64,000 bases of DNA. Origin: Rhodoluna sp. KAS3. Lineage in GTDB: Bacteria; Actinomycetota; Actinomycetes; Actinomycetales; Microbacteriaceae. How positions within the stretch are numbered: position 1 is the first letter of the stretch; each line of letters starts with the position of its first letter. The stretch spans positions 1,116,001-1,180,000 of the forward strand of contig NZ_AP026910.1 of assembly GCF_026000575.1 (NCBI RefSeq). Direction: 5' to 3'. The notes below the pieces were generated by a model, which worked only from the letters and a program-made list of their open reading frames with translations, ran no database searches and was not told the origin of the DNA. Shown in pieces: positions 1 to 64,000 of the stretch. The translations under genes were made by a program, and so were the position numbers.

Positions 1-493
<493 letters not shown>

Positions 494-590
494 TTACAAC
501 CTCACCTATTTGATTCTCGGGCTTACAAGGGTTGGCCAACCGCTCTGATTAAGCCCGTATTCCCAACCAACACCCAGATTCACGTTGATT

Positions 591-596
591 TAGACT
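591..596 (+). promoter_or_regulatory. Leaderless -10 box (TAGACT, 7 nt before ATG 604)
   Basis: TAGACT ends seven bases before the ATG of the Imm-5-like gene, which has no Shine-Dalgarno sequence. This fits the actinobacterial leaderless arrangement in which transcription starts at the start codon. No clear -35 box is seen. Confidence 0.5.
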
Positions 597-603
597 GCAG
601 TTA

Positions 604-942
604 ATGAACCTTCCAGACACCGATCACCTCATCGCGGCCGAGGAGTCTTTGGCCGAGGCTGAATCGGTGTTAAAAATTTTTGAACGAGCCGAACCACACG
701 ACTTGCGACCGCGTGAAGCACTGGCTGCGCTGCGGCTTTGGCTGCGTGGCGAATTGGCAGTTGGGCCAGTGCGCGATGCGGCGTTTGCTGCTCACGCCGC
801 GGCCAGAGAAACCACAAACGAGGCCGCCCGATTTGCCGCCCGAACCTGCGGTCAGGCAGCCTCAGTCGCCCACGTTGCTACCCACAGTTGGCACGTCAAG
901 CGATACGCCGATAAAGCACGCGAATCTGCTGCCATTCTTTGA
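604..942 (+). CDS. Imm-5-like domain protein (orphan immunity-protein homologue)
   Basis: A 112-residue, alanine-rich, all-helical protein. Its core reads RPREALAALRLWLRGELAVG, then AAFAAHAAARE, AARFAARTCGQAAS and VAHVATHSWHVKRYADKA, the pattern of the Imm-5-like family found as putative immunity proteins of polymorphic toxin loci. No toxin gene is adjacent: it sits between katG (divergent) and gnd (34 bp downstream, same strand), so an immunity role here is doubtful and the function is unknown. Start chosen at ATG 604, consistent with a leaderless -10 box. Confidence 0.7.
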   Translation: MNLPDTDHLIAAEESLAEAESVLKIFERAEPHDLRPREALAALRLWLRGELAVGPVRDAAFAAHAAARETTNEAARFAARTCGQAASVAHVATHSWHVKRYADKARESAAIL

Positions 943-976
943 TATTGTTGAAGCAAACAACCATCTAAAGGAAAAC

Positions 977-2425
977 ATGACCGCACAGGCAAACATCGGA
1001 GTCGTTGGACTCGCAGTAATGGGTTCAAACTTGGCTCGCAACCTTGCAAGCCGCGAGGGCAACACCGTTGCCGTTTACAACCGCTCATTCGAGCGCACTG
1101 AGCTGCTCATCAACGAGCACCCAGAAGCAGGCTTCATTGCATCAGAGACCATCGATGAGTTTGTTGCCTCATTGGCCAAGCCTCGCACCGCGATCATCAT
1201 GGTTCAGGCCGGTAAGGGTACCGACGCCGTTATTTCACAGCTAACCGAGCGTTTCGAGCCAGGCGACATCATTGTTGACGGTGGTAACGCACTATTCACC
1301 GACACCATCCGTCGTGAAAAAGAAGTTTCAGCCAAGGGCATCAACTTTGTCGGCGCCGGTATCTCAGGTGGTGAAGAGGGCGCCCTAAAGGGTCCTTCAA
1401 TCATGCCTGGTGGTTCAGCAGAGGCCTACAAGACCCTCGGCCCAATCCTTGCTTCAATCGCAGCAATTGCTGAGGGTGAGCCATGTGTTACCCACGTTGG
1501 CACCGATGGCGCTGGCCACTTTGTCAAGATGATCCACAACGGTATTGAGTACGCTGACATGCAGCTAATTGCTGAGGCCTACGACATCCTTCGTCAGGCC
1601 GGCGCCTACAGCCCAGCCGAGATTGCAGAGATTTTCACCGAGTGGAACAAGGGTGACCTCGAGTCATTCCTAATCGAGATCACCGCTGAGGTTCTAAAGC
1701 AGGTTGACGCCAAGACCGGCAAGCCATTGGTTGATGTAATTCTTGACCAGGCCGGCTCAAAGGGCACCGGTGTTTGGACCGTTCAGACCGCTCTAAACCT
1801 AGGCACCCCAGTTTCAGGTATCGCCGAGGCAGTATTTGCTCGCTCACTTTCATCTCAGGCCGCACAGCGCGCCGCAGTTGATGGCTTGCCGGCAGATGCA
1901 ACCGAGTGGACCGTGGCCGACAAGGCAGCGTTTGTTGAAGACGTTCGTCGCGCACTTTACGCATCAAAGTTGGTTGCCTACGCACAGGGCTTTGACGCAA
2001 TTCGTGCCGGCGCCAAGGAATACAACTGGGACATCAACCTAGGTGCTGTTTCAAAGATCTGGCGCGGCGGTTGCATCATCCGTGCTCAGTTCTTGAACCG
2101 CATTGCTGACGCATACGGCAAGAACGCTGAACTTCAGTCACTCATCTTTGACCCTTACTTCAAGCAGGCTGTTGCTGAGTCAGTGTCATCATGGCGCACC
2201 GTGGTTTCAAAGGCTTCGCTTGCCGGTATTCCGGTGCCTGCCTTTGCATCGTCGCTTTCTTACTACGATGGCTTGCGTTCACCACGCCTGTCAGCCGCTT
2301 TGGTACAGGGTCAGCGCGACTTCTTTGGCGCTCACACCTACAAGCGCGTAGACATGGAAGGCACTTTCCACACCCTATGGTCAGGCGACCGTTCAGAAGT
2401 TGAACAGGCTCCAAGCACCCACTAA
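977..2425 (+). CDS. gnd: 6-phosphogluconate dehydrogenase, decarboxylating (NADP)
   Basis: Third enzyme of the oxidative pentose phosphate pathway: 6-phosphogluconate + NADP+ gives ribulose 5-phosphate, CO2 and NADPH. The 482-residue length matches the long form of the family. The N-terminal Rossmann motif is GVVGLAVMGSNLARN; the substrate site shows GAGISGGEEGALKGPSIMPG and GAGHFVKMIHNGIEY with the catalytic Lys and Asn; the C-terminal region contains WRGGCIIRAQFL. The reading frame is open 99 codons further upstream, but the ATG at 977 has an AAAGGA Shine-Dalgarno and begins directly at the Rossmann fold, so the extension is rejected. A strong hairpin follows the stop. Confidence 0.97.
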   Translation: MTAQANIGVVGLAVMGSNLARNLASREGNTVAVYNRSFERTELLINEHPEAGFIASETIDEFVASLAKPRTAIIMVQAGKGTDAVISQLTERFEPGDIIVDGGNALFTDTIRREKEVSAKGINFVGAGISGGEEGALKGPSIMPGGSAEAYKTLGPILASIAAIAEGEPCVTHVGTDGAGHFVKMIHNGIEYADMQLIAEAYDILRQAGAYSPAEIAEIFTEWNKGDLESFLIEITAEVLKQVDAKTGKPLVDVILDQAGSKGTGVWTVQTALNLGTPVSGIAEAVFARSLSSQAAQRAAVDGLPADATEWTVADKAAFVEDVRRALYASKLVAYAQGFDAIRAGAKEYNWDINLGAVSKIWRGGCIIRAQFLNRIADAYGKNAELQSLIFDPYFKQAVAESVSSWRTVVSKASLAGIPVPAFASSLSYYDGLRSPRLSAALVQGQRDFFGAHTYKRVDMEGTFHTLWSGDRSEVEQAPSTH

Positions 2426-2445
2426 TTTGAGGCTTCATGCCAAAA

Positions 2446-2482
2446 AAGAAAACCCGGTCGATACCTCGACCGGGTTTTCTTT
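2446..2482. terminator. Bidirectional hairpin terminator between gnd and the convergent dehydrogenase
   Basis: Perfect 13-bp stem (AAAACCCGGTCGA / TCGACCGGGTTTT) with a TACC loop at 2449-2478, an A-tract on the left and a T-tract on the right, so it can serve both converging genes. Confidence 0.9.
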
Positions 2483-2492
2483 TACCAATGAA

Positions 2493-3779
2493 TTATGGGT
2501 GACGCAGAGGGCTTGCTGGCAGGCGCTCTTGAGCAACCCACTTTTGGCTGAATCCAAAGTTCGAAGCCATTAGGTCAAGGAACGGCACAGCGTCGAATGC
2601 CTCTGGGCCAAGCACACCCGCGCCTCGCCAGGCACCACTGGCCATCAGCTCAAGGGCAATAACCGGCGCGTATGCGGTCTGGGCAACCACGCACTGAGCA
2701 TCAAGGTCGGCCATCGTCTCTGAGTTATCAGCCACGTGATACAAGAAGGTTGCGCGGTCCTTACCATCAAGGTCTTTACCGGTGACCAAGATTCCAACAC
2801 AGCTCTTGCCGGTCATCTGTGGACCAATTTTGGCTGGGTCTGGCAGCACGGCTGCAACAACATCGCGCGGCGAAACATCAACCGGGCCCTGAGCCGAGCG
2901 CACTCGATGAGGTTTGGTTTGGTCTAGCCCAAGCTTCTGCAGGGTCTTCAGAACTTCGATAAATTCGCGACCCAAGCCGTACTTAAAACTGACCCGGTTG
3001 GCCCGAATAAATCGCGGCAACATGGTTACTTCTTCGTGCTCGACATTCACACATTCGAGCGACCCGATGCCCTCTGGGAACTCAAAAATCTCTGGCTCGC
3101 TAAACGGCTCGGTGGTGTACCAACCGCGGCTGCGCTCGTAAACCACAGGAGGGTTTAGGCACTCCTCGATGGTGGTCCAGATTGATGAGTGCGGTGCAAA
3201 TAGTTCGTTGCCATCGGCATCGCGAACCGTTAGGTTGCCACCGTCCTTAACGCTGATCTCGTCGATTTCGCTGAACAGATTCTCAGCCGCGTAGCGAGCA
3301 AAAACGTTGGACAATCCCGGCTGCGCGCCGCAACCAACCAGCGCCAATTTTCCGGAACGTTCCCACTGGTCGTGCAGGGCAAATTGACCGTCACCCAACT
3401 TGATACCGGTTTTGTGGAATGGGTCGGTTTCGTGCGGCTCTGAGATGCTCATTGCCATGTCGATGTAGTTGACCCCAGCGGTGTAGGCCGCAGAAAAAAT
3501 GGTCGGCACAAACTTTGGCTCAACCGCATTGATCAGGTGAGTCACCTTGTGATTTAGGCAAAGCTCGGCAACTACAGCTGCCTGGCTGGCGTCAATCTTG
3601 GCAGCTAAAAACTTCGATGCTACGCGGTCGCCGTGACGAGCGCGGATCCAGGCGATAGTGGCTTCAGCGCGGGCAAAATCGTAGTCAGAAACGATAAAGA
3701 TGTCATAAAAACTGCGGGTTGCGGCGATCTTTGCGATTGCATCGCCAACACCACCGGCGCCAACCAAAAGGATTCTCAT
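2493..3779 (-). CDS. Saccharopine dehydrogenase-like NAD(P)-dependent oxidoreductase
   Basis: A 428-residue member of the saccharopine dehydrogenase/LYS9 superfamily. It opens with the Rossmann loop MRILLVGAGGVGDAIAKIAA and continues with the family patterns HLINAVEPKFVPTIFSAAYT, GVNYIDMAMS and the catalytic-domain stretch GCGAQPGLSNVFARYAAENL. The superfamily covers saccharopine dehydrogenases (lysine metabolism) and carboxynorspermidine dehydrogenases (polyamines); the sequence alone does not decide which. A decarboxylase that could take part in polyamine synthesis is encoded 20 kb away, which is suggestive only. The gene is transcribed alone or after the hydrolase at 3793, but has its own leaderless-type promoter. 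Confidence 0.8.
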   Translation of the reverse strand: MRILLVGAGGVGDAIAKIAATRSFYDIFIVSDYDFARAEATIAWIRARHGDRVASKFLAAKIDASQAAVVAELCLNHKVTHLINAVEPKFVPTIFSAAYTAGVNYIDMAMSISEPHETDPFHKTGIKLGDGQFALHDQWERSGKLALVGCGAQPGLSNVFARYAAENLFSEIDEISVKDGGNLTVRDADGNELFAPHSSIWTTIEECLNPPVVYERSRGWYTTEPFSEPEIFEFPEGIGSLECVNVEHEEVTMLPRFIRANRVSFKYGLGREFIEVLKTLQKLGLDQTKPHRVRSAQGPVDVSPRDVVAAVLPDPAKIGPQMTGKSCVGILVTGKDLDGKDRATFLYHVADNSETMADLDAQCVVAQTAYAPVIALELMASGAWRGAGVLGPEAFDAVPFLDLMASNFGFSQKWVAQERLPASPLRHP

Positions 3780-3785
3780 AGAACC

Positions 3786-3791
3786 AGCCTA
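3786..3791 (-). promoter_or_regulatory. Leaderless -10 box (TAGGCT, 6 nt before ATG 3779)
   Basis: On the minus strand TAGGCT is followed by GGTTCT and then the ATG of the saccharopine-dehydrogenase-like gene; no Shine-Dalgarno is present. Confidence 0.55.
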
Positions 3792-3792
3792 C

Positions 3793-4383
3793 CTAGCGAA
3801 TGCGTAGGTCTGCGGCTGGGTCATTAACCCAGTCGACAACTCCCTGCCAATCGCTAAAACCGTCTGTCAAAGAGAAGTGTTTTACGCCCTCAAGAATTAC
3901 GGCACGTGCTCCGAGCGGGTCTCCGTAGGTTGCTTGAACGCCGTCTGGAAGCCAAGGGTCAAGGTCGCTACCAACCAGCGTGATTGATTTGGCAGAGGCC
4001 AGTGCGGCATCAACCACTTGGCGCTTTTTGAGGTTGACCTTTAGGCCCTTGACCTCACCCAAAAGGTCAGGGTCAGCCGGAGCCACAAGCAATAGACGGT
4101 CAACCGGCGTCTTGATTTTGCCCTCGGCGGCGGCCTGTATCCAGTTCACACAACCCAGCGAATGACCAATCACAATGGTCTCGCCAGAACCTGCCTCAGC
4201 AAGCAAATCCAACTCGGCAAGCAGCAGCTCCTGCCACTCCTCTAGCACCGGGGAATCGGTGTTTGGAAACTGCGGATAAATAACCTGGTGCCCCTGGTGC
4301 CGCAGTGTGCTTGCAAGTTTGCGCTGCCAAACACCCTCTTGGCGGCGGTTGGTCCAGCCGTGCATGATCAAAATTCTTGCCAT
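3793..4383 (-). CDS. RBBP9/YdeN-family serine alpha/beta hydrolase
   Basis: A 196-residue small cytoplasmic hydrolase. The start MARILIMHGWTNRRQEGVWQ contains the oxyanion-side HGW motif typical of the RBBP9/YdeN family, and the nucleophile elbow is VIGHSLGCVNW (Ser of GHSLG). The catalytic Asp is probably in GSDLDPWL and the His in VKHFSLTDGF. The substrate is unknown; family members include esterases and serine hydrolases of undefined substrate. It lies 13 bp upstream of the saccharopine-dehydrogenase-like gene in the same direction, but each gene has its own -10 box. Confidence 0.8.
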   Translation of the reverse strand: MARILIMHGWTNRRQEGVWQRKLASTLRHQGHQVIYPQFPNTDSPVLEEWQELLLAELDLLAEAGSGETIVIGHSLGCVNWIQAAAEGKIKTPVDRLLLVAPADPDLLGEVKGLKVNLKKRQVVDAALASAKSITLVGSDLDPWLPDGVQATYGDPLGARAVILEGVKHFSLTDGFSDWQGVVDWVNDPAADLRIR

Positions 4384-4389
4384 AAAAAC

Positions 4390-4395
4390 AATCTA
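4390..4395 (-). promoter_or_regulatory. Leaderless -10 box (TAGATT, 6 nt before ATG 4383)
   Basis: On the minus strand TAGATT is followed by GTTTTT and the ATG of the hydrolase gene; no ribosome binding site is visible. Confidence 0.5.
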
Positions 4396-4441
4396 TGTTG
4401 TTGCCTGATTTGGGTCTAGCGAGGGCATAACAATCGGTAAC

Positions 4442-5698
4442 TTAGGCAAAGAGTTCAGCAGCCAAAACCTGCCCTGGCTGAACACCTTTGGCAATCGCAA
4501 ATACCGCTGAGCCGATCGGGGTGGTCCATTTATTCAAGAGATCAAACCGCTCTAGGCGGCGTTGAACCGGGATAAATTGCGTGTCAAGATTGCGCTGATA
4601 GGCAGTCCAGAGCAGACCAACATCTGGGTTGCCATCGGCCGATACCCCGGTCTCGTAATTGAACGGGCGTCTAAAAAAGCGCTCTCCGGGCGCGTGAGCG
4701 TGGGCCCGGCGAATGTGTGCAAAGTCAGGGATTACCTTCAGACCGTTTGCATCGACAGCATCAAAATCAATGACATCGGTCTCATTGGCCTTGCCCAGTG
4801 GAGCGCCGGTGTCGAGCGTGCGGCCAATCACCTGTTCTTTTTCAACCCGACCAAGTTGGTCCCAGGTATTCAGCTGCATGGCAATTCGCCTAAAGACCAT
4901 GATGGTGCCACCCTGAATCCAGTTGGGGCCATCGTTAATCCACACCAAATTCTCAAAGTCATCCGTGGCCAAACCGGGGTTATCGGTGCCGTCAACCTGG
5001 CCCATTAGGTTTCGCTGACGAACACCGTGCGGCACAACGCCCTGGGCGTTAGAAAAACCCTGCTGTGACCAACGCACCGATGCAAAACCAAGACTGTCGG
5101 TGATCAGGCGGCGCACCGCATGAGACAACACAATTGGGTCGTCGGCCGAAACATGGATCAGAACATCCCCGCCGCTAAATTCGGATTTCAGAGCGTCAAT
5201 TTTGAATGCCGGCAGGTTCTTAAAAGAGTCTGGCATTTGGTGCTCGAGCCCCAGCTTTTCGAACATCGCTGGACCAAAACCTACGGTTGCCGTGAGTCGA
5301 GCCGGGCCAAGCGCCAGTTGCGGTTGAGCGTCAGCCAGAGCTGCATCTCCCTGGGTTAGCCGGGCAATGTCGTCGGTCAACAGCGACATCCAACGGAGCA
5401 TCGCAGCTCGGTCTACCCCATCGAGAAGATCGAAGGCAACAAAATTGGTAAAGGTTTGTAATTCAAGCTCGATGCCGTTTTGGTGGGCTCCGTAGAATTT
5501 TTCTTTGCGCTTGAGTACCGCGGTTTGCGATTTGATCTCGGCCGCTGCAGCGGCTTGATCGGCCCCAAACCACGCACCCGCAGATGCGCCAACTATGGCA
5601 CCGGCCGAAGCAGATGCCCCCGCCAGAAAGCCTCGGCGCGATACTTTACTCAATCGGTTTCTACTCTTGGTTTGAGACGTATTCTTCGTCTCCGGCAA
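4442..5698 (-). CDS. Tat-exported dye-decolourising (DyP/EfeB-type) haem peroxidase
   Basis: Haem peroxidase of the DyP family. The N-terminus carries a twin-arginine signal (KVSRRGFLAGASASAGAIVG) followed by an alanine-rich stretch, so it is exported folded. Family signatures are GQVDGTDNPG (the GXXDG motif that supplies the catalytic Asp), VFRRIAMQLNTWDQL (distal Arg region) and IPDFAHIRRAHAHAP (proximal His region). The frame stays open to 5752, but that overlaps the upstream chaperone by about 90 bp; likelier starts are TTG 5698 or TTG 5653, the latter 7 nt after the chaperone stop and 5 codons before the RR pair. The gene is coupled to the PCuAC gene, recalling the Streptomyces copper-trafficking locus with DtpA. 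No efeU or efeO is nearby, so an iron-uptake EfeB role is less supported. Confidence 0.88.
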   Translation of the reverse strand: MPETKNTSQTKSRNRLSKVSRRGFLAGASASAGAIVGASAGAWFGADQAAAAAEIKSQTAVLKRKEKFYGAHQNGIELELQTFTNFVAFDLLDGVDRAAMLRWMSLLTDDIARLTQGDAALADAQPQLALGPARLTATVGFGPAMFEKLGLEHQMPDSFKNLPAFKIDALKSEFSGGDVLIHVSADDPIVLSHAVRRLITDSLGFASVRWSQQGFSNAQGVVPHGVRQRNLMGQVDGTDNPGLATDDFENLVWINDGPNWIQGGTIMVFRRIAMQLNTWDQLGRVEKEQVIGRTLDTGAPLGKANETDVIDFDAVDANGLKVIPDFAHIRRAHAHAPGERFFRRPFNYETGVSADGNPDVGLLWTAYQRNLDTQFIPVQRRLERFDLLNKWTTPIGSAVFAIAKGVQPGQVLAAELFA

Positions 5699-6155
5699 GT
5701 GATTCTTTGGCTGGCCAAACCACAGCAACGTCATCGGTGCCTTCAAAATCAAGGGTGATTTTTACTTCTTCACCAATTAGCAGCGGCTGCTTTAGACCCA
5801 TAAGCATTACGTGCAATCCGCCCGGCTCTAAGCTGACGGTCTCGCCTGGAGCAATCGTGATGCCGCCTTCTTTTGCCTGCATCTTCATTTTTCCGTCAAC
5901 CATGGCAACCTCGTGAACCTCGGTCATCATGGCACTCTCAGAGCTGGCTCCAACCAGAGTAATTTCTGAATCAAGGTTGTTGGTGATGGTCGCAAAACCT
6001 CCGGTCATGCCACCCGCGGCTTCGGTGCCTTCGTAAACTCGCACCCAGCCGTCGACTATCGAAACCTCGGCCACAGCCTCTGGCTTGGCTTCAGCACAGC
6101 CGGTCAGCGTGGTCAAAAATAGCGTGGCAACTAGCGCAGCGAAAATCTTTTTCAT
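5661..6155 (-). CDS. PCuAC-family copper chaperone lipoprotein
   Basis: A 164-residue extracytoplasmic copper chaperone. The N-terminus is a lipoprotein signal (MKKIFAALVATLFLTTLTGC) with the lipobox TLTGC placing the lipid on Cys20. The PCuAC domain holds the copper-binding pattern H-M...H-x-M, seen as MMTEVHEVAMVDGKMKMQ and GGLHVMLMGLKQPL. Such proteins deliver Cu(I) to cytochrome oxidase and, in Streptomyces, work beside a DyP peroxidase. Here the 3' end overlaps or abuts the DyP gene, implying one transcript and a shared role in exported copper or haem oxidation. It has its own leaderless-type -10 box. Confidence 0.9.
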   Translation of the reverse strand: MKKIFAALVATLFLTTLTGCAEAKPEAVAEVSIVDGWVRVYEGTEAAGGMTGGFATITNNLDSEITLVGASSESAMMTEVHEVAMVDGKMKMQAKEGGITIAPGETVSLEPGGLHVMLMGLKQPLLIGEEVKITLDFEGTDDVAVVWPAKESLAGDEEYVSNQE

Positions 6156-6161
6156 GCCTCT

Positions 6162-6167
6162 ATTCTA
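6162..6167 (-). promoter_or_regulatory. Leaderless -10 box (TAGAAT, 6 nt before ATG 6155)
   Basis: On the minus strand TAGAAT is followed by AGAGGC and the ATG of the PCuAC gene. The AGAGG could also act as a very close Shine-Dalgarno, so leaderless use is only probable. Confidence 0.45.
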
Positions 6168-6202
6168 CAATTCGTAGAACAACCATGCAAAACCGCTAGC
6201 GG

Positions 6203-7840
6203 CTAGTCGCGGCTGGCGTTTTGACGGCGCTTGATCCAGAGCACGCCAATCAGCATCAACAGCGCAGATGCCAAAACCCATGGCCAGATGGAACCAAGGA
6301 ACAATGCCAAACCGGTGACCGCGTTGGTGATCACACCGCCGGCAGAGCCATCGCCGTTGCCCTCATTTGCCTCTGGCTTTTCGGTAGCTCCGGTGGTGTC
6401 GGTTGGGTCTGGGTCTTCACCATTCAGAATCCCGTCTCCATCCATATCCGGGTCGGTTCCGTTCGGAATACCGTCGCCGTCGATATCTGAATCCTCGTTG
6501 TTTTCGATGCCGTCGTTATCGGTGTCCACCGGCTTCTGACCACCGTTGCCGGTTCCATCAGTTGGGCTTGGCTTTGGAGATGGCTTGACTGGTCGCGGTG
6601 ACTCAGTTTCTTCTGGAGTCGGCGACGGAGTCGGAGTGGTAGTAGGGGTAACCGGTGGGGCTGGAGGCGCCGGAATGATCTCGGTAACAGTTGCCTCAGC
6701 GCCGGCACCATTTACGTTTAGGGCGGCAATCTTGATTACGTAGGTACGTCCGGCCTGAACCTCACTGATTGTGTAGTTCAGGGTCTCGTCGTCAATCTCG
6801 ATGGTTTGAGTCTCGGCACCGCCTTCGATTCGAACACGGTATCCGGTAATGGCCTCGCCGCCATCAGATTCAGGGGTAACCCAGGCCAGGTTAATCTTCT
6901 TGCCACCGATGTCGTCGACATCTGAGCCAAGTGAACGAGGCTCAGAAGGTGTGGCAACACCAAGGTGAACACCCTCGGTGACATAGTCAGTTGAGGTTGG
7001 AGCAAGCTCAGGTGCCGAAGTGACAGTAACTACCTTCACGCTGTAACCAGTAACCGGAGCCGTGGTTGCCGATGGGCTCGGCGACGGGCTCGGTGAAACC
7101 GCGGCGGTTCTGAAAGTTGCGGTGCGGAACACGGCGGTACCTGAGCGGAACGAGGCGGTATCGGTGTTGCCATCGGTGGCGCCAGAGCGCGAGCCATCAA
7201 TTGAGCTAACCAAAACGCTGGTGGTTAGGTTGGCGCTCGGTGAAACCAGAATTGGGTCGCCATAGTCGGTGGTGCCATTACCGCCTAGGAAACCTGAGCC
7301 GCTGGTTCCACCAATCGTTCCCGCATTGTTTGTGCGGGTGTTATTCGCTGGTTGACCAGGGCGGGCCTGAGTTGAGTCGAATTGAGATAGTGTGCCTGAG
7401 CTACCTACGGTGTTATCTGCTGCCAGAACACCTTGCCCACCAGCTCCAACCGTAACTGTTTTAGCTCCTGAACCCACCGAGAGATTGGACAGATCTTTGA
7501 CCTCTCCACCACCACCACCTGCACCGTAGTACACACCATAGATACCGCGGTTACCGCTTGCACCACCACCGACAACTAGTGCACGAACTTTAGTGACTCC
7601 GGCTGGCGTATTCCAGGTTGTCGAACCGACATTTGTGAACTTAACTACGCATTCGTTTCCGGATCGCGTGCTTGTAACTCCTGCCGAAGACCCCACTGTT
7701 TGAACACAGTTTCCTGTACCTACCGTGACATCGGCAAAACTTGCCCCGACGCCAACAGCCAGGCCGGATCCAGCCAACAAAAGAGCGGCCGACAGGAGAG
7801 CCCGTCTGAGATGCCGACGCTTCGCAATAAAGCTCCCCAC
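6203..7840 (-). CDS. Large secreted surface protein: Gly-rich, fibronectin III and TSP3-type calcium-binding repeats, C-terminal membrane anchor
   Basis: A 545-residue cell-surface protein of unknown role. The start is set at GTG 7840, which has an excellent AAGGAGG five bases upstream; the frame is open further but without signal. Order of parts: Sec signal peptide (RRALLSAALLLAGSGLAVGV), a glycine-rich beta region (GGGASGNRG, AGGGGGEV) like bacterial glycine-rich surface domains, a low-complexity Ser/Pro stretch, a fibronectin type III domain (near PSEPRSLGSDVDD to GAGAEATVTEI), a Pro/Thr linker, a thrombospondin type 3-like acidic repeat block (DTDNDGIENNEDSDIDGDG and copies) that should bind calcium, then a C-terminal helix (WPWVLASALLMLIGVLWI) and KRRQ tail. 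There is no LPXTG motif, so anchoring is by the helix rather than sortase. Confidence 0.8.
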   Translation of the reverse strand: MGSFIAKRRHLRRALLSAALLLAGSGLAVGVGASFADVTVGTGNCVQTVGSSAGVTSTRSGNECVVKFTNVGSTTWNTPAGVTKVRALVVGGGASGNRGIYGVYYGAGGGGGEVKDLSNLSVGSGAKTVTVGAGGQGVLAADNTVGSSGTLSQFDSTQARPGQPANNTRTNNAGTIGGTSGSGFLGGNGTTDYGDPILVSPSANLTTSVLVSSIDGSRSGATDGNTDTASFRSGTAVFRTATFRTAAVSPSPSPSPSATTAPVTGYSVKVVTVTSAPELAPTSTDYVTEGVHLGVATPSEPRSLGSDVDDIGGKKINLAWVTPESDGGEAITGYRVRIEGGAETQTIEIDDETLNYTISEVQAGRTYVIKIAALNVNGAGAEATVTEIIPAPPAPPVTPTTTPTPSPTPEETESPRPVKPSPKPSPTDGTGNGGQKPVDTDNDGIENNEDSDIDGDGIPNGTDPDMDGDGILNGEDPDPTDTTGATEKPEANEGNGDGSAGGVITNAVTGLALFLGSIWPWVLASALLMLIGVLWIKRRQNASRD

Positions 7841-7937
7841 ACAACCCTCCTTACGCCCAAAATCATCAGTCCGGATACGCCAAATAGCGCTCTCGCAACT
7901 GTCAAGTCTAAAAAGGACAAAAACAGGACAAATGAAA

Positions 7938-7956
7938 TGTTCGGCTTGACCGAACA
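7938..7956. promoter_or_regulatory. Perfect 7-bp inverted repeat upstream of the surface protein gene
   Basis: TGTTCGG-CTTGA-CCGAACA lies about 100 bp upstream of the GTG start at 7840. It sits inside a larger 10-bp inverted pair, AGTCCGGATA (7868-7877) and TATCCGGACT (7959-7968). It could be an operator or a 5' untranslated RNA structure for the surface protein gene; no known binding motif is recognised. Confidence 0.4.
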
Positions 7957-8013
7957 GATATCCGGACTTAATTGGCGTACCCAAAAACTCTCAGGAAAGT
8001 CCCCCGGTTAAGA

Positions 8014-8047
8014 GAAAACTCCCTCGGCCGAAGCCGAGGGAGTTTGT
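8014..8047 (-). terminator. Terminator of the rplJ-rplL operon
   Basis: Perfect 13-bp stem AAACTCCCTCGGC / GCCGAGGGAGTTT with a four-base loop at 8016-8045, followed on the minus strand by TTTTCTCTT. It closes the ribosomal operon just after rplL. Confidence 0.9.
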
Positions 8048-8062
8048 CGCTAAAAAGCTAGA

Positions 8063-8440
8063 TTACTTAAGGGTAACCTTTGCGCCAGCGCCCTCTAGGG
8101 CAGCCTTTGCCTTCTCAGCAGCGTCCTTGTTTGCGCCCTCTAGAACGGTTGCAGGTGCACCGTCAACAAGAGCCTTAGCCTCGCCTAGACCTAGGTTGGT
8201 CAGTGCGCGAACTTCCTTGATAACTGCAATCTTCTGGTCGCCAGCAGACTCAAGAACTACGTCGAATGAGTCCTTCTCTTCTGCAGCAGCAGCTGCAGGA
8301 GCAGCAGCGGCAGCAACAGCAACTGGAGCAGCTGCGGTAACTTCGAAGACCTCTTCGAATGCCTTAACGAACTCTGAAAGCTCGATTAGTGATAGTTCCT
8401 TGAATGCATCGATAAGCTGCTCAGTGGTCAACTTTGCCAT
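8063..8440 (-). CDS. rplL: 50S ribosomal protein L7/L12
   Basis: Stalk protein of the large ribosomal subunit that recruits translation GTPases. At 125 residues it has the normal size. The N-terminal dimerisation helix ([20 protein letters not shown]) is followed by an Ala-rich hinge and the globular domain [20 protein letters not shown] with GAGAKVTLK at the end. It lies 48 bp downstream of rplJ with an AAGGAG ribosome binding site and shares its transcript. Confidence 0.98.
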
Positions 8441-8488
8441 GATGTATCTCCTTGTTTTTATAAAAGTTTGGTTTGTAAAGCTTGGGTT

Positions 8489-8998
8489 TTAGGCGGCTAG
8501 CTTGGCGCGTAGTGCGTCGATAACGCGTACAGCCTGTGATAGCGGTGCCTGAGTTGTAGCAGCAGCCTTGTACATCGGAGCCTTGAAAAGTCCTGCGGCC
8601 TTGGCCAATAGAACTTCGCGAGACTCGAGATCTGCAAGCTTCTGCACCTCTGCAGCAGAAAGAGCAACGCCGTCTAGGACACCGGTCTTTACTACTAGTA
8701 GAGGATTTGCCTTCGCAAAGTCACGCAAAGCCTTAGCAACTGAGACTGCGTCTCCGGTTGCAAAAGCGAGAGCGGTTGGTCCGAACAACTGGCCGTCAAA
8801 TGCGGTTACTCCAGCGTTCTTCGCAGCGATCTCAATAAGAGTGTTCTTTGCTACGGCGTAGGTTGCGTCTGCACTGATGTTGCGACGTAGCTCTTTGAGC
8901 TGTGCAACGGTGAGACCGCGGTACTCGGTTAGAAAGACGGCGTTTGAGTTCTGGAATAGACCAGTTAGCTCAGCTACCTTCTCGACCTTGTTCGCCAT
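8489..8998 (-). CDS. rplJ: 50S ribosomal protein L10
   Basis: Base of the ribosomal stalk; binds 23S rRNA and L7/L12 dimers and, in many bacteria, its own mRNA leader. The start is the ATG at 8998 (MANKVEKVAELTGLFQNSNA) with AAGGAG upstream; an open extension to 9061 is non-coding leader containing the attenuator hairpin. The protein is 169 residues, with the RNA-binding domain signature TEYRGLTVAQLKELRR and GPTALAFATGDAVSVAKAL. Operon with rplL. Confidence 0.98.
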   Translation of the reverse strand: MANKVEKVAELTGLFQNSNAVFLTEYRGLTVAQLKELRRNISADATYAVAKNTLIEIAAKNAGVTAFDGQLFGPTALAFATGDAVSVAKALRDFAKANPLLVVKTGVLDGVALSAAEVQKLADLESREVLLAKAAGLFKAPMYKAAATTQAPLSQAVRVIDALRAKLAA

Positions 8999-8999
8999 G

Positions 9000-9185
9000 G
9001 CGCTCCTTGAATGTTTATGTCGGTAGCCCCGGGAAATAAAAAATGCTCCATGCAGACGCATGAAGCAGTAAAAAACTCAGTTTAAAAACCAACGAATTGA
9101 ACTTCTAAATACACCTGCGTGGGTTGACACTTTCGTATCCTTCGTTGCCTCGCGAGAAGCAAAACCGACGGTCTGTGGCTTCTTA
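9000..9185 (-). ncRNA. L10 leader with intrinsic attenuator, 5' UTR of rplJ-rplL
   Basis: The minus-strand leader begins with paired segments around CGGTCTTGTAGGCTGTAAGAAG...CACAGACCG (about 9149-9182), where an L10-binding kink-turn structure is expected in actinobacteria. It ends in a 10-bp stem TGCTTCATGC / GCATGGAGCA (9044-9067) with a GTCT loop and a run of six T, about 45 nt before the rplJ start. This is the architecture of transcription attenuation by excess L10. The exact boundaries and the promoter are not determined. Confidence 0.65.
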
Positions 9186-9221
9186 CAGCCTACAAGACCG
9201 CCGAGATCAGCGCAAGTGCCA

Positions 9222-9253
9222 AAAACCCCACCGGCGCTAACCGATGGGGTTTT
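9222..9253 (-). terminator. Terminator downstream of the DEAD-box helicase gene
   Basis: AAAACCCCACCGG / CCGATGGGGTTTT stem with one mismatch and a seven-base loop; both sides end in A/T tracts. It separates the helicase from the rplJ leader. Confidence 0.85.
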
Positions 9254-9266
9254 CTGAAACTAACGA

Positions 9267-11564
9267 CTAGTCGTTGTACTTCTTGGCACGTGGTCGGCCC
9301 TCGCCCTTAGGCTTGTCTGCCCAACGACCCTTACCAGAGCCACCGTAGTTACCACGGCCACCTGAACGGCCACCGCCTGAACCGCCGCGACCTTCGCGAC
9401 CGCGGCCACCGCCACCGTTGCCACCGCGTGAGTCACCAAAGTCAAGTGCCTCTGGAGCCGGAGGTGGAGCGATTGGGCCAGCTAGCTGCTCAAGCAACTC
9501 GCTTGATGGGCGTACGTCTGAGAAGATTCCGTCGCGCTCTGCACGACGAAGTAGGTCTTCCATGCGGCGGCGACGGCTGCGTGGTATCAGGGTGATAACA
9601 GTACCCTCCTTGTTCGCACGACCGGTACGGCCAGAGCGGTGAAGGTAGGTCTTGTATTCCTCTGGTGGATCAACCTGGACCACAAAAGCAACGTCGTCAA
9701 CGTGGATACCGCGAGCGGCCACATCGGTGGCAACTAGAACACGAACAGCACCCTTGGTAAAACGCTCAAGGTTGCGGTTTCGCTGGTTTTGGTTTAGGTC
9801 ACCGTGCAGACGAGCAGCTGGAACACCAGCCTGGGTCAGGCTCTCGCTCAAACGCTCTGCGGTCATCTTGGTACGGGTAAAGATGATTGACTTGCCCTCA
9901 CCCTGAACGATGCGCAAAAGAACCTGTGAACGGTCTTCAGGGTCAACGGTCATTACGCGGTGAGTGATGTTGGCAGTGTCGGTCTCTTCGTTCGGAACCT
10001 CGTAAACGTATGGGTCAGGAAGGAATTCCTTAACCAATGCGTCGACCTCGCGGTCAAGAGTTGCCGAGAAAAGCAGCTTCTGGCTGTCGCCGGCAGCGCG
10101 CATGATGCGGCGCACACCTTCGATAAAGCCAAGGTCACACATGTGGTCAGCCTCATCGACAATCAGGGTTTCAACCTCTGAAAGATCGATGATGCGCTGT
10201 GCCATTAGGTCTTCAAGACGGCCTGGTGTTGCTACAACGATGTCAACACCGCGGCTCATGGCGTTCTCTTGCTTGCGCTGAGGAACACCACCGTAGATGC
10301 AGGTTGTGTAGAAACCAACTGCGCGGGCAATGCCGTTTACAGTGCGGTCGATCTGGTCTGCAAGCTCGCGGGTTGGCGCCAAAATTAGCGCACGTGGCTT
10401 GCCAGCCTTGCGTGGCACTGAACCAGCAGCAATCAACTTGGTAACTAGTGGCACGGTGAACGCAATGGTCTTACCCGAACCGGTCTTACCGCGGCCAAGA
10501 ACATCGCGGCCAGAAATTGCAGCTGGGATGGTGCTTGCCTGGATAGGGAACGGAGTTGATGCGCCCATGCCCTCAAGAGCAATAAGCACCTTTGGGTGAA
10601 GACCCATGGCCTCGAAGCTGTCAGCGGTGATTGCCTCTGACTGCTCTACTGCCTCTAGACGCTCAAGAACCTTGTCCTCGAAGAAAGCCTTCTTGTTTGG
10701 GTTTGAGTCGCGTGCACCGCGGAAGGTTGACTCACGTGAGTCATCGCGTGCGGCACGGTCTGGGCGGTTTGGGTTGCGGTCTTCCGAGAAGTTGCGGCGT
10801 GGGCCACGGTCATCGCGTGATGCAAAGTCGCGGCGTGATTCGTTGCGGTCTTCCCATGGGCGGTTTGACATGCCACCGGCTGGGCGCTGCGCGCGGTCGC
10901 CAAAGTCACGACGTGGAGCACGGTCATCGCGGTTGCCGTATGAAGGGCGGTCATTGCCACGGCGGTCATCTGAACCACCAAAGCGCGGACGGTCGTTACC
11001 GTATGACGGACGTGAGTCGCGGTCACCGAAGTCACGGCGAGGTGCGCGGTCATCGCGGTTGCCGTAAGAAGGACGTGAGTCACGGTCACCAAAGTCACGA
11101 CGTGGAGCACGGTCATCGCGGTTGCCGTATGAAGGGCGGCCATCACGGGCTGCGCGGTCATCAGCGTTGTAACGAGGCTTGCGTGCTGGTGCACCGGTGC
11201 CTTCGCCGTTGCGCGGAGTCCAGTCGCGACCGCGGTCTTCGCGGCCACCATTCATTTCGCGAGGTGAGGTGCGGCCTGCAGCTGGGCGCGAGTTACGGTC
11301 GTTGCCGTATGAAGGGCGCTCGCCACGAGGTGAATCACCGTAGGTCTTTTTTGGGCCGCTCTCAAAGAACGCGCCCTTTGCTCGTGGAGCACGTGATGGT
11401 CCGGTGCCGTCGGCTGCGCGGTGAGGCGCACGACCAGAAGTCGGTGCTCCGCCGCCCTTGTTCGAAAACCCGCTGTCGCGGCTTTTCCCGTTTTCACGTG
11501 GCTTGAAATTGTTGCCGGCAGCTCCCTTAGGCGCGCGCGACGATGACTTGCCAAATCCAGGCAT
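9267..11564 (-). CDS. DEAD-box RNA helicase with long repeat-rich disordered N- and C-termini
   Basis: ATP-dependent RNA helicase, probably for cold adaptation, ribosome assembly or RNA decay. The core starts near residue 320 with a Q motif (STPFPIQASTIPAA), then Walker A GRGKTGSGKT (about 355), PTRELADQ, ATPGRLEDL, DEAD as VDEADHM (about 470), SAT, HGDLNQNQRNRN and HRSGRTGR (about 645). The first 310 residues are low-complexity Arg/Asp/Gly sequence containing two tandem copies and one separated copy of a unit of about 21 residues (SYGNRDDRAPRRDFGDRDSR). The C-terminus is an RGG-like Gly/Arg tail (about 700-765). Start ATG 11564 has AGAGGAA upstream. Such charged tails bind RNA and can drive condensate formation. 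Confidence 0.95.
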   Translation of the reverse strand: MPGFGKSSSRAPKGAAGNNFKPRENGKSRDSGFSNKGGGAPTSGRAPHRAADGTGPSRAPRAKGAFFESGPKKTYGDSPRGERPSYGNDRNSRPAAGRTSPREMNGGREDRGRDWTPRNGEGTGAPARKPRYNADDRAARDGRPSYGNRDDRAPRRDFGDRDSRPSYGNRDDRAPRRDFGDRDSRPSYGNDRPRFGGSDDRRGNDRPSYGNRDDRAPRRDFGDRAQRPAGGMSNRPWEDRNESRRDFASRDDRGPRRNFSEDRNPNRPDRAARDDSRESTFRGARDSNPNKKAFFEDKVLERLEAVEQSEAITADSFEAMGLHPKVLIALEGMGASTPFPIQASTIPAAISGRDVLGRGKTGSGKTIAFTVPLVTKLIAAGSVPRKAGKPRALILAPTRELADQIDRTVNGIARAVGFYTTCIYGGVPQRKQENAMSRGVDIVVATPGRLEDLMAQRIIDLSEVETLIVDEADHMCDLGFIEGVRRIMRAAGDSQKLLFSATLDREVDALVKEFLPDPYVYEVPNEETDTANITHRVMTVDPEDRSQVLLRIVQGEGKSIIFTRTKMTAERLSESLTQAGVPAARLHGDLNQNQRNRNLERFTKGAVRVLVATDVAARGIHVDDVAFVVQVDPPEEYKTYLHRSGRTGRANKEGTVITLIPRSRRRRMEDLLRRAERDGIFSDVRPSSELLEQLAGPIAPPPAPEALDFGDSRGGNGGGGRGREGRGGSGGGRSGGRGNYGGSGKGRWADKPKGEGRPRAKKYND

Positions 11565-11829
11565 AGTTGTAGATTCCTCTTCAGTTGTGTTGGCCCTCGC
11601 AGGGAGTAGCTGCTTGTGGGCCGGTGGGCTAGTCGAACAGCGCTAAACCCACACACGAGAAGAACATCCGCAATACGGCGGATTCTCATTTAGAGGAAAA
11701 GACTGGTACATCTCAGAGGCGGCACTTAGGTGGCCACATGATTCAAATGATGTACTGCAAACGACTACTGTCACGAATTCGTAACGTTCTTAGACTACTT
11801 GAAGGTTTGGCTTTTGGCTATAGCAAAAC
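11565..11829. other. Intergenic region upstream of the helicase gene
   Basis: 265 bp holding the 5' leader of the helicase gene; its long untranslated length would suit a cold-shock type leader, but no specific motif or hairpin could be assigned. Confidence 0.3.
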
Positions 11830-13572
11830 CTAGATTGGCACCTTGATCTCTAAAGTCGTGCCTCGATCGGTGTTGTAAAGGCGCCAACCCAGCGAGACCT
11901 CGTCAAGAATCGATGATCCAAAACCTGGCACCACACTGCTGTTTAGCGGCACGCCGTCGTTTGTGATCTTCAGCTCGAGGATATGTTCGTCAACCTGGGC
12001 AACCTCAACCCAAACCTTGCTTGCCTTGCCGTGCTTGGCAGCATTACTCACCGACTCGCGAATCACACTCGTAAAACAGGCCGTTGCCACCGAGTTTGCG
12101 CGCACCCGATCTGCCCAATCGGTGTTTAGTGGCGGCAAATTCAGCTCAACCACACCGTCCCACATCGTCTTAATCTGGTTCAAAACCTCATCAAAAGACT
12201 CTTGTTCCTCAATGGTCTCAAGCTTCTTCAGTGCCCCGACGATGTCTGACTCGATGGCCTCAAGGTAGGCGGCAGACTTGACCTGCTCTTGGCTGAGTCT
12301 GATGGCAGACGCATACAGCGCCGACTGAATTGGCCCGTGAATCACAGATGCCACGCGGCGGCGGTTGAGCCAAAGCTCTTGCCTCAACTGCGCCGTCAAC
12401 ACCGATAGCTCACCCAGCACCTTGGCCATCTGAACCTCTGCGTCATGGCGCTGGGTTCGAGCAATCTGCATGGCAAAGCCGAGCAGGGCCAAGAACAGCA
12501 GCATGGTTAGGTACTGCATCAGGGTTACGCTACTGAGCCCCAAGCCCAGGGTGTCCAGCACAAATCCGGTTACCAAAGTGACAATTGCCATCACGCTGGC
12601 AACCGCAAATGATGCGACGATTGGTGAGACCCACCAGTTGCGCAAGCCTTTTTGAGCCACGCGGGTCAACAACCAACAAAGCAAAACACTGATGACTGCT
12701 GTGATTTGTGGCTGGCCGTTGGTCACTGCAGCAGGCACCGTCAGTGTCACCGAGGCAGAACCAAAGGTGGTTAGCGACGGCACGACCATCTGCCCTACCG
12801 AAATTTTGGTCGGGAATCGGCCCCTAGAGCGAACCGCAAAACCCTTTGAGGCGTTTTCAAGCGCGGCCTCGGTTGCTGAGGTGACGCGGCCAATTTCATG
12901 GCTAAGTGGCCGAACCACATCTTCGATGGTGTCGCGCAACCTAGGTGCCAACTTTGAAACATCTTGGCTCTTTAAACCACGGCGCAATTGCTCAACCACC
13001 GGAATCAGGATTTCCTGCGCTTTGGCAAGCAACTCAGCCTGCTGCTGGGCCACCTGCCCGTGCATGTTTTTACGCAGCGAGTCCAGGGCAGATTTTTGCT
13101 TCTCGAGGTCAGCAATCACAATGTCGTGGCGGTCTTTCGAAGCGTTATAAATAGCCAGCGTGGCTACCGAACCAAACACAAAAAACGGGCCGGCATAAAG
13201 CCTGAACAAGAGTTCACTCGGCGAAATCAGCCCAAAAGCCGAACCAACACCCCAAACCGCAAAACCGCGAGCAAACCCGGCAAGCAGCAGCGCCAGAGTG
13301 GTTAGCAGCGGCTTAGAACCCCGATCGGGCCCAGCCAGAAAGGTCTCGCGCGCAGCAATCAGGACCGCAATGGTAGCAAAATAAGCACCCGTGGCAATAA
13401 AAAACCATTCAAGAAATGAACCGCCAAGGCGACCCGGACTACTAATGAGAATCAATGCGTATGACGGAATCGCAAACTGAAAAAGGTTGCGGTTGCTAAG
13501 CGCCACCGGCCCGGCCGCGTTGTAAAACGCCTCGCGAACACTAATTCGCGGAGTCAGAAATTGGCTCGGCAT
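11830..13572 (-). CDS. Membrane sensor histidine kinase (HisKA_3-like/HATPase)
   Basis: A 580-residue sensor kinase. The first half contains two membrane blocks: about four helices near residues 25-150 and another group near 270-370, separated by a predicted coiled-coil region (SALDSLRKNMHGQVAQQQAE). The phosphoacceptor region is RRRVASVIHGPIQSALYASA with His412; it has HGPIQ where HisKA_3 kinases usually have HDxxQ. The ATP-binding domain shows ESVSNAAKHG (N box), KITNDGVP (G1) and GFGSSILDEVSL (G2). The gene starts 2 bp after the response regulator stop, so the pair is co-translated. The signal sensed is unknown. Confidence 0.85.
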   Translation of the reverse strand: MPSQFLTPRISVREAFYNAAGPVALSNRNLFQFAIPSYALILISSPGRLGGSFLEWFFIATGAYFATIAVLIAARETFLAGPDRGSKPLLTTLALLLAGFARGFAVWGVGSAFGLISPSELLFRLYAGPFFVFGSVATLAIYNASKDRHDIVIADLEKQKSALDSLRKNMHGQVAQQQAELLAKAQEILIPVVEQLRRGLKSQDVSKLAPRLRDTIEDVVRPLSHEIGRVTSATEAALENASKGFAVRSRGRFPTKISVGQMVVPSLTTFGSASVTLTVPAAVTNGQPQITAVISVLLCWLLTRVAQKGLRNWWVSPIVASFAVASVMAIVTLVTGFVLDTLGLGLSSVTLMQYLTMLLFLALLGFAMQIARTQRHDAEVQMAKVLGELSVLTAQLRQELWLNRRRVASVIHGPIQSALYASAIRLSQEQVKSAAYLEAIESDIVGALKKLETIEEQESFDEVLNQIKTMWDGVVELNLPPLNTDWADRVRANSVATACFTSVIRESVSNAAKHGKASKVWVEVAQVDEHILELKITNDGVPLNSSVVPGFGSSILDEVSLGWRLYNTDRGTTLEIKVPI

Positions 13573-13574
13573 GA

Positions 13575-14273
13575 CTACTCGCCGGTCGTGGTTCCTGAAG
13601 CTTTGAGGTACTTGGCCGCGGCCTCTACTCGAGCATTACCGCCAGCATCGATGTCTACACCCAGGGCAATAAACACTCGCGACACGATGCCTTCTACGGC
13701 ACGGATAGAGGTTGCGCGCTTCTCAGCAATCTGACCGTTCGAGTAACCCGCAGCAATCAACTGCAGCACCTCAATCTGCTTCTTCGAGAGAGTGGCGAGT
13801 GGGCGCGAAGGGTTTAGGTCGTGGCGCATGTGTGGCGTAACTGAGTCGTGAAGCACGGCCTCTAGCGCATTAACCAATTCATTGGAGTCAATCAGCTGTG
13901 ACTTACGAAGATAAGAGACACCCTTAGGGAGCTCATTTGGATCCTGTCCGGCAAAGCGGGCATCAGGCAGGTTGGTCAAAAACACAATGCCGACATCCGG
14001 TGAGGTGGCCTGAATCCACTGAGCAAAATCAAAGCCGTTTGGACCGGCACCGAGCTCAATGTCGAGCACTACGGCATCTGGGTCAAAATCCTGAAACAAC
14101 TTTTTGGCTTCGGCGGCGTTAGCAGCCACGGCAACACTGAAACCGGCTGCTTCTAGCGACTTTGCAACTAGGTCGCGCAGCAGTGCCTCGTCCTCGACGA
14201 TGACTACGTTCCGATTAAACAATTTGCCCCAAATCTTGTGATCTAAAATCCGTGCCAATAACGATCCAGGCAC
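13575..14273 (-). CDS. LuxR/NarL-type response regulator
   Basis: A 232-residue two-component response regulator. The receiver domain has the acidic pocket VIVEDEALLRD, the phosphoacceptor Asp in AVVLDIELGAGPNGFD and the conserved Lys in YLRKSQ. A C-terminal LuxR-type helix-turn-helix follows: LSKKQIEVLQLIAAGYSNGQ and SIRAVEGIVSRVFIALG. It precedes and is coupled to the kinase gene, forming a dedicated pair. The start GTG 14273 fits a leaderless promoter squeezed into the 16-bp gap after the glutaredoxin gene. Confidence 0.92.
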   Translation of the reverse strand: MPGSLLARILDHKIWGKLFNRNVVIVEDEALLRDLVAKSLEAAGFSVAVAANAAEAKKLFQDFDPDAVVLDIELGAGPNGFDFAQWIQATSPDVGIVFLTNLPDARFAGQDPNELPKGVSYLRKSQLIDSNELVNALEAVLHDSVTPHMRHDLNPSRPLATLSKKQIEVLQLIAAGYSNGQIAEKRATSIRAVEGIVSRVFIALGVDIDAGGNARVEAAAKYLKASGTTTGE

Positions 14274-14280
14274 AAATTAG

Positions 14281-14286
14281 AACTTA
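14281..14286 (-). promoter_or_regulatory. Leaderless -10 box (TAAGTT, 7 nt before GTG 14273)
   Basis: On the minus strand TAAGTT is followed by CTAATTT and the GTG of the response regulator gene, within the 16-bp gap after the redoxin gene. Confidence 0.4.
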
Positions 14287-14289
14287 AGA

Positions 14290-14538
14290 CTAAATCAGAT
14301 TTCTTTCGGCGAGCGCTGATTGCAAATCTGCATCACTCGGCTCAACCAAAAACTTGCCATCTTCAAACAAAATTACCGGGATGTTTTTGCGGCCAGAAAT
14401 ACCCTCTGCCTCGGCAGCAACTTCGGCGCTCTCAGAGACGTCTTTGACGTCATAGGCAACCTCAAGCTTGTTTAGCAAAGCCTTTGAACGGCGGCAATCA
14501 ACGCACCAGTCAGCGCCGTAATAAGTTACCTGAGCCAT
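14290..14538 (-). CDS. Glutaredoxin/mycoredoxin-like small redox protein
   Basis: An 82-residue thioredoxin-fold protein. The active site is ADWCVDCRRSKALL (CVDC), the cis-Pro loop KNIPVILFEDG, and the C-terminal SDADLQSAL completes a glutaredoxin-like domain. In actinobacteria such proteins reduce mixed disulfides with mycothiol (mycoredoxin) or serve as NrdH-like donors; CVDC is neither the classical mycoredoxin CGYC nor the NrdH CVQC, so the exact partner is open. Located 8 bp after the HAD phosphatase gene with AGAGGGAAA as ribosome binding site. Confidence 0.85.
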   Translation of the reverse strand: MAQVTYYGADWCVDCRRSKALLNKLEVAYDVKDVSESAEVAAEAEGISGRKNIPVILFEDGKFLVEPSDADLQSALAERNLI

Positions 14539-14546
14539 GTTTCCCT

Positions 14547-15191
14547 CTATCTCAATCGATTGTTATCTGGAATAACAAGAGTTTCGCCATCAAAGGTTAT
14601 TCCCGTTAGGTCGCGCACCACGATGTCGGCATCGCTCAGCAGAGCGCGTTCAGAAACCCCGATAATCAAGCCGGCCTCGGCCTCAATAGCTGCCTGAACA
14701 CCGGCAATTGCGTCTTCAAAAACCACGCAGTCATGGATGTTAAAGCCAAGCCGCTCGGCCCCAAGCAGGTATGGATCAGGAAAAGGCTTGCCGCGCTTTA
14801 CATCACTGGCGCTAACCAACTCGGCTGGCACCGGCAGCCCGGCGGCCTCGAGCCTTGCCTTGCCCAGATTCACATTCGCCGAGGTGCATACCGTCCAGAT
14901 TCCCGGCCGCAGCGAGTGCAGCAACTCAAACGCGCCACCCAGGGCAACGGTTTGTCCGGCTGTATCTTGCTCGAGCTGGTTGATGCGGTCGTTGGCCTCT
15001 GCAAAAAGCTCAGGTGCCACGTGCTCGCGAACTTTATCTTCAGCCCGAACGCCAGCGTTTTCAGAACTGTTCCAATCCCAGCCGGGGGCATACTCGCTAG
15101 ACCAGGTGGCCCACGCTGCTATTGCTGCCTCGTGAGAGTCAACCAAGACGCCATCGTTGTCAAAAAGCAGCCCCGATGCCGAAAATTTCAA
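14547..15191 (-). CDS. HAD-superfamily hydrolase (subfamily IA, sugar-phosphatase-like)
   Basis: A 214-residue haloacid-dehalogenase-type phosphatase. Motif I is LLFDNDGVLVDSHEAA (nucleophile Asp and +2 Asp), motif II VCTSAN, motif III KRGKPFPDPYLLGAERLG and motif IV CVVFEDAIAGVQAAIEA. This pattern and the small cap match subfamily IA enzymes such as beta-phosphoglucomutases and sugar phosphatases. The likely TTG start at 15191 directly abuts the stop of the membrane protein gene, implying translational coupling. Confidence 0.85.
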   Translation of the reverse strand: MKFSASGLLFDNDGVLVDSHEAAIAAWATWSSEYAPGWDWNSSENAGVRAEDKVREHVAPELFAEANDRINQLEQDTAGQTVALGGAFELLHSLRPGIWTVCTSANVNLGKARLEAAGLPVPAELVSASDVKRGKPFPDPYLLGAERLGFNIHDCVVFEDAIAGVQAAIEAEAGLIIGVSERALLSDADIVVRDLTGITFDGETLVIPDNNRLR

Positions 15192-16229
15192 CTAAGCCTG
15201 CTTCTTCTCGCGGTTGCGCTCAGTGATAGTTAGGTAAATACCGACTACCGCCAGAACCAAAAGAACCTTGGCTGGCAATAGGTCTTCAAACAACCACTGG
15301 ATAGACGGCTCGGCCAAACCTGGCTGAACGTTGCACTCCTCTTCCTTGCAGTCCACCGGAACCTCAGGCCACACCTGCAGCTTTTGGATTGCCATCTGGC
15401 CAAAGGTGAAAGCCATAACCGATACGACCGCACCGAACACGATTGAAAGCACAAAGTTTAGGTTGGCAGCACCAGCGGCAGCCAAAGCCTTGCGAGGCTT
15501 AGGGGCTTCGGCCGTCTTGGCTAAGCGGGCCTTTGATGAAAAGCGGGTTCCGGCAATAATGCCCAGCGCAATGATCAGCTGAATGATCACCCAGACCCAA
15601 ACCTGAAGGTCGGTGCGGGTTACTTGGTAAACCACCAAACCAAAGATCATGGCAAAGGCGGCTGCCAAGATTGGCACGGCGTAACCAAGACCCAGGGCCT
15701 TTTGAGCCTCTGACATCTTTGGCTTGCCCTCTTCATTGGTTTCGATGGTGTCTACGCGGAAGACAAAGGCGCGAAGCAGAACCGTGATGACCAAGGCGGT
15801 TGCCAAGAAGATTGGAAGGTAAACATTCAAGAAGTGAATGAATACGTCTGAGCCCTGACCGTAGTAACTGTTGAACGAGCTCAGGAATGTGCTGATGGCA
15901 AAGATTGCACCAATCGCCAGAGAAATAATGACTGCAAGGTTGGTGAATCGGTGGGCAGCGCGGGCCATCTTGTGGTCCTCACCAAGAGCATGGCGGGCCT
16001 TGATTGCCCAGGTCTGGCCAAATAGAGATGCCAGCGAGCCAACTGTGATGCCCAAGAAGTTTAGGTACACCGAAATTTTGAAAGTCTCTGGTGGTGGGTT
16101 CTCGCCGTAGTAATACGCATTCGAGTTATAGAGGTCTGCATAAGCGGCACCCATGAATAGCGCCCAGGCAATGACTAGGCCCAGTAACGGTAGTGCAACA
16201 GCGCGGTTCTCAAGAGGTATTTTTCTCAT
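15192..16229 (-). CDS. Conserved multi-helix membrane protein of unknown function
   Basis: A 345-residue integral membrane protein with about seven or eight helices: near VALPLLGLVIAWALFMGAAY, ISVYLNFLGITVGSLASL, LAVIISLAIGAIFAIST, FLNVYLPIFLATALVITVLL, VPILAAAFAMIFGLVVY, VWVWVIIQLIIALGIIAG, LNFVLSIVFGAVVSVMAF and a C-terminal LLPAKVLLVLAVVGIYL. A loop with CKEEEC could form a disulfide outside the cell. I do not recognise the family. The frame opens at GTG 16238, but a leaderless -10 box ends exactly 7 nt before the in-frame ATG at 16229, so that start is preferred. Confidence 0.7.
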   Translation of the reverse strand: MRKIPLENRAVALPLLGLVIAWALFMGAAYADLYNSNAYYYGENPPPETFKISVYLNFLGITVGSLASLFGQTWAIKARHALGEDHKMARAAHRFTNLAVIISLAIGAIFAISTFLSSFNSYYGQGSDVFIHFLNVYLPIFLATALVITVLLRAFVFRVDTIETNEEGKPKMSEAQKALGLGYAVPILAAAFAMIFGLVVYQVTRTDLQVWVWVIIQLIIALGIIAGTRFSSKARLAKTAEAPKPRKALAAAGAANLNFVLSIVFGAVVSVMAFTFGQMAIQKLQVWPEVPVDCKEEECNVQPGLAEPSIQWLFEDLLPAKVLLVLAVVGIYLTITERNREKKQA

Positions 16230-16236
16230 ATCCATC

Positions 16237-16254
16237 ACTCTAGCCCTCTAAACT
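16237..16254. promoter_or_regulatory. Divergent leaderless promoter pair
   Basis: A 31-bp spacer contains TAGAGT on the minus strand (16237-16242, 7 nt before ATG 16229) and TAAACT on the plus strand (16249-16254, 6 nt before ATG 16261). The -10 boxes of the two divergent genes are six bases apart, so their polymerase footprints must overlap. Confidence 0.5.
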
Positions 16255-16260
16255 TTTTTT

Positions 16261-17253
16261 ATGATCCTTGTTATCGGCGAAGCCCTCATTGACCTAATTG
16301 AAAACCGTTACCAGCCAGGCGCATTCAACGCCATTGTTGGTGGCGCAAACGCCAATGTGTCTATCGCCTTGGCTCGCCGCGGCACCCCGCAGCAGTTTCT
16401 TGCCCGCCTCTCTAAGGATGGTTTCGGCAAGCTCATCCGGGCAAAGCTAGAGGCCAACCACGTGGGTCTTGATCACGCCATCAGTGCCGACGAACAGACC
16501 ACTTTGGTCACCGTATCGATCGACTCACACGGTGTGCCTTCTTACTCTTTTTACGTCAATGGCACCGCTGACTGGGGCTGGACCCCAGAGGAGTTGCCAA
16601 CCGATGCCGACCTGGACAACCTGCACGCCACCGCAATTCAATTTGGCTGCCTAGGCATGGCCATGGGACCGGGCAACATGGTTATCGAAGACTGGGCGCG
16701 CGAGCACTACAAGCAGAAGTCGGTGACCATCAGCCACGACATCAACATGCGTCCGGCCCTCGGATTTGAGCGCAACCACGAGCGTCTTCGCGTTGAGCGC
16801 ATCAACGACATTTCACACGTAATCAAGGCCTCAGATGAAGACATCGAATGGCTTTACGACCTAGAACCTGGCACAGACATCGACAAAATTGTCTGGAAGT
16901 GGATTGGTGATTCTGGCCGCCACGTCTTTATTACTCGCGGTGGCGACGGAGTCTCGACCTACCGCCTTGGCGCCGATGGCAGCAAGATTCGATTTGATGT
17001 TCCATCTCGCAAAATCAATGTGGTTGACACCGTAGGTGCCGGAGATACCTTCTGCGCAAACCTTCTAGGCCAGCTTTCAGATGTGGATGCCTTGGGCACC
17101 GACCCGTTTGACCGCCTGCAGAACCTAAGCGATGACGTGTTGCGTGAGTTTGTTTACAACGCAGGCATTGCGGCCTCGATCACCTGTGAACGTGCGGGCG
17201 CCGAGCCGCCAACCTTGGCCGACCTAAACGAAGTCTTGGCGTCAATCAACTAA
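16261..17253 (+). CDS. PfkB-family sugar kinase (fructokinase-like)
   Basis: A 330-residue ribokinase/PfkB-fold kinase that phosphorylates a sugar or nucleoside with ATP. The start MILVIGEALIDLIENR, the sugar-site motif VGGANANVSIALARRG and the C-terminal ATP and anion-hole motif VDTVGAGDTFCANLLGQL with the catalytic Asp are all present. Fructokinase is the best guess from the overall pattern, but the substrate is not proven by sequence. Its stop is immediately followed by the ATG of the nuclease-helicase gene (TAAATG), so the two are likely co-transcribed. Confidence 0.88.
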   Translation: MILVIGEALIDLIENRYQPGAFNAIVGGANANVSIALARRGTPQQFLARLSKDGFGKLIRAKLEANHVGLDHAISADEQTTLVTVSIDSHGVPSYSFYVNGTADWGWTPEELPTDADLDNLHATAIQFGCLGMAMGPGNMVIEDWAREHYKQKSVTISHDINMRPALGFERNHERLRVERINDISHVIKASDEDIEWLYDLEPGTDIDKIVWKWIGDSGRHVFITRGGDGVSTYRLGADGSKIRFDVPSRKINVVDTVGAGDTFCANLLGQLSDVDALGTDPFDRLQNLSDDVLREFVYNAGIAASITCERAGAEPPTLADLNEVLASIN

Positions 17254-20200
17254 ATGTATGTAATTTCAAAGCTTCAAACCGGTGAACCAGTTTGGGCTTT
17301 TAACACTCGCGACCTCATGCGAGCCGCCACCTGTGATCACTGCGTGCGGCTAGCCGTTGCCCGCGAACTGAAGCTTCCCGGCGTTGCCGAGCTCGTTGCC
17401 CCGTACGAGCAAACTGATAAAAACCTGGCCATGCGCTACGGCGATAAATTTGAGGCCGAGATCGAGGGTGAGCTTCGCGAGCACCTTAGCGAAGATGACT
17501 TTCAACGCCCAGAAGGCAACGATAAGTTTGCCGAGACCGTGACCCTAATGCGCGCCGGAGTGCCGGTTATTTATCAGGGTGAACTTCAGCACCGATCAGG
17601 GCTCTCAGAATTTCGGGGCCGGCCAGACTTTTTAGTCCGGGCTGACTATGAACTCGAATTTGTTGACGGTCGGCTCACTGCCAAACAGAATCCAGACCTA
17701 GCCGGCATCGGTGGGTATCTGGCCTGGGATGCAAAACTGGCCCGCTCGGCCAAGCCCCACTACCTGCTTCAGGTGGCAATCTACGTTGATGCCCTCGAGG
17801 CGCTTGGCCTGAAGGCCGAGGGTGGTTTGCAGGGATTAATTTTGGGCAGCCGAACCACCGAGGTTTTTGAGGAGTCAGAGATTGTGCCGGCAATGCGCCG
17901 TGCCCGAGCGGTTTTAGAGGCTGCCTTCACCAAGGTTGCCGCGGGCCAAACTTCCGAGTTTGAACTCGAGAACCTTGATCTGCACTGCGAGTCAGAGAGC
18001 ACCTGCAAGATCTGCGAGTATCCGGGCCTTTGCGCCCAAAACCGTAAAGACCTTGACCACATGGTGCAAGTTGCAGGCATCAATAAGAGTCAGATTGAAA
18101 AGCTGCGCAAAGCCGGCATCAACACCATGACACAGCTGGCAAATGCCACCGATAGTCAGCGTCCGAGCGATTTTATTGGCCTGACCTTTGACAAACTGCG
18201 CAAGCAGGCCAGCCTTCAGGTTGGCTACAACCAGACCGGCCAACACAAACACATCGTGGTTGAAGACCCTGAAATTGCGGTTCTGCCACCTGCCTCAGCC
18301 AACGATATTTTCTTTGACATGGAGGGTTTTCCTTACTTCGAAGAAAAGGGCGGGCTCGAGTATCTATTTGGCGCAGTCACTCGCGACAAGAAGTTTCACT
18401 CGTGGTTTGCGCACGACCGCATCCAAGAGGCCGGGGCCTTTGCCGGTTTCGTAAAGTTTGCGTACGACCGGTGTCAGGCCGACCCAACCGCTCACATTTA
18501 CCACTACGCCCCCTACGAAGTTTCGGCCCTCAACCGACTGGCCACTCGGCACGGATTGATGGAGGCCGAGGTTGACTGGCTGATTTCTGAGGGCAAACTG
18601 ATTGACCTATACAAAGTGGTCAAGGGCTCAATTATGGTTAGCCAGCCAAGCTACTCGATTAAGAAACTTGAACCGCTATACGGGTTTGGGCGCGACGGAG
18701 AGGTTGCCGATGCCGCCTCTAGCATCGAGGAGTATGACAACTATCGCAGCGCCATTATTGAGGGCGCGCCTGAGGCCGATCAACTACTGCAGAACATTGC
18801 CGATTACAACGAGGATGACTGCATCTCGACCCTCGAGCTTTACGAGTGGTTGGCGGCAATGCCCGAGGCAGGCACCCGATACGCGCAGCACCGCAAGGCT
18901 GTCGATAGAAAAAAAACTGAGCGCGCAGCTGAGGCTAACCCCGATGATGGATCGGCAAGTAAAGCCGAGCTGGCGCTTCTAGAACTTCAGCGCGCGACCA
19001 AACACATGGCTGCCGCGCTCGAAAGCTTTAACTACGGAGTCTCTGAAGCGGCCGATTACCGAGCTACGGTTTGGCAGGCGCTGGTGCACTCAGTGCTCTA
19101 TTACAAGCGTGAAGAAGTTGTCTTTTGGCGAGAGAACCACATGCGCGTCGAGGCCCCATACGAGACGCTAGCCAAAGACCGTAAGGCTCTTGTGGTTTTG
19201 GGCTGTCACCAGGTTGAATCTGACGCGATTTTTGAAGCACGGGACCCCCAAGCGTCGATCAAGGTCGAGTACACGTATCACCTCGAGCCAGGTCAGGTAG
19301 TTCACCTAAAGCCCGGTGACTCAATCTTTGTGCGCTACGACTTTGGCTCAAACCAGCAGGACCGCGATTACGGAACCCTATTGGAAGTCGATGATGACCG
19401 AGTTCGGTTTGTTCGAACCGGAAAAGTAGCGAACATGCAATACGCGCCTAATGCAATTTGGGCCAATGATTTCATTCCCGCGCGTTCCAAGAATGACTCG
19501 GTTCGCGACCACGCGCTGGCCCTTGCTGCCGAATGGGTGTCTCCGCTCAATGAAGCACCGCTTGGTTTTGCCGCCCTGGATTTGTTGATGCGCCGACCAC
19601 CGCAAACCTCTGACGGCAAGGGCTTAGCGCCGGTGGTTAAAGGCGATTACCTACCTGCCGTGATCGATTCGATTGACCGCTTGAATAAATCAGTTTTGGC
19701 AATTCAAGGCCCACCCGGATCAGGCAAAACTTATCTGGGCTCTAGAACAATTGCCCACCTGGTGGCTACCGGCAAGCGCGTTGCCGTGGTGGCCAACTCT
19801 CACTCGGCTGTCGAGAATCTACTCAGTGGCTGCATCGATGCTGGTGTGCCGGCCGAAAAAATTGCCAAGTCCGCCAAGAGTGGTGACCGCACGCCTAAGG
19901 TTTGGTTCAAGCCGGCCAACGCAACCAAAACCGCCGAATGGCGAGCCAAACAAGCGGGCGGCTATGTTGTAGGAGGAACGGCCTGGACCTTCTCTAACCC
20001 ACAGTTGTTGGCCTCACGCTTTGACTACATCTTCATCGACGAAGCAGCTCAGTTTGCCCTAGTTGATGCCATCGCGGTGGCGCAGGGCTCAGACAACATG
20101 ATTCTGTTGGGCGACCCCCGCCAATTGACACAGGTAGTGCAGGCCATTCATCCGGGTGGAGTTGAAAACTCAGCCCTGGGCCACTACATGGGTGACCACG

Positions 20201-20802
20201 CAATTTTGCCGGCCGAGCAGGGTTATTTTGTTGAGGTTACGCGGCGCATGCACCCGGCCGTTAACCAACCGGTTTCTTGGCTTTCGTATCAGGGCCGCTT
20301 GCATTCGTTCAGTGCCGCTGCCGAGCAAAAGATTGAGGGCTTGACCCCTGGCCTGACTTTGATACCGGTGGAGCACTCGGGCAACATCAGCCACTCTGAT
20401 GAAGAAGTTGCCGCTGTGCTGCAGCTTTGCCACGGGCTTTTGACGCGCGTTGAGCAAACCGAGGTTTTGATAGTTGCGCCTTATAACGCTCAGGTTGATG
20501 CCATTCGGCATGCGCTGGACCTGGATGGGTTGAACCAGGTCGAAGTTGGCACGGTCGATAAGTTTCAGGGGCGCGAAGCCATGGCTGTGATCATCAGCTT
20601 GGCTGCATCGAGCGCCGAAGACGCACCGCGCGGACTTGAGTTTTTGCTGGATCGCAACCGCTTGAATGTGGCGCTTTCGCGTGCCAAAACTAACAGCTAT
20701 CTGGTTTATTCACCGGCGCTTTTGCGCACCAAGTTCAACAGCGTTGAAGACGTAAAGTGCGTTAGCCGATTGGCCGGATTACTAGAGTTCGCTAACGCCT
20801 AG
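17254..20802 (+). CDS. TM0106-family RecB/Cas4-like nuclease fused to RNase H-like and SF1 helicase domains
   Basis: An 1182-residue multidomain DNA enzyme. Residues 1-260 form a RecB/Cas4-type nuclease: metal ligands in FRGRPDFLV (about 120) and YLAWDAKLA (about 158), then LLQVAIY. Cys27 and Cys30 near the N-terminus plus the cluster CESESTCKICEYPGLC (about 245-260) could hold an iron-sulfur cluster as in Cas4, AddB and Dna2. Residues about 350-520 are a YprB-like RNase H-fold domain (IFFDMEGFPYF, KLIDLYKVVKGSI). The C-terminal half is an SF1 Upf1/Dna2-type helicase: AIQGPPGSGKT (about 818), FIDEAAQF (about 928), GDPRQLTQ, VGTVDKFQGREA and NVALSRAK. A role in DNA repair or end processing is inferred. 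Its 3' end overlaps the convergent VIT gene by 21 bp. Confidence 0.9.
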   Translation: MYVISKLQTGEPVWAFNTRDLMRAATCDHCVRLAVARELKLPGVAELVAPYEQTDKNLAMRYGDKFEAEIEGELREHLSEDDFQRPEGNDKFAETVTLMRAGVPVIYQGELQHRSGLSEFRGRPDFLVRADYELEFVDGRLTAKQNPDLAGIGGYLAWDAKLARSAKPHYLLQVAIYVDALEALGLKAEGGLQGLILGSRTTEVFEESEIVPAMRRARAVLEAAFTKVAAGQTSEFELENLDLHCESESTCKICEYPGLCAQNRKDLDHMVQVAGINKSQIEKLRKAGINTMTQLANATDSQRPSDFIGLTFDKLRKQASLQVGYNQTGQHKHIVVEDPEIAVLPPASANDIFFDMEGFPYFEEKGGLEYLFGAVTRDKKFHSWFAHDRIQEAGAFAGFVKFAYDRCQADPTAHIYHYAPYEVSALNRLATRHGLMEAEVDWLISEGKLIDLYKVVKGSIMVSQPSYSIKKLEPLYGFGRDGEVADAASSIEEYDNYRSAIIEGAPEADQLLQNIADYNEDDCISTLELYEWLAAMPEAGTRYAQHRKAVDRKKTERAAEANPDDGSASKAELALLELQRATKHMAAALESFNYGVSEAADYRATVWQALVHSVLYYKREEVVFWRENHMRVEAPYETLAKDRKALVVLGCHQVESDAIFEARDPQASIKVEYTYHLEPGQVVHLKPGDSIFVRYDFGSNQQDRDYGTLLEVDDDRVRFVRTGKVANMQYAPNAIWANDFIPARSKNDSVRDHALALAAEWVSPLNEAPLGFAALDLLMRRPPQTSDGKGLAPVVKGDYLPAVIDSIDRLNKSVLAIQGPPGSGKTYLGSRTIAHLVATGKRVAVVANSHSAVENLLSGCIDAGVPAEKIAKSAKSGDRTPKVWFKPANATKTAEWRAKQAGGYVVGGTAWTFSNPQLLASRFDYIFIDEAAQFALVDAIAVAQGSDNMILLGDPRQLTQVVQAIHPGGVENSALGHYMGDHAILPAEQGYFVEVTRRMHPAVNQPVSWLSYQGRLHSFSAAAEQKIEGLTPGLTLIPVEHSGNISHSDEEVAAVLQLCHGLLTRVEQTEVLIVAPYNAQVDAIRHALDLDGLNQVEVGTVDKFQGREAMAVIISLAASSAEDAPRGLEFLLDRNRLNVALSRAKTNSYLVYSPALLRTKFNSVEDVKCVSRLAGLLEFANA

Positions 20803-21522
20803 CAAGAGTCCAACTAGGTAGGTAGCGCCAACCGCAATGCCGCCAAACATAAGCTGACGCAGAGCACTGGTAACCCATGACTTGCGGGTGAACTTGGCCG
20901 CAATGCCACCGGCAACCAATAGGCCAACACCACCGATTGCCAAACCGGCAAGCAGTGAGTCGTAACCAAGGATGTATGGAATCAACGGCACAGCTGCACC
21001 GATACCGAACATCGCGAAAGATGAGAATGCAGCCACCCACGGTGACGGGTTGGAGTGCGGGTCAACACCAAGCTCTTGGGTAATGTGAACGCGAGCGGCA
21101 ACATCCGCGTTTTCGTGAACCTCGCGGGCCGCAACTGCTGCAGTGGCCTCGGTCATACCCATGTCGCTAAAGTGGCGGGCCAACTCGTGGACCTCACCCT
21201 CAGGGTTGCGCTTGTGCGCCTCAATCTCGACGGCTAATTCAGAGTGAACCTGCTCATTTGAGGTCTTGACAGACGCGTACTCACCCAGCGCCATTGAAAA
21301 TGCACCAGCAACCAAACCAGCGGCACCGGTAACAACAATCACCGGGGCAGAGGCACCCGCAGCACCGATACCGGCAATCAGTGCGATGTTTGAGACCAAA
21401 CCGTCCATGGCACCAAAGACTGCAGCGCGCAACCATCCACCAGAGATGTCTGGGTGGCTGTGATCGTAGTCGTGCGGGTCGGTAGTGCGCACGTGATTAG
21501 CGCTGTAGCTCAGGTCGTTCAT
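20782..21522 (-). CDS. VIT1/CCC1-family Fe/Mn transporter
   Basis: A 246-residue membrane transporter of the vacuolar iron transporter family that moves Fe(II) or Mn(II) out of the cytoplasm. Start ATG 21522 (MNDLSYSANHVRTTDPHDYD); the longer frame is upstream MFS sequence read in another frame. The first helix GWLRAAVFGAMDGLVSNIAL carries the conserved Asp-Gly-x-x-Ser/Thr-like motif, the second is GLVAGAFSMALGEYASVKT, the Glu/His-rich cytoplasmic segment (VHENADVAARVH) is the metal-binding region, and three further helices follow. It has a leaderless -10 box overlapping the end of the MFS gene. Confidence 0.9.
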   Translation of the reverse strand: MNDLSYSANHVRTTDPHDYDHSHPDISGGWLRAAVFGAMDGLVSNIALIAGIGAAGASAPVIVVTGAAGLVAGAFSMALGEYASVKTSNEQVHSELAVEIEAHKRNPEGEVHELARHFSDMGMTEATAAVAAREVHENADVAARVHITQELGVDPHSNPSPWVAAFSSFAMFGIGAAVPLIPYILGYDSLLAGLAIGGVGLLVAGGIAAKFTRKSWVTSALRQLMFGGIAVGATYLVGLLLGVSEL

Positions 21523-21529
21523 AATTAGA

Positions 21530-21535
21530 ATCTTA
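21530..21535 (-). promoter_or_regulatory. Leaderless -10 box (TAAGAT, 7 nt before ATG 21522)
   Basis: On the minus strand TAAGAT is followed by TCTAATT and ATG of the VIT gene. The box overlaps the stop codon of the upstream MFS gene. Confidence 0.45.
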
Positions 21536-22810
21536 TTCTGAAGTGGCTGGAGCCTCGGCATTGGCTGCCTCAGCGCTGGACTTTTGCGCAGCAGCAACGG
21601 CCTTGCGACCAGCCGGCAACAACACCGCACCCAAGGCAAAAACCACCATGGCCAATCCAGAAACAATCATCAAAGATTCAACCGGATACACATCTGCCAG
21701 TGGCCCAAGCACAGCCATTCCAATCGGCATCGCCACCGAGATCACAATGCCGACAAACCCAAAGACGCGCCCCTGGCGCTCTGGCTCTACCGTCTCTTGA
21801 AGGAGCGTCATGGCTGAGGTAAAGAATGACGGAACCGCAAGACCGATGATGAAGAACAAAATGTAGAACACAATCAGGTTGGTGGTGAAGCCCATGGCCA
21901 CAGATAGCAGCCCAAAGAACACCGATGTTCCGATGATCATGCCGATGCGGTTGACCTTGTTGGCAAACACCGCAAGCAGGGCACCACCGAGAGCCATACC
22001 GACACTGAACGCAATCTCACCGACAGTCAGCTTCCAGACTTCCGACCCAAAATTGCGAACAATAAATAGCGGTGAAAGATTAGACGGCGCCACGGTCAGC
22101 AAGAATACGACCGCAAAAACACCCATTACCCAGCGCACTAAATCGTGGGTAAAGATGTAATTCAGCCCGTCCTTAAGGTCGGCAAAATACGATGGCTTTT
22201 CATCGCTGGCAGCACGCTCTAGGGTTGGCACCGAAATCGTGGCCAACAGACCCACGCCAATAATCGCGGTTACAACATCGATGAAGAAAATCGGCACGAT
22301 TGACATGGTTGAGTAAACCGCAGCGGCGGCCACCGGAGCTAACAGCCCCAGGGCCGACTGCAGACTGCTGTTGATTCCGTTGATGCGCATCAATTTATCT
22401 GAAGGCACAATCTGCGGCAGCAGGGCCGAGACTGCAGGCATCTGAACACCGGCACCCACCGACCTAACGGCCATGACCAAGTAGATCAGCCAGAGGTCAT
22501 CGATGCCCGAGAGCATTAGCAGAGCCAGCCCGAGAGTTGAAAGCGCGATGGTCGAGTCAGAGATCATGATCATATTGCGGCGGTTGACTCGGTCGGCCCA
22601 CACCCCGGCAAAGATTGACACAATGGCCTGCGGCAAAAAGCCAAACACAGCGGCCAAAGCCAGCACCAATCCTGATTTTGTGGTCAGGGTCAGGTGCCAC
22701 ATGATGGCGTACTGCACCAAGAAAGAACCAAACATCGATACCGTTTGGCCGGTCATAAAGATGGCTACGCGCTTCTTCCAGCCCGGAAATTCTTCACTTG
22801 TGAATGTCAT
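21533..22810 (-). CDS. MFS exporter (DHA3/MefA-like)
   Basis: A 425-residue 12-helix major facilitator. The N-terminal helix KKRVAIFMTGQTVSMFGSFL and the loop 2-3 motif GVWADRVNRRNMIMISD match the DHA3 drug:H+ antiporter group that includes macrolide exporters. The C-terminus is Ala/Ser/Glu rich and cytoplasmic. The substrate is unknown. It starts 8 bp after the decarboxylase stop, so the two are probably one transcript. Confidence 0.85.
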   Translation of the reverse strand: MTFTSEEFPGWKKRVAIFMTGQTVSMFGSFLVQYAIMWHLTLTTKSGLVLALAAVFGFLPQAIVSIFAGVWADRVNRRNMIMISDSTIALSTLGLALLMLSGIDDLWLIYLVMAVRSVGAGVQMPAVSALLPQIVPSDKLMRINGINSSLQSALGLLAPVAAAAVYSTMSIVPIFFIDVVTAIIGVGLLATISVPTLERAASDEKPSYFADLKDGLNYIFTHDLVRWVMGVFAVVFLLTVAPSNLSPLFIVRNFGSEVWKLTVGEIAFSVGMALGGALLAVFANKVNRIGMIIGTSVFFGLLSVAMGFTTNLIVFYILFFIIGLAVPSFFTSAMTLLQETVEPERQGRVFGFVGIVISVAMPIGMAVLGPLADVYPVESLMIVSGLAMVVFALGAVLLPAGRKAVAAAQKSSAEAANAEAPATSE

Positions 22811-22818
22811 TTTTAGGC

Positions 22819-24273
22819 CTACTCAGGCAGCACTTTCAGGGTCTGCAGAGTTGGGTCAGCAACAAATGCAATGCGCACACCCATGTCTCTGGCTTGGAAC
22901 AAGGCGCCAAGGGCAGCCTCGGTAATTCTCTCGCCCGGAGACAAGACCGGAACACCCGGTGGGTAAGGGCAAATCATCTCAGCTGAAACTCGACCCACGG
23001 CGTCCTTGGCGTCAACCACCTCGTAGCTCGAGAAGAATGCCTCGCGCGGAGTCACCACAACCTCAGGCTCGATCGAGAAGGCTGGCAAAATTTCGATTGG
23101 GCGCACCTCACCGCGGTGACGGTTTACCGATTCGATAATCCGCTTGACCAGGTCGTTGATGCGGTCTGGGGTGTCGGCAAAAGTGATCATTGGAATGATG
23201 ATGTCGCGGTTGGCCATTTCAACATCGATGTTGGCAGCCAGCAGATCAGCCTCAACCTTGGTGCCGTCTGAGCCACAACCCGAAAGCATGATTACCAGCT
23301 TGAGCGGGTCGATGTACTCACCGTCGATTACGTCGATGCCGGCAGCGGTTAGAGTGGCACGGCCGCGCTCAGTGGCCTCAATAACTGGGCCAATCAACTC
23401 CTCGCCGTGGCGCTCTAGCAAGGCGCGAGCAGCATCGATTGATGCCAAGATGCGTCCAGACATCGATGTGGTTTGGGTTGAATCAAACATCTTGTTGAAC
23501 CGAGCTAAGTCAACATACTCATCTCGAACCAGCACAAAAGAAGCCTGCGAGTATGACGGCAGGGTCTTGTGGGCTGAGGTAACCACGATGTCGGCGCCTT
23601 CGGCCAACGGGTGGTTTGGCAGCTCTGGGTGGAACCCGTAGTGGGCAGCCCAAGCGGCATCGACCACGAGTGGAATTCCGTGCTCGTGGCACACCTTTGA
23701 CAGGCGTGGAATGTTTGACATGGTGCCGACGTATGAAGGCTCACCAATCAAGACGGCCTTGGCATCTGGGTGCTTGGCCAAGGTCTCGGCCAAGCGGCTT
23801 GAAGGCAGATATTCCGGAAGACCGGTAGCCGGGTTGATCTCTGGGCGAATCCAAACCGGAATCACACCGGCGTAAACCAAGCCAACCAAGACGGACTTGT
23901 GCAGGGTGCGGGAAACAATGACTTTTTCGCCAGGGCTAGCCACGGCCATAACAGCAGCGTGGTTTGAGCCCGAGGAACCGTTGACGCCAAAGCGGCACAG
24001 TGAGGCACCCCAAAGGTCGGCAGCAAGAGCCTCTGCCTTGAGGATTAGAGAAGGTGAAATGCGGTGCGGGTGATTGCCAGGTAGTACGGGAATGTCGCCA
24101 TCGACGATCGCGCCGGTTAGATCGGTGCGGCCCTTATGTCCAGGAATTTGGAATGGCGACCGGTCGGTCTCCATATCTCGAATCCAGGCATCTAGTAGGG
24201 GTGCGCTAGAGCGCAAACCCATTGGGTCTTTCGTGTCGAGGAGTGTGGCTGCGCCAAACGCGTGCTGAGGCAA
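22819..24273 (-). CDS. Orn/Lys/Arg decarboxylase, PLP fold type I
   Basis: A 484-residue pyridoxal-phosphate amino-acid decarboxylase of the short SpeA/Cad group. The N-terminal motif SPFQIPGHKGR, the cofactor-binding FGVNGSSGSNHAAV, the catalytic VVTSAHKTLPSYSQAS (Lys forms the Schiff base) and the C-terminal domain signature AEMICPYPPGVPVLSPGE are all characteristic. The product would be cadaverine, putrescine or agmatine; substrate choice is not visible. The start is set at TTG 24273, with AAAGGCGGG nearby; an ATG at 24222 is the alternative. Confidence 0.88.
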   Translation of the reverse strand: MPQHAFGAATLLDTKDPMGLRSSAPLLDAWIRDMETDRSPFQIPGHKGRTDLTGAIVDGDIPVLPGNHPHRISPSLILKAEALAADLWGASLCRFGVNGSSGSNHAAVMAVASPGEKVIVSRTLHKSVLVGLVYAGVIPVWIRPEINPATGLPEYLPSSRLAETLAKHPDAKAVLIGEPSYVGTMSNIPRLSKVCHEHGIPLVVDAAWAAHYGFHPELPNHPLAEGADIVVTSAHKTLPSYSQASFVLVRDEYVDLARFNKMFDSTQTTSMSGRILASIDAARALLERHGEELIGPVIEATERGRATLTAAGIDVIDGEYIDPLKLVIMLSGCGSDGTKVEADLLAANIDVEMANRDIIIPMITFADTPDRINDLVKRIIESVNRHRGEVRPIEILPAFSIEPEVVVTPREAFFSSYEVVDAKDAVGRVSAEMICPYPPGVPVLSPGERITEAALGALFQARDMGVRIAFVADPTLQTLKVLPE

Positions 24274-24378
24274 TATCCCGCCTTTCGGTAGTCGGCTAAC
24301 AGCCTAATGAATTGATCTGAATTTAGGTATATCTTTTGTTGAACATCGATGTCTGGTTAGGCACCGAGCCGCAACGGC

Positions 24379-24419
24379 GATGAGAAAGGGACCAGGTCTT
24401 TCGACCTGATCCCCTCATC
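24379..24419 (-). terminator. Terminator of the secE-nusG-rplK-rplA operon
   Basis: Long hairpin GATGAG...GACCAGGTC / GACCTGATCCCCTCATC with a TTTC loop just downstream of rplA. There is no strong T-tract, so it could instead be a processing structure. Confidence 0.65.
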
Positions 24420-24448
24420 GGAAGTACTTAGTTGACTAAACCTGTGGC

Positions 24449-25150
24449 TTAGAACTCAACCTTGGTCACGTTGGTGTCTAGCAAGATGCCAGGACCGAAG
24501 GTGGTTGAAACTGCAGCCTTGATTAGGTAGCGGCCCTTTGATGATGAAGGCTTCAAACGAAGAACTTCGTCAAGTGCTGCTGCAAGGTTCTCGCCTAGCT
24601 GCTCCTTGGTGAAAGATGCCTTACCAATTACGAAGTGTAGGTTTGCCTGCTTGTCAACGCGGAAGTCGATACGACCACCCTTGATGTCTTTAACAGCCTT
24701 TGCAACGTCTGGGGTTACGGTACCTGTCTTAGGGTTTGGCATTAGGTTACGAGGACCAAGCACCTTACCTAGGCGACCAACCTTACCCATTAGTTCTGGG
24801 GTTGATACTGCAGAGTCGAAGTCGGTCCAGCCTGCGGCTACCTTCTCGATTAGCTCGTCGCCACCAACCTCGTCAGCGCCGGCTGCAACTGCAGCGTCAG
24901 CTGCGGCACCAGTTGCAAACACGATAACGCGGGCGGTCTTACCAGTTCCGTGTGGAAGTGAAACAGTTCCACGGATCATCTGGTCGGCCTTGCGAGGGTC
25001 AACGCCAAGCTTCAATGCAACCTCAACGGTTGAATCGAACTTCTTTGAGCCAGTCTCCTTGATTAGAGTTACTGCCTCGGCTGGGGTGTAAAACTTGCCC
25101 TCTTCGATAAGAGCTGCTGCGGCTACATAAGCCTTTGAGCGCTTTGCCAT
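24449..25150 (-). CDS. rplA: 50S ribosomal protein L1
   Basis: Large-subunit protein of the L1 stalk, 233 residues as usual. Recognised from [20 protein letters not shown], the domain II segment [20 protein letters not shown], the signature [20 protein letters not shown] and the end [18 protein letters not shown]. It follows rplK by about 110 bp with a ribosome binding site (AAAGGAAC). Confidence 0.98.
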
Positions 25151-25260
25151 GCTGTTGTTCCTTTTCTTTGGTCACAGTTGTGGTCAACGTATCGCGCGCG
25201 ATACTCCCACGACTTCTTGGTTTTGCTCTAATGAGCGGTGCCCGGATGGGCGGGTGTTAC

Positions 25261-25692
25261 TTAAGCTTCGGTGGTGATTCCCATTGAGCGGGCAGTACCA
25301 GCGATGATCTTTGCAGCTGCGTCAACATCGTTGGCGTTTAGGTCAGCCATCTTCTGCTCAGCAATCTTGTAAAGAGCGTCCTTTGACAGAGTTGCAACCT
25401 TCACGGTGTGAGGAGTTGCTGAACCCTTTGCTACGCCAGCTGCCTTCTTGATTAGCTCAGCTGCTGGTGGGGTCTTTAGAACGAAGGTGAATGAACGGTC
25501 TTCGTAAACGGTGATTTCAACCGGGATTACGTTGCCCTTCTGGTCTGCAGTTGCGTTGTTGTACTGGGTGCAGAATTCCATGATGTTCACACCGTGCTGG
25601 CCAAGTGCTGGACCAATCGGAGGAGCTGGGTTAGCAGCGCCCGCGTTGATCTGAAGCTTGATCATGCCGGTGATCTTTTTCTTCGGTGCCAT
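25261..25692 (-). CDS. rplK: 50S ribosomal protein L11
   Basis: 143-residue L11 of the GTPase-associated centre. Characteristic pieces are [40 protein letters not shown] and the C-terminal RNA-binding [20 protein letters not shown] ending in [11 protein letters not shown]. The order secE-nusG-rplK-rplA is the standard bacterial arrangement. Confidence 0.98.
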
Positions 25693-25745
25693 TTTGATTT
25701 TCCTTTTGTATTGGTTTGGAAACTGTTTAAAACTTTTGTGGGCGG

Positions 25746-26588
25746 TTAGGCCAGTGGGCCAACCTGCTCGAAGCCAAGCTCAACTGGGGTCTCACGCTCG
25801 AAGAGTGAAACTAGAACGGTTAGCTTGCCGCTTTCAGGCTTGATCTCTGAGATGGTTCCAGGAAGACCTGCGAACGAGCCATCCTTGATCATGATGCTCT
25901 CGCCAACCTTGAAGTTGACGTTGATTGGAACAGCCTTTGCCTTGCCCTTGACTGCAACGCCACCCTTGGCAGCTGCCTTGGCTTCTGCTTCTTCAGGAAG
26001 AACGTAAAGGGTCTTCAACATGTTGAAGGCCTCATCTGGGCGAAGTGGAGTTGGGTTCTGTGAGTTGCCCACGAAGCCGGTAACAGCTGGAGTGTGGCGA
26101 ACCAATGACCATGACTCTTCGTTCATTTCCATACGGATAAGTACGTAGCCAGGGATGCGAACCTTGGTGACCAGCTTGCGCTGACCGTTCTTGATTTCGA
26201 TCGAGTCTTCCATTGGAACTTCGATCTGGAAGATGTCGTCGCCGCCCTCAAGAGCAAGCTTGCGGTTCTCGATGTTCTGCTTAACGCGCTTTTCGTAACC
26301 AGCGTATGAGTGGATTACGTACCACTTGCCTGGCTGGCGGCGAAGCTCGGCACGGAACTCGGCGTAAGGGTCAACCGGTGAGCCTTCTTCTTCCATGTCT
26401 GAAATCTCAGCAGTCTCTGCCTGAACCTCGGCAATTGCCTCTTCAAGTTCTAGGTCTTGCTCTAGCTCTGCCGCAGCGTCTTGAGCCAAGTCGGCAAGGT
26501 CGGCATCTGCTTCAGCAATGATCTGCTCAGCAGCAACGTCCTGAACCTCGGCAAGCGCCTCTAGTTCGGTGCGTTCTGAATCACTCAA
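25746..26588 (-). CDS. nusG: Transcription termination/antitermination factor NusG
   Basis: 280 residues; longer than E. coli NusG because of an acidic N-terminal extension of about 85 residues ([20 protein letters not shown]), as is common in actinobacteria. The NGN domain starts at [20 protein letters not shown] and includes [10 protein letters not shown]; the KOW domain is [20 protein letters not shown]. NusG binds RNA polymerase and links it to Rho and ribosomes. It begins 20 bp after secE. Confidence 0.97.
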
Positions 26589-26608
26589 TGTGGTGTGTCC
26601 TTACTTAC

Positions 26609-26878
26609 TTAAGCGGTTGGGGTGAAGACGAAAACAACACCCTGGTAGAACAGCCAGTCGAACAGCGAAATGATTGCCATTACGACGACTACGAAAGCCA
26701 ATACAACTGCGGTGTAGTTGCGAAGTTCAGCGAAGGTTGGCTTAGTGACCTTGTTTAGCTCACCAACGACCTGCTTGAAGAACAGAAGGGTGCGACCGAA
26801 GACATTGCGCTTTGAGGCCTTGTCAGCCTTTGCGCGCTCAACTAGGTCTTCTGAGACCTGTTCTAGCTCATCTGCCAT
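26609..26878 (-). CDS. secE: Preprotein translocase subunit SecE
   Basis: 89-residue single-helix subunit of the SecYEG channel. The start is ATG 26878 (MADELEQVSEDLVERAKADK) with AAGGAAT upstream; the open extension runs back toward the tRNA gene. The conserved amphipathic region VVGELNKVTKPTFAELRNYT precedes the membrane helix AVVLAFVVVVMAIISLFDWL. Position between tRNA-Trp and nusG is typical. Confidence 0.96.
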   Translation of the reverse strand: MADELEQVSEDLVERAKADKASKRNVFGRTLLFFKQVVGELNKVTKPTFAELRNYTAVVLAFVVVVMAIISLFDWLFYQGVVFVFTPTA

Positions 26879-26926
26879 GAGACATTCCTTCTTCTTGAAA
26901 CCGAAGTTTCGATCAACTACTTCTAG

Positions 26927-26999
26927 CAGGGCGGACAGGACTCGAACCTGCAACCCTCGGTTTTGGAGACCGATGCTCTACCAATTGAGCCACCACCCT
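26927..26999 (-). tRNA. tRNA-Trp (CCA)
   Basis: 73-nt cloverleaf; acceptor AGGGTGG / CCGCCCT, anticodon loop CTCCAAA with CCA, T-loop GGTTCGAGTCC. The 3' CCA is not encoded. It precedes secE, its usual neighbour. Confidence 0.96.
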
Positions 27000-27030
27000 T
27001 TACGGGTTAGTTCTTGACTTCTAACCGAAC

Positions 27031-27036
27031 TGTCAA
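27031..27036 (-). promoter_or_regulatory. Possible -35 box (TTGACA) of the tRNA-Trp/secE operon
   Basis: TTGACA on the minus strand 32 bp upstream of the tRNA; a second TTGACA lies at 27099-27104. No good -10 hexamer was found at standard spacing, so the assignment is tentative. Confidence 0.3.
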
Positions 27037-27166
27037 AAAGCACACTTCTAGATTGGAATCTTAGAAATGATTAATTTGCCAGATTAGGCTTCAGAAGTTG
27101 TCAAACTACCTCTAAAGAGTTTAGACCTAGGCGCTACTTAATGCAAAGCCCGTTTTGCACCTTTAG

Positions 27167-27172
27167 TAGGCT
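27167..27172 (+). promoter_or_regulatory. Leaderless -10 box (TAGGCT, 7 nt before GTG 27180)
   Basis: TAGGCT is followed by TTACAGC and an in-frame GTG; this sets the aminotransferase start at GTG 27180 rather than ATG 27141. Confidence 0.55.
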
Positions 27173-27179
27173 TTACAGC

Positions 27180-28379
27180 GTGAATGACTTCCCAAGAATC
27201 TCAAAGCGCATCGGATCAATCGCTGAATCAGCGACTCTAAAAGTTGATGCAAAGGCCAAATCACTCCAGGCTGCCGGCCGCCCGGTAATCTCGTACGCCG
27301 CCGGTGAGCCAGACTTTGCCACCCCAGCGCACATCGTCGAGGCAGCAGCTATCGCGGTTCGTGACCCTAAGAATCACCGATACACCCCGGCGATTGGTTT
27401 GCCTGACCTGCGCGAGGCTATTGCCCAAAAAACCCGCACCGATTCTGGCACCGAGATCTCTGCCGCTCAGGTGGTTGTGACCAACGGTGGCAAGCAGGCT
27501 GTCTACCAGGCATTCGCAACCCTTCTAGATCCGGGTGACGAAGTCTTGATGCCAACCCCGTTCTGGACCACCTACCCTGAGGCCATTCGTTTGGCCGGCG
27601 GTGTTCCGGTTGAGGTATTTGCCGGTGCCGACCAAAACTACAAGGTCACCGTTGACCAGCTAGAGGCTGCTCGCACACCGCGCTCAAAGGTCTTGCTTTT
27701 TGTTTCTCCGTCAAACCCAACCGGCTCGGTTTACACCCGCGAAGAGACCGAGGCAATCGGTCGCTGGGCATTCGAAAACGGCATGTGGGTTATCACCGAC
27801 GAGATCTATCAGAACCTGACCTATGACGGCCTAAAGGCAGTTTCGATCACCGAGGCAGTGCCTGAGTTGATTGACCGCACCATCCTGGTTAACGGCGTAG
27901 CAAAAACCTACGCAATGACCGGATGGCGTTTGGGCTGGATGGCCGGCCCGCTGGACGCAATGAAGGCCGCCGGAAACCTGCAGTCTCACCTGTCTTCGAA
28001 CGTTTCGAACATTTCACAGAAGGCTGCGTTGGCTGCACTTACCGGTCCGCAGGATGAAGTTCTGGCAATGCGCGACGCCTTTGACCGCCGCCGCAAGGTT
28101 GCTGTGGCCGAGCTAAACAAGATTGAGGGCTGGAACGCCCCTACCCCACAGGGTGCTTTTTACGTTTACTCAGACGTGACCGGTTTGCTCGGTCGCGAAT
28201 GGGGCGGCAAGCAGATCAACACCTCACTTGAACTCTGCGACTACATCCTGGATGCAGCCGAGGTGGCGTTGGTCCCGGGTGAGGCATTTGGCCCATCGGG
28301 TTATGTCCGCCTGAGCTACGCGCTCGGAGATGCCCCACTACTCGAGGGCATCCAGCGCCTACAGAAGCTGTTCAGCTAA
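27180..28379 (+). CDS. Aspartate aminotransferase-like enzyme (class I, subgroup 1b)
   Basis: 399-residue PLP-dependent aminotransferase converting aspartate + 2-oxoglutarate to oxaloacetate + glutamate (probable substrate). Family motifs: [20 protein letters not shown] at the N-terminus, [42 protein letters not shown], and the Schiff-base Lys in [19 protein letters not shown]. The frame is open to an ATG at 27141, but the extra 13 residues have no family counterpart and a leaderless -10 box points to GTG 27180. A strong terminator follows. Confidence 0.93.
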
Positions 28380-28387
28380 GCCTTAAA

Positions 28388-28424
28388 TAAAAAAGCCCTC
28401 CGGTTTCGGAGGGCTTTTTTATTG
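28388..28424. terminator. Bidirectional terminator between the aminotransferase gene and murB
   Basis: AAAAAAGCCCTCCG / CGGAGGGCTTTTTT perfect stem with GTTT loop; suits both convergent genes. Confidence 0.93.
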
Positions 28425-28430
28425 GCCGAA

Positions 28431-29477
28431 TTAGTCGAATGACCCGATCAGGTTTGGCTCGGGCACCAAGTTGATGCCGTACTTATTCGAGACCTGAGTC
28501 TGCACAAATTGAGCCAACTGAATAATTTCTGCGGCCGTAGCCCCGCCGGTATTCACAATGCCGAGAGTGTGCTTCGAAGAAATCGCAGCCTTAGAGCCGG
28601 CAATTCTGAAGCCCTTGGCGATGCCGGCATTTTCAATCAACCAGGCTGCCGACAACTTGACGGTTAGCCCGTCATCGTCTTCATTTTCATAGCGCGGAGC
28701 CGACTCTGGCAGCGAACGAGCAAAGGTATCGCTGACCATTGGGTTGGTAAAAAATGAGCCGCAGCTGACTGAATCTGGGTCAGAATCACTGAGCACCATG
28801 CCCTTATTGGCTCGCAACTTGAGCACGCTGTTGCGGACTTCCATCAACGGCACCTGCTCACCCATTTGCGCACCAAGATCGGCGGCAATCTGGGTTGAAT
28901 AAAGCGGCCGGCTAAGCCCACCCAAATCTTGTAATTCAAACTCGACCCAGGTAATTACACCCGGGCGGCCACGCTTGATTGCGCTGTCACGGTAACCAAA
29001 CTGAAGGTCTTTGGCCTCCAGAATTACCAATTCGTGGGTCTCGTAATCCAAGAATTCCAGGCGCACTAGGCAGTCGCTGAGCTCTTGTCCGTATGCACCG
29101 ATGTTCTGTACCGGAGCTGCACCAACTGTGCCCGGAATGCCGCTCATGGCCTCAACGCCAGCCAGGCCCTGAGCAATTGTGTGAGCCACAAAGGCATCCC
29201 AGTTTTCACCGGCTTGAACCCGAATAACTACTCGGCCGTCTTCGCGAGAGCGAACCGGCTCAATGCCGAGATTGGCAACTTTGATAACCCGGAGCTCTGA
29301 GACGTCATCGGCAACCACCATGTTTGAGCCACCGCCCAAAACCAGCCAGTCATCGCCCGAGCGCCAAACACCAAGGGTGTGCTCGATCAGGTCATCGCGA
29401 GTTTTTGCCTCATAAATTTCGGCCGGAACCCCTCCGACCCGAATGGTAGTTAGCTCGCTAAGCGGCTGAGGTGCCAT
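28431..29477 (-). CDS. murB: UDP-N-acetylenolpyruvoylglucosamine reductase
   Basis: 348-residue FAD enzyme that reduces UDP-GlcNAc-enolpyruvate to UDP-MurNAc in peptidoglycan synthesis. FAD-binding motifs: LVLGGGSNMVVADD and GIPGTVGAAPVQNIGAYGQE; FGYRDSAIK supplies the conserved Tyr-Arg, and SCGSFFTNPMV contains the catalytic Ser. It overlaps the upstream MaoC gene by one base (TAATG), an arrangement with MaoC dehydratases seen in other actinobacteria. Confidence 0.96.
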   Translation of the reverse strand: MAPQPLSELTTIRVGGVPAEIYEAKTRDDLIEHTLGVWRSGDDWLVLGGGSNMVVADDVSELRVIKVANLGIEPVRSREDGRVVIRVQAGENWDAFVAHTIAQGLAGVEAMSGIPGTVGAAPVQNIGAYGQELSDCLVRLEFLDYETHELVILEAKDLQFGYRDSAIKRGRPGVITWVEFELQDLGGLSRPLYSTQIAADLGAQMGEQVPLMEVRNSVLKLRANKGMVLSDSDPDSVSCGSFFTNPMVSDTFARSLPESAPRYENEDDDGLTVKLSAAWLIENAGIAKGFRIAGSKAAISSKHTLGIVNTGGATAAEIIQLAQFVQTQVSNKYGINLVPEPNLIGSFD

Positions 29478-29899
29478 TAAACGCGCACCTGAGCCTGTGC
29501 TTTACCCAAAACAGTGGTCTCGTTGAACACGGCAGTTAGGTCGATGCGCACCAAGCGGGTTTCAGCATCGATGGCACCCATTTTTCCGGTGACGACCAGA
29601 ACGGCACCGTCAACCGGGTCAACTACAACCGGCTTGGTGAAGCGCACTTGGTAGTCGGCAATTCGGCCGGCATCGCCAACCCAATCAACGGCAACCTGAA
29701 CAGCGGCACCCATGGTCAACATGCCGTGAGCCAGCACACCCGGAAGGCCTACTGCAGCCGCAACGTCATCGCGGTAGTGAATTGAGTTGAAGTCACCTGA
29801 GGCACCGGCATAGCGGACCAAAGAATCACGGGTGAGCAAAAATTCGGTGGTGCCAATAACCTGGCCGACCTCTAGCGAGGCAATGTTGATGTGAGTCAT
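29477..29899 (-). CDS. MaoC-like hydratase, HadB-type subunit
   Basis: 140-residue hot-dog fold protein with the complete hydratase motif YAGASGDFNSIHYRDDVAAA, where the Asp and His are catalytic, followed by GLPGVLAHGMLTMGAAVQV. It likely pairs with the protein encoded just upstream (0-bp gap) to form a HadAB-type (3R)-hydroxyacyl dehydratase, acting in fatty-acid or related acyl metabolism. Confidence 0.88.
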   Translation of the reverse strand: MTHINIASLEVGQVIGTTEFLLTRDSLVRYAGASGDFNSIHYRDDVAAAVGLPGVLAHGMLTMGAAVQVAVDWVGDAGRIADYQVRFTKPVVVDPVDGAVLVVTGKMGAIDAETRLVRIDLTAVFNETTVLGKAQAQVRV

Positions 29900-30343
29900 T
29901 TACTCGTCTCCTCTAACCACAAGGGTCGAGATTGCGGTGCAAACCAACTCTTTATCGATGTCATAAATTTTGGTCTCGAAAGTGACCATCGAGTGCGCAC
30001 CGAGCGACTTGACGCTGGCAACCTCTAGCTCACTGACCAGCTCATCGCCGGCAACAATCGGGCGTGCATGGATAAAGCGCTGATCGCCGTGAACGACTCG
30101 GCTGAAATCGATGTCAGCTTCTGGGTCGGCAAGAACTGTTGCCAATGAACGCTCTTGAATAACCACCGCAAAAGTAGGCGGGGCAATTACGTCGTTGTAG
30201 CCGGCCGCTTGCGCAGCGAAAACATCGAGGTTCATTGGATTTGTTGATTTGACCGCGTGGGCGAATTCGCGGATTTTTTCTCGGCCGACCAAGTAAGGGT
30301 TGGTTGCCGGATATTTCTTGCCCTGCACATTTGGATTTACCAC
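29900..30343 (-). CDS. MaoC-like N-terminal domain protein, HadA-type subunit
   Basis: 147-residue hot-dog domain that lacks the catalytic Asp/His motif: PYLVGREKIREFAHAVKSTN, AAGYNDVIAPPTFAVVIQER and VVHGDQRFIHARPIVAGDEL match the non-catalytic HadA-type (UPF0336) partner that shapes the substrate channel. Start GTG 30343 has a TACGCT -10 box 6 nt upstream. First gene of the hadA-hadB-murB unit. Confidence 0.87.
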   Translation of the reverse strand: MVNPNVQGKKYPATNPYLVGREKIREFAHAVKSTNPMNLDVFAAQAAGYNDVIAPPTFAVVIQERSLATVLADPEADIDFSRVVHGDQRFIHARPIVAGDELVSELEVASVKSLGAHSMVTFETKIYDIDKELVCTAISTLVVRGDE

Positions 30344-30349
30344 GGCTTA

Positions 30350-30355
30350 AGCGTA
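30350..30355 (-). promoter_or_regulatory. Leaderless -10 box (TACGCT, 6 nt before GTG 30343)
   Basis: On the minus strand TACGCT is followed by TAAGCC and the GTG of the HadA-type gene; no Shine-Dalgarno. Confidence 0.5.
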
Positions 30356-30403
30356 TCTAGCCTGAACGAAATTTTTTGAGACTAGGAGGTAGAAAAGTTT
30401 TGG

Positions 30404-30477
30404 TAGCTAGGGCGGGACTCGAACCCGCGACCCCACGATTATGAGTCGTGTGCTCTAACCACCTGAGCTACCCAGCC
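30404..30477 (-). tRNA. tRNA-Met (CAT)
   Basis: 74-nt cloverleaf with acceptor GGCTGGG / CCTAGCT (two G-U pairs), anticodon loop CTCATAA. The G-U start and overall form suggest elongator Met; a tRNA-Ile2 with modified C34 cannot be excluded from sequence. Confidence 0.93.
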
Positions 30478-30515
30478 GGGCATTACCTTGCGGTAACTGG
30501 TTATTTTTTGTTTCG

Positions 30516-30587
<72 letters not shown>

Positions 30588-30669
30588 GCTGCACCATAGG
30601 CTTGCGCCAGGCACCAGAAGACTTTAGCACTAAATCGCGCTTGGAGGCAAACCAAACTTAATGCATCAC

Positions 30670-30675
30670 TAAAGT
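30670..30675 (+). promoter_or_regulatory. Leaderless -10 box (TAAAGT, 7 nt before ATG 30683)
   Basis: TAAAGT is followed by TATTTTC and the ATG of the first glucosidase gene, which has no Shine-Dalgarno. Confidence 0.5.
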
Positions 30676-30682
30676 TATTTTC

Positions 30683-32383
30683 ATGACTAACGCGACCTTT
30701 CTAACCCAGAACAACGAGCAAGCCGAATGGTGGCGCTCGGCAGTGATTTACCAGATCTATCCACGCAGTTTTGCGGATGGAAATGGTGACGGAATTGGTG
30801 ACCTTCCGGGCATCACCGAGAAGCTGGATTCACTGGCAACTTTGGGAATCGACGCAATCTGGTTTAGCCCGTTCTTCAAGAGCCCACAAAAAGATGCCGG
30901 TTACGACATCAGTGACTACCGCCAAATTGACCCAATCTTTGGCACCAACGAAGACTTTGATGTTCTCTTGGCCAAGGCAAAATCTCTGGGCATTCGCATC
31001 ATTGTTGACATCGTTCCAAACCACACCAGCGACCAGCACGCCTGGTTCCAGGCTGCGCTAGCCGCGGCTCCGGGTTCAATCGAGCGCGGTTACTACCACT
31101 TCAAGGACGGCAAGGGTGCTAACGGCGAGTTGCCTCCGAACAACTGGCAGTCAATCTTCGGCGGTCCGGCATGGTCTCGCATCACAGAGGCAGACGGCTC
31201 ACTGGGCCAGTGGTACCTGCACCTATTCGATTCATCGCAGCCAGATTTGAACTGGGAGAACCCAGCGATTGCCGATGAGTTTGACGAAATTTTGCGCTTC
31301 TGGCTCAAGAAGGGCGTAGACGGTTTCCGCGTTGACGTTGCCCACGGCATGGTCAAGCGTGCCGGTTTGCCAGACGCAACCATCTACGACGAGAACCTTC
31401 GTGAACGCTCAATTTCAAACCTCACTATGGATGAAGCCGAGCTTGCTGTTCCTTACTGGGGTCAGCCGGGTGTTCACGATGCCATTCGTCGATTCCGTCG
31501 TGTAATCGATGAGTTTGACGACCGCGCGATGTGCGCCGAGGCATCAATGAGCCCACTGCCGAGACTGGCCATGTGGGTCCGCCCAGATGAGTACCACCAG
31601 TCATTCAACTTTGACTACATGCACAGCGCTTACGAGCCAGCAGCAATCAAGAAGATTGTCACCGACTCAATCGTCGAGTACGGCAAGGTAGGCGCTTCAA
31701 GCACCTGGGTGCTTTCGAACCACGATGGAATTCGCCACGCAACCCGCCTGGGAATTGCTCCTGAAAACACCCCGCGCCCTGGTGATGGAATTCACCCGAC
31801 TGACCCAATGCCAGATGAGGCCCTGGGTCTTCGTCGCGCCCGTGCTGCAACCTCGTTCATGCTGGGTCTGCCTGGTTCTTCATACCTTTACCAAGGAGAG
31901 GAACTTGGCCTGCCGGAAGCATGGCAACTCGAGGGCAAGTACCGCCAAGACCCTACCTATGCCCGCACCAACGGCGAGCGCATTGGCCGCGATGGCTGCC
32001 GCGTGCCGCTGCCTTGGGTTGCCGACGCCACCGCTTCAAACGGATTCAACACCACCGGAGAATCTTGGCTACCGCAGCCTGCAAACTACCGCGTGTTTGC
32101 TCGTAACCTGCAGGAGGGCGTAGCTGGATCAACGCTCGAGCTTTACAAGCGCCTGCTAAAGGAACGCCGCCAGTTTGGTCTTGGCTCAGGCCAGTTCCGC
32201 TGGGCTGACGAGTATCAGGATAAAAACACCCTGGCCTACATCAACAACGGAGTTTTGGTGCTGACCAACTTTGGCCCTGAGGCCGTTGTGGTTCCAGCCG
32301 GTGAAATTTTGGTTACCACTCAGCACGACCTCAGCATCGAGGGCGAGCTTGAGCACGACCAGACCGTTTGGATCAAGCTCTAA
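30683..32383 (+). CDS. GH13 alpha-glucosidase (oligo-1,6-glucosidase type), copy 1
   Basis: 566-residue intracellular glycoside hydrolase family 13 enzyme that releases glucose from maltose- or isomaltose-type oligosaccharides. GH13 regions: DIVPNHTSDQH, GFRVDVAHGM (nucleophile Asp), MCAEASMSPL (acid/base Glu) and WVLSNHDGIRHATR (transition-state Asp). N-terminal WWRSAVIYQIYPRSFADGNG is typical of this subfamily. No signal peptide. The next gene begins one base after its stop and encodes a close paralogue. Confidence 0.93.
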   Translation: MTNATFLTQNNEQAEWWRSAVIYQIYPRSFADGNGDGIGDLPGITEKLDSLATLGIDAIWFSPFFKSPQKDAGYDISDYRQIDPIFGTNEDFDVLLAKAKSLGIRIIVDIVPNHTSDQHAWFQAALAAAPGSIERGYYHFKDGKGANGELPPNNWQSIFGGPAWSRITEADGSLGQWYLHLFDSSQPDLNWENPAIADEFDEILRFWLKKGVDGFRVDVAHGMVKRAGLPDATIYDENLRERSISNLTMDEAELAVPYWGQPGVHDAIRRFRRVIDEFDDRAMCAEASMSPLPRLAMWVRPDEYHQSFNFDYMHSAYEPAAIKKIVTDSIVEYGKVGASSTWVLSNHDGIRHATRLGIAPENTPRPGDGIHPTDPMPDEALGLRRARAATSFMLGLPGSSYLYQGEELGLPEAWQLEGKYRQDPTYARTNGERIGRDGCRVPLPWVADATASNGFNTTGESWLPQPANYRVFARNLQEGVAGSTLELYKRLLKERRQFGLGSGQFRWADEYQDKNTLAYINNGVLVLTNFGPEAVVVPAGEILVTTQHDLSIEGELEHDQTVWIKL

Positions 32384-32384
32384 C

Positions 32385-34076
32385 ATGACGATGGACACAA
32401 CCACTGGAGCCCGCCACCTAGCTCGTTACGGGCAGGAGTGGTGGCGCTCGGCAGTGATTTACCAGGTTTACCCACGCTCGTTTGCAGACGCTAACGGTGA
32501 CGGCATGGGTGATTTGCCGGGCATTACCTCTCGCTTGGGGTCGTTGGCGGCTCTGGGTATTGATGCTGTTTGGTTGTCTCCGTTTATGCGCTCGCCGCAA
32601 AAAGACGCAGGTTATGACGTCAGTGATTACTGCGATGTTGACCCGCTGTTCGGCACCCTGGCTGACTTTGATGACATGTTGACCCGGGCCCATGATTTGG
32701 GTCTGCGGGTCTTGGTTGACCTGGTACCCAACCACACCAGTGACCAGCACCGATGGTTCCAGGCTGCCCTGGCTAGCGAAGAAGGTTCGCCTGAGCGTGC
32801 CTTCTACCACTTCAAGGATGGGCGCGGAGCATCGGGGGACCTACCGCCGAACAACTGGGTATCGATGTTTGGAGGCCCAGCTTGGACCCGCACCACTAAC
32901 GCAGACGGCACACCGGGCCAGTGGTACTGCCACCTATTTGACTCATCACAGCCAGACCTAAATTGGGAAAACCCAAAGGTCGAGGAGGCTTTCGAAGAGA
33001 TTTTGCGCTTCTGGCTAGACCGAGGTGTGGATGGCTTTAGAGTCGACCAGCCACACGCCATGGGCAAAGCCGAGGGGTTGCCAGACCACCCTGACTTAGA
33101 GCGTGCCGGCGCCGGATTTATCGAGGGTGAAGCCTCTCCGCCGATGTGGTTTCAAGATTCTGTGCACCCAATCTTTAGAAAGTGGCGCAAAATTCTCGAC
33201 AGCTACCCTGGCGAGCGCGCTATGTGTGGCGAGGCATACGTGTTGCCACTTTCATTTATGGCGCTGTGGGTGCGCCCAGATGAATTCCACCAGACTTTCA
33301 ACTTCAGGTTTCTAGACAGCGAGTGGAAGCCAGAGATTCTGTTCAACTCGATCAATGAGTCTTTTGAGGCCTTCGATGGTGTTGGCGCCCCGAGCACCTG
33401 GGTGCTGTCAAACCACGACATCATTCGCCACGCAACCCGCATGGGTGGCGTTCAGGGCCGCCCAACCGCATCAGATGGGATCGGGCCAAACGACCCTCAG
33501 CCAGACCGCGAGCTTGGATTACGCAGGGCGCGCGCTGCAACCCTGTTTGTGCTTGGCCTGCCTGGCTCAACCTACCTGTACCAAGGCGAAGAACTTGGAT
33601 TGCCTGAGCACACCACCCTGGCTGACGAATTTAGACAAGACCCAACTTTCTACCGCACTGCCGGCAAGCGAGTTGGTCGGGATGGCTGCCGAGTGCCATT
33701 GCCGTGGGAATCTGGTTTGGGTGCGGCCAACGGCTTTAACAAGACTGGTCAGGCCTGGTTACCTCAACCAGAGATATACGGCGAATACGCACGCGACCGC
33801 CAAGAAGGCGTTGAGGGCTCGACCCTCGAGCTTTACAAGCACGCACTGGCTACGCGCCGCCTCTTGGGCCTTGGCGAGGGATCGTTTGAATGGGCGCCCG
33901 AGTTTGTCAGCGAGCAGTCCCTCGGCTACCGCAACGGTGACATCCTGGTGGTTCACAATTTTGGCCATGAGCCAATTACGCTACCAACCGGCGAGCTGAT
34001 TGCCTCAAGCCTGCACGGTATGACCGCGGGTCACGGCCTTGTTGCTGATCAAACAGTTTGGCTGCGGATTAGCTAG
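32385..34076 (+). CDS. GH13 alpha-glucosidase (oligo-1,6-glucosidase type), copy 2
   Basis: 563-residue paralogue of the preceding gene, aligned along its whole length (EWWRSAVIYQVYPRSFADAN, VDLVPNHTSDQH, GFRVDQPHAMG, MCGEAYVLPL, WVLSNHDIIRHATR). It differs in the region after the nucleophile (DQPHAMGKAEGLPDHP against DVAHGMVKRAGLPD), so the two copies probably have different chain-length or linkage preferences. Start ATG 32385, one base after the upstream stop; the longer frame reads into copy 1. The 3' end overlaps the convergent MFS gene by 4 bp. Confidence 0.92.
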   Translation: MTMDTTTGARHLARYGQEWWRSAVIYQVYPRSFADANGDGMGDLPGITSRLGSLAALGIDAVWLSPFMRSPQKDAGYDVSDYCDVDPLFGTLADFDDMLTRAHDLGLRVLVDLVPNHTSDQHRWFQAALASEEGSPERAFYHFKDGRGASGDLPPNNWVSMFGGPAWTRTTNADGTPGQWYCHLFDSSQPDLNWENPKVEEAFEEILRFWLDRGVDGFRVDQPHAMGKAEGLPDHPDLERAGAGFIEGEASPPMWFQDSVHPIFRKWRKILDSYPGERAMCGEAYVLPLSFMALWVRPDEFHQTFNFRFLDSEWKPEILFNSINESFEAFDGVGAPSTWVLSNHDIIRHATRMGGVQGRPTASDGIGPNDPQPDRELGLRRARAATLFVLGLPGSTYLYQGEELGLPEHTTLADEFRQDPTFYRTAGKRVGRDGCRVPLPWESGLGAANGFNKTGQAWLPQPEIYGEYARDRQEGVEGSTLELYKHALATRRLLGLGEGSFEWAPEFVSEQSLGYRNGDILVVHNFGHEPITLPTGELIASSLHGMTAGHGLVADQTVWLRIS

Positions 34077-35320
34077 TCACCAAGTTTGGTTCTGGCCACC
34101 ACTGCAGCGGCAACTAATCCGAACGCTGCCGAAATAAGCAGCGGGGTAGTGCCTAGGCCCTCTCCGAGGTTCCAAGCTAGGCCAGCCCAGATTCCGGCAA
34201 CCAGCAACCCCAGGCCGCTGAGACCCTGAAGCCTAGATTGCACCAGAAGCTGCTGATTATCGAGGGCGATGCGAGACACCCAAGACTTGCCGACCACATC
34301 GTTGGCGGCAGCAAAGCCACCGTAAACGATTACCAGCAGGGCTGAGAAGGTTTTGTCGCTGGTAAGCGCAAAGCCACCGTACGCAATTGAGAAGCAAACC
34401 AGACCGAGGGCGTAAACGTGTTGCGGTTTCATGCGGTCTGCCAGTAACCCAAACGGAAAACTCATTGAGGCATAGGCAATGTTGAACAGCAGATAAAGGC
34501 CAACAACCTCGGTGACTTCAAAACCCTCTTGGCTCAGGTGAAGCAAAATCAGGGCGTCCGGAAAGTTAGCCAGTGAAAAGATTGCCAGCATCCAAATCAA
34601 GAGTTTTAGTTTGGGCGCGAGTGTGCCTTGAGCACCGGTGGAGGATTTCGAGGCAGCCGCGGTCGCAGCAATTTTGCGAGGCTTGCGCGGCCTGGGTTGG
34701 CGGCGGTTCTCAAAATCGTTGTCTTTGATAAAGAACACGGCAGCGGTTGAAAGCACCGCCGGAATAACCGCTATCCAGAGAACACTTCTTAAGTCACCAT
34801 CAAACAGCGATAGCAGCGCGAGGGCCAGAGCCGGACCAATTACCGCACCTAATGTGTCACTGGTCCGGTGAAAGCCAATCACTTTTCCGCGATCGCGCGA
34901 ATCAACGCCCTGCACCAGAATTGCATCTCGCGCAGCAGACCGCAGACCCTTGCCTAGACGGTCAACAACGCGCCCAATCATGACCACGGGCCAGGCCCCA
35001 GCCAGGGCAATGATGAACTTGCCTAGCGCTGCGCCGCCGTATCCAACCGCCACCATTACTTTGCGCGGAACCCACCGGTTGATCCAAGCCGAGGCCAGCT
35101 TGGTTAGCGACATTGCGCCTTCGGCCGCGCCCTCGATGGCGCCGACAATTGCAGCCGGTGCGCCAAGGACCGAGTTCAAAAAGATTGGCATCAATGGGTA
35201 GAGCATCTCGCTGGCGGCATCTTGCAACAAAGACACCCACGAGATCGCAAACAGGTTGCGGCTTAGCCAAGCCGGGCGGCGTGAGCCAGTCCGTGCTGCC
35301 TCACTCCCCCGCTTGGCCAA
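34073..35320 (-). CDS. MFS transporter
   Basis: 415-residue major facilitator with about 12 helices and a long basic central loop (NDFENRRQPRPRKPRKIAAT). The loop motif GRVVDRLGKGLRSAARDAIL is characteristic of a subgroup of putative exporters. Substrate unknown. It starts 10 bp after the MMPL gene stop, probably from TTG 35320, suggesting one transcript with it. Confidence 0.8.
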   Translation of the reverse strand: MAKRGSEAARTGSRRPAWLSRNLFAISWVSLLQDAASEMLYPLMPIFLNSVLGAPAAIVGAIEGAAEGAMSLTKLASAWINRWVPRKVMVAVGYGGAALGKFIIALAGAWPVVMIGRVVDRLGKGLRSAARDAILVQGVDSRDRGKVIGFHRTSDTLGAVIGPALALALLSLFDGDLRSVLWIAVIPAVLSTAAVFFIKDNDFENRRQPRPRKPRKIAATAAASKSSTGAQGTLAPKLKLLIWMLAIFSLANFPDALILLHLSQEGFEVTEVVGLYLLFNIAYASMSFPFGLLADRMKPQHVYALGLVCFSIAYGGFALTSDKTFSALLVIVYGGFAAANDVVGKSWVSRIALDNQQLLVQSRLQGLSGLGLLVAGIWAGLAWNLGEGLGTTPLLISAAFGLVAAAVVARTKLGD

Positions 35321-35330
35321 TTATCGACCG

Positions 35331-37421
35331 TTAGTCTTGGTACTTCTTTGATGGCCAGAAGAAGGTCTTCTTGGCCATAAACGCCAGTGCCGGCACAATC
35401 ACGGTACGTACCAACAGGGTGTCCAAAAGCACACCGATACAAACAATCACACCGATTTGGGCCAGCGCCACAAGCGGCAGAACACCCAAAACTGCGAATA
35501 CCGCTGCGAGCAGGATACCCGCACTGGTGATGACGCCACCGGTTGAGCTAAGCGCCTTAATCATGCCCTGCTTGGTTCCAAGGTGTTCGGCCTCTTCCTT
35601 TGCTCGGGTTACCAAGAAGATGTTGTAGTCAACACCAAGGGCAACCAAGAACAAGAAGCTGTAAAGGAACACGCTCAGGTCTAGGGCAGGGAATCCAAAA
35701 ACGTTGACGAACAGGAACCAGCCGGCGCCCATCGATGCAAAGAATGATGCAACTACGGTGACCAGCAGGAGCACCGGCGCCACGATTGCGCGGAGCAAAA
35801 GAACCAGCACCAAGAAGACCAGCAGCAAGATCAGCGGAATCACAATTAGCTGGTCGTGGGCGTATGCCTCTTTGACCTCAAGGGCCTGGGCATCTTGGCC
35901 ACCGACGGCAGCGTCGGCACCATCAACGGTGCCCACAGCTTCGCGAAGCGCAACGATTGATGCGTTGGCTTCCTCAGATTGTGCTGCTCCGTCAAGAATT
36001 ACGTCGATGCGCGCAATTGAGTCGTTTGAAGCTGTGACCTCTGCCGAAGCAACGCCATCAACGGTCAGAGCCGCTGCAACAACACTGTCAGCTTTGTCGA
36101 GGTTGCTGACCACGATGGTTGGCGAGGTTGAACCTGCCGGGAACGCCTCGGCCAAAACCTCAGAACCCACCACAGCCTCAGGAGTCTTCAAGAAACGGTC
36201 TGAGCTAGAAAGACCAACCTGAATTCCGCCAGCACCGGCGGCAAGGGCTCCAAGAATCAAAACACCGATTACAGAAACTGCCACCGGCTTCTTGCTAACC
36301 CCACGACCCAACTTGGCCCAAAGACCTGAGTCGCTCTTGTTCACGCCACCAAACTTTGGAACGAATGGCCAGAACAAACCGCGGCCAAAGACAACCAGTG
36401 CCGCTGGCAAGACTGCCAGTGCAGAGATCATGGCAATGACCACACCGGTGGCACACACGATTCCGAGTGCTCGGTTACCAGCAAGGTCGGCAAAGGTGAG
36501 GGTAAGAAGTGCGAGGGTTACTGTTCCACCCGATGCAATGATCGCTGGGCCAGCGCCGCGCAGGGCCTTGGCCATGGCTTCGTGACGGTCTTGGATGCCG
36601 AGCAGTTCTTCTCGGTAGCGAGCGATCAGCAATAGTGCGTAGTTTGTGCCCGCACCAAACACGAGCACGGAGAGAATTCCGGTAACCGATGCATCAGGGG
36701 TGATGCCAAACAGGTTGGCCACCTGACGAGCCAACTGACCCGCCATGCCATCTGCGGTGCCCACTACCAAAAGCGGAATCAACCAAAGCACTGGGCTGCG
36801 GTAGGTGATTAGAAGCAAGACCGCAACAACCACAACGGTTGAAAGCAACAGCGTAAAGTCAGCACCGGCAAATACTCCGGCGATGTCCGCCTGGAAACCC
36901 TCAGGCCCAGTTACATAAACATCGATTCCCGCGGGAGCACCGTCATCGGCAATCTCACGCAATTCGGCGACTCGGTCAGTGATTACCTCGGTCTCGTCTG
37001 ACTTTTCTAGCGGAACTGTTACCACGGCCACCTTGCCGTCTTCGGAAATCTGAGCCGGTGGCACAAACGCAGCACCATTCAACTCAGCGTTAGTGAACTC
37101 CAAGAACTTTTCGTTTACGCCACCGGTTGGCATGCCGGCCATCGGGTCAAAAGTGCCCTGCAACCAGGTAATTGCTTCTTCTGAAAATTCTGAATCAGAG
37201 GCATAGACAATGACAGCTGCGGTGGAGTCTGAACCGGGCAGGTCAGCCAGCTTTTCATCAACGATTACTGATTCTGCAGTTGCCGGCAAACCAACGCCCG
37301 GGTTGGTTTCAGTAGTGGCAGCCCTGAGTGGGCCAAAGGCCAACGCTGCAAAAATTAGGCCTAGCAGCAGGGTTACCCAAGCTGTTTTGCGGCCGGTGAT
37401 GAAACTGATTAAACCGTTCAT
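35331..37421 (-). CDS. MMPL/RND-family transporter
   Basis: 696-residue RND-type membrane protein with two repeats, each one helix, a large extracytoplasmic domain and five helices: first helix TAWVLLLGLIFAALAFG-like near residue 15, external domain about 45-180, helices about 190-330, second half from about 380. Proteins of this type export lipids or small molecules using the proton gradient. The ribosome binding site AAAGGGG lies before ATG 37421. The neighbours (MFS and ArsC) do not reveal a substrate. Confidence 0.88.
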   Translation of the reverse strand: MNGLISFITGRKTAWVTLLLGLIFAALAFGPLRAATTETNPGVGLPATAESVIVDEKLADLPGSDSTAAVIVYASDSEFSEEAITWLQGTFDPMAGMPTGGVNEKFLEFTNAELNGAAFVPPAQISEDGKVAVVTVPLEKSDETEVITDRVAELREIADDGAPAGIDVYVTGPEGFQADIAGVFAGADFTLLLSTVVVVAVLLLITYRSPVLWLIPLLVVGTADGMAGQLARQVANLFGITPDASVTGILSVLVFGAGTNYALLLIARYREELLGIQDRHEAMAKALRGAGPAIIASGGTVTLALLTLTFADLAGNRALGIVCATGVVIAMISALAVLPAALVVFGRGLFWPFVPKFGGVNKSDSGLWAKLGRGVSKKPVAVSVIGVLILGALAAGAGGIQVGLSSSDRFLKTPEAVVGSEVLAEAFPAGSTSPTIVVSNLDKADSVVAAALTVDGVASAEVTASNDSIARIDVILDGAAQSEEANASIVALREAVGTVDGADAAVGGQDAQALEVKEAYAHDQLIVIPLILLLVFLVLVLLLRAIVAPVLLLVTVVASFFASMGAGWFLFVNVFGFPALDLSVFLYSFLFLVALGVDYNIFLVTRAKEEAEHLGTKQGMIKALSSTGGVITSAGILLAAVFAVLGVLPLVALAQIGVIVCIGVLLDTLLVRTVIVPALAFMAKKTFFWPSKKYQD

Positions 37422-37473
37422 GATTGGTTCCCCTTTAAGTTTTTGTAATTCTGCTTGGTGCCGGTTTGCAGTG

Positions 37474-37914
37474 CTACTCGGCTAGACCAAGCTGTTCTGC
37501 GAGCTCAAGAATTCGATCGATGATGTCGTCTCGAATGAGTCGCGCACGTTCATCTCCCTTGATTCCCTGTTCTGCAGGCTCAACAATTGGCCATACCTCA
37601 ACATTCCCCTTCATGGTTGGGGTAGGTGCAACCTTCGCTTCGGTTCCCAGAACAATTACTCGGTCAACCGACTCGAATAGTTGTGGGTCAATAGTTTTTG
37701 GGTGTTCATCTCCGGTCGAAATGCCGATTTCGGAGAGCATGGCAACTGCATCGGCAGCCAGCTGCTCACCGGGCGCGGTGCCGGCAGAATAAACGTCTAC
37801 GTCTTCACCACCGATGTGCCGCATCAGGGCTGCTGCAGTTTGGGACTTGCCCGCGTTGTGAACGCAAACAAACATTACCGATGGTTTCAAATTTGACACT
37901 TTGTCTCTTCTCAT
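37474..37914 (-). CDS. ArsC-type arsenate reductase / low-molecular-weight phosphatase fold, single-cysteine type
   Basis: 146-residue protein with the PTPase P-loop VMFVCVHNAGKSQTAAALMR (CX5-S form) and the acidic DP-like region WPIVEPAEQG. It has the nucleophilic Cys but no second or third Cys, as in the mycothiol-dependent ArsC1/ArsC2 of Corynebacterium. It should form an arseno-mycothiol adduct reduced by mycoredoxin. Start ATG 37914; a GTG at 37899 is possible. No ArsR-type repressor or arsenite exporter is adjacent. Confidence 0.82.
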   Translation of the reverse strand: MRRDKVSNLKPSVMFVCVHNAGKSQTAAALMRHIGGEDVDVYSAGTAPGEQLAADAVAMLSEIGISTGDEHPKTIDPQLFESVDRVIVLGTEAKVAPTPTMKGNVEVWPIVEPAEQGIKGDERARLIRDDIIDRILELAEQLGLAE

Positions 37915-37967
37915 TGGGCAGAACTTCCAGCCACGTTTTCAGACTAGTCCTTGCCTCTAAAACTGAA

Positions 37968-37991
37968 AAACCCACCATCGCTGGTGGGCTC
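37968..37991 (-). terminator. Terminator after the second arsC gene
   Basis: CCCACCA-TCGC-TGGTGGG stem (37971-37988) followed on the minus strand by TTTTT. Confidence 0.85.
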
Positions 37992-38011
37992 TTCAAAAAC
38001 TACTTGGGTGA

Positions 38012-38422
38012 CTAAAACTTCTGGTCAATCTCAGCAATTAGCTCTTCGATGTGCGCACGAATCTTGTCGCGAATCGGACGAACCGCTTCAACGCCCTGAC
38101 CGGCTGGGTCATCGAGCACCCAGTCAAGGTAAGTCTTACCAGGGAAGAACGGGCAGGTGTCGCCACAGCCCATGGTGATTACATAATCTGAAGCCTTCAC
38201 AGCTTCATCGCTCAATACCTTTGGGGTGTTGGTGCTGATGTCGATGCCTTCTTCAAGCATTGCTGCAACGGCCGATGGGTTTACTTCATTCTTCGGAGCT
38301 GTTCCGGCTGAACGAACCTCGACTCGGTCACCGGCAAGTGCCTGTAGGTAACCTGCGGCCATCTGTGAACGGCCAGCGTTGTGAACACAAACAAATAGGA
38401 CGGATGCTTTTTTATCTGACAA
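38012..38422 (-). CDS. arsC: Arsenate reductase ArsC, CGDTCP type
   Basis: 136-residue low-molecular-weight PTPase-fold arsenate reductase. The P-loop is VLFVCVHNAGRSQMAAGYLQ and the redox segment ITMGCGDTCPFFPGKTYLDW carries two further Cys, the pattern of three-cysteine thioredoxin-type and related ArsC enzymes. This differs from the single-Cys copy 97 bp downstream, so the pair may use different reductants. The start is a TTG at 38422 with AAAAGAG upstream. Confidence 0.88.
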   Translation of the reverse strand: MSDKKASVLFVCVHNAGRSQMAAGYLQALAGDRVEVRSAGTAPKNEVNPSAVAAMLEEGIDISTNTPKVLSDEAVKASDYVITMGCGDTCPFFPGKTYLDWVLDDPAGQGVEAVRPIRDKIRAHIEELIAEIDQKF

Positions 38423-38511
38423 CTCGAACTCTTTTCTCTTTTATCGCAGTTCAAGTTTTACACTCTTGGGTCAGTAATAAAACCGAGTTTGCCAGTTGTT
38501 CACCCGCAAAT

Positions 38512-38913
38512 TTAGTGGGTCGGAATCCGATCGCGATCGTTGGTGACAACGCTGAATCCGTGTGGCATAGGTCGGCCGCTGGCATCAAGCCCAACAAACA
38601 CAATGTGGTCCACGGTCAAGATGTTTTTTTGGGTAATCATGTTGCGAACCTCGGCACGCATGGTGATTGATGTGTTGCCAAACTTTGTGGCGATCAGACC
38701 CATTTCGATTAGGTCACCTTCGATGGCCGAGGCCAAGAAATTAATCTCAGAGATGATTTTGGTAACAACTCGGCGGTTGCCTAATTGCAAGATTGCGTAA
38801 ATCGTGGCTTCTTCATCAATCCACTTCAGCAAACTGCCACCAAATAGGGTGCCGTTGGCATTCAGGTCTTCGGGCCTAACCCATTTACGGGTGGTGAATT
38901 CAATCTGTGACAT
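38512..38913 (-). CDS. Acyl-CoA thioesterase (hot-dog, YciA/ACOT type)
   Basis: 133-residue single hot-dog domain. The pattern VRPEDLNANGTLFGGSLLKW followed by IDEEATIYAI is the active-site segment of hexameric acyl-CoA thioesterases (Asn and Asp region), and FGNTSITMRAEV forms the central strands. It hydrolyses acyl-CoA to free acid and CoA; chain-length preference is unknown. Stands alone. Confidence 0.85.
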   Translation of the reverse strand: MSQIEFTTRKWVRPEDLNANGTLFGGSLLKWIDEEATIYAILQLGNRRVVTKIISEINFLASAIEGDLIEMGLIATKFGNTSITMRAEVRNMITQKNILTVDHIVFVGLDASGRPMPHGFSVVTNDRDRIPTH

Positions 38914-39021
38914 CTGCGCCGCTCTCTAGTCTCCATCGACTAGGTGTTTGTCTTAACAAACATTTCAACACAGATTGCCGTTTCACGCCACCGGCTGGGC
39001 GAAAGGGTGGCGAATATTGCG

Positions 39022-40650
39022 CTAGATGACGCCCATGGATAGAGAGGCGATAACAATGGCAGCAATTGCGACCACTACCGTAAGCCGGCTATTGCTGGCC
39101 GAGACAGACTTGAGTTTTTGTTCGAGTTCCGGATTCCTGGTCACTAGGTCGCCATTCTCAATCCGCGAGATTAGCGATTCCAAACGCTGAGGTAGCCCGA
39201 CCATTGCGGTTACGGTTGCCAGGATTTGCCGACCTGCGGCACCCGCAGTGCGGCGACCAGCACCGTTGATTAGCGCCCGGGCAAACGGGTCTACCGCATC
39301 CCACATGTTGAAGTCACGGTTGAGTGCGCTGGTTACTCCCGAAATCAGCGAGATGCTGCGGAACAGCAGCAGAAAGTTCTCTGGCATTTGGAATGGCAGT
39401 GTCCGCAGGATTTCGTTGAACTTGAAGGCAAAGGCACGGATTTCGCGAGGGTCAGTTTTGGTTAGGTCAGCCACCCCTAGGCCGGCAAAGCGCTCGAACA
39501 GTGCTGAGACTGCTCGCTCAAGCTGAACGGTATCGGCACTCGGCAAAAGAATGCCTAGCTTTTGGATGGCCTGTACATATGCCCTAGCGTCGCGTGCCAC
39601 AACCGCAAACAGAAGGGTTTGGAGATCCTGCTTGAGGGCCTCGCTCACCTCACCCATCATGCCGAAGTCAATAAAGGTCAGCGTAAACGGAACCGGAGAA
39701 TCCGGCCCGGCGGGGGTCACAAAAATGTTGCCTGGATGCGGGTCTGCGTGAAAAAAGCCAGTCACAAACATTTGCTGAAATGTGACTCTGGCCAATTCGG
39801 CGGCTACCTGGTTTGGATCGATTCCAACCGCCTCAAGCGCATCAACATCAGAAATCTTGATTGCTGAGACATCACTCAGCACCAGCACCTTTCGGGCTGA
39901 GCGCTCCCAAATGACAGTCGGTGTCGAGACCCAGGGGTCATTTGAAAAATCTTGGGCAAAGTGTTCGAGGTGCTGGGCCTCAACTCGATAGTCGATTTCT
40001 TGCAGGCAAGTAAATGCAAATTCCTCGACCAGCGCAGGTGCGTCTGCCCGCCGGTAAACCAAGCGGATTTTTGAGAGCCAGGTACCGACTTTTCTAATGG
40101 CTTTTAGGTCAACCTCAACGACCTCTTCAATGCCGGGCCTAAGTACCTTGACGATAACGTTCTCAAAGCCCAGGTCGGCAGCAAGTCCGGCCGACAGGGT
40201 GGCACGATATGCCTGCCCGAGCGAGGCGGCGGCGATTGGCTCAGTTGAAAATTCTTGGAATGCGCTGGCCAGCGGCAAACCCAATTGGCTTTCAATTTGC
40301 CTAACCACCGATTCAAACGGTTCGGGCGCAACCTCGTCTTGCAACCCCTCCAGCTCACGAGTGATCTCAACCGGTAAAACATCGATGCGGGCCGAGAGAA
40401 ACTGCCCAGCCTTGATGACCAAGCCACCCAAATCTGCGGCCAATTCTCTGAATCTTCTTGCCAGACGCTGAAGCCGGCGAGTGCGACTGGCCGCCACATA
40501 CTTTTTCAGACCAAACTTTGGCAGGAACAATTCAAACCACCAGGTCTGAACCAGCGCCAAGGCGGCAAATCTAAGAATTCGTCGATACCTGCGCTTGAGC
40601 GAGTGAGATGTCGCTGCCCGCGCTTGGGCATCCGAAAGGTGAGGCTCCAT
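39022..40650 (-). CDS. ABC1/UbiB-family atypical kinase with C-terminal membrane helix
   Basis: 542-residue protein of the UbiB/ADCK family. The hallmark KxGQ helix appears as GLVIKAGQFLSARIDVLP, followed by the Ala-rich nucleotide loop AAASLGQAYRATL, the Lys in VIVKVLRPG, the catalytic region FFHADPHPGNIFV and metal site TFIDFGMMGE. The last residues (LTVVVAIAAIVIASLSMGVI) form a membrane helix. These ATPases support lipid and quinone metabolism; in a menaquinone organism the role is unclear. It starts 3 bp after the PadR-like gene, so they are co-transcribed. Confidence 0.9.
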   Translation of the reverse strand: MEPHLSDAQARAATSHSLKRRYRRILRFAALALVQTWWFELFLPKFGLKKYVAASRTRRLQRLARRFRELAADLGGLVIKAGQFLSARIDVLPVEITRELEGLQDEVAPEPFESVVRQIESQLGLPLASAFQEFSTEPIAAASLGQAYRATLSAGLAADLGFENVIVKVLRPGIEEVVEVDLKAIRKVGTWLSKIRLVYRRADAPALVEEFAFTCLQEIDYRVEAQHLEHFAQDFSNDPWVSTPTVIWERSARKVLVLSDVSAIKISDVDALEAVGIDPNQVAAELARVTFQQMFVTGFFHADPHPGNIFVTPAGPDSPVPFTLTFIDFGMMGEVSEALKQDLQTLLFAVVARDARAYVQAIQKLGILLPSADTVQLERAVSALFERFAGLGVADLTKTDPREIRAFAFKFNEILRTLPFQMPENFLLLFRSISLISGVTSALNRDFNMWDAVDPFARALINGAGRRTAGAAGRQILATVTAMVGLPQRLESLISRIENGDLVTRNPELEQKLKSVSASNSRLTVVVAIAAIVIASLSMGVI

Positions 40651-40653
40651 TGA

Positions 40654-41226
40654 CTAGTCTTCGGCCAGAATTTTGTATAGCTTTCGGGTAACTTCATCAA
40701 CCAGTTCGGTGGCACGCATTTTTTGATTGCGATCACCACTTTGAGCAATACCCGATACTGCATTCGCAAACTTGGCTGAAGCAGTCAGGATGTTGTTGCT
40801 GCAGTCAGACGCACCTGAGTGGCGCTGGGTTGTCTCGGTCTCAGATGCCTCATTTTCCGACGAGTCGGTAGCTTGATCGAGGCTGGCCAGGTGAGCCGAA
40901 CCCGACTCGGTAAGCCTAAAGACCTTGCGATCTTCAAATAGCTCTGACTCAACCAAAGAACGCTCCAGGAGCGAATCAAGCTCCAGCGAGACGGTGCCAT
41001 CAGAAGGCTTTAAAGTTTTGCCGCTGGCAACACCAATTGCCCGAACAATCTGGGCTAAGTTTTTGTCACCCGAAGCAAGGGCCGCAAGGATGGAGTTTTG
41101 CAGGGCCTCAGGGGCCACTTTGACGGGTGTGTCTTTTGTGCCAAATCCGGTGCTGTTGTTCGAAATCATCTGCTTGACCGAATCAAAAATGTCGCGAAGT
41201 TCAGAGGGTAGCTGAGGGTTTTGCAC
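40654..41226 (-). CDS. PadR-like winged-helix regulator
   Basis: 190-residue protein with a winged-helix domain in the middle: ALQNSILAALASGDKNLAQI, LDSLLERSLVESELFEDRKV, FRLTESGSAHLASL, the layout of PadR-type repressors. The C-terminus (TASAKFANAVSGIAQSGDRN to the end) is helical like the PadR dimerisation region, linked by a Ser/Glu-rich spacer. It directly precedes the UbiB-like kinase gene and probably controls that operon. Start GTG 41226. Confidence 0.7.
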   Translation of the reverse strand: MQNPQLPSELRDIFDSVKQMISNNSTGFGTKDTPVKVAPEALQNSILAALASGDKNLAQIVRAIGVASGKTLKPSDGTVSLELDSLLERSLVESELFEDRKVFRLTESGSAHLASLDQATDSSENEASETETTQRHSGASDCSNNILTASAKFANAVSGIAQSGDRNQKMRATELVDEVTRKLYKILAED

Positions 41227-41307
41227 TTTTCCGCCTATCCATCAAAAGCACGCAAATTCTTGCGCACTATCCTCAAGCAAAAGGCGGCAGCAATTCATCC
41301 CAATAAT

Positions 41308-41577
41308 TTATTGAAAGAGTGCAAGTAAGTCGGCAACGTTGGCCTTCTCATTCAAAGGGTGCCTCATCGGAATCTGGCCGTTCACCAGGTAGGTGTTATT
41401 TCTACCCACCTTTTCTTTCACAACGTAGCCAGCAGCCACTAAGTCGTTCAATATTCCGGCGGTGGCTCGCGAGGTTATGCCTACCTTGGCCGCGATTTGA
41501 TCAATGGTTAGGTCCGGTGTTTGCACAAGCGCCACGAGAACGTGCCCATGGTGGGTGAGAAAGGTCCAATTAGCCAT
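41308..41577 (-). CDS. Small MarR/ArsR-like winged-helix regulator
   Basis: 89-residue protein consisting almost wholly of one winged helix: WTFLTHHGHVLVALVQTPDL, IDQIAAKVGITSRATAGILN (recognition helix), VKEKVGRNNTYLVNG (wing). It lies 11 bp after terC and so belongs to its operon, and sits across from the divergent SbtA-like gene, which makes both likely targets. No Cys pair for metal sensing is present. Confidence 0.8.
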   Translation of the reverse strand: MANWTFLTHHGHVLVALVQTPDLTIDQIAAKVGITSRATAGILNDLVAAGYVVKEKVGRNNTYLVNGQIPMRHPLNEKANVADLLALFQ

Positions 41578-41588
41578 AGTTCTATTGT

Positions 41589-42527
41589 CTATCGAGATTC
41601 CTTCTCAACTTCAATTTGCTTCGAACGGGTTGCCCGGAAACTTGCCGCAATTGCAATGAACAAGATAAGAACAATTACGCCCAATGAAATCGGGGTTGGA
41701 ATCTTGACGAAGTCATGTAGAGCCATCTTGATACCCACCCATATGAGAACAAAAGCCAATCCGACTTTGAGGTAAATGAACCTGTGCATGGAGTCTGCCA
41801 GCAGAAAGTACATGGCTCGGAGCCCAAGAATCGCGAACGCATTTGCCGAGAAAACTAGGAACGGTTCGGAAGTAACGGCAAAAATTGCCGGAATTGAGTC
41901 GACGGCAAAGACTATGTCGGTGAACTCGACCAAGACCAAGACCATAAGTAGCGGGGTGGCTACGAGCTTGCCATTTACCCGGATAGCCAACTTTTGACCA
42001 TGATACTCGGTGGTCGAAGGCACAACCCTTGAGAACCAACGGTAAAAAGCTGACTTGGAAGGATCTTCATGTTCTGCGCGTTTTCTGAGCATCTGGATTC
42101 CGGTGAATACCAAGAAGGCAGCAAACAGATAAAGCACCCAGGCAAAACTCTCGAGTATCGCGGCACCGGCTGCAATAAACAGCCCGCGGAAGACAAGTGC
42201 GCCAAGGACTCCGAGGAACAGAACGCGGTGCTGGTATTTTTTGGGGATCGCAAAACTGGCAAAAATAATTGCCCAGATAAATACGTTGTCGACGGCCAGC
42301 GACTTTTCAATCAGAAGTCCCGCAAAGTATTGCTGGCCATACTCGGCTCCGAAGCCGACCCAGATTGCCACACCAAAGAGCACTCCGATAACGACCCAGA
42401 ACAGTGACCAGAGCCCCGCCTCTTTGACCTTAATTTCGTGAGCGTGGCGGTGTGCAAATAGGTCTACCAACAGCATTGCAATGATGAGCCCAACAACCGA
42501 AAGCCACATCCATAGTTCGACATTCAT
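41589..42527 (-). CDS. TerC/Alx-family membrane protein
   Basis: 312-residue integral membrane protein with about eight helices. The TerC signatures are EKSLAVDNVFIWAIIFASFA (acidic residues in helix) and VEFTDIVFAVDSIPAIFAVT, matching the Alx/TerC group implicated in manganese export and tellurite resistance. I looked for the yybP-ykoY manganese riboswitch in the 89-bp divergent spacer and did not see it. Operon with the small winged-helix gene. Confidence 0.9.
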   Translation of the reverse strand: MNVELWMWLSVVGLIIAMLLVDLFAHRHAHEIKVKEAGLWSLFWVVIGVLFGVAIWVGFGAEYGQQYFAGLLIEKSLAVDNVFIWAIIFASFAIPKKYQHRVLFLGVLGALVFRGLFIAAGAAILESFAWVLYLFAAFLVFTGIQMLRKRAEHEDPSKSAFYRWFSRVVPSTTEYHGQKLAIRVNGKLVATPLLMVLVLVEFTDIVFAVDSIPAIFAVTSEPFLVFSANAFAILGLRAMYFLLADSMHRFIYLKVGLAFVLIWVGIKMALHDFVKIPTPISLGVIVLILFIAIAASFRATRSKQIEVEKESR

Positions 42528-42616
42528 GGCCGCCCCGTTCTTAAGTTGAAAAGTAATTACTGAATAGTTTTTCTTGTATTCTATTTCTTGTCAAATTTTC
42601 TCAAGGAAAGAAATAC
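42528..42616. promoter_or_regulatory. AT-rich divergent control region between terC and the SbtA-like gene
   Basis: 89 bp, strikingly AT-rich compared with flanking genes, with a repeated TTTCTTGT (at about 42567 and 42586). It must hold both promoters and is the natural place for the operator of the winged-helix regulator. AAGGAAAG precedes the SbtA-like start. Confidence 0.45.
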
Positions 42617-43579
42617 ATGCCGCAAACGCTCGAACTTGCCCTAGCCAACCTCTCTTCCCCGCCTGTTCTGGCCTTTGTGCTTGGGCTTTTGGTAGTTGCC
42701 ATGCGCAGCCAACTTTCGATTCCAAAGCAAATTTTTGACTTCATTTCGATTTATCTGTTGCTAGCCATTGGCCTCAAAGGCGGGGTGGCGCTAAGGACAG
42801 CTCCACTCGACGAGATCGTTTTGCCCCTGCTCCTTTCGGTTTCGCTCGGCATCGCACTCCCGCTAGTGGCGTTCGTGGTTCTGCGGCGGATAACCCGCCT
42901 AAGCCAGATGAATCGGGGCGCCTTGGCTGCGCACTACGGATCGACCTCGCTGGTTACTTTTACAGCCGGCCTAGTTTTTATCGAACAAGCCGGTTTGACC
43001 TTTGAAGGATTCTTGCCCTCGTTGCTTGCGGTCATGGAAGTGCCGGGCTTGGTTGTCGGAATTCTTCTGGCCAAAAAATGGAGTGAGTCACATTCCCTGA
43101 AACCCCTAATGCACGAGGTGTTCACCGGCAAGTCGATCGTGCTGCTGGTTGGCGGAATCGCTCTGGGTGCTATTACCGGTGCTACCGGCTTCGAAAAGGT
43201 TGAGCCGTTTTTCGGCAGCCTGTTTTCTGGAATGCTGACGATTTTTCTGCTGCAGCTCGGAATTCAAGCAGGCCAAAGCATTCGGGAGGCAAAGACAATC
43301 GACATCGGGCTGGTTGCCTTTGCCGTGCTGTTTCCGTTTGTGGCCGGATCGATCGGTGTTTTTGCAGCACAGGCAATCGGCATGAGCCAGGGTGGATCGA
43401 TTGCTTTTGGACTGCTTTGCGGCAGCGCCTCATACATCGCCGCACCAGCGGCAGTAAAACTATCGCTGCCATCGGCAAATCCTGGCTACTTTATTACCGC
43501 GGCCCTAGGAATTACCTTTCCGGTAAACCTATTGCTAGGAATACCGTTCTTGGCATGGCTGGCGGCAGTTATCAGTTAG
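42617..43579 (+). CDS. SbtA-like sodium-dependent bicarbonate transporter
   Basis: 320-residue membrane protein of the SbtA family (DUF897), about ten helices. Signature segments: [60 protein letters not shown] and [20 protein letters not shown]. In cyanobacteria SbtA imports bicarbonate and is gated by the PII-like SbtB; no SbtB gene is adjacent here. In a heterotroph it could feed carboxylases (anaplerosis) or transport another anion. Its stop overlaps the convergent icd stop (TTAG). Confidence 0.85.
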
Positions 43580-45798
43580 CCAGCCAGTGAATCTAGCGCG
43601 CCGTTGAAAGTGGCTGACGGACGCATTGCGGCTGTTACCTGATCAATGTTCTGAAGGTAGTAACCAACGATGTCAACCGGCTCACCCTGAACCGCAAGCA
43701 GCTCCGCAACAATCTGGTCTTCTGAGTCAGTAAGGGTTGTGGCTAGTGCACCAAACGCCTCAGCTAGCTGCTGGTCGACGGTCTGCTTAGCTAGCTCCTG
43801 AGCCCAGTAGAGGGCCAAGTAGAAGTGGCTTCCGCGGTTGTCGATAGTTCCAATCTTGCGACCTGGCGAACGGTCTTCTTCTAGGAAGGTTCCGGTTGCG
43901 CGGTCGAGAGTGTCAGCCAGTACCTGAGCCTTACTGTTGCCCGTTGTGGTGGCCAAGTGCTCGAGAGATGCAGCCAGCGCAAAGAACTCGCCAAGTGAAT
44001 CCCAACGCAGGTAGTTCTCTTCAAGGAACTGCTGAACGTGCTTTGGTGCCGAGCCGCCCGCGCCGGTTTCGAAAAGTCCTCCACCATTTAGAAGCGGAAC
44101 AATTGACAACATCTTGGCGCTGGTACCAACCTCAAGGATTGGGAACAAATCGGTGTTGTAGTCACGCAGAACGTTGCCAGTGACTGAGATGGTGTCCAAT
44201 CCCTCACGAATTCGAGCCAGCGAGTACTTGGTTGCCTCGGCCGGAGCCATGATCTTGATGGTCAAACCTTTGGTGTCGTGGTCTGCAAGGTACTGGTTCA
44301 CCTTCACAATTAGGTTGGCATCGTGAGCACGAGCTTCATCTAGCCAAAAGATTGCCGGAACCTTAGATGCGCGGGCGCGAGTAACAGCAAGCTTCACCCA
44401 GTCACGAACCGGTTCGTCCTTGGTCTGGGTGGCACGCCAGATGTCGCCACCGGCAACATCGTGCGAAATCAGAACTTCACCGGCAGCGTTAACTACCTCG
44501 ACTCGACCTGCTGATTGAATCTCGAATGTCTTGTCGTGGCTTCCGTATTCTTCTGCGGCTTGCGCCATCAATCCAACGTTTGGCACTGAGCCAATAGTTG
44601 CCGGGTCAAGCGGGCCATTTTCGATGACGTCTTCGATAGTTGCCTGGTAGACGCCCGCGTAAGAAGAGTCTGGAATCACGGCAAGAGTCTCGTCTTCAGA
44701 GCCGTCAATGCCCCAAAGCTTTCCTCCGTTGCGAATCAGCGCCGGCATAGACGCATCAACGATCACGTCTGATGGCACGTGCAGGTTGGTGATGCCCTTG
44801 TCGCTGTTTACGTAGCTGAGTCGAGGGCCCTTGGCCAATGCGGCTTCAAAATCGGCTGCAATCTGGTCGCCACCGGCAACGTTTACCAGCCCGGCCAGGA
44901 TTGAACCAAGGCCATCGTTTGCGCTCAGGCCGGCCGCCGCGAGGGCAGCTCCGTGCTTCTCAAAAACCTCGGCGAAGAACGCCTTAACCGCGTGACCAAA
45001 CAGGATTGGGTCGCTGACCTTCATCATGGTTGCTTTTAGGTGGAGTGAATAAAGTACGTTGTCTGCCTTAGCCTGCTCGAGGGTCTCGGCAAGAAATTCG
45101 TCGAGTGCAGCAGCATTCATAAAGGTTGCATCGATGATCTCGCCCTCAAGAACTTTTAGCCCCTTCTTCAGGTCAGTTACGGTTCCGTCGGCAGCGATGT
45201 GGCGAATGTCTAGAGTGTCAGCCTTTGCGAGCACAACTGACTTTTCATTTGAGAAAAAGTCATCGTGGCCCATAGTTGCGACGCGAGTTTTTGAACCAGC
45301 GGCAAAAGGCTTGTTCACATGCGGGTGCTTGCGAGCATAAGCCTTGACCGAGAGTGGAGCGCGGCGGTCGCTGTTACCTTCGCGAAGCACCGGGTTGACC
45401 GCACTTCCCTTGACCTTGTCATAGCGGCTGCGGGCATCGCGCTCTGCATCGGTGGTTGGTTCGTCTACATAGTCTGGAATGTTGAACCCAAGGGCCTGCA
45501 ACTCTGCAATCGCAGCCTTGAGCTGAGGAATCGACGCCGAGATGTTTGGAAGCTTAATGATGTTTGCTTCAGGAGTCTTTGCAAGTGCGCCGAGCTCAGC
45601 CAGAGCGTCAGCGACGCGCTGACCTTCTGGAAGGTGGTCGGCAAAATTGGCCAGGATACGACCAGCAAGTGAAATGTCTCGAGTTTCAATGTTAACGTTT
45701 GCCGCAGCAGCGTAGGCCTGAACAATCGGCAGAAGCGAGGCGGTTGCTAGGGCAGGAGCCTCATCGGTATATGTGTAGTAAATAGTCGATTCGTTCAC
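43576..45798 (-). CDS. icd: Isocitrate dehydrogenase, NADP-dependent, monomeric type
   Basis: 740-residue monomeric IDH of the TCA cycle, converting isocitrate + NADP+ to 2-oxoglutarate, CO2 and NADPH. The N-terminal [58 protein letters not shown] and [17 protein letters not shown] are hallmarks of this class, common in Actinobacteria. The start is GTG 45798 with GGAG nine bases upstream. Two terminators upstream insulate it from tRNA-Tyr. Confidence 0.97.
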
Positions 45799-45882
45799 GA
45801 TGGAATGCTCCAGTTCTCAGAGATAGCAGCTAACTTCTCTAGACTACCCGTTGCCTTGCTGCGCCACAGGGTCCCCAAAAGT

Positions 45883-45922
45883 AAAAAAGACCCAACAGGC
45901 TTTCGCTTGTTGGGTCTTTTTT
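45883..45922. terminator. Strong hairpin upstream of icd
   Basis: 18-bp stem AAAAAAGACCCAACAGGC / GCTTGTTGGGTCTTTTTT with TTTC loop and one G-U pair. It is the second of two tandem terminators. Confidence 0.9.
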
Positions 45923-45937
45923 ATAACCACAAACGCA

Positions 45938-45963
45938 AAAAACGCCCCGTTGGGGGCGTTTTT
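45938..45963 (-). terminator. Terminator next to the tRNA-Tyr 3' fragment (probable original tRNA-Tyr terminator)
   Basis: AAAAACGCCCC-GTTG-GGGGCGTTTTT stem placed just 3' of the tRNA-Tyr fragment. If the element at 45969-47280 were removed, this would directly follow the restored tRNA-Tyr gene. Confidence 0.85.
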
Positions 45964-45968
45964 CGTCT

Positions 45969-46010
45969 GTGGCTAGTGAGGGATTCGAACCCCCGAAGGC
46001 TGAGCCGGCT
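45969..46010 (-). repeat. 42-bp direct repeat, copy of the tRNA-Tyr 3' half (att-like)
   Basis: Identical for 42 bases to 47239-47280 in the intact tRNA-Tyr gene, from the variable arm through the T-arm and acceptor 3' strand to the discriminator base and one base beyond. It lacks the D-arm, anticodon and 5' acceptor strand, so it cannot be a working tRNA. Displaced tRNA 3' fragments like this are the classic trace of tyrosine-recombinase integration. Confidence 0.9.
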
Positions 46011-46089
46011 ACTTTTTTCGCCCTGATAGCCAGGAGAAGAGAATTACGGCGGTGCCTGCAATAAGCATTATCGAAATCTCGAGCGGCAT
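46009..46089 (-). CDS. 26-residue single-helix membrane microprotein
   Basis: A small open reading frame whose ATG (46089-46087) overlaps the TGA of the membrane protein gene by one base (TGATG), a standard translational-coupling arrangement. The product starts MPLEIS, has a hydrophobic stretch IMLIAGTAVILFSWL and ends SGRKK, i.e. one membrane helix with a positive tail, like KdpF or MetS-type accessory peptides, holin-like peptides or small toxins. Its TAG stop spans the boundary between element and repeat. I do not recognise a family; whether it is translated is unproven. Confidence 0.5.
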   Translation of the reverse strand: MPLEISIMLIAGTAVILFSWLSGRKK

Positions 46090-46919
46090 CAGACTCTGAC
46101 CCCCTTTGACTGACTCCATGCCATCACTAGGTTTGGAACCAAAATCACGGATCCGAGGATGGCCCATATCACTGCATTCACTTGTCCAAATGTGAGCGAG
46201 AACTCGTAGTAATCGACTGAGTCGATGCTCACGTAATCCATAGAGATAACAAAGATCATCAACCCGACCGCCAGCGCAGAAACTAATGCTGCCAAAATTC
46301 GAAATGAGTGGAGGTATGTGCGGTCTCGATGTTTCAACTGGAGTTCATCCAAATATTCATCCGGGGCGTCGGCCACTAGACGGACCGAGATTCGAAGCAG
46401 CCACCAAATCAGAAAGATTGGAATTACACCTAGTATTCCGATTCCGGGCTTTATAAAGTCTTCGAACCAGAACAGGGCTGGAGCGCCGAAGATGCTGGCG
46501 ACACCGAGGACAACAAGAATTTTTTGAGCCCGCGCGGTGCGAATTACATCCCACTTGGTGTCATGCATAACGGCATCGATATTTTTTGCTACCTTCTTTG
46601 ATTTTGGATCAGAAGCCATTCCATAGAGTTGTGCGATTGTTCCTTGCTCCGGATGCGATTTCATGTAGAAGTACCAAAGCGGAGTTTCCAAAATCACGAT
46701 CAGAATGAGCGTGAATATGAACCAGTTAGTTTTGAAGAAAAGCAGGTTGAACTCGATGCCTGAGTTGAAGTAGATAGCACCAACTGCACCGATAGTCAGT
46801 AGACCCAAGGTGGCGTCCATCCAGCGAAGACCAGTTACAGACTTAGCTCGCGGATAAATCAAGAGGTAACCAACCGCCATGAAGCCAAGGACGATTGAGA
46901 TTGTGATTAGCTCGTTCAT
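46089..46919 (-). CDS. Seven-helix membrane protein of unknown function, element cargo
   Basis: 276 residues. Predicted helices at about 4-22, 34-52, 60-84, 133-152, 159-177, 206-226 and 244-268. The loop after helix 3 is long, polar and probably cytoplasmic (PEQGTIAQLYGMASDPKSKK and on to about 130). The loop before helix 6 holds DEYLDELQLKHRDRTYLHSF, an acidic-basic stretch that reads like a conserved signature. No enzyme motif is visible. Its ATG overlaps the regulator stop by 4 bp (ATGA), and the microprotein follows with a 1-bp overlap, so all three are one translational unit. Base composition looks more AT-rich than icd or the LacI gene by eye. Confidence 0.75.
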   Translation of the reverse strand: MNELITISIVLGFMAVGYLLIYPRAKSVTGLRWMDATLGLLTIGAVGAIYFNSGIEFNLLFFKTNWFIFTLILIVILETPLWYFYMKSHPEQGTIAQLYGMASDPKSKKVAKNIDAVMHDTKWDVIRTARAQKILVVLGVASIFGAPALFWFEDFIKPGIGILGVIPIFLIWWLLRISVRLVADAPDEYLDELQLKHRDRTYLHSFRILAALVSALAVGLMIFVISMDYVSIDSVDYYEFSLTFGQVNAVIWAILGSVILVPNLVMAWSQSKGVRV

Positions 46920-47152
46920 TTGGATTCCTCATCCAGCCAGAAAATCTCTTCGACTCTGACTTTCAAAATCGCCGCGATGCGCAAAGCCAACACGAGGGAA
47001 GGCGAATACTCACCGCGTTCGATGTAACCGATGGTTTGATAGTGAACTTCGACCTGGTCGGCGAGCTCTTGCCGACTCAGGCCTGAAAGGGCTCGAGCCT
47101 CTTCAAGGCGGTTGGCCACCCGCTCTTCTTCGGCCTTTGATTTTCTACCCAT
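46916..47152 (-). CDS. XRE-family helix-turn-helix regulator, element cargo
   Basis: 78 residues from ATG 47152 (MGRKSKAEEERVANRLEEAR). The HTH is LSRQELADQVEVHYQTIGYI followed by ERGEYSPSLVLALRIAAILK and VRVEEIFWL, the form of small Cro/CI-like repressors that accompany membrane proteins. The frame is open upstream to 47218, but a complete promoter whose predicted start point falls on or next to ATG 47152 makes the shorter form far more likely. It is first in the three-gene operon and probably represses it through the palindrome at 47158-47171. Confidence 0.88.
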   Translation of the reverse strand: MGRKSKAEEERVANRLEEARALSGLSRQELADQVEVHYQTIGYIERGEYSPSLVLALRIAAILKVRVEEIFWLDEESK

Positions 47153-47187
47153 GTATGTAGCATAAATGCTATGTAGTAATAATGCAA
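47153..47187 (-). promoter_or_regulatory. Leaderless promoter with overlapping operator palindrome
   Basis: On the minus strand: TTGCAT (47182-47187), exactly 17 bp, TATGCT (47159-47164), 6 bp, ATG 47152. The perfect palindrome TAGCAT-AA-ATGCTA (47158-47171) covers the -10 box, ideal for autorepression by the XRE protein. Confidence 0.75.
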
Positions 47188-47201
47188 CAAAGGGAACCAA
47201 T

Positions 47202-47237
47202 AAATAAAAAAACCCCACTCGTGGAGGAGTGGGGTTT
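47202..47237 (-). terminator. Terminator of the intact tRNA-Tyr, inside the element
   Basis: AAACCCCACTC / GAGTGGGGTTT stem (47210-47237) with six-base loop and TTTTTATT after it on the minus strand. Confidence 0.92.
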
Positions 47238-47238
47238 A

Positions 47239-47280
47239 GTGGCTAGTGAGGGATTCGAACCCCCGAAGGCTGAGCCGGCT
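47239..47280 (-). repeat. 42-bp direct repeat within intact tRNA-Tyr (att-like)
   Basis: Exact partner of 45969-46010; identity ends at 47281 (G here, A at 46011). Confidence 0.92.
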
Positions 47281-47321
47281 GATTTACAGTCAGATCCCTT
47301 TGGCCGCTTGGGTAACTAGCC
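47240..47321 (-). tRNA. tRNA-Tyr (GTA)
   Basis: 82-nt class II tRNA with long variable arm; acceptor GGCTAGT / ACTAGCC, anticodon GTA within CTGTAAA, T-loop GGTTCGAATCC. Its 3' half is repeated at 45969-46010. Confidence 0.96.
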
Positions 47322-47486
47322 AGATGCACCTTCGGCTGCCTGTAATCAGCCAGACGAACGTGCCTGCTTAGTTTAGCCCAATTCTCGGCACGTGGGAAAT
47401 CGATGATTCAGTTTGCAAGGGGCCCCAGCATCTGACAATCTTTACCTAACAATTTACATTTTTTCCATTTTTTACAGAAGGTTGAC

Positions 47487-48518
47487 ATGGCTGGCATCGA
47501 AGACGTTGCAAAACTTGCAGGAGTTTCAACTGCTACCGTCTCGCGCGCACTAACCGGCAAGGCGCATGTTTCTGAAAAGACTCGTCAAAAGGTGGAGGCA
47601 GCCGCGGCAGAGCTGGGCTACGTAGCCTCTCACTCGGCCTACACGCTCGCAACCGGGCGCAACCGCAACATCGGTGTAATCATGCCCTACGTTGACCGCT
47701 GGTTCTTCTCGACCATGCTCGAGTCGATGGGATCAACCCTGATTGAGCACGGCTACGACCTGACCCTATACAACCTGAGCGGCGGAAAGATTCAGCGCGA
47801 GAAGATCTTCAAGGACTTCTTGGGCCGCAAGCGCGTGGACGCCTTGATCTTGGTGGCAGTGAATCCGACCGCTGATGAGCTTGAAATCTTGAACCGCCTG
47901 CAACGCCCAGTTTTGGGCATCGGTGGCCCGATTGAAGGCGCTAGAAGCCTGGCCATGGATGACTTCAACGCGGGCAAGCTGGCCACCGAACACCTGATTT
48001 CTTTGGGTCACCGCAAAATTGCCAACCTTGGTGGCTACAGCGGATCTGACCTTGAGTTCAACCAGCCAAACACCCGAACCCTTGGCCACCTATCGGCTTT
48101 GGAAGACGCGGGCATAACTCAGATTCCAGCTTGGAAAATGGAATGTGACTACACCATTCCGGGCGCATTCTTTAGAACCAAACAATTACTTGGAGACCCC
48201 CACAACGCGCCAACAGCCATCTTCTGCAACTCAGACGAGATGGCAATCGGTGCGATTATGGCAGTAAAGGACCTTGGTCTTCGGGTCCCGCAGGATATTT
48301 CCATTGTGGGCATCGACAACCACGACCTATCGGAGTTCTTTGGGCTGAGCACCGTAAACCAGCGTGTTCGTGAACAGGCTAAAGAGGCCACGGTTTGGCT
48401 ACTTGAACTTCTGAACCAAGCTGATGATGATGCCCGCGAGAATCGCTCCGAGGCTGTCGAATGGCCAGTCTCGCTGATGGTGCGCTCGAGCACCGCACGC
48501 CCTGCAACCGAGGCTTAG
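47487..48518 (+). CDS. LacI-family transcriptional regulator
   Basis: 343-residue sugar-responsive repressor. DNA-binding head: IEDVAKLAGVSTATVSRALT followed by the hinge ELGYVASHSAYTLA; ligand-binding domain of periplasmic-binding type with NIGVIMPYVDRWFFSTML and ISIVGIDNHDLSEFFGLSTV. AGAAGG lies upstream of ATG 47487. Such regulators often control glucosidase genes like those at 30683-34076, but no sugar gene adjoins it, so targets are unknown. Confidence 0.93.
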   Translation: MAGIEDVAKLAGVSTATVSRALTGKAHVSEKTRQKVEAAAAELGYVASHSAYTLATGRNRNIGVIMPYVDRWFFSTMLESMGSTLIEHGYDLTLYNLSGGKIQREKIFKDFLGRKRVDALILVAVNPTADELEILNRLQRPVLGIGGPIEGARSLAMDDFNAGKLATEHLISLGHRKIANLGGYSGSDLEFNQPNTRTLGHLSALEDAGITQIPAWKMECDYTIPGAFFRTKQLLGDPHNAPTAIFCNSDEMAIGAIMAVKDLGLRVPQDISIVGIDNHDLSEFFGLSTVNQRVREQAKEATVWLLELLNQADDDARENRSEAVEWPVSLMVRSSTARPATEA

Positions 48519-48541
48519 GCGCGCGATGGCCCTGCCCTCGG

Positions 48542-48547
48542 TAAACT
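48542..48547 (+). promoter_or_regulatory. Leaderless -10 box (TAAACT, 6 nt before ATG 48554)
   Basis: TAAACT is followed by GAGGTT and ATG of the YajQ gene; the GAGG is too close to be a usual ribosome binding site. Confidence 0.45.
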
Positions 48548-48553
48548 GAGGTT

Positions 48554-49042
48554 ATGGCTGACTCAACATTCGACATCGTAAGCAAAGTAGACAAGCAAGA
48601 AGCAAACAACGCTCTCATGCAGGCGCAGAAAGAGATTGAATCGCGCTACGACTTTAAGGGCGTAGGTGCAGAAATCGACTGGAGCGGCGAGAAGATTCTG
48701 ATGAAGGCTTCTAGCGAGGAGCGCGTCAAGGCTGTTCTTGACGTTTTTCAGTCCAAGCTAGTCAAGCGTGGAATCTCACTAAAGAGCTTTGTTGACGGCA
48801 AGCCTTACCCATCGGGCAAGGAATACCGCATCGAGGGCGAGCTGAAGAATGGCATCGACCAAGAGCAGGCCAAGAAGATCTCGAAGATTATTCGCGAAGA
48901 AGGCCCTAAGAGCGTCAAGTCACAGATTCAGGGAGATGAACTTCGCGTTCAGTCAAAGAGCCGCGATGACCTCCAGGCCACCATGGCCCTCCTCAAGGGC
49001 AAAGACCTCGACATCGATGTGCAGTTTCAGAATTTCCGTTAG
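48554..49042 (+). CDS. YajQ-family nucleotide-binding protein
   Basis: 162 residues, two tandem ferredoxin-like folds. Family signatures: [39 protein letters not shown] and the C-terminal [14 protein letters not shown]. YajQ proteins bind cyclic di-GMP or other nucleotides in some bacteria; the role in actinobacteria is unclear. A strong terminator follows. Confidence 0.95.
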
Positions 49043-49087
49043 GAGTTCTGAAACCATAAGCACTGAAGAATTTTAGATAGACGTTCT

Positions 49088-49117
49088 AAAAAAGCCCCAG
49101 ATCTCCGGGGCTTTTTT
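49088..49117. terminator. Bidirectional terminator between yajQ and the MFS gene
   Basis: AAAAAAGCCCC / GGGGCTTTTTT stem with an eight-base loop; the MFS stop codon lies at the edge of the T-tract. Confidence 0.92.
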
Positions 49118-50372
49118 AGTTTTCGATGATTGAGATCGGGCCGGTAGGCGGGAACGCCATTGCCACGGCGTCTGCGCGCTTTGCACGCTTTGCAACCACG
49201 TGAGCGATGAAGCCGGCGGCCAGCATCAGTGCTGTTGGGAAAATGAACGCAGCCACAATGTTTACGTTCTGAGCTAGCGCACCCATGAAAATCTTGGCGC
49301 CCATAATGATGATGGAGTTGACCAAGCTCATGCGAGCCATTGCCTGGGCGGTGGTTAGGCCCTTCACAAATCCAGCACCGGTGAAGAACGAAGGCACCAT
49401 CGGTGCTAGACCAAGACCGGTTGCGCCCCAAAGAACTGAGAGCGCGACCAACGCCAGAATCTGATCTACTTGGGCAAGCAGAGGGCCGAGCAGCACACCA
49501 AGACCCAGAGTGACGCTGCCAAAAATGCCGCCCCACTTTGAAAGCTCACTGATGTGGAAGCGCTTGGTCAGCCTGCCGATTGAGAGGCGACCAACGATCA
49601 TTGCGCCCGAGAAAATTGTGTACGGAATTGCACCCAGGCCGGCGTTTAGACCCATGGCCTCTTGGGCAAAGACTGCGCTCCAGTCCATCATGCAGAGCTC
49701 CGGAAATACACCGGTGAAAAGGCCTGCGGTCAGCAGCCAAACCTGCGGTGGCGACTTGAAGAAAGGAATCCGCTTTTCGGACTTCTTTTCATTCGCGTGG
49801 CCAATTTCTTCAGTGGTGAGCATCTTGCTGGTGGTCCAGAAAAACGCGATCGCCGAAAGCAACGGAACGATGGTCAGGTGGAGCCAAAGCGGCATGAAAC
49901 CGGCAAAAACACCAGCCACGGCAGCAGATGCGGTGGCACCGATGCTCCATGAGGCGTGGAACCGGCCAATCACAACACGGTTTAGCAGCTTCTGCAAAAC
50001 AACCGACTGGGCATTGAGGGCAATACCCATCACGCTGCCGCAAAAACCGCTGACTACCTGCACTGTAAAGAACAGCCACGGGTTAGTAATCCATGGCAGG
50101 GTCATCATGAGCGTCGATACAGCAAGGCTGCCGATCAAGACCATTCGGCGGGCGCCGTAACGAACAATAAACCGGTTGGCCATGGTCAGACCGATAAGTG
50201 AACCGAGGCCTGCCAAACCAATGATCAAACCCCAAACGGTGAAGGTCACGTTTAGGTTGTCGATCAGCTCTGGAATGCGCGGAATCTGGGTGGTGCTAAT
50301 TACACCCTGAAAGAAGAAAGTTGCGTTGGTTGCCTGTTGAGCAACTTTGCCGCGTGCGTTGGTGAGCCCCAT
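49116..50372 (-). CDS. MFS transporter (fucose permease/FucP-like shape)
   Basis: 418-residue 12-helix facilitator. Recognisable parts are NATFFFQGVISTTQIPRIPE, the loop motif ANRFIVRYGARRMVLIGSL and VVSGFCGSVMGIALNAQSV. The substrate is unknown. It lies 1 bp after the polyprenyl synthase gene, the last gene of the menG-synthase-MFS unit, though a quinone role is not implied by sequence. Confidence 0.82.
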   Translation of the reverse strand: MGLTNARGKVAQQATNATFFFQGVISTTQIPRIPELIDNLNVTFTVWGLIIGLAGLGSLIGLTMANRFIVRYGARRMVLIGSLAVSTLMMTLPWITNPWLFFTVQVVSGFCGSVMGIALNAQSVVLQKLLNRVVIGRFHASWSIGATASAAVAGVFAGFMPLWLHLTIVPLLSAIAFFWTTSKMLTTEEIGHANEKKSEKRIPFFKSPPQVWLLTAGLFTGVFPELCMMDWSAVFAQEAMGLNAGLGAIPYTIFSGAMIVGRLSIGRLTKRFHISELSKWGGIFGSVTLGLGVLLGPLLAQVDQILALVALSVLWGATGLGLAPMVPSFFTGAGFVKGLTTAQAMARMSLVNSIIIMGAKIFMGALAQNVNIVAAFIFPTALMLAAGFIAHVVAKRAKRADAVAMAFPPTGPISIIEN

Positions 50373-50373
50373 G

Positions 50374-51384
50374 TTAGTTATTGCGTTCTACTACTGCCTG
50401 AGCAAATTGCTCAAGCGCTGACTTCACCGAACCGTTCGGCAGCGGTGCCAAGGCATCGATGGCCTCATCAGCCCAACGCTTTGCCTCGAGATAAGAAAGT
50501 TCGGCGACCTCATGGTTGCGCAAACGAACCAGAGCTTCGGCCAACTTTGCATCATCTTCAAGACCTGAGTCAATAAATTCAATTAGCTCCGACGCAACGG
50601 CATCTCCGGCAGCAGCAGCCTTGCGCAGCAAAAGCACCGGCAAAGTCGGCACGCCGGCACGAAGATCGGTGCCCGGAGTTTTGCCCGATGGCCCGGCTTC
50701 AGAGATATCAATTACGTCATCAATCAGCTGAAATGCCACACCGATTTTCTCTCCGAAAACACGCATCGGCTCTTCGTATTCCGCTGGCGCACCAGAGAGC
50801 ATGATACCCAGGCGCGCAGACGCAGAAATCAAAGATCCGGTCTTATCGGCCATCACCTGGATGTAATGCGCGGTGGCGTCTTCAGCTTCACCTGGACCGA
50901 TGGTCTCGTGAAGTTGACCTAGACACAGGCGCTCAAAAGTATCGGCCTGGAGGGTCAACGATGCCTGGCCGAGGTGCGAACCCACCTGAGAGGCCCGAGC
51001 AAACAGGAGGTCTCCGGTCAAAATAGCAACCGAATTACCCCAAACCATTTGCGCGGTTGGAACACCGCGACGAGTCGGGGCATCGTCCATTACGTCATCG
51101 TGGTACAAAGTTGCTAGGTGCGTAAGCTCAACTACAACGGCCGCATCAAGTACATCCTGTTTGGTGGCATCGCCAAGTTGAGCCGCAAGCAAAACCAAGG
51201 TTGGGCGCACACGTTTGCCACCGGCTTCAACCAGGTGTCGTGCCGAAGCGCCAGCAATTTTGTCGGCATGCGCAGTTGCTGCCAACAGGCCATCTTCGAC
51301 CAGCTCGAGGCCAGACTCAAGAGACTTCAGTAGCGCGCGGTCAGCTACTTTACGAAGTTGCTTGGGTAGAGAAATACGGCTCAC
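50374..51384 (-). CDS. Polyprenyl diphosphate synthase (menaquinone side chain)
   Basis: 336-residue trans-isoprenyl diphosphate synthase. First Asp-rich motif YHDDVMDDAPTRRG, second LIDDVIDISEAGPSGKTPGT. Residues before the first motif are small, consistent with long-chain products (C35-C45). It supplies the menaquinone tail. Start GTG 51384 overlaps the menG stop by 4 bp (GTGA). Confidence 0.93.
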   Translation of the reverse strand: MSRISLPKQLRKVADRALLKSLESGLELVEDGLLAATAHADKIAGASARHLVEAGGKRVRPTLVLLAAQLGDATKQDVLDAAVVVELTHLATLYHDDVMDDAPTRRGVPTAQMVWGNSVAILTGDLLFARASQVGSHLGQASLTLQADTFERLCLGQLHETIGPGEAEDATAHYIQVMADKTGSLISASARLGIMLSGAPAEYEEPMRVFGEKIGVAFQLIDDVIDISEAGPSGKTPGTDLRAGVPTLPVLLLRKAAAAGDAVASELIEFIDSGLEDDAKLAEALVRLRNHEVAELSYLEAKRWADEAIDALAPLPNGSVKSALEQFAQAVVERNN

Positions 51385-52163
51385 TGGTCGGCTTTCTTTG
51401 CTGCAGGTTTGCGGGTAGCTGGTTTGCGAGTTGCCGGCTTGGCGGCTTTGGTGGTTTTGGTCTTTTTTGCCGCTGGCTTGAAACCGCGGTGAACCGCAAC
51501 AATTCCAAAGGTTAGGTTTCGGTAGGCAACGTTTTCATAGCCCGCCGCAGAAACCATTAGCCCCAAATCGCGCTGGTTTGGCCAAGCCAAAATTGACTCA
51601 GATAGGTACCCGTATGCTTCTGGCGCCTTGGTCGAGATGGCTGAGAACGCAGGCAAAACCCGCTTGAGGTAAAACTCGTAGAGCGGGCGCAAAATCGGGT
51701 TTGGCACCTTAGAGAATTCACAAATTACGATTCGGCCGCCCGGCTTGGTAACTCGGTACATCTCAGCCAGAGCCTGCTTAACGTCAACTACGTTGCGCAA
51801 TCCAAAAGAAATAGTTACCGCGTCAAACTCGGCTTCTTTGAAAGGCAGGTTGGTGGCATCTGCAAACACAAATTCAATCTCTGGGTGACGCTTGCGACCA
51901 ACAGCCAACATGCCCTCAGAAAAGTCTCCGGCAACTACGGTTACGCCTTCGTCCAAAAAAGCCACCGATGATGCGCCGGTGCCGGCAGCCAGATCGAGAA
52001 TTTTCTGGCCACTCTGCGGAAAGACTGATTCGCGAACCACTGAACGCCAGCGACGGTCTTGACCAAAAGACAACAGTGAGTTGGTTAGGTCATAGGTCGG
52101 GGCCACAACGTCAAACATTGCGGCTACTTCGGCAGGCTTTTTGGCCAAATCTGCTTTGCTCAC
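51381..52163 (-). CDS. menG: Demethylmenaquinone methyltransferase with Lys/Ala-rich tail
   Basis: 260-residue UbiE/MenG SAM methyltransferase for the last step of menaquinone synthesis. SAM motif ILDLAAGTGASSVAFLDEG, then DATNLPFKEAEFDAVTISFG and RNVVDVKQALAEMYRVTKPG. The catalytic domain ends near residue 228 (FGIVAVHRGFKP); about 32 more residues (AKKTKTTKAAKPATRKPATR and on) are a histone-H1-like Lys/Ala/Pro tail not normal for MenG. The tail should bind nucleic acid or membranes by charge. Start GTG 52163 with leaderless -10 box. Confidence 0.93.
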   Translation of the reverse strand: MSKADLAKKPAEVAAMFDVVAPTYDLTNSLLSFGQDRRWRSVVRESVFPQSGQKILDLAAGTGASSVAFLDEGVTVVAGDFSEGMLAVGRKRHPEIEFVFADATNLPFKEAEFDAVTISFGLRNVVDVKQALAEMYRVTKPGGRIVICEFSKVPNPILRPLYEFYLKRVLPAFSAISTKAPEAYGYLSESILAWPNQRDLGLMVSAAGYENVAYRNLTFGIVAVHRGFKPAAKKTKTTKAAKPATRKPATRKPAAKKADQ

Positions 52164-52169
52164 AGGTCA

Positions 52170-52175
52170 ATCCTA
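52170..52175 (-). promoter_or_regulatory. Leaderless -10 box (TAGGAT, 6 nt before GTG 52163)
   Basis: On the minus strand TAGGAT is followed by TGACCT and the GTG of menG. Confidence 0.5.
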
Positions 52176-52226
52176 CCCACGCTAATTGGCGCTAAATTAT
52201 GCCGGAATGCCGGCAACACCTAAGGG

Positions 52227-52871
52227 CTAATCCGATTCGCCGTAGAAATAGTCCTCAGATTTATTCTTTCGGGCACGCACTGCTCTAGTCGTTGCCACAG
52301 CACCGAGGGCAATCGCTCCCGCGCCCATCGCAACTAGGCCAACCTGAGCTTTTTCGAAGAACTCGGCAGCTGGTGATTCGTGGCGGCGCGACATGTTTTC
52401 AAGATCAATGGTCTGACCCAATTCAGGCTGTTCGGTCAGGTCTGCTGTCTCAGATTGCACCTGAAAACCACCATCAACTTTGGGCTTCACCAAAAGCGGC
52501 GGCAACTCAAGCGCATCTGCGCTGCCAAATCTGGTGCGCAGTTCATTCAACTCAGATGTGGTGAATGCCAAACTCTCGTCAATCACCGTATCCGGGTCAT
52601 CGACTACCTTTGGGCGCTTTGGCTTTACTGGGCGAACGCCGTAACCCTTTTCGGATTCCTGCTCGTCCTCGTCGACTTCGTCCTCAGATTCAACATCTTC
52701 ATCCTCAGCCTCGTCCTCTTCTTCGTCTTCGCTAGCGGTGCTGAAGGAGGCGGCGTTTGGGTTATCGCCAGTCGGTACAGCCGGATCAGCAAATGCGGCC
52801 TGAGGTGCAACAATGCCGGCAATGACTAGAAACCCAGAGAGCATGATGGCAAGCAACTTAGGCTTACGCAT
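52227..52871 (-). CDS. Exported acidic membrane-anchored protein of unknown function
   Basis: 214 residues from ATG 52871 with AAGGAGG upstream. Signal peptide (LLAIMLSGFLVIAGIVAPQA, cleavage near AFA-DP), an extreme acidic stretch (EDEEEDEAEDEDVESEDEVD), a Pro/Lys segment, a middle helix-rich part (TTSELNELRTRFGSADALEL) and a C-terminal helix VGLVAMGAGAIALGAVATTR with basic tail. The acidic part could bind calcium or cationic surfaces. I do not recognise a family. The frame continues upstream into the divergent menF, which is rejected. Confidence 0.75.
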   Translation of the reverse strand: MRKPKLLAIMLSGFLVIAGIVAPQAAFADPAVPTGDNPNAASFSTASEDEEEDEAEDEDVESEDEVDEDEQESEKGYGVRPVKPKRPKVVDDPDTVIDESLAFTTSELNELRTRFGSADALELPPLLVKPKVDGGFQVQSETADLTEQPELGQTIDLENMSRRHESPAAEFFEKAQVGLVAMGAGAIALGAVATTRAVRARKNKSEDYFYGESD

Positions 52872-52994
52872 TCTTACCCTCCTTAACGGGCTTAGGATTT
52901 TTGAGACGGTGTATTCCAAAGATACCCAGCGCCAACGTGGCATTCCAGCCCATTCAGCAGGTTCACAGATAACGCTCAGCATAGAAAGGCCGGC

Positions 52995-54248
52995 ATGAAA
53001 CTTATAGTTTCGACCGTCGAGCTTGCCAATGCCCCGCAGAATCTTTTGGCCCAACTTCCCGAAAATCCACTCACTTTTATACGCGAAAATGGCGGCATCG
53101 TTGGCTTTGGCCAGAGCGCCAAGCTCGTTGCAGCAACCGGCAAAAACCGATTCGAGGATTTGTCGTTGCAGTGGAAGGCCCTGGTTGCTGAGGCAACCAT
53201 CACCGACCCGATGCAAATTCCGGGTACCGGCCTGGTGGCCTTTGGCTCATTTGCGTTCTCTGACAACAGTGAAACCCCGAGTGTTTTGATCGTTCCGCGC
53301 ATGGTTTTGGGTTTGCGCGATGGCCGCGGCTGGCTTACCAGCATCGCAGTTGCAGGCGAGGCCGACGGCAACCTAAGTACCGCAGATAGCAATGACGAAC
53401 TGATCTGGCCAACACCAACCAGCTACTCACCAAACGAGCCGATTGCCTTTGTGTCTGGCGCGGTATCGGCCGAGAAGTTCAAGAGTTCGGTGGCTCAAGC
53501 AGTTGAAAGTATTGCTGCTCACAAACTCGAAAAAGTAGTTTTGGCGCGCGACTTGGTTGCCAAACTTCCTTCGGCTTTTGACATTCGTCCGGCACTGGTT
53601 CGGCTGGCCGAAAGCTATCCAACCTGCTGGGTGTATTCGGTAGACGGAACCTTCGGGGCGTCTCCAGAATTATTGGTCCGGGTTTCGCACGGCCAAGTGT
53701 CGGCTCGCGTACTTGCCGGAACCGCCGGCCGCGGAACCGACCCTGGCGTTGACCAGGCCATTGCGGCAGCCTTGGCCAGCTCGGAGAAAAACAAAAACGA
53801 GCATGCCTTCGCTGTGAACTCACTCGTGGCATCGCTCTCGCCTTTTTGCGAGCGGGTCGATGCTGATGCAAAGCCGTTCAGTTTGGCTTTGCCAAACCTT
53901 TGGCACCTAGCCAGCGATGTTCACGGCGTTCTGCGCGCAGAGGCATCGGTGTTGGATTTGGCAGCAGCACTGCACCCAACAGCCGCGGTAGCCGGAACCC
54001 CGACCGACATCGCGCGCGAAGTGATTGATGAGCTTGAGGGCACCGATCGAGGCCGTTATGCCGGACCGGTTGGTTGGATTGGTGCGGATGGCGACGGCGA
54101 GTGGGCAATTGCGCTTCGTGGAGCACAGATTTCTGGACGTCAGATTCGCGCATTTGCTGGCTGCGGAATTGTGGCGGCATCAGACCCGGTAGCCGAGTTG
54201 GCAGAGACTGAACTCAAGTTCCGACCAATTCGCGAGGCACTCGCCTAG
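52995..54248 (+). CDS. menF: Isochorismate synthase
   Basis: 417-residue chorismate-utilising enzyme that makes isochorismate, the first step toward menaquinone. Signature parts: LEKVVLARDLVAKLPS, SPELLVRVSHGQVSARVLAG, GTAGRGTDP, the Mg-binding KNEHAFAV, and LHPTAAVAGTPTDIAREVID with GRYAGPVGWIGADGDGEW. The surrounding men genes support MenF over a siderophore EntC role. GAAAGG is upstream of ATG 52995. Confidence 0.93.
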   Translation: MKLIVSTVELANAPQNLLAQLPENPLTFIRENGGIVGFGQSAKLVAATGKNRFEDLSLQWKALVAEATITDPMQIPGTGLVAFGSFAFSDNSETPSVLIVPRMVLGLRDGRGWLTSIAVAGEADGNLSTADSNDELIWPTPTSYSPNEPIAFVSGAVSAEKFKSSVAQAVESIAAHKLEKVVLARDLVAKLPSAFDIRPALVRLAESYPTCWVYSVDGTFGASPELLVRVSHGQVSARVLAGTAGRGTDPGVDQAIAAALASSEKNKNEHAFAVNSLVASLSPFCERVDADAKPFSLALPNLWHLASDVHGVLRAEASVLDLAAALHPTAAVAGTPTDIAREVIDELEGTDRGRYAGPVGWIGADGDGEWAIALRGAQISGRQIRAFAGCGIVAASDPVAELAETELKFRPIREALA

Positions 54249-54253
54249 GCAAT

Positions 54254-55840
54254 TTATGCCAGGCGGACGTCCACCAGGACTCGGCCGGTTTTAGTAAGGG
54301 CGGCATCGAGTTGCCCAAGATTTTCAACCCGCTCGTAAGCCCAACCGTAGGCCTGAGCCAAGTGCCACAGGTCAACCTGTTGAGGAGTGGTGAACAGTCG
54401 ATCAAAAGTTTCGGTGTCGAGAGTTTTTGCCATTTCCAAGCCACCGAATATGCTGCCGCCGTGGTCATTGCCAACAATAACTTGAATGTTCAAGTCACCA
54501 TCGCGCGGATCGATGTTTAGTGATCCCGCATCGTGCAAGAGCGTTAGGTCGCCTAGCAGCACTCGGGTTGTCCCCTCACGCTCAACCAAAGCAATACCAA
54601 CACCGGTTGCCACCGTGCCATCGATGCCGGCAAGACCGCGGTTTGAAAATACCCGGATGGCCTTAGCGGGAGCATGCGCATCTGCCTCACGAATCAACCT
54701 CGAGGCACCAAGCAACAACTGGTCAGCCCCTTCGGTTACTCGCCAAACCGCTTGAATTAGCGCTCGGCGATCAAGGGAATCGGTGTTGGTCTCAACGACG
54801 GCGATGTGCTCGTGGTCGGCCCGGCGCCAGGCTTCAAGCCATTCAAAATCAACTTCATCGTCAACGGTGATTTCATCGATGGTGTGCGCGGCCCGCCGAC
54901 TGACATCAAAGTGGCCCATTGTCTTGCTGCGAACAACAACAACCTCGATGTCTTGGTTATAGAGCAGGCGAATTGCAGCCCGGCCGAGGGTTGGCTTGCC
55001 GAAAACAATTACGCGACCAATTTGGCTGGCCAGGTCGGCGTTTTGCTCAAGCAAATTGCGGTATCCCAGGATGGCGTTCGCGCCCATTCGTGCGCCAGAA
55101 GATGGCTCGGCAAACAAAGGCCAGCCAAATGCTTCGGCAAGTTCAACTGCGTCTGAACCGGCTCCGGCTCCGGCCATAACCACAGTTGGGCGCTTGGCCG
55201 AAAGCATGGCAAATTCCGGGTGCGGTTCAAAAATATTTGGCAGTTCAATTCTCGGATTTAGCTCTGCGGCATTTGGTTCGACGGCCGAAAGCGGTTCGCG
55301 GAACGCCAGGTTCAGTTGCACCGGGCCGGGCTGGTCGCCGTCGTAACCCATGGCCACGGCGATGGCGTTAGTTGCCAGGGTGGCGGCCTCGCGAATCTCG
55401 CCGTCGTGGCCATTCGGTGCCGGCACATCAACACACTCACGAACAGCGTCGCCAAAGATTCCGATTTGATTAGTGGTCTGGTTTGCACCAACACCGCGTA
55501 GCTCGTGCGGGCGGTCTGCGGTCAACAGAATCAGTGGAACACCCGAGTGGCTTGCTTCAAGCACGGCCGGGTGCAGGTTGGCTACTGCTGTTCCAGACGT
55601 TGTAATCAGCACCGATGGCTCGCCGCTGATTAGCGCAGAACCAAGTGCAGTGAAGCCCATTGAGCGCTCGTCGAGGCGAACGTGAAGTTTGATTTTGCCA
55701 GCTGCGGCAAGCTGGCCAGCTGCTATTGCCAATGCCTGCGAACGAGCCCCCGGAGCCAAAAAGAAATTTTGAACGCCAGCCTTGGCCAGCGCAGCAAGAA
55801 GATGCGCGGCAAAAACCTGCGCTGGTGAACTACTGGTCAC
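54254..55840 (-). CDS. menD: SEPHCHC synthase
   Basis: 528-residue thiamine-diphosphate enzyme joining isochorismate and 2-oxoglutarate. Start GTG 55840, overlapping the small membrane gene by 11 bp; the longer frame is that gene read out of phase. N-terminal FLAPGARSQALAIAAGQLAA, cofactor Glu in HVRLDERSMGFTALG, then TSGTAVANLHPAVLEAS, and the Mg/ThDP motif LLGDLTLLHDAGSLN. Normal length for MenD. Confidence 0.93.
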   Translation of the reverse strand: MTSSSPAQVFAAHLLAALAKAGVQNFFLAPGARSQALAIAAGQLAAAGKIKLHVRLDERSMGFTALGSALISGEPSVLITTSGTAVANLHPAVLEASHSGVPLILLTADRPHELRGVGANQTTNQIGIFGDAVRECVDVPAPNGHDGEIREAATLATNAIAVAMGYDGDQPGPVQLNLAFREPLSAVEPNAAELNPRIELPNIFEPHPEFAMLSAKRPTVVMAGAGAGSDAVELAEAFGWPLFAEPSSGARMGANAILGYRNLLEQNADLASQIGRVIVFGKPTLGRAAIRLLYNQDIEVVVVRSKTMGHFDVSRRAAHTIDEITVDDEVDFEWLEAWRRADHEHIAVVETNTDSLDRRALIQAVWRVTEGADQLLLGASRLIREADAHAPAKAIRVFSNRGLAGIDGTVATGVGIALVEREGTTRVLLGDLTLLHDAGSLNIDPRDGDLNIQVIVGNDHGGSIFGGLEMAKTLDTETFDRLFTTPQQVDLWHLAQAYGWAYERVENLGQLDAALTKTGRVLVDVRLA

Positions 55841-56102
55841 GCTTGTCGCTCGGGTCAGAGTCTTTGTCGTCTTGCGGGTCGATTGGAGCTTCTGGCTCAG
55901 CCGAACCGGCCTCAGGGGACGCCGGGGCATCCTGGTCTTTGAGCTTCTTGGCCAGGTCGCGCAAAAACTGCGGGTCGTCATCTGGCGCTGTGGTTTTGTA
56001 CTTTGGGGCACGCTTCTTTTCGAGCACGCGACTAATTGCGTAGGTGGCACCGAAAATAATCAAGATGCCCGCAGCAACTGCAACAAAAACCAACCACTTC
56101 AT
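55830..56102 (-). CDS. Small single-helix membrane protein with acidic tail
   Basis: 90 residues: N-terminal helix LVFVAVAAGILIIFGATYAI, a basic stretch VLEKKRAPKYKTTA, then a disordered acidic tail rich in Asp, Pro and Glu. The helix start resembles short cell-envelope or regulatory peptides, but I do not recognise it. Coupled to menD by an 11-bp overlap, and divergent from the DUF4229 gene with adjacent leaderless promoters. Confidence 0.75.
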   Translation of the reverse strand: MKWLVFVAVAAGILIIFGATYAISRVLEKKRAPKYKTTAPDDDPQFLRDLAKKLKDQDAPASPEAGSAEPEAPIDPQDDKDSDPSDKRDQ

Positions 56103-56108
56103 GATTTA

Positions 56109-56134
56109 ACTCTAACCACCTTGAAACTTAGACT
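56109..56134. promoter_or_regulatory. Divergent leaderless promoter pair
   Basis: In a 38-bp spacer, TAGAGT on the minus strand (56109-56114) ends 6 nt before ATG 56102, and TAGACT on the plus strand (56129-56134) ends 6 nt before ATG 56141. Confidence 0.5.
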
Positions 56135-56140
56135 TATTCC

Positions 56141-56398
56141 ATGAAGAACCCATGGATCCTTTACATCACCATTCGCGTCGGCCTATTTGCCGTACTACTT
56201 GCCATCATGCTGATGGTTGGCTTTGACCCATTCTTCTCAGCTTTGATTGCTGCCGTTGTTTCACTGGCCATTTCACTGATTTTCTTCAACAAGCAGCGAA
56301 ATGCGGTTTCTGAAGCCATCTACAAGTCAATCGATAACCGCCGCAAAAATGTTGGCGACAAAGATGCAGATTCTGAGGATTCAGCCTCTAGCCGTTAA
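56141..56398 (+). CDS. DUF4229 family small membrane protein
   Basis: 85 residues with two helices (ITIRVGLFAVLLAIMLMVGF and ALIAAVVSLAISLIFF) and a polar C-terminus. The pattern matches DUF4229, an actinobacterial family often found beside menaquinone genes; function unknown. Its 3' end overlaps the convergent menA by 11 bp. Confidence 0.8.
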   Translation: MKNPWILYITIRVGLFAVLLAIMLMVGFDPFFSALIAAVVSLAISLIFFNKQRNAVSEAIYKSIDNRRKNVGDKDADSEDSASSR

Positions 56399-57314
56399 TG
56401 GCAGCCAGCCCCTGCGCAAATAGCGCGGCGTAGGCAAGTGCAGCAAAGCTGGTTAGCTTTAGGACCAAAATTTGCTCACGCGGAGTCTTGGCCGCAAGTG
56501 CAATAACCGTGGCCGGCACCACCAAAAATAGCGTTGCCCAGGCAAAGAATGTTGCCGGGTAGAGAAACGGGAACGGCGCCAAAATAAGCATTGGCAGCCA
56601 GAGCATCACAACAAACAGCGCCTTGGCCCACTTGGCGCCCACCTTGACCGCAAGGGTTCTCTTGCCCACTTCGGCATCGGTGTTTATGTCACGGATGTTG
56701 TTGATCATGAGCACCGCCGAGGCAAAGAAACCTAGCGCGATGCCGCCAAATAGCGAGTTGAGATCAAACGAGCCGATCTGAATGTAGGCGGTGCCATAGG
56801 TTGCCACCAGACCAAAGAACACAAAGACAGCAAGCTCGCCGAGCCCGGCGTAACCGTATGGGCTCTTGCCACCGGTGTAAAACCAGGCTGCCAAAATTGA
56901 CACCGCTCCGACCGGCAAGAACCACCAGTGCTGGGTCATGACAACAATCACTAGGCCTGCGATGCCAGCAATACCGAAGAATGCAAATGCCGCATTTTTT
57001 ACAGCGCTCGGCCGCACTGAATTTGACCCGGTTAGGCGCAGTGGCCCAACGCGGTTGGCATCTGTGCCGCGAATTCCATCTGAGTAGTCATTGGCGTAGT
57101 TGACGCCAATCTGCAGGCTGAGTGAGACCGTTAGCGCTAGCAAGGAGAGCGATAGGTTGAACTTGCCGGCCGCATCTGCAGCGCCCATACCAATCAGCAC
57201 CGGAGCGATCGCCAGAGGCAGAGTCCGCAGGCGTGCGCCAGCAATCCACAGTTTTAGTGAGTCTGAGCGCTTTGACTTGGCGGCTGTTTTGCCGGTTTTC
57301 TTTTGCTGGGCCAT
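56388..57314 (-). CDS. menA: 1,4-dihydroxy-2-naphthoate polyprenyltransferase
   Basis: 308-residue UbiA-superfamily membrane enzyme that attaches the polyprenyl tail. First Asp motif GVNYANDYSDGIRGTDANR, second NNIRDINTDAEVGKRTLAVK, eight or nine helices. A basic N-terminal extension (AQQKKTGKTAAKSKRSD) precedes the first helix. Its ATG overlaps the menE stop by one base. Confidence 0.95.
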   Translation of the reverse strand: MAQQKKTGKTAAKSKRSDSLKLWIAGARLRTLPLAIAPVLIGMGAADAAGKFNLSLSLLALTVSLSLQIGVNYANDYSDGIRGTDANRVGPLRLTGSNSVRPSAVKNAAFAFFGIAGIAGLVIVVMTQHWWFLPVGAVSILAAWFYTGGKSPYGYAGLGELAVFVFFGLVATYGTAYIQIGSFDLNSLFGGIALGFFASAVLMINNIRDINTDAEVGKRTLAVKVGAKWAKALFVVMLWLPMLILAPFPFLYPATFFAWATLFLVVPATVIALAAKTPREQILVLKLTSFAALAYAALFAQGLAAING

Positions 57315-58432
57315 TAGTTCTCCTCAAAGAGCTGCTTGATTGCTAGAAGGTCATTTTTGCCGTTTGGCAGTAGCGGAATTTTGTCTACCCGGAGGATTCG
57401 AATCGGTCTGCCGGCTGGCCCGAGGTCATCGGCCAAGGCTGTGGCCACCTCATCGGCAACCTCGGGGCTGCCGGTGAACACGATGCCAACCCTCTGCCCC
57501 CACTCAACGTCGTCAATTGCCGTGGCTGCCAGCCCTGTTACACCGACTACCTGCTGGGCTAGTTGCTCGACTCGATCCAATGAAATCTTGATGCCGCCCG
57601 AATTAATAACCCGGTCCATTCTTCCGATGATTTCTAGGCGGCCATCGGCATAAACCACGCCCTCATCGTTGGTCCAGTAAAAGCCATTTTCGTCAGTCGC
57701 CACCTCAGCCAACATAGGCCCCTTAACCCCGATGCGCCCAGCGTTGGTTGCGAGCTCTACCCCGGCTAAAGGTTGACCGTTGTAGACGCAGCCGCCACAG
57801 GTTTCGGTCATGCCGTAGGTGATTACCAGGTTCACGCCCAGGTCGGTCATCTTGGCGACAACTTCATCTTGGGGCGCTTGGCCGCCGACCAAAATGGCGT
57901 CGAATTTTCTAAGCTGCGAGAGCAAGTACTGGTCTTGCTCGACGGCTTTTGCCAAACGCGCCAACTGGGTCGGCACCAGTGAGGTGTATCGACGGTCACC
58001 GGTCATAAAACTGGCTGAACGACTGAAGGCTTCTGGCGTAAACGGCACCGATGTATTCATCAGCACCGGTTGGGTACCAGCCAAAACTGACCGAGTTAGA
58101 ACATTCAAACCAGCGATGTAGTTGATCGGGAGCGCCAACAGCCATTGAGCGGTGCCCTCGAATGAACCGAGCGCCAAGGCCGAGGAGTTTGCGCTGGAAA
58201 TCAGAGCTTCGCGTGAAATTTGGATTCGCTTTGGTTGCCCAGTTGAGCCTGAACTTTCAACGATCAGAGCAATGCGGTCATCAACCTCTTCAGGCAGCCC
58301 GTGGGTTTCGGGCATTTTTCCGTTGACCTCGGGTGCGGTTACAAAAAGTGCGTGCTTGCCATCCAAAACATCAGTCAGCGCAACGAGCGCACCAAAGGCG
58401 TCGTTAGCTGCGATCAGTTTTAGTGGATGCAT
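57314..58432 (-). CDS. menE: o-Succinylbenzoate-CoA ligase
   Basis: 372-residue AMP-forming ligase. P-loop IVESSGSTGQPKRIQIS, TYGMTETCGGCVYNG and LEIIGRMDRVINSGGIKISL are the adenylate-forming motifs. It is shorter than many acyl-CoA ligases, as usual for actinobacterial MenE. Probable operon menE-menA, 22 bp after menB. Confidence 0.93.
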   Translation of the reverse strand: MHPLKLIAANDAFGALVALTDVLDGKHALFVTAPEVNGKMPETHGLPEEVDDRIALIVESSGSTGQPKRIQISREALISSANSSALALGSFEGTAQWLLALPINYIAGLNVLTRSVLAGTQPVLMNTSVPFTPEAFSRSASFMTGDRRYTSLVPTQLARLAKAVEQDQYLLSQLRKFDAILVGGQAPQDEVVAKMTDLGVNLVITYGMTETCGGCVYNGQPLAGVELATNAGRIGVKGPMLAEVATDENGFYWTNDEGVVYADGRLEIIGRMDRVINSGGIKISLDRVEQLAQQVVGVTGLAATAIDDVEWGQRVGIVFTGSPEVADEVATALADDLGPAGRPIRILRVDKIPLLPNGKNDLLAIKQLFEEN

Positions 58433-58454
58433 TTATTTCTGTTTTTTATGCCGT

Positions 58455-59366
58455 TTAGAAGTGCCAAGGATACGGAGACCAGTCTGGCTCGCGCTTTTGC
58501 AGGAACGAGTCGCGGCCTTCAACTGCCTCATCGGTGCCATAGGCCAAGCGAGTTGCCTCGCCGGCAAACAGTTGCTGACCAGCAATGCCGTCGTCAACTG
58601 CGTTGAATGCAAACTTGAGCATGCGAATGGACTGCGGTGATTTTCTAAGAATTTCCGTTGCCCACTCGACTCCGACCTTTTCAAGATCAGCATGCGGTAC
58701 TACCGCGTTCACGACGCCCATTTCATACGCGCGCTGAGCGTTGTACTCGGCACCCAAGAAAAAGATTTCGCGGGCAAATTTTTGACCGGTTTGACGCGCC
58801 AAATAGGCACTGCCGTAACCGGCATCAAAAGAACCAACGTCGGCATCGGTTTGCTTAAATCGGGCGTGCTCGGCACTGGCCAAAGATAGGTCGGCAACCA
58901 CGTTTAGCGAATGACCGCCACCAGCGGCCCAACCAGGCACCAGGGCAATAACCACCTTTGGCATAAAACGGATTAGGCGCTGAACTTCAAGAATGTGAAG
59001 GCGGCCATTTCGACCAGCATCGATAGTTTCGGCAGTTTCACCCTCGGCATACTTATAGCCGTCGCGGCCGCGAACGCGCTGGTCGCCGCCTGAGCTAAAA
59101 GCCCAACCGCCGTCTTTGGCTGATGGTCCGTTGCCGGTTAGGAGCACTACGCCAACGCGCGAATCCATACGTGCGTGGTCGAGGGTGCGGTGCAGCTCAT
59201 CTACGGTTTTTGGTCGGAAAGCGTTGCGAACCTCAGGGCGGTTAAATGCAACGCGCACGATGCCCAAGGTCATGTGCTTGTGATAGGTGACGTCTTCGAG
59301 GTTCTCGAAGCCTGGCACCTCGTGCCAAATGGTTGGGTCGAAGATTTCTGAAACCTTTGAGTTCAT
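58455..59366 (-). CDS. menB: 1,4-dihydroxy-2-naphthoyl-CoA synthase
   Basis: 303-residue crotonase-fold ring-closing enzyme. Signatures: FSSGGDQRVRGRDGYKYAEG, VPGWAAGGGHSLNVVADLSL and DVGSFDAGYGSAYLARQTGQ, with the C-terminal GQQLFAGEATRLAYGTDEA. Start ATG 59366 with a leaderless -10 box. The 130-bp region upstream holds the AATTACCTAATTAGGTAATT palindrome shared with the divergent XRE gene. Confidence 0.96.
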   Translation of the reverse strand: MNSKVSEIFDPTIWHEVPGFENLEDVTYHKHMTLGIVRVAFNRPEVRNAFRPKTVDELHRTLDHARMDSRVGVVLLTGNGPSAKDGGWAFSSGGDQRVRGRDGYKYAEGETAETIDAGRNGRLHILEVQRLIRFMPKVVIALVPGWAAGGGHSLNVVADLSLASAEHARFKQTDADVGSFDAGYGSAYLARQTGQKFAREIFFLGAEYNAQRAYEMGVVNAVVPHADLEKVGVEWATEILRKSPQSIRMLKFAFNAVDDGIAGQQLFAGEATRLAYGTDEAVEGRDSFLQKREPDWSPYPWHF

Positions 59367-59372
59367 GTCTAA

Positions 59373-59378
59373 AGCCTA
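59373..59378 (-). promoter_or_regulatory. Leaderless -10 box (TAGGCT, 6 nt before ATG 59366)
   Basis: On the minus strand TAGGCT is followed by TTAGAC and ATG of menB. Confidence 0.55.
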
Positions 59379-59436
59379 ACTTGAGGTGCTGCGCGGTAGC
59401 AGCCATCCCAATTTGTCCACAAAACATCGAGACCAG

Positions 59437-59465
59437 TTCAGAGCAATTACCTAATTAGGTAATTT
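59437..59465 (+). promoter_or_regulatory. 20-bp palindrome over the probable XRE promoter
   Basis: AATTACCTAATTAGGTAATT (59445-59464) is a perfect palindrome. It covers the spacer and -10 of a possible promoter (TTCAGA 59437-59442, 17 bp, TAATTT 59460-59465) for the XRE gene starting at 59497, and sits 66 bp upstream of the menB -10 box. A 19-bp identical copy is at 59731-59749. Confidence 0.75.
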
Positions 59466-59496
59466 TTGGGAATGCAAGAATGGTTTCTCGATACAG

Positions 59497-59748
59497 ATGA
59501 AGACCAAAGGTCGTGGCCTGCCAGGCCATTACTACCGCACTTTCTCAGCAGCCCTGATCTTTGATGCACGCATGCAATTGGGGCTCAATCAAAAACAATT
59601 TGCTGAGCTTGTTGGGGTGCCACCGTCAGTGATAAATCGACTTGAAAACGGGCGCCGGGACCCGAATTCGGGCACACTGCTCTCGATTCTTTATCGCGCA
59701 GGTTTTTTCGTTGAGGCAAAAGTAATCAGAAATTACCTAATTAGGTAA
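59497..59748 (+). CDS. Orphan HipB-like XRE regulator inside the men cluster
   Basis: 83 residues. The HTH is MQLGLNQKQFAELVGVPPSV followed by INRLENGRRDPNSGTLLSIL, the form of HipB-type antitoxin or repressor proteins; LYRAGFFVEAKV ends the domain. No HipA kinase or other toxin gene adjoins it. It is divergent from menB, convergent with menC, and bracketed by two copies of the same palindrome, the second of which encodes its final codons YLIR-stop. No clear Shine-Dalgarno precedes ATG 59497. Probably autoregulated, and possibly a regulator of menB. Confidence 0.82.
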   Translation: MKTKGRGLPGHYYRTFSAALIFDARMQLGLNQKQFAELVGVPPSVINRLENGRRDPNSGTLLSILYRAGFFVEAKVIRNYLIR

Positions 59749-59749
59749 T
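59731..59749. repeat. Second copy of the palindrome, at the 3' ends of the XRE gene and menC
   Basis: AATTACCTAATTAGGTAAT. Being palindromic, it reads TAC CTA ATT AGG TAA on both strands, so it encodes Tyr-Leu-Ile-Arg-stop at the end of the XRE protein and also at the end of MenC. Confidence 0.9.
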
Positions 59750-60752
59750 CGGCGTCTTGCAGCAACTTGAAGCATCGGTCAAGCCGATCGATCCACCAGT
59801 CAATTCGGTGGTCCTCAGCCTCAAAAATATCGAGCTTGGCCTCATCCACCTCGACCCGTCGGACATCGATAAACCCATCCACCGGCAGCAACGGTTGGCG
59901 CGTGACGTCGCCGGCCAACAAGGCCGCCGTGCCCAATCCGCAATCAAAATCCAGATTCGGCAAAGCAGCAGCAAGGTAAGCCCCCATCGAGAGCCCCACC
60001 GAGGTATCCAACGCACTTGAAACCACAACCGGCAAACCCGCCTCTGCCGCAATATTCAGCGCCCGACCAACTCCACCCAAAGGGGCGGCCTTCAAAACCA
60101 GAATGTCCGCCGCACCCGCAGCAACAACTGCCATTGGGTCAGTAACTTTTCGAACGGACTCATCGGCAGCGATCAAAACTCCAAGGGCGTTAACTTCGCG
60201 ACGCAATTCAGCCAGCTCAGCAATTGAAGCAACCGGCTGCTCCAAGTAATCCAGCGGGACTCCGTTTTCAACCATGGCACACGCCAGAGCAACTGCCTCG
60301 GCTACCGAGTATCCCCCGTTAGCGTCCAGGCGAATTCGAGCATCGGGGTAATTTTGCCTAGCCGCCCAAATGCGCTGAAGGTCTTGATTGAGGTCTTGAC
60401 CGCTCTGAGCCACCTTGATTTTGACGGTTCGAAAAGCACCAAATTTCGAGAGCACGGACACAACTTGGTCAGGCGCAACGGCCGGAAGCGTGGCGTTTAC
60501 CGGGATTCGATCGCGAAGCACCGGCGGCAACTGGCCATAAGCAAATTCAATCGCCGCAGCCAACCAAACAGCTGCCTCAGCGTCGTGGTACTCAACAAAA
60601 GGCGACCACTCGGCCCAACCGTTAGGCCCCTCAAACAGCAACGCCTCGCGCTCGGTTAGCCCACGAAACGAGGTTCGCAGCGGCAAAGCCACCACGCGCG
60701 CCGAAGAAAGAATTTCTATTAGCGGTGGCAGATTAGACGCGCTGGAGGTCAT
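59733..60752 (-). CDS. menC: o-Succinylbenzoate synthase
   Basis: 339-residue enolase-superfamily dehydratase. Catalytic Lys in RTVKIKVAQSG, metal ligands in IRLDANGGYS (Asp), YLEQPVAS (Glu) and ADESVRKV (Asp), second Lys in VLKAAPLGGV. Fourth member of a ccdA-resB-ccsB-menC transcript (6-bp gap after ccsB). Its C-terminal YLIR is encoded by the repeated palindrome. Confidence 0.94.
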   Translation of the reverse strand: MTSSASNLPPLIEILSSARVVALPLRTSFRGLTEREALLFEGPNGWAEWSPFVEYHDAEAAVWLAAAIEFAYGQLPPVLRDRIPVNATLPAVAPDQVVSVLSKFGAFRTVKIKVAQSGQDLNQDLQRIWAARQNYPDARIRLDANGGYSVAEAVALACAMVENGVPLDYLEQPVASIAELAELRREVNALGVLIAADESVRKVTDPMAVVAAGAADILVLKAAPLGGVGRALNIAAEAGLPVVVSSALDTSVGLSMGAYLAAALPNLDFDCGLGTAALLAGDVTRQPLLPVDGFIDVRRVEVDEAKLDIFEAEDHRIDWWIDRLDRCFKLLQDADYLIR

Positions 60753-60758
60753 CGGTGT

Positions 60759-61706
60759 TTATAGACCGCTGTAAACGTGCAAGCCCTTGAAGTACAGGTT
60801 CACGATTGTGAAGTTAAACAGAATGGCAAGGAAGCCGACGATCGACAACCACGCTGAACGCTTGCCAGTCCAACCGCGGGTAGCGTTTGCGTGCAGGTAG
60901 CCGGCATAGATGGTCCAGATGATGAACGTCCAAACCTCCTTGGTGTCCCAACCCCAATAGCGGTGCCAGGCGCGTTCGGCCCAGATTGCGCCGGCAATCA
61001 GAGTGAAGCTCCAGAGAATAAAACCGATGATGTTGAATCGGTAGGCCAACCGCTCCATCTTTTCGATGTCCGGAAACAGATCCAGAATTCGTTTGAAGGT
61101 AGCCACAACCTTGACCTTGGATGCCTGGACCCATTTAGCGGTCTTGAATACATAGGCAATCGATAGCGCCGCTGCGATGTTGAAGAAGGCGGTAGCCAGC
61201 ACCGCAACCAGAACGTGAATGACCAACCAGTAGCTCTGCAGCGCAGGCATTAGTGACTGCACCTTCACCCAAAATACGGTGTCGGCGGTGCCCAAAATCA
61301 AAAGGTTGAAACCAGCCACAAAGGTTGCAATTAGGCGGATGTCCTTGATCTTTAGAGCAATCAAGAAAATCGCCACGACAACGAATGAACCCGTAATCGA
61401 GAACTCGTACATGTTGGCCCAAGGCACACGAGAAGCCGAAATACCACGCAGGACAACACCGACTCCGTGAATAACCGCGGCGATGCCGAGCAGGATAATT
61501 CCGGCTCGCTCAAGCTTTGACGCAGTCTGGCGAGCAGCCTTATCAAGGCTGGCTAGGCGCGATAGGTGGAACGCAAAACTCAGAAAGGCCGCTGTGTAGA
61601 ACAACATGGCGCCCTGGATGAACAGGCGTGAAATACCCGCGAGCTCTGGGTTTAGTGCAATACCAACCTCGGTCAAGAAGCCGTTACCCAATGCCATCAA
61701 AGTCAT
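60759..61706 (-). CDS. ccsB: Cytochrome c biogenesis protein CcsB/ResC
   Basis: 315-residue membrane haem-handling subunit of system II. The WWD-type haem motif is WHRYWGWDTKEVWTFIIW; about eight helices, with conserved His residues in AAVIHGVGVV and VIHVLVAVLA. With ResB it exports haem and ligates it to apocytochrome c. Two bases after resB. Confidence 0.94.
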   Translation of the reverse strand: MTLMALGNGFLTEVGIALNPELAGISRLFIQGAMLFYTAAFLSFAFHLSRLASLDKAARQTASKLERAGIILLGIAAVIHGVGVVLRGISASRVPWANMYEFSITGSFVVVAIFLIALKIKDIRLIATFVAGFNLLILGTADTVFWVKVQSLMPALQSYWLVIHVLVAVLATAFFNIAAALSIAYVFKTAKWVQASKVKVVATFKRILDLFPDIEKMERLAYRFNIIGFILWSFTLIAGAIWAERAWHRYWGWDTKEVWTFIIWTIYAGYLHANATRGWTGKRSAWLSIVGFLAILFNFTIVNLYFKGLHVYSGL

Positions 61707-61708
61707 AC

Positions 61709-63358
61709 TTACTTACCTTCTGCTTGGTCTGAATCTGAGTTAGAACGTGAATCTGCCTCTGGGGCCAAAGCCGAAGCCACCTCAGAAACAACTTTTTCAA
61801 GTGACGGGTCATCGCCGCGAGCAAGAGCTGCAACTTCAAAGCCCGTTGAAGTTTGTCTGACCCAAACGCGACGGCGAGGAACCAAAAGTGAAAGCGTCAC
61901 ACCCGCTAGAGAAAGCAACGCAAAAAGAAGCACCCAAATTCCGCCCGGGTTGTAGCTCACATCGAGTGAGGCAAAACGACGAATGCCGTCAAAAGTAACC
62001 GTGCCAAGGTCGCCGGGTAGATCAACGGTCTCACCAACGGTTAGGCGCAAACCGGCCACTCCGCTCTTACCGCCAGCAACCTGAGTCATGTTGGAGGTGT
62101 CGAGCGCGTAGACATTCTTAGGGGCACCGGTCTCAAGACCAAGGTCACCCTCGTAAACATTCATCGTCAACAACGGGTCAATCGGTGCCGGATACAGCGA
62201 GGTGAGTGCGCCGGTCTCAAGTTCATCAACCGTCGGGTAGAAGAAAGAAATAATGCCGAACTGCTTCGGAGCATCGGGCACCTTGATTACGCCGAGTGAG
62301 GTGTAGGTGCTTGACTGCGGCAAAAACGCGGTGGTACCCGAGTAGGTGATGTTGCCATCTAGGTCACGGATGGTGATCTCAGGCGCATAACCATTACCGG
62401 TCAGGTAAACGTGTGCCCCCGGCAGTTCAAGCGGTTCGTTGACCCGAATCACGCCAGATTTCTCTTGGGCAGCAACGCCCTCAGAGGCAGGTACCTTGGC
62501 AGCAACATAAGCCCTGAAGTCCAATGGTGTGCCTACGTTGGTCACGTTGGCAAAGTCAAAATCAACCTCAAACTTGTCTAGCTTGACCGCAAAAGGAACC
62601 AGATTTTCTTCGGTAAAAAATGTGCCGGGCGCAAACGAGTCGTAAGAAGCAAGGTTGTTAACAAAGGTCTCGCCCTCAACCAAAACTCGCTGCCCGCTGT
62701 AGCTGAGGCCACCGCCCCAACCAACGGCAATCAAAACACCGATGAGTGAGATGTGGAAAACCAAGTTTCCGGTCTCTCGAAGGTAGCCACGCTCAGCCGA
62801 AACTGAGTTTCCGTCACGCACAACTCGGTAACCCTGCTTCTTAAGCAGGTCAAAAGCCGCCTGAGGAATCTGATCAGCCTTTGAAGCCGAAAGCTTTACC
62901 TTTTGGCTAGCCGGCATCCGTGAAAAAAGTCGTGGAGCAGCTGGTGGCGCCGAACGCAAAGCCTTGGCGTGAACCGCGGTGCGAGGCAAAACGCAACCGA
63001 TTAGTGAGATGAACAGCAGGATGTAAATTGCTGAAAACCAAGCCGAGGTATAGACATCGAAAAGCTGAATGGCATCAAGAATCGGAGCTGCAACCGGGTT
63101 GTTGTCGAAGTACTGAATTACACCGTTTGGGTCAGCAGAACGCTGGGGAAAAATTGACCCCGGAACCGCAGCGGCAGCCAATAGCAAAAGCAAAAACAGA
63201 GCGGTGCGCATTGAGGTCAGTTGACGCCAGGTCCATCGCGCCCAACCAGCCAAACTCAAAGTCGGGGCGTTGATAACCTGCTCTTCAAAATCGTTTACCG
63301 CATCGGTCAGATTTGCCGAAGACTCGCTGCCGTTAGATTGCAACTTGGAAATAGCCAA
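61709..63358 (-). CDS. resB: Cytochrome c biogenesis protein ResB
   Basis: 549 residues. Helices near the N-terminus (ALFLLLLLAAAAVPGSIFPQ, ISLIGCVLPRTAVHAKAL, GNLVFHISLIGVLIAVGWGG) surround a large extracytoplasmic domain, and a last helix IWVLLFALLSLAGVTLSLLV lies near the C-terminus, as in ResB/Ccs1. Overlaps the ccdA 3' end by 26 bp. Confidence 0.94.
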   Translation of the reverse strand: MAISKLQSNGSESSANLTDAVNDFEEQVINAPTLSLAGWARWTWRQLTSMRTALFLLLLLAAAAVPGSIFPQRSADPNGVIQYFDNNPVAAPILDAIQLFDVYTSAWFSAIYILLFISLIGCVLPRTAVHAKALRSAPPAAPRLFSRMPASQKVKLSASKADQIPQAAFDLLKKQGYRVVRDGNSVSAERGYLRETGNLVFHISLIGVLIAVGWGGGLSYSGQRVLVEGETFVNNLASYDSFAPGTFFTEENLVPFAVKLDKFEVDFDFANVTNVGTPLDFRAYVAAKVPASEGVAAQEKSGVIRVNEPLELPGAHVYLTGNGYAPEITIRDLDGNITYSGTTAFLPQSSTYTSLGVIKVPDAPKQFGIISFFYPTVDELETGALTSLYPAPIDPLLTMNVYEGDLGLETGAPKNVYALDTSNMTQVAGGKSGVAGLRLTVGETVDLPGDLGTVTFDGIRRFASLDVSYNPGGIWVLLFALLSLAGVTLSLLVPRRRVWVRQTSTGFEVAALARGDDPSLEKVVSEVASALAPEADSRSNSDSDQAEGK

Positions 63359-64000
63359 ACACCTCCAGCTGTAGCCATGATGACAGTGCGCTCCAGATTC
63401 CGGTGACCATCAAAATACCGAGAATTACCAGCAGCGCGCCGCCGCCAATGTTGAACGCACGAATGTGCTTTTTGATAAACCCGACCGACTTCGTAGCCCA
63501 ACCAAATCCGGCTGCGATCGCCACAAACGGCAGCCCGATTCCGAGTGCGTAAACAAAAGCAAGTAGTGCACCCTTGGCCGGAGACCCTGAATCAGATGCC
63601 AATGTCAAAACCGCAGCCAGAGTTGGGCCGATGCACGGGGTCCACCCGAGCCCAAAGGCAACGCCCAAAAGGGGCGCACCAAACAGACCCAACTTAGGTG
63701 AAACCTGCATTTTCATGGTGCGCTGCATGAACTTGAATTGCCCCATCAGAACAAAGCCCAAAAAGATGACAAAAACGCCAAGCACCCGCTGAACCCAGAT
63801 GATGCCGCTGGCGTAAACCGCTGCCCCGATGCCCCCGAACAGAGCCCCGAAAGATACAAAGACAATCGAAAACCCGAGAACAAACAGCAGCGAGCCTAGG
63901 ACCACGCGGCTCTTAGTGGCTGACATTCCAGAGACAAAACCTAGGTATCCCGGCACCAGCGGCAAAACGCACGGACTTATAAACGAGACAATGCCTGCCA
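63333..64000 (-). CDS. ccdA: Cytochrome c biogenesis protein CcdA (5' end outside the window)
   Basis: Thiol-disulfide transporter passing electrons across the membrane to reduce apocytochrome c. The partial frame shows IVSFISPCVLPLVPGYLGF with the first redox Cys and GWTPCIGPTLAAVLTLAS with the second, and six helices. The start codon lies beyond base 64000. It heads the ccdA-resB-ccsB-menC unit. Confidence 0.94.
   Translation of the reverse strand, partial: AGIVSFISPCVLPLVPGYLGFVSGMSATKSRVVLGSLLFVLGFSIVFVSFGALFGGIGAAVYASGIIWVQRVLGVFVIFLGFVLMGQFKFMQRTMKMQVSPKLGLFGAPLLGVAFGLGWTPCIGPTLAAVLTLASDSGSPAKGALLAFVYALGIGLPFVAIAAGFGWATKSVGFIKKHIRAFNIGGGALLVILGILMVTGIWSALSSWLQLEVFGYFQVAI

What the first reader, a model, noticed from the sequence alone, without database searches (positions are those of the whole stretch)
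45969..47280. Tiny three-gene element integrated at the 3' end of tRNA-Tyr, with no integrase
Seen: a 42-bp exact direct repeat consisting of the 3' half of tRNA-Tyr, 1270 bp apart, one copy inside the intact tRNA. Between them is a fully overlapping operon (XRE regulator, seven-helix membrane protein, 26-residue microprotein). A separate tRNA terminator lies on each side, which fits an element that brought its own tRNA 3' end and terminator. Known: tyrosine-recombinase elements leave exactly this pattern, but they normally carry an integrase. Inference: a minimal satellite-like element mobilised in trans, possibly a defence, immunity or exclusion cassette.
Basis: partly seen in the sequence, partly recalled or inferred. 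Interest (0 to 1): 0.85.

Follow-up and report, generated by a model that had tools for sequence, protein, structure and literature searches.

The report
Trimmed gene island at tRNA-Tyr
A small aquatic-type actinobacterium carries a 1.2-kb piece of foreign DNA with three genes slotted behind its tyrosine tRNA gene; it is most likely a worn-down remnant of a larger mobile element, one of many small tRNA-anchored inserts in its relatives, rather than a new self-moving system.

Summary
A 42-bp exact repeat of the tRNA-Tyr 3' end brackets 1,228 bp holding an XRE regulator, a multi-helix membrane protein and a 26-aa microprotein, without integrase. A relative, G059, shows the predicted empty site. 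The insert is poor in G+C.

"Minimal element mobilised in trans" is not shown for this unit. In relatives the operon is longer (36-aa microprotein, then DUF418 and a small exporter-like gene). Here it stops in the microprotein tail, the tRNA repeat supplies two bases of the stop codon, and the repeat is 10 bp shorter than in G007. Its ends match no integrase-bearing unit sampled. I read it as a deletion-trimmed remnant of a tRNA-Tyr insertion.

The wider pattern is known in kind (additive genomic island, CIME). In this genus tRNA-Tyr and tRNA-Arg hold integrase-bearing units of about 10-15 kb and units without recognised integrase of 0.65-7.4 kb, sometimes in tandem. One integrase-free tRNA-Tyr unit (G007, DRT4-like reverse transcriptase) carries an attachment arm 72-90% identical to arms at tRNA-Arg, three of them in insertions with an integrase gene.

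The parts
47239..47321 (-). intact tRNA-Tyr (gta); its last 42 nt are the proximal repeat
   Evidence: ARAGORN; Rfam
47239..47280 (-). proximal 42-bp repeat (tRNA-Tyr 3' part)
   Evidence: 42/42 identical to the distal copy
47206..47238 (-). tRNA-proximal terminator-like hairpin, inside the inserted unit; of the type seen behind tRNA-Tyr in several congeners
   Evidence: fold; comparison
47155..47189 (-). conserved promoter/operator-like sequence just upstream of the XRE start, leaving no room for a leader
   Evidence: similar sequence upstream of many other XRE genes of the genus; only match in the window with up to 3 mismatches, 0 in 100 shuffles
46916..47152 (-). XRE family regulator, 78 aa
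   Evidence: Pfam HTH_3 46.6 bits
46089..46919 (-). multi-helix membrane protein, 276 aa, with motif SVRLVADAP...LDE shared with relatives
   Evidence: G034 homologue 33% identity; relatives
46009..46089 (-). 26-aa single-helix microprotein; ORFs of 36 aa at the same place in L184 and L186; the last two bases of its stop codon are the first two of the distal repeat
45969..46010 (-). distal 42-bp repeat, the tRNA 3' part left from the original site
45936..45965 (-). native tRNA-Tyr terminator hairpin, displaced by the insertion; aligns with the one directly behind tRNA-Tyr in G059

Best explanation
It is an integrase-free remnant of an insertion at tRNA-Tyr, of the kind called a CIME or an additive-island unit. 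A larger element or DNA circle carrying the tRNA-Tyr 3' end recombined with the chromosomal tRNA gene: the tRNA was rebuilt with the incoming 3' end and terminator, and the old 3' end was pushed downstream (the empty site is shown; the recombinase is inferred). A later deletion (inferred) ran from the tail of the microprotein gene to about 10 bp inside the distal attachment core. It would have removed the DUF418 and exporter-like genes, the right arm and any integrase, leaving 42 bp of a core that is 52 bp in G007. What remains is a small operon with its own promoter: the XRE protein most likely binds the conserved palindrome-like sequence that overlaps its leaderless promoter and so controls itself, the membrane protein and the microprotein (inferred from conservation). 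The unit is probably no longer mobile by itself.
For: Exact repeat, intact tRNA and empty site in G059. GC 47.9% against a mean of 54.4% (sd 2.1) for 1,228-bp steps of the window, none as low. Relatives L184 and L186 run XRE, membrane protein (broken into two ORFs in L186), 36-aa microprotein, DUF418 protein (85 and 80 bits), small membrane protein (Sm_multidrug_ex 34.6 bits in L184); in L183 and L185 DUF418 (87 and 84 bits) follows the membrane protein directly. The window unit stops inside the microprotein tail and its genome gave no match to the L186 DUF418 protein. Exact core 52 bp in G007, 42 bp here. Integrase-bearing units lie at the same tRNA in G067 and G068, and units without recognised integrase at tRNA-Tyr and tRNA-Arg in other congeners. 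G007 (Tyr) and G006 (Arg) lack an integrase but keep a right arm like that of insertions that hold one (G007: 72-90% over 94-96 bp); by eye their first 200 bp lack the left arm seen in G059, G005 and G001, as expected after loss of the integrase side.
Against: No relative with the undeleted form of this unit at tRNA-Tyr was seen, so the deletion is inferred. The proximal end looks like a chromosomal tRNA-Tyr terminator, not like the ends of other units, so simple decay does not explain the left boundary. The microprotein similarity is weak (E 0.055 for L184 and 0.27 for L186, among other chance-level hits) and rests mainly on position and start-stop overlap. No integrase-bearing unit with a 42-52-bp core at tRNA-Tyr was found in the genus.
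Confidence: 0.55

Rival explanations
1. A minimal cassette that is still mobile: an integrase encoded by another element recognises the tRNA-Tyr core and moves the unit in trans.
For: Units without recognised integrase recur at tRNA-Tyr and tRNA-Arg; they lie in tandem with integrase-bearing units in G067 (Tyr) and G007 (Arg). The G013 integrase-free tRNA-Arg unit shares its left end with the integrase-bearing G001 unit (z 31), and the G007 tRNA-Tyr unit shares its right arm with tRNA-Arg units. PMT_2-like genes (38-44% identity) sit in units at tRNA-Tyr (G014, G079) and tRNA-Arg (G011).
Against: The window unit shows no arm similarity; its operator begins about 50 bp from the tRNA and its right end is coding up to the repeat. 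The integrase units G067 and G068 have exact cores of 22 bp, not 42. The operon is truncated.
Confidence: 0.2
2. Homologous recombination after DNA uptake: a congener's tRNA-Tyr 3' end, terminator and adjacent operon entered by a Campbell-type crossover in the tRNA, without a site-specific recombinase.
For: The proximal terminator resembles those directly behind tRNA-Tyr in G083, G062, G034 and G085 and matches the left ends of the G014, G079 and G075 units (z 9.5-13). The freshwater actinobacteria Rhodoluna lacicola and Aurantimicrobium photophilum are naturally transformable and recombine linear DNA (PMC11577799 passages). G020 has a 124-bp repeat that takes in the whole tRNA and its leader, and the far end of the small G007 tRNA-Arg unit is a complete tRNA-Arg, which a usual attachment core does not explain.
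Against: 42 bp is short for homologous recombination (general knowledge). The tRNA-Tyr loci of G034, G062, G083 and G085 show no XRE or membrane-protein hit. It needs a circular or already duplicated donor.
Confidence: 0.2
3. Ancestral arrangement or decayed tandem tRNA array, not an insertion.
For: Tandem complete tRNA-Tyr copies do exist in G020.
Against: G059 and G028 have IDH directly after tRNA-Tyr without the unit; the distal copy starts in the anticodon stem, lacks the 5' half, and is still identical; composition differs.
Confidence: 0.03

Closest known systems
CIME (cis-mobilizable element; definition in PMC5704250, passages read)
   Same: Flanked by the two ends of a tRNA attachment site, without integration or transfer genes; congeners show such units in tandem with integrase-bearing ones.
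   Different: No parent element is known here, and no arms are recognisable at either end.
Unit of an additive flexible genomic island (Ca. Actinomarinales PMC7771536; Ca. Methylopumilus fGI-2 PMC10872708; Alteromonas PMC4119200; passages read)
   Same: Gene cassettes inserted at a tRNA in aquatic bacteria, told by a partial tRNA direct repeat; fGI-2 islands are given as 330 bp to 42 kb with 1 to 63 genes.
   Different: The passages read do not tie cassettes to the attachment arms of a particular integrase; some congener units here share such arms.
Tycheposons
   Same: Insertion at a tRNA, cargo genes.
   Different: Described as large and with a tyrosine recombinase (PMC10872708 passages); none here.
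Hitcher elements such as CALIN (PMC11389934 passages)
   Same: Recombination sites kept without an integrase.
   Different: No evidence that a helper moves this unit; the site is a tRNA end, not attC.

Membership tests
CIME | flanked by attL- and attR-like sites of a known target gene | tested here: met
   42-bp exact repeat of the tRNA-Tyr 3' end and empty site in G059
CIME | no integration or transfer genes | tested here: met
   only XRE, membrane protein and microprotein between the repeats
CIME | derived from an ICE or IME by loss of those genes | tested here: inconclusive
   operon truncated at the right end; no parent form seen among the tRNA-Tyr loci fetched
CIME | can be moved in cis after accretion of an integrase-bearing element | not testable with these tools
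   tandem arrays seen in congeners G067 and G007 only
additive flexible genomic island unit | gene cassette at a conserved tRNA with a partial tRNA direct repeat, present in some genomes and absent in others | tested here: met
additive flexible genomic island unit | different cassettes at the same site in relatives | tested here: met
   G007, G020, G014, G079, G067, G068 at tRNA-Tyr
tycheposon | own tyrosine recombinase | tested here: not met
   none in the unit
phage satellite or IME | integrase plus replication, packaging or mobilisation genes | tested here: not met
   no such gene in 1,228 bp
anti-phage defence system | match to a described defence protein | tested here: not met
   membrane protein no PADLOC hit; XRE only generic helix-turn-helix hits

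The most novel reading that the evidence does not exclude
In these streamlined actinobacteria, tRNA 3' ends work like the recombination sites of an integron: small integrase-free cassettes (metabolic, defence or membrane genes) carry only the attachment core and arm and are captured, stacked and shed by integrases encoded in larger neighbouring elements, even from one tRNA site to another. The window unit would be one such cassette.
Probability: 0.12. Interest if true: 0.75.

Novelty: new member of a known kind. Interest (0 to 1): 0.38.

Why it matters
As a single locus it is a clean but ordinary example of a tRNA-anchored insertion. Its use is that the genus gives a readable series at two tRNA genes, from integrase-bearing units of about 10-15 kb to gene-free scraps of about 160 bp, including units without an integrase that keep an integrase element's attachment arm. 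That makes the open question of how integrase-free island cassettes move testable, in bacteria with transformable relatives.

Tried and rejected
Trans-mobilisation by the G067/G068 integrases: their units have exact cores of 22 bp, not 42-52 bp. Phage origin: the exact 24-bp tRNA-Tyr end is in 0 viral contigs; the membrane protein has no match in phages or plasmids, nor, by a scan for close relatives, in viral contigs. Phage records similar to the tRNA region: 185 and 50, 20 listed each time; many listed are annotated tRNA genes, the perfect ones listed are 21-23 bp long, the rest were not looked at. Own-genome helper: the extra tyrosine recombinase is at tRNA-Ser and no serine recombinase was found. 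Structure of the membrane protein: five-sequence alignment, mean pLDDT 45.7, not used.

Rows dropped: of 7 genomes with two or more copies, G011, G014, G032 and G064 have them on separate contigs and were not counted there; G011 has two complete flanking contexts and looks mixed. G014 was later scored by a 23-bp copy on one contig. G070 and G065 tRNA-Arg units are bounded by partial copies only, with no complete tRNA on the fetched stretch. The tRNA-Arg loci were fetched because they hold copies, so 5 of 11 is biased. One search leaves out copies inside a complete tRNA (G020) and beyond 12 kb (G067, G068).

Literature: papers were read as found passages only (PMC11389934, PMC10872708, PMC7771536, PMC4119200, PMC11577799, PMC5704250); the rest in listings. 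No title or abstract listed in those searches names tRNA-Tyr insertions in Luna-1 bacteria; the library is partial. Anticodon-loop and T-arm sublocation of integrase sites is recalled; I saw only the title of that work in a reference list.

Full report
What is there. The 42-bp exact repeat, the intact tRNA-Tyr, the three overlapping genes and a hairpin behind each tRNA end are real. The insert proper is 46011-47238, 1,228 bp, 47.9% GC against a mean of 54.4% (sd 2.1) for steps of that size in the window. The genome is one 1.34-Mb contig. G034, of the same genus, has a contig of the same length, and with the same match, as the named record WLIA01000001.1, an Actinomycetota MAG; the other relatives of the membrane protein found in genome contigs are an uncultured Microbacteriaceae, a Gulosibacter, an Aquiluna and a Trueperaceae MAG. 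I take the host for a Luna-1-type aquatic actinobacterium; this is inference.

It is an insertion. G059 (LacI 94%, YajQ 99%, IDH 88% identity) has IDH, about 166 bp of spacer with a terminator, tRNA-Tyr and LacI, with nothing more between. In one search, 11 of 59 genomes match the membrane protein, the own one included; the best of the other ten is G034 at 33% identity, away from tRNA-Tyr.

The site is a hotspot. The 42-bp pattern (up to 3 mismatches) matches 56 of 67 genomes of the genus; 3 of them (G000, G007, G020) have two copies on one contig. Shorter or imperfect copies mark units in G001, G014, G067, G068, G075 and G079. G067 and G068 hold integrase-bearing units of 15.2 and 14.4 kb, both with a Prim-Pol protein and with methylase genes; in G067 a 1.2-kb unit without integrase follows in tandem. 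G007 (4.8 kb) carries an XRE-TPR protein and a DRT4-like reverse transcriptase (PADLOC Drt4, 327 bits); G020 (4.0 kb) carries DUF3800, XRE-TPR and Amidase_6 genes. No PF00589 hit lies on the contigs of the G007, G020, G014 or G079 tRNA-Tyr units.

Controls. The tRNA-Thr end matches 53 of 67 genomes, none with two copies on one contig (4 have copies on separate contigs); the tRNA-Arg end matches 47 of 67, 10 with two or more copies on one contig. Among fetched loci with at least 2 kb downstream, a free-standing 3' copy within 12 kb is seen at 6 of 46 tRNA-Tyr, 5 of 11 tRNA-Arg (chosen for having copies), 1 of 20 tRNA-Ser and 0 of 23 Thr, Met, Trp, Ala, Ile, Pro and Leu loci.

Attachment classes. 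Exact cores at tRNA-Tyr are 42 bp (window), 52 bp (G007), about 51 bp with one inserted base (second G067 unit), and 22-25 bp in G067 unit 1, G068, G014, G001 and G075; G079 has an imperfect 33-bp copy and G020 124 bp. At tRNA-Arg the integrase-bearing G059, G005 and G001, and G006 and G013 without a recognised integrase, have 44 bp exactly. Comparing 160-bp ends, the right end of the G007 tRNA-Tyr unit matches those at tRNA-Arg in G059, G005, G001 and G006 (z 61, 39, 21, 56); by blastn 94-96 bp at 90, 83, 72 and 89% identity. The left end of the G013 unit matches G001 (z 31). The window unit matches nothing above z 5 at its right end, and at its left only G014, G079 and G075, which begin with the same kind of terminator (z 9.5-13). 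So trans-mobilisation is a fair idea for some units of the genus but has no support for this one.

The cargo is a trimmed operon. XRE relatives occur in 29 of 67 genomes, the own one included. Of 30 XRE loci taken up, 29 gave a hit and 26 of these, the window included, have a multi-helix ORF directly after. An operator-like sequence precedes many: 19 of 33 rows hold TTGCATTA, rows not all independent, against 3 occurrences in the whole window; L136, L160 and L161 show nothing like it. In L184 and L186 the order is XRE, membrane protein (split into two ORFs in L186), 36-aa microprotein, DUF418 protein, small membrane protein; in L183 and L185 DUF418 follows the membrane protein directly. The DUF418 N-terminal motif was also seen after the module in G072 (L151, L199). 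The window unit ends in the microprotein tail, its stop codon TAG made of one base of the insert and two of the repeat. The own genome gave no match to the L186 DUF418 protein; the tool warns that an empty answer without a positive control shows little.

Reading. The missing operon end and the 10 bp missing from the core are both explained by one deletion into the distal attachment core; that is my inference. Age: if the distal copy is unconstrained, 42 of 42 identity argues for an insertion well after the split from G059 (at 0.1 changes per site the chance of none is 0.015), unless gene conversion kept it. What the membrane protein does is not known; control by a self-regulating XRE protein is the best-supported part of its function.

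Noticed in passing
L044:7268-12117 (G007): Integrase-free 4.8-kb tRNA-Tyr unit with an XRE-TPR protein and a DRT4-like reverse transcriptase, whose right end shares about 95 bp with tRNA-Arg elements, three of which hold an integrase.
   Followed up: partly
L194:4891-12359 (G006): 7.4-kb tRNA-Arg unit with thiolase and 3-hydroxyacyl-CoA dehydrogenase genes (Pfam), the same attachment arm and no recognised integrase: a metabolic passenger.
   Followed up: partly
window:47155-47189 and upstream of XRE genes in L134-L163, L183-L186: XRE plus membrane-protein modules across the genus share a similar leaderless operator-like sequence although the membrane proteins differ widely.
   Followed up: partly
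L067:8484-8824 (G001), L073:7772-7928 (G075): Gene-free inserts of 156-171 bp between partial tRNA-Tyr ends, with G+C-rich DNA that looks like a stem-loop before the repeat; in G075 the terminator is repeated too.
   Followed up: no
L117:6471-12054 (G000, outside the window): Small integrated element at tRNA-Ser with a tyrosine recombinase, a D12-class adenine methylase (Pfam) and a replication-like protein (by eye).
   Followed up: partly
L203:8155-8178 (G080): A 24-bp copy of a tRNA-Ser 3' end lies about 145 bp before another XRE module; XRE modules lie 1-3 kb from a tRNA-Ser also in L199, L204 and L185.
   Followed up: no
L189:1129-1590, L190:1003-1470, L192:8481-8963: SnoaL-like single genes 88-93% identical at or near tRNA-Arg copies in G070, G073 and G011.
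   Followed up: partly
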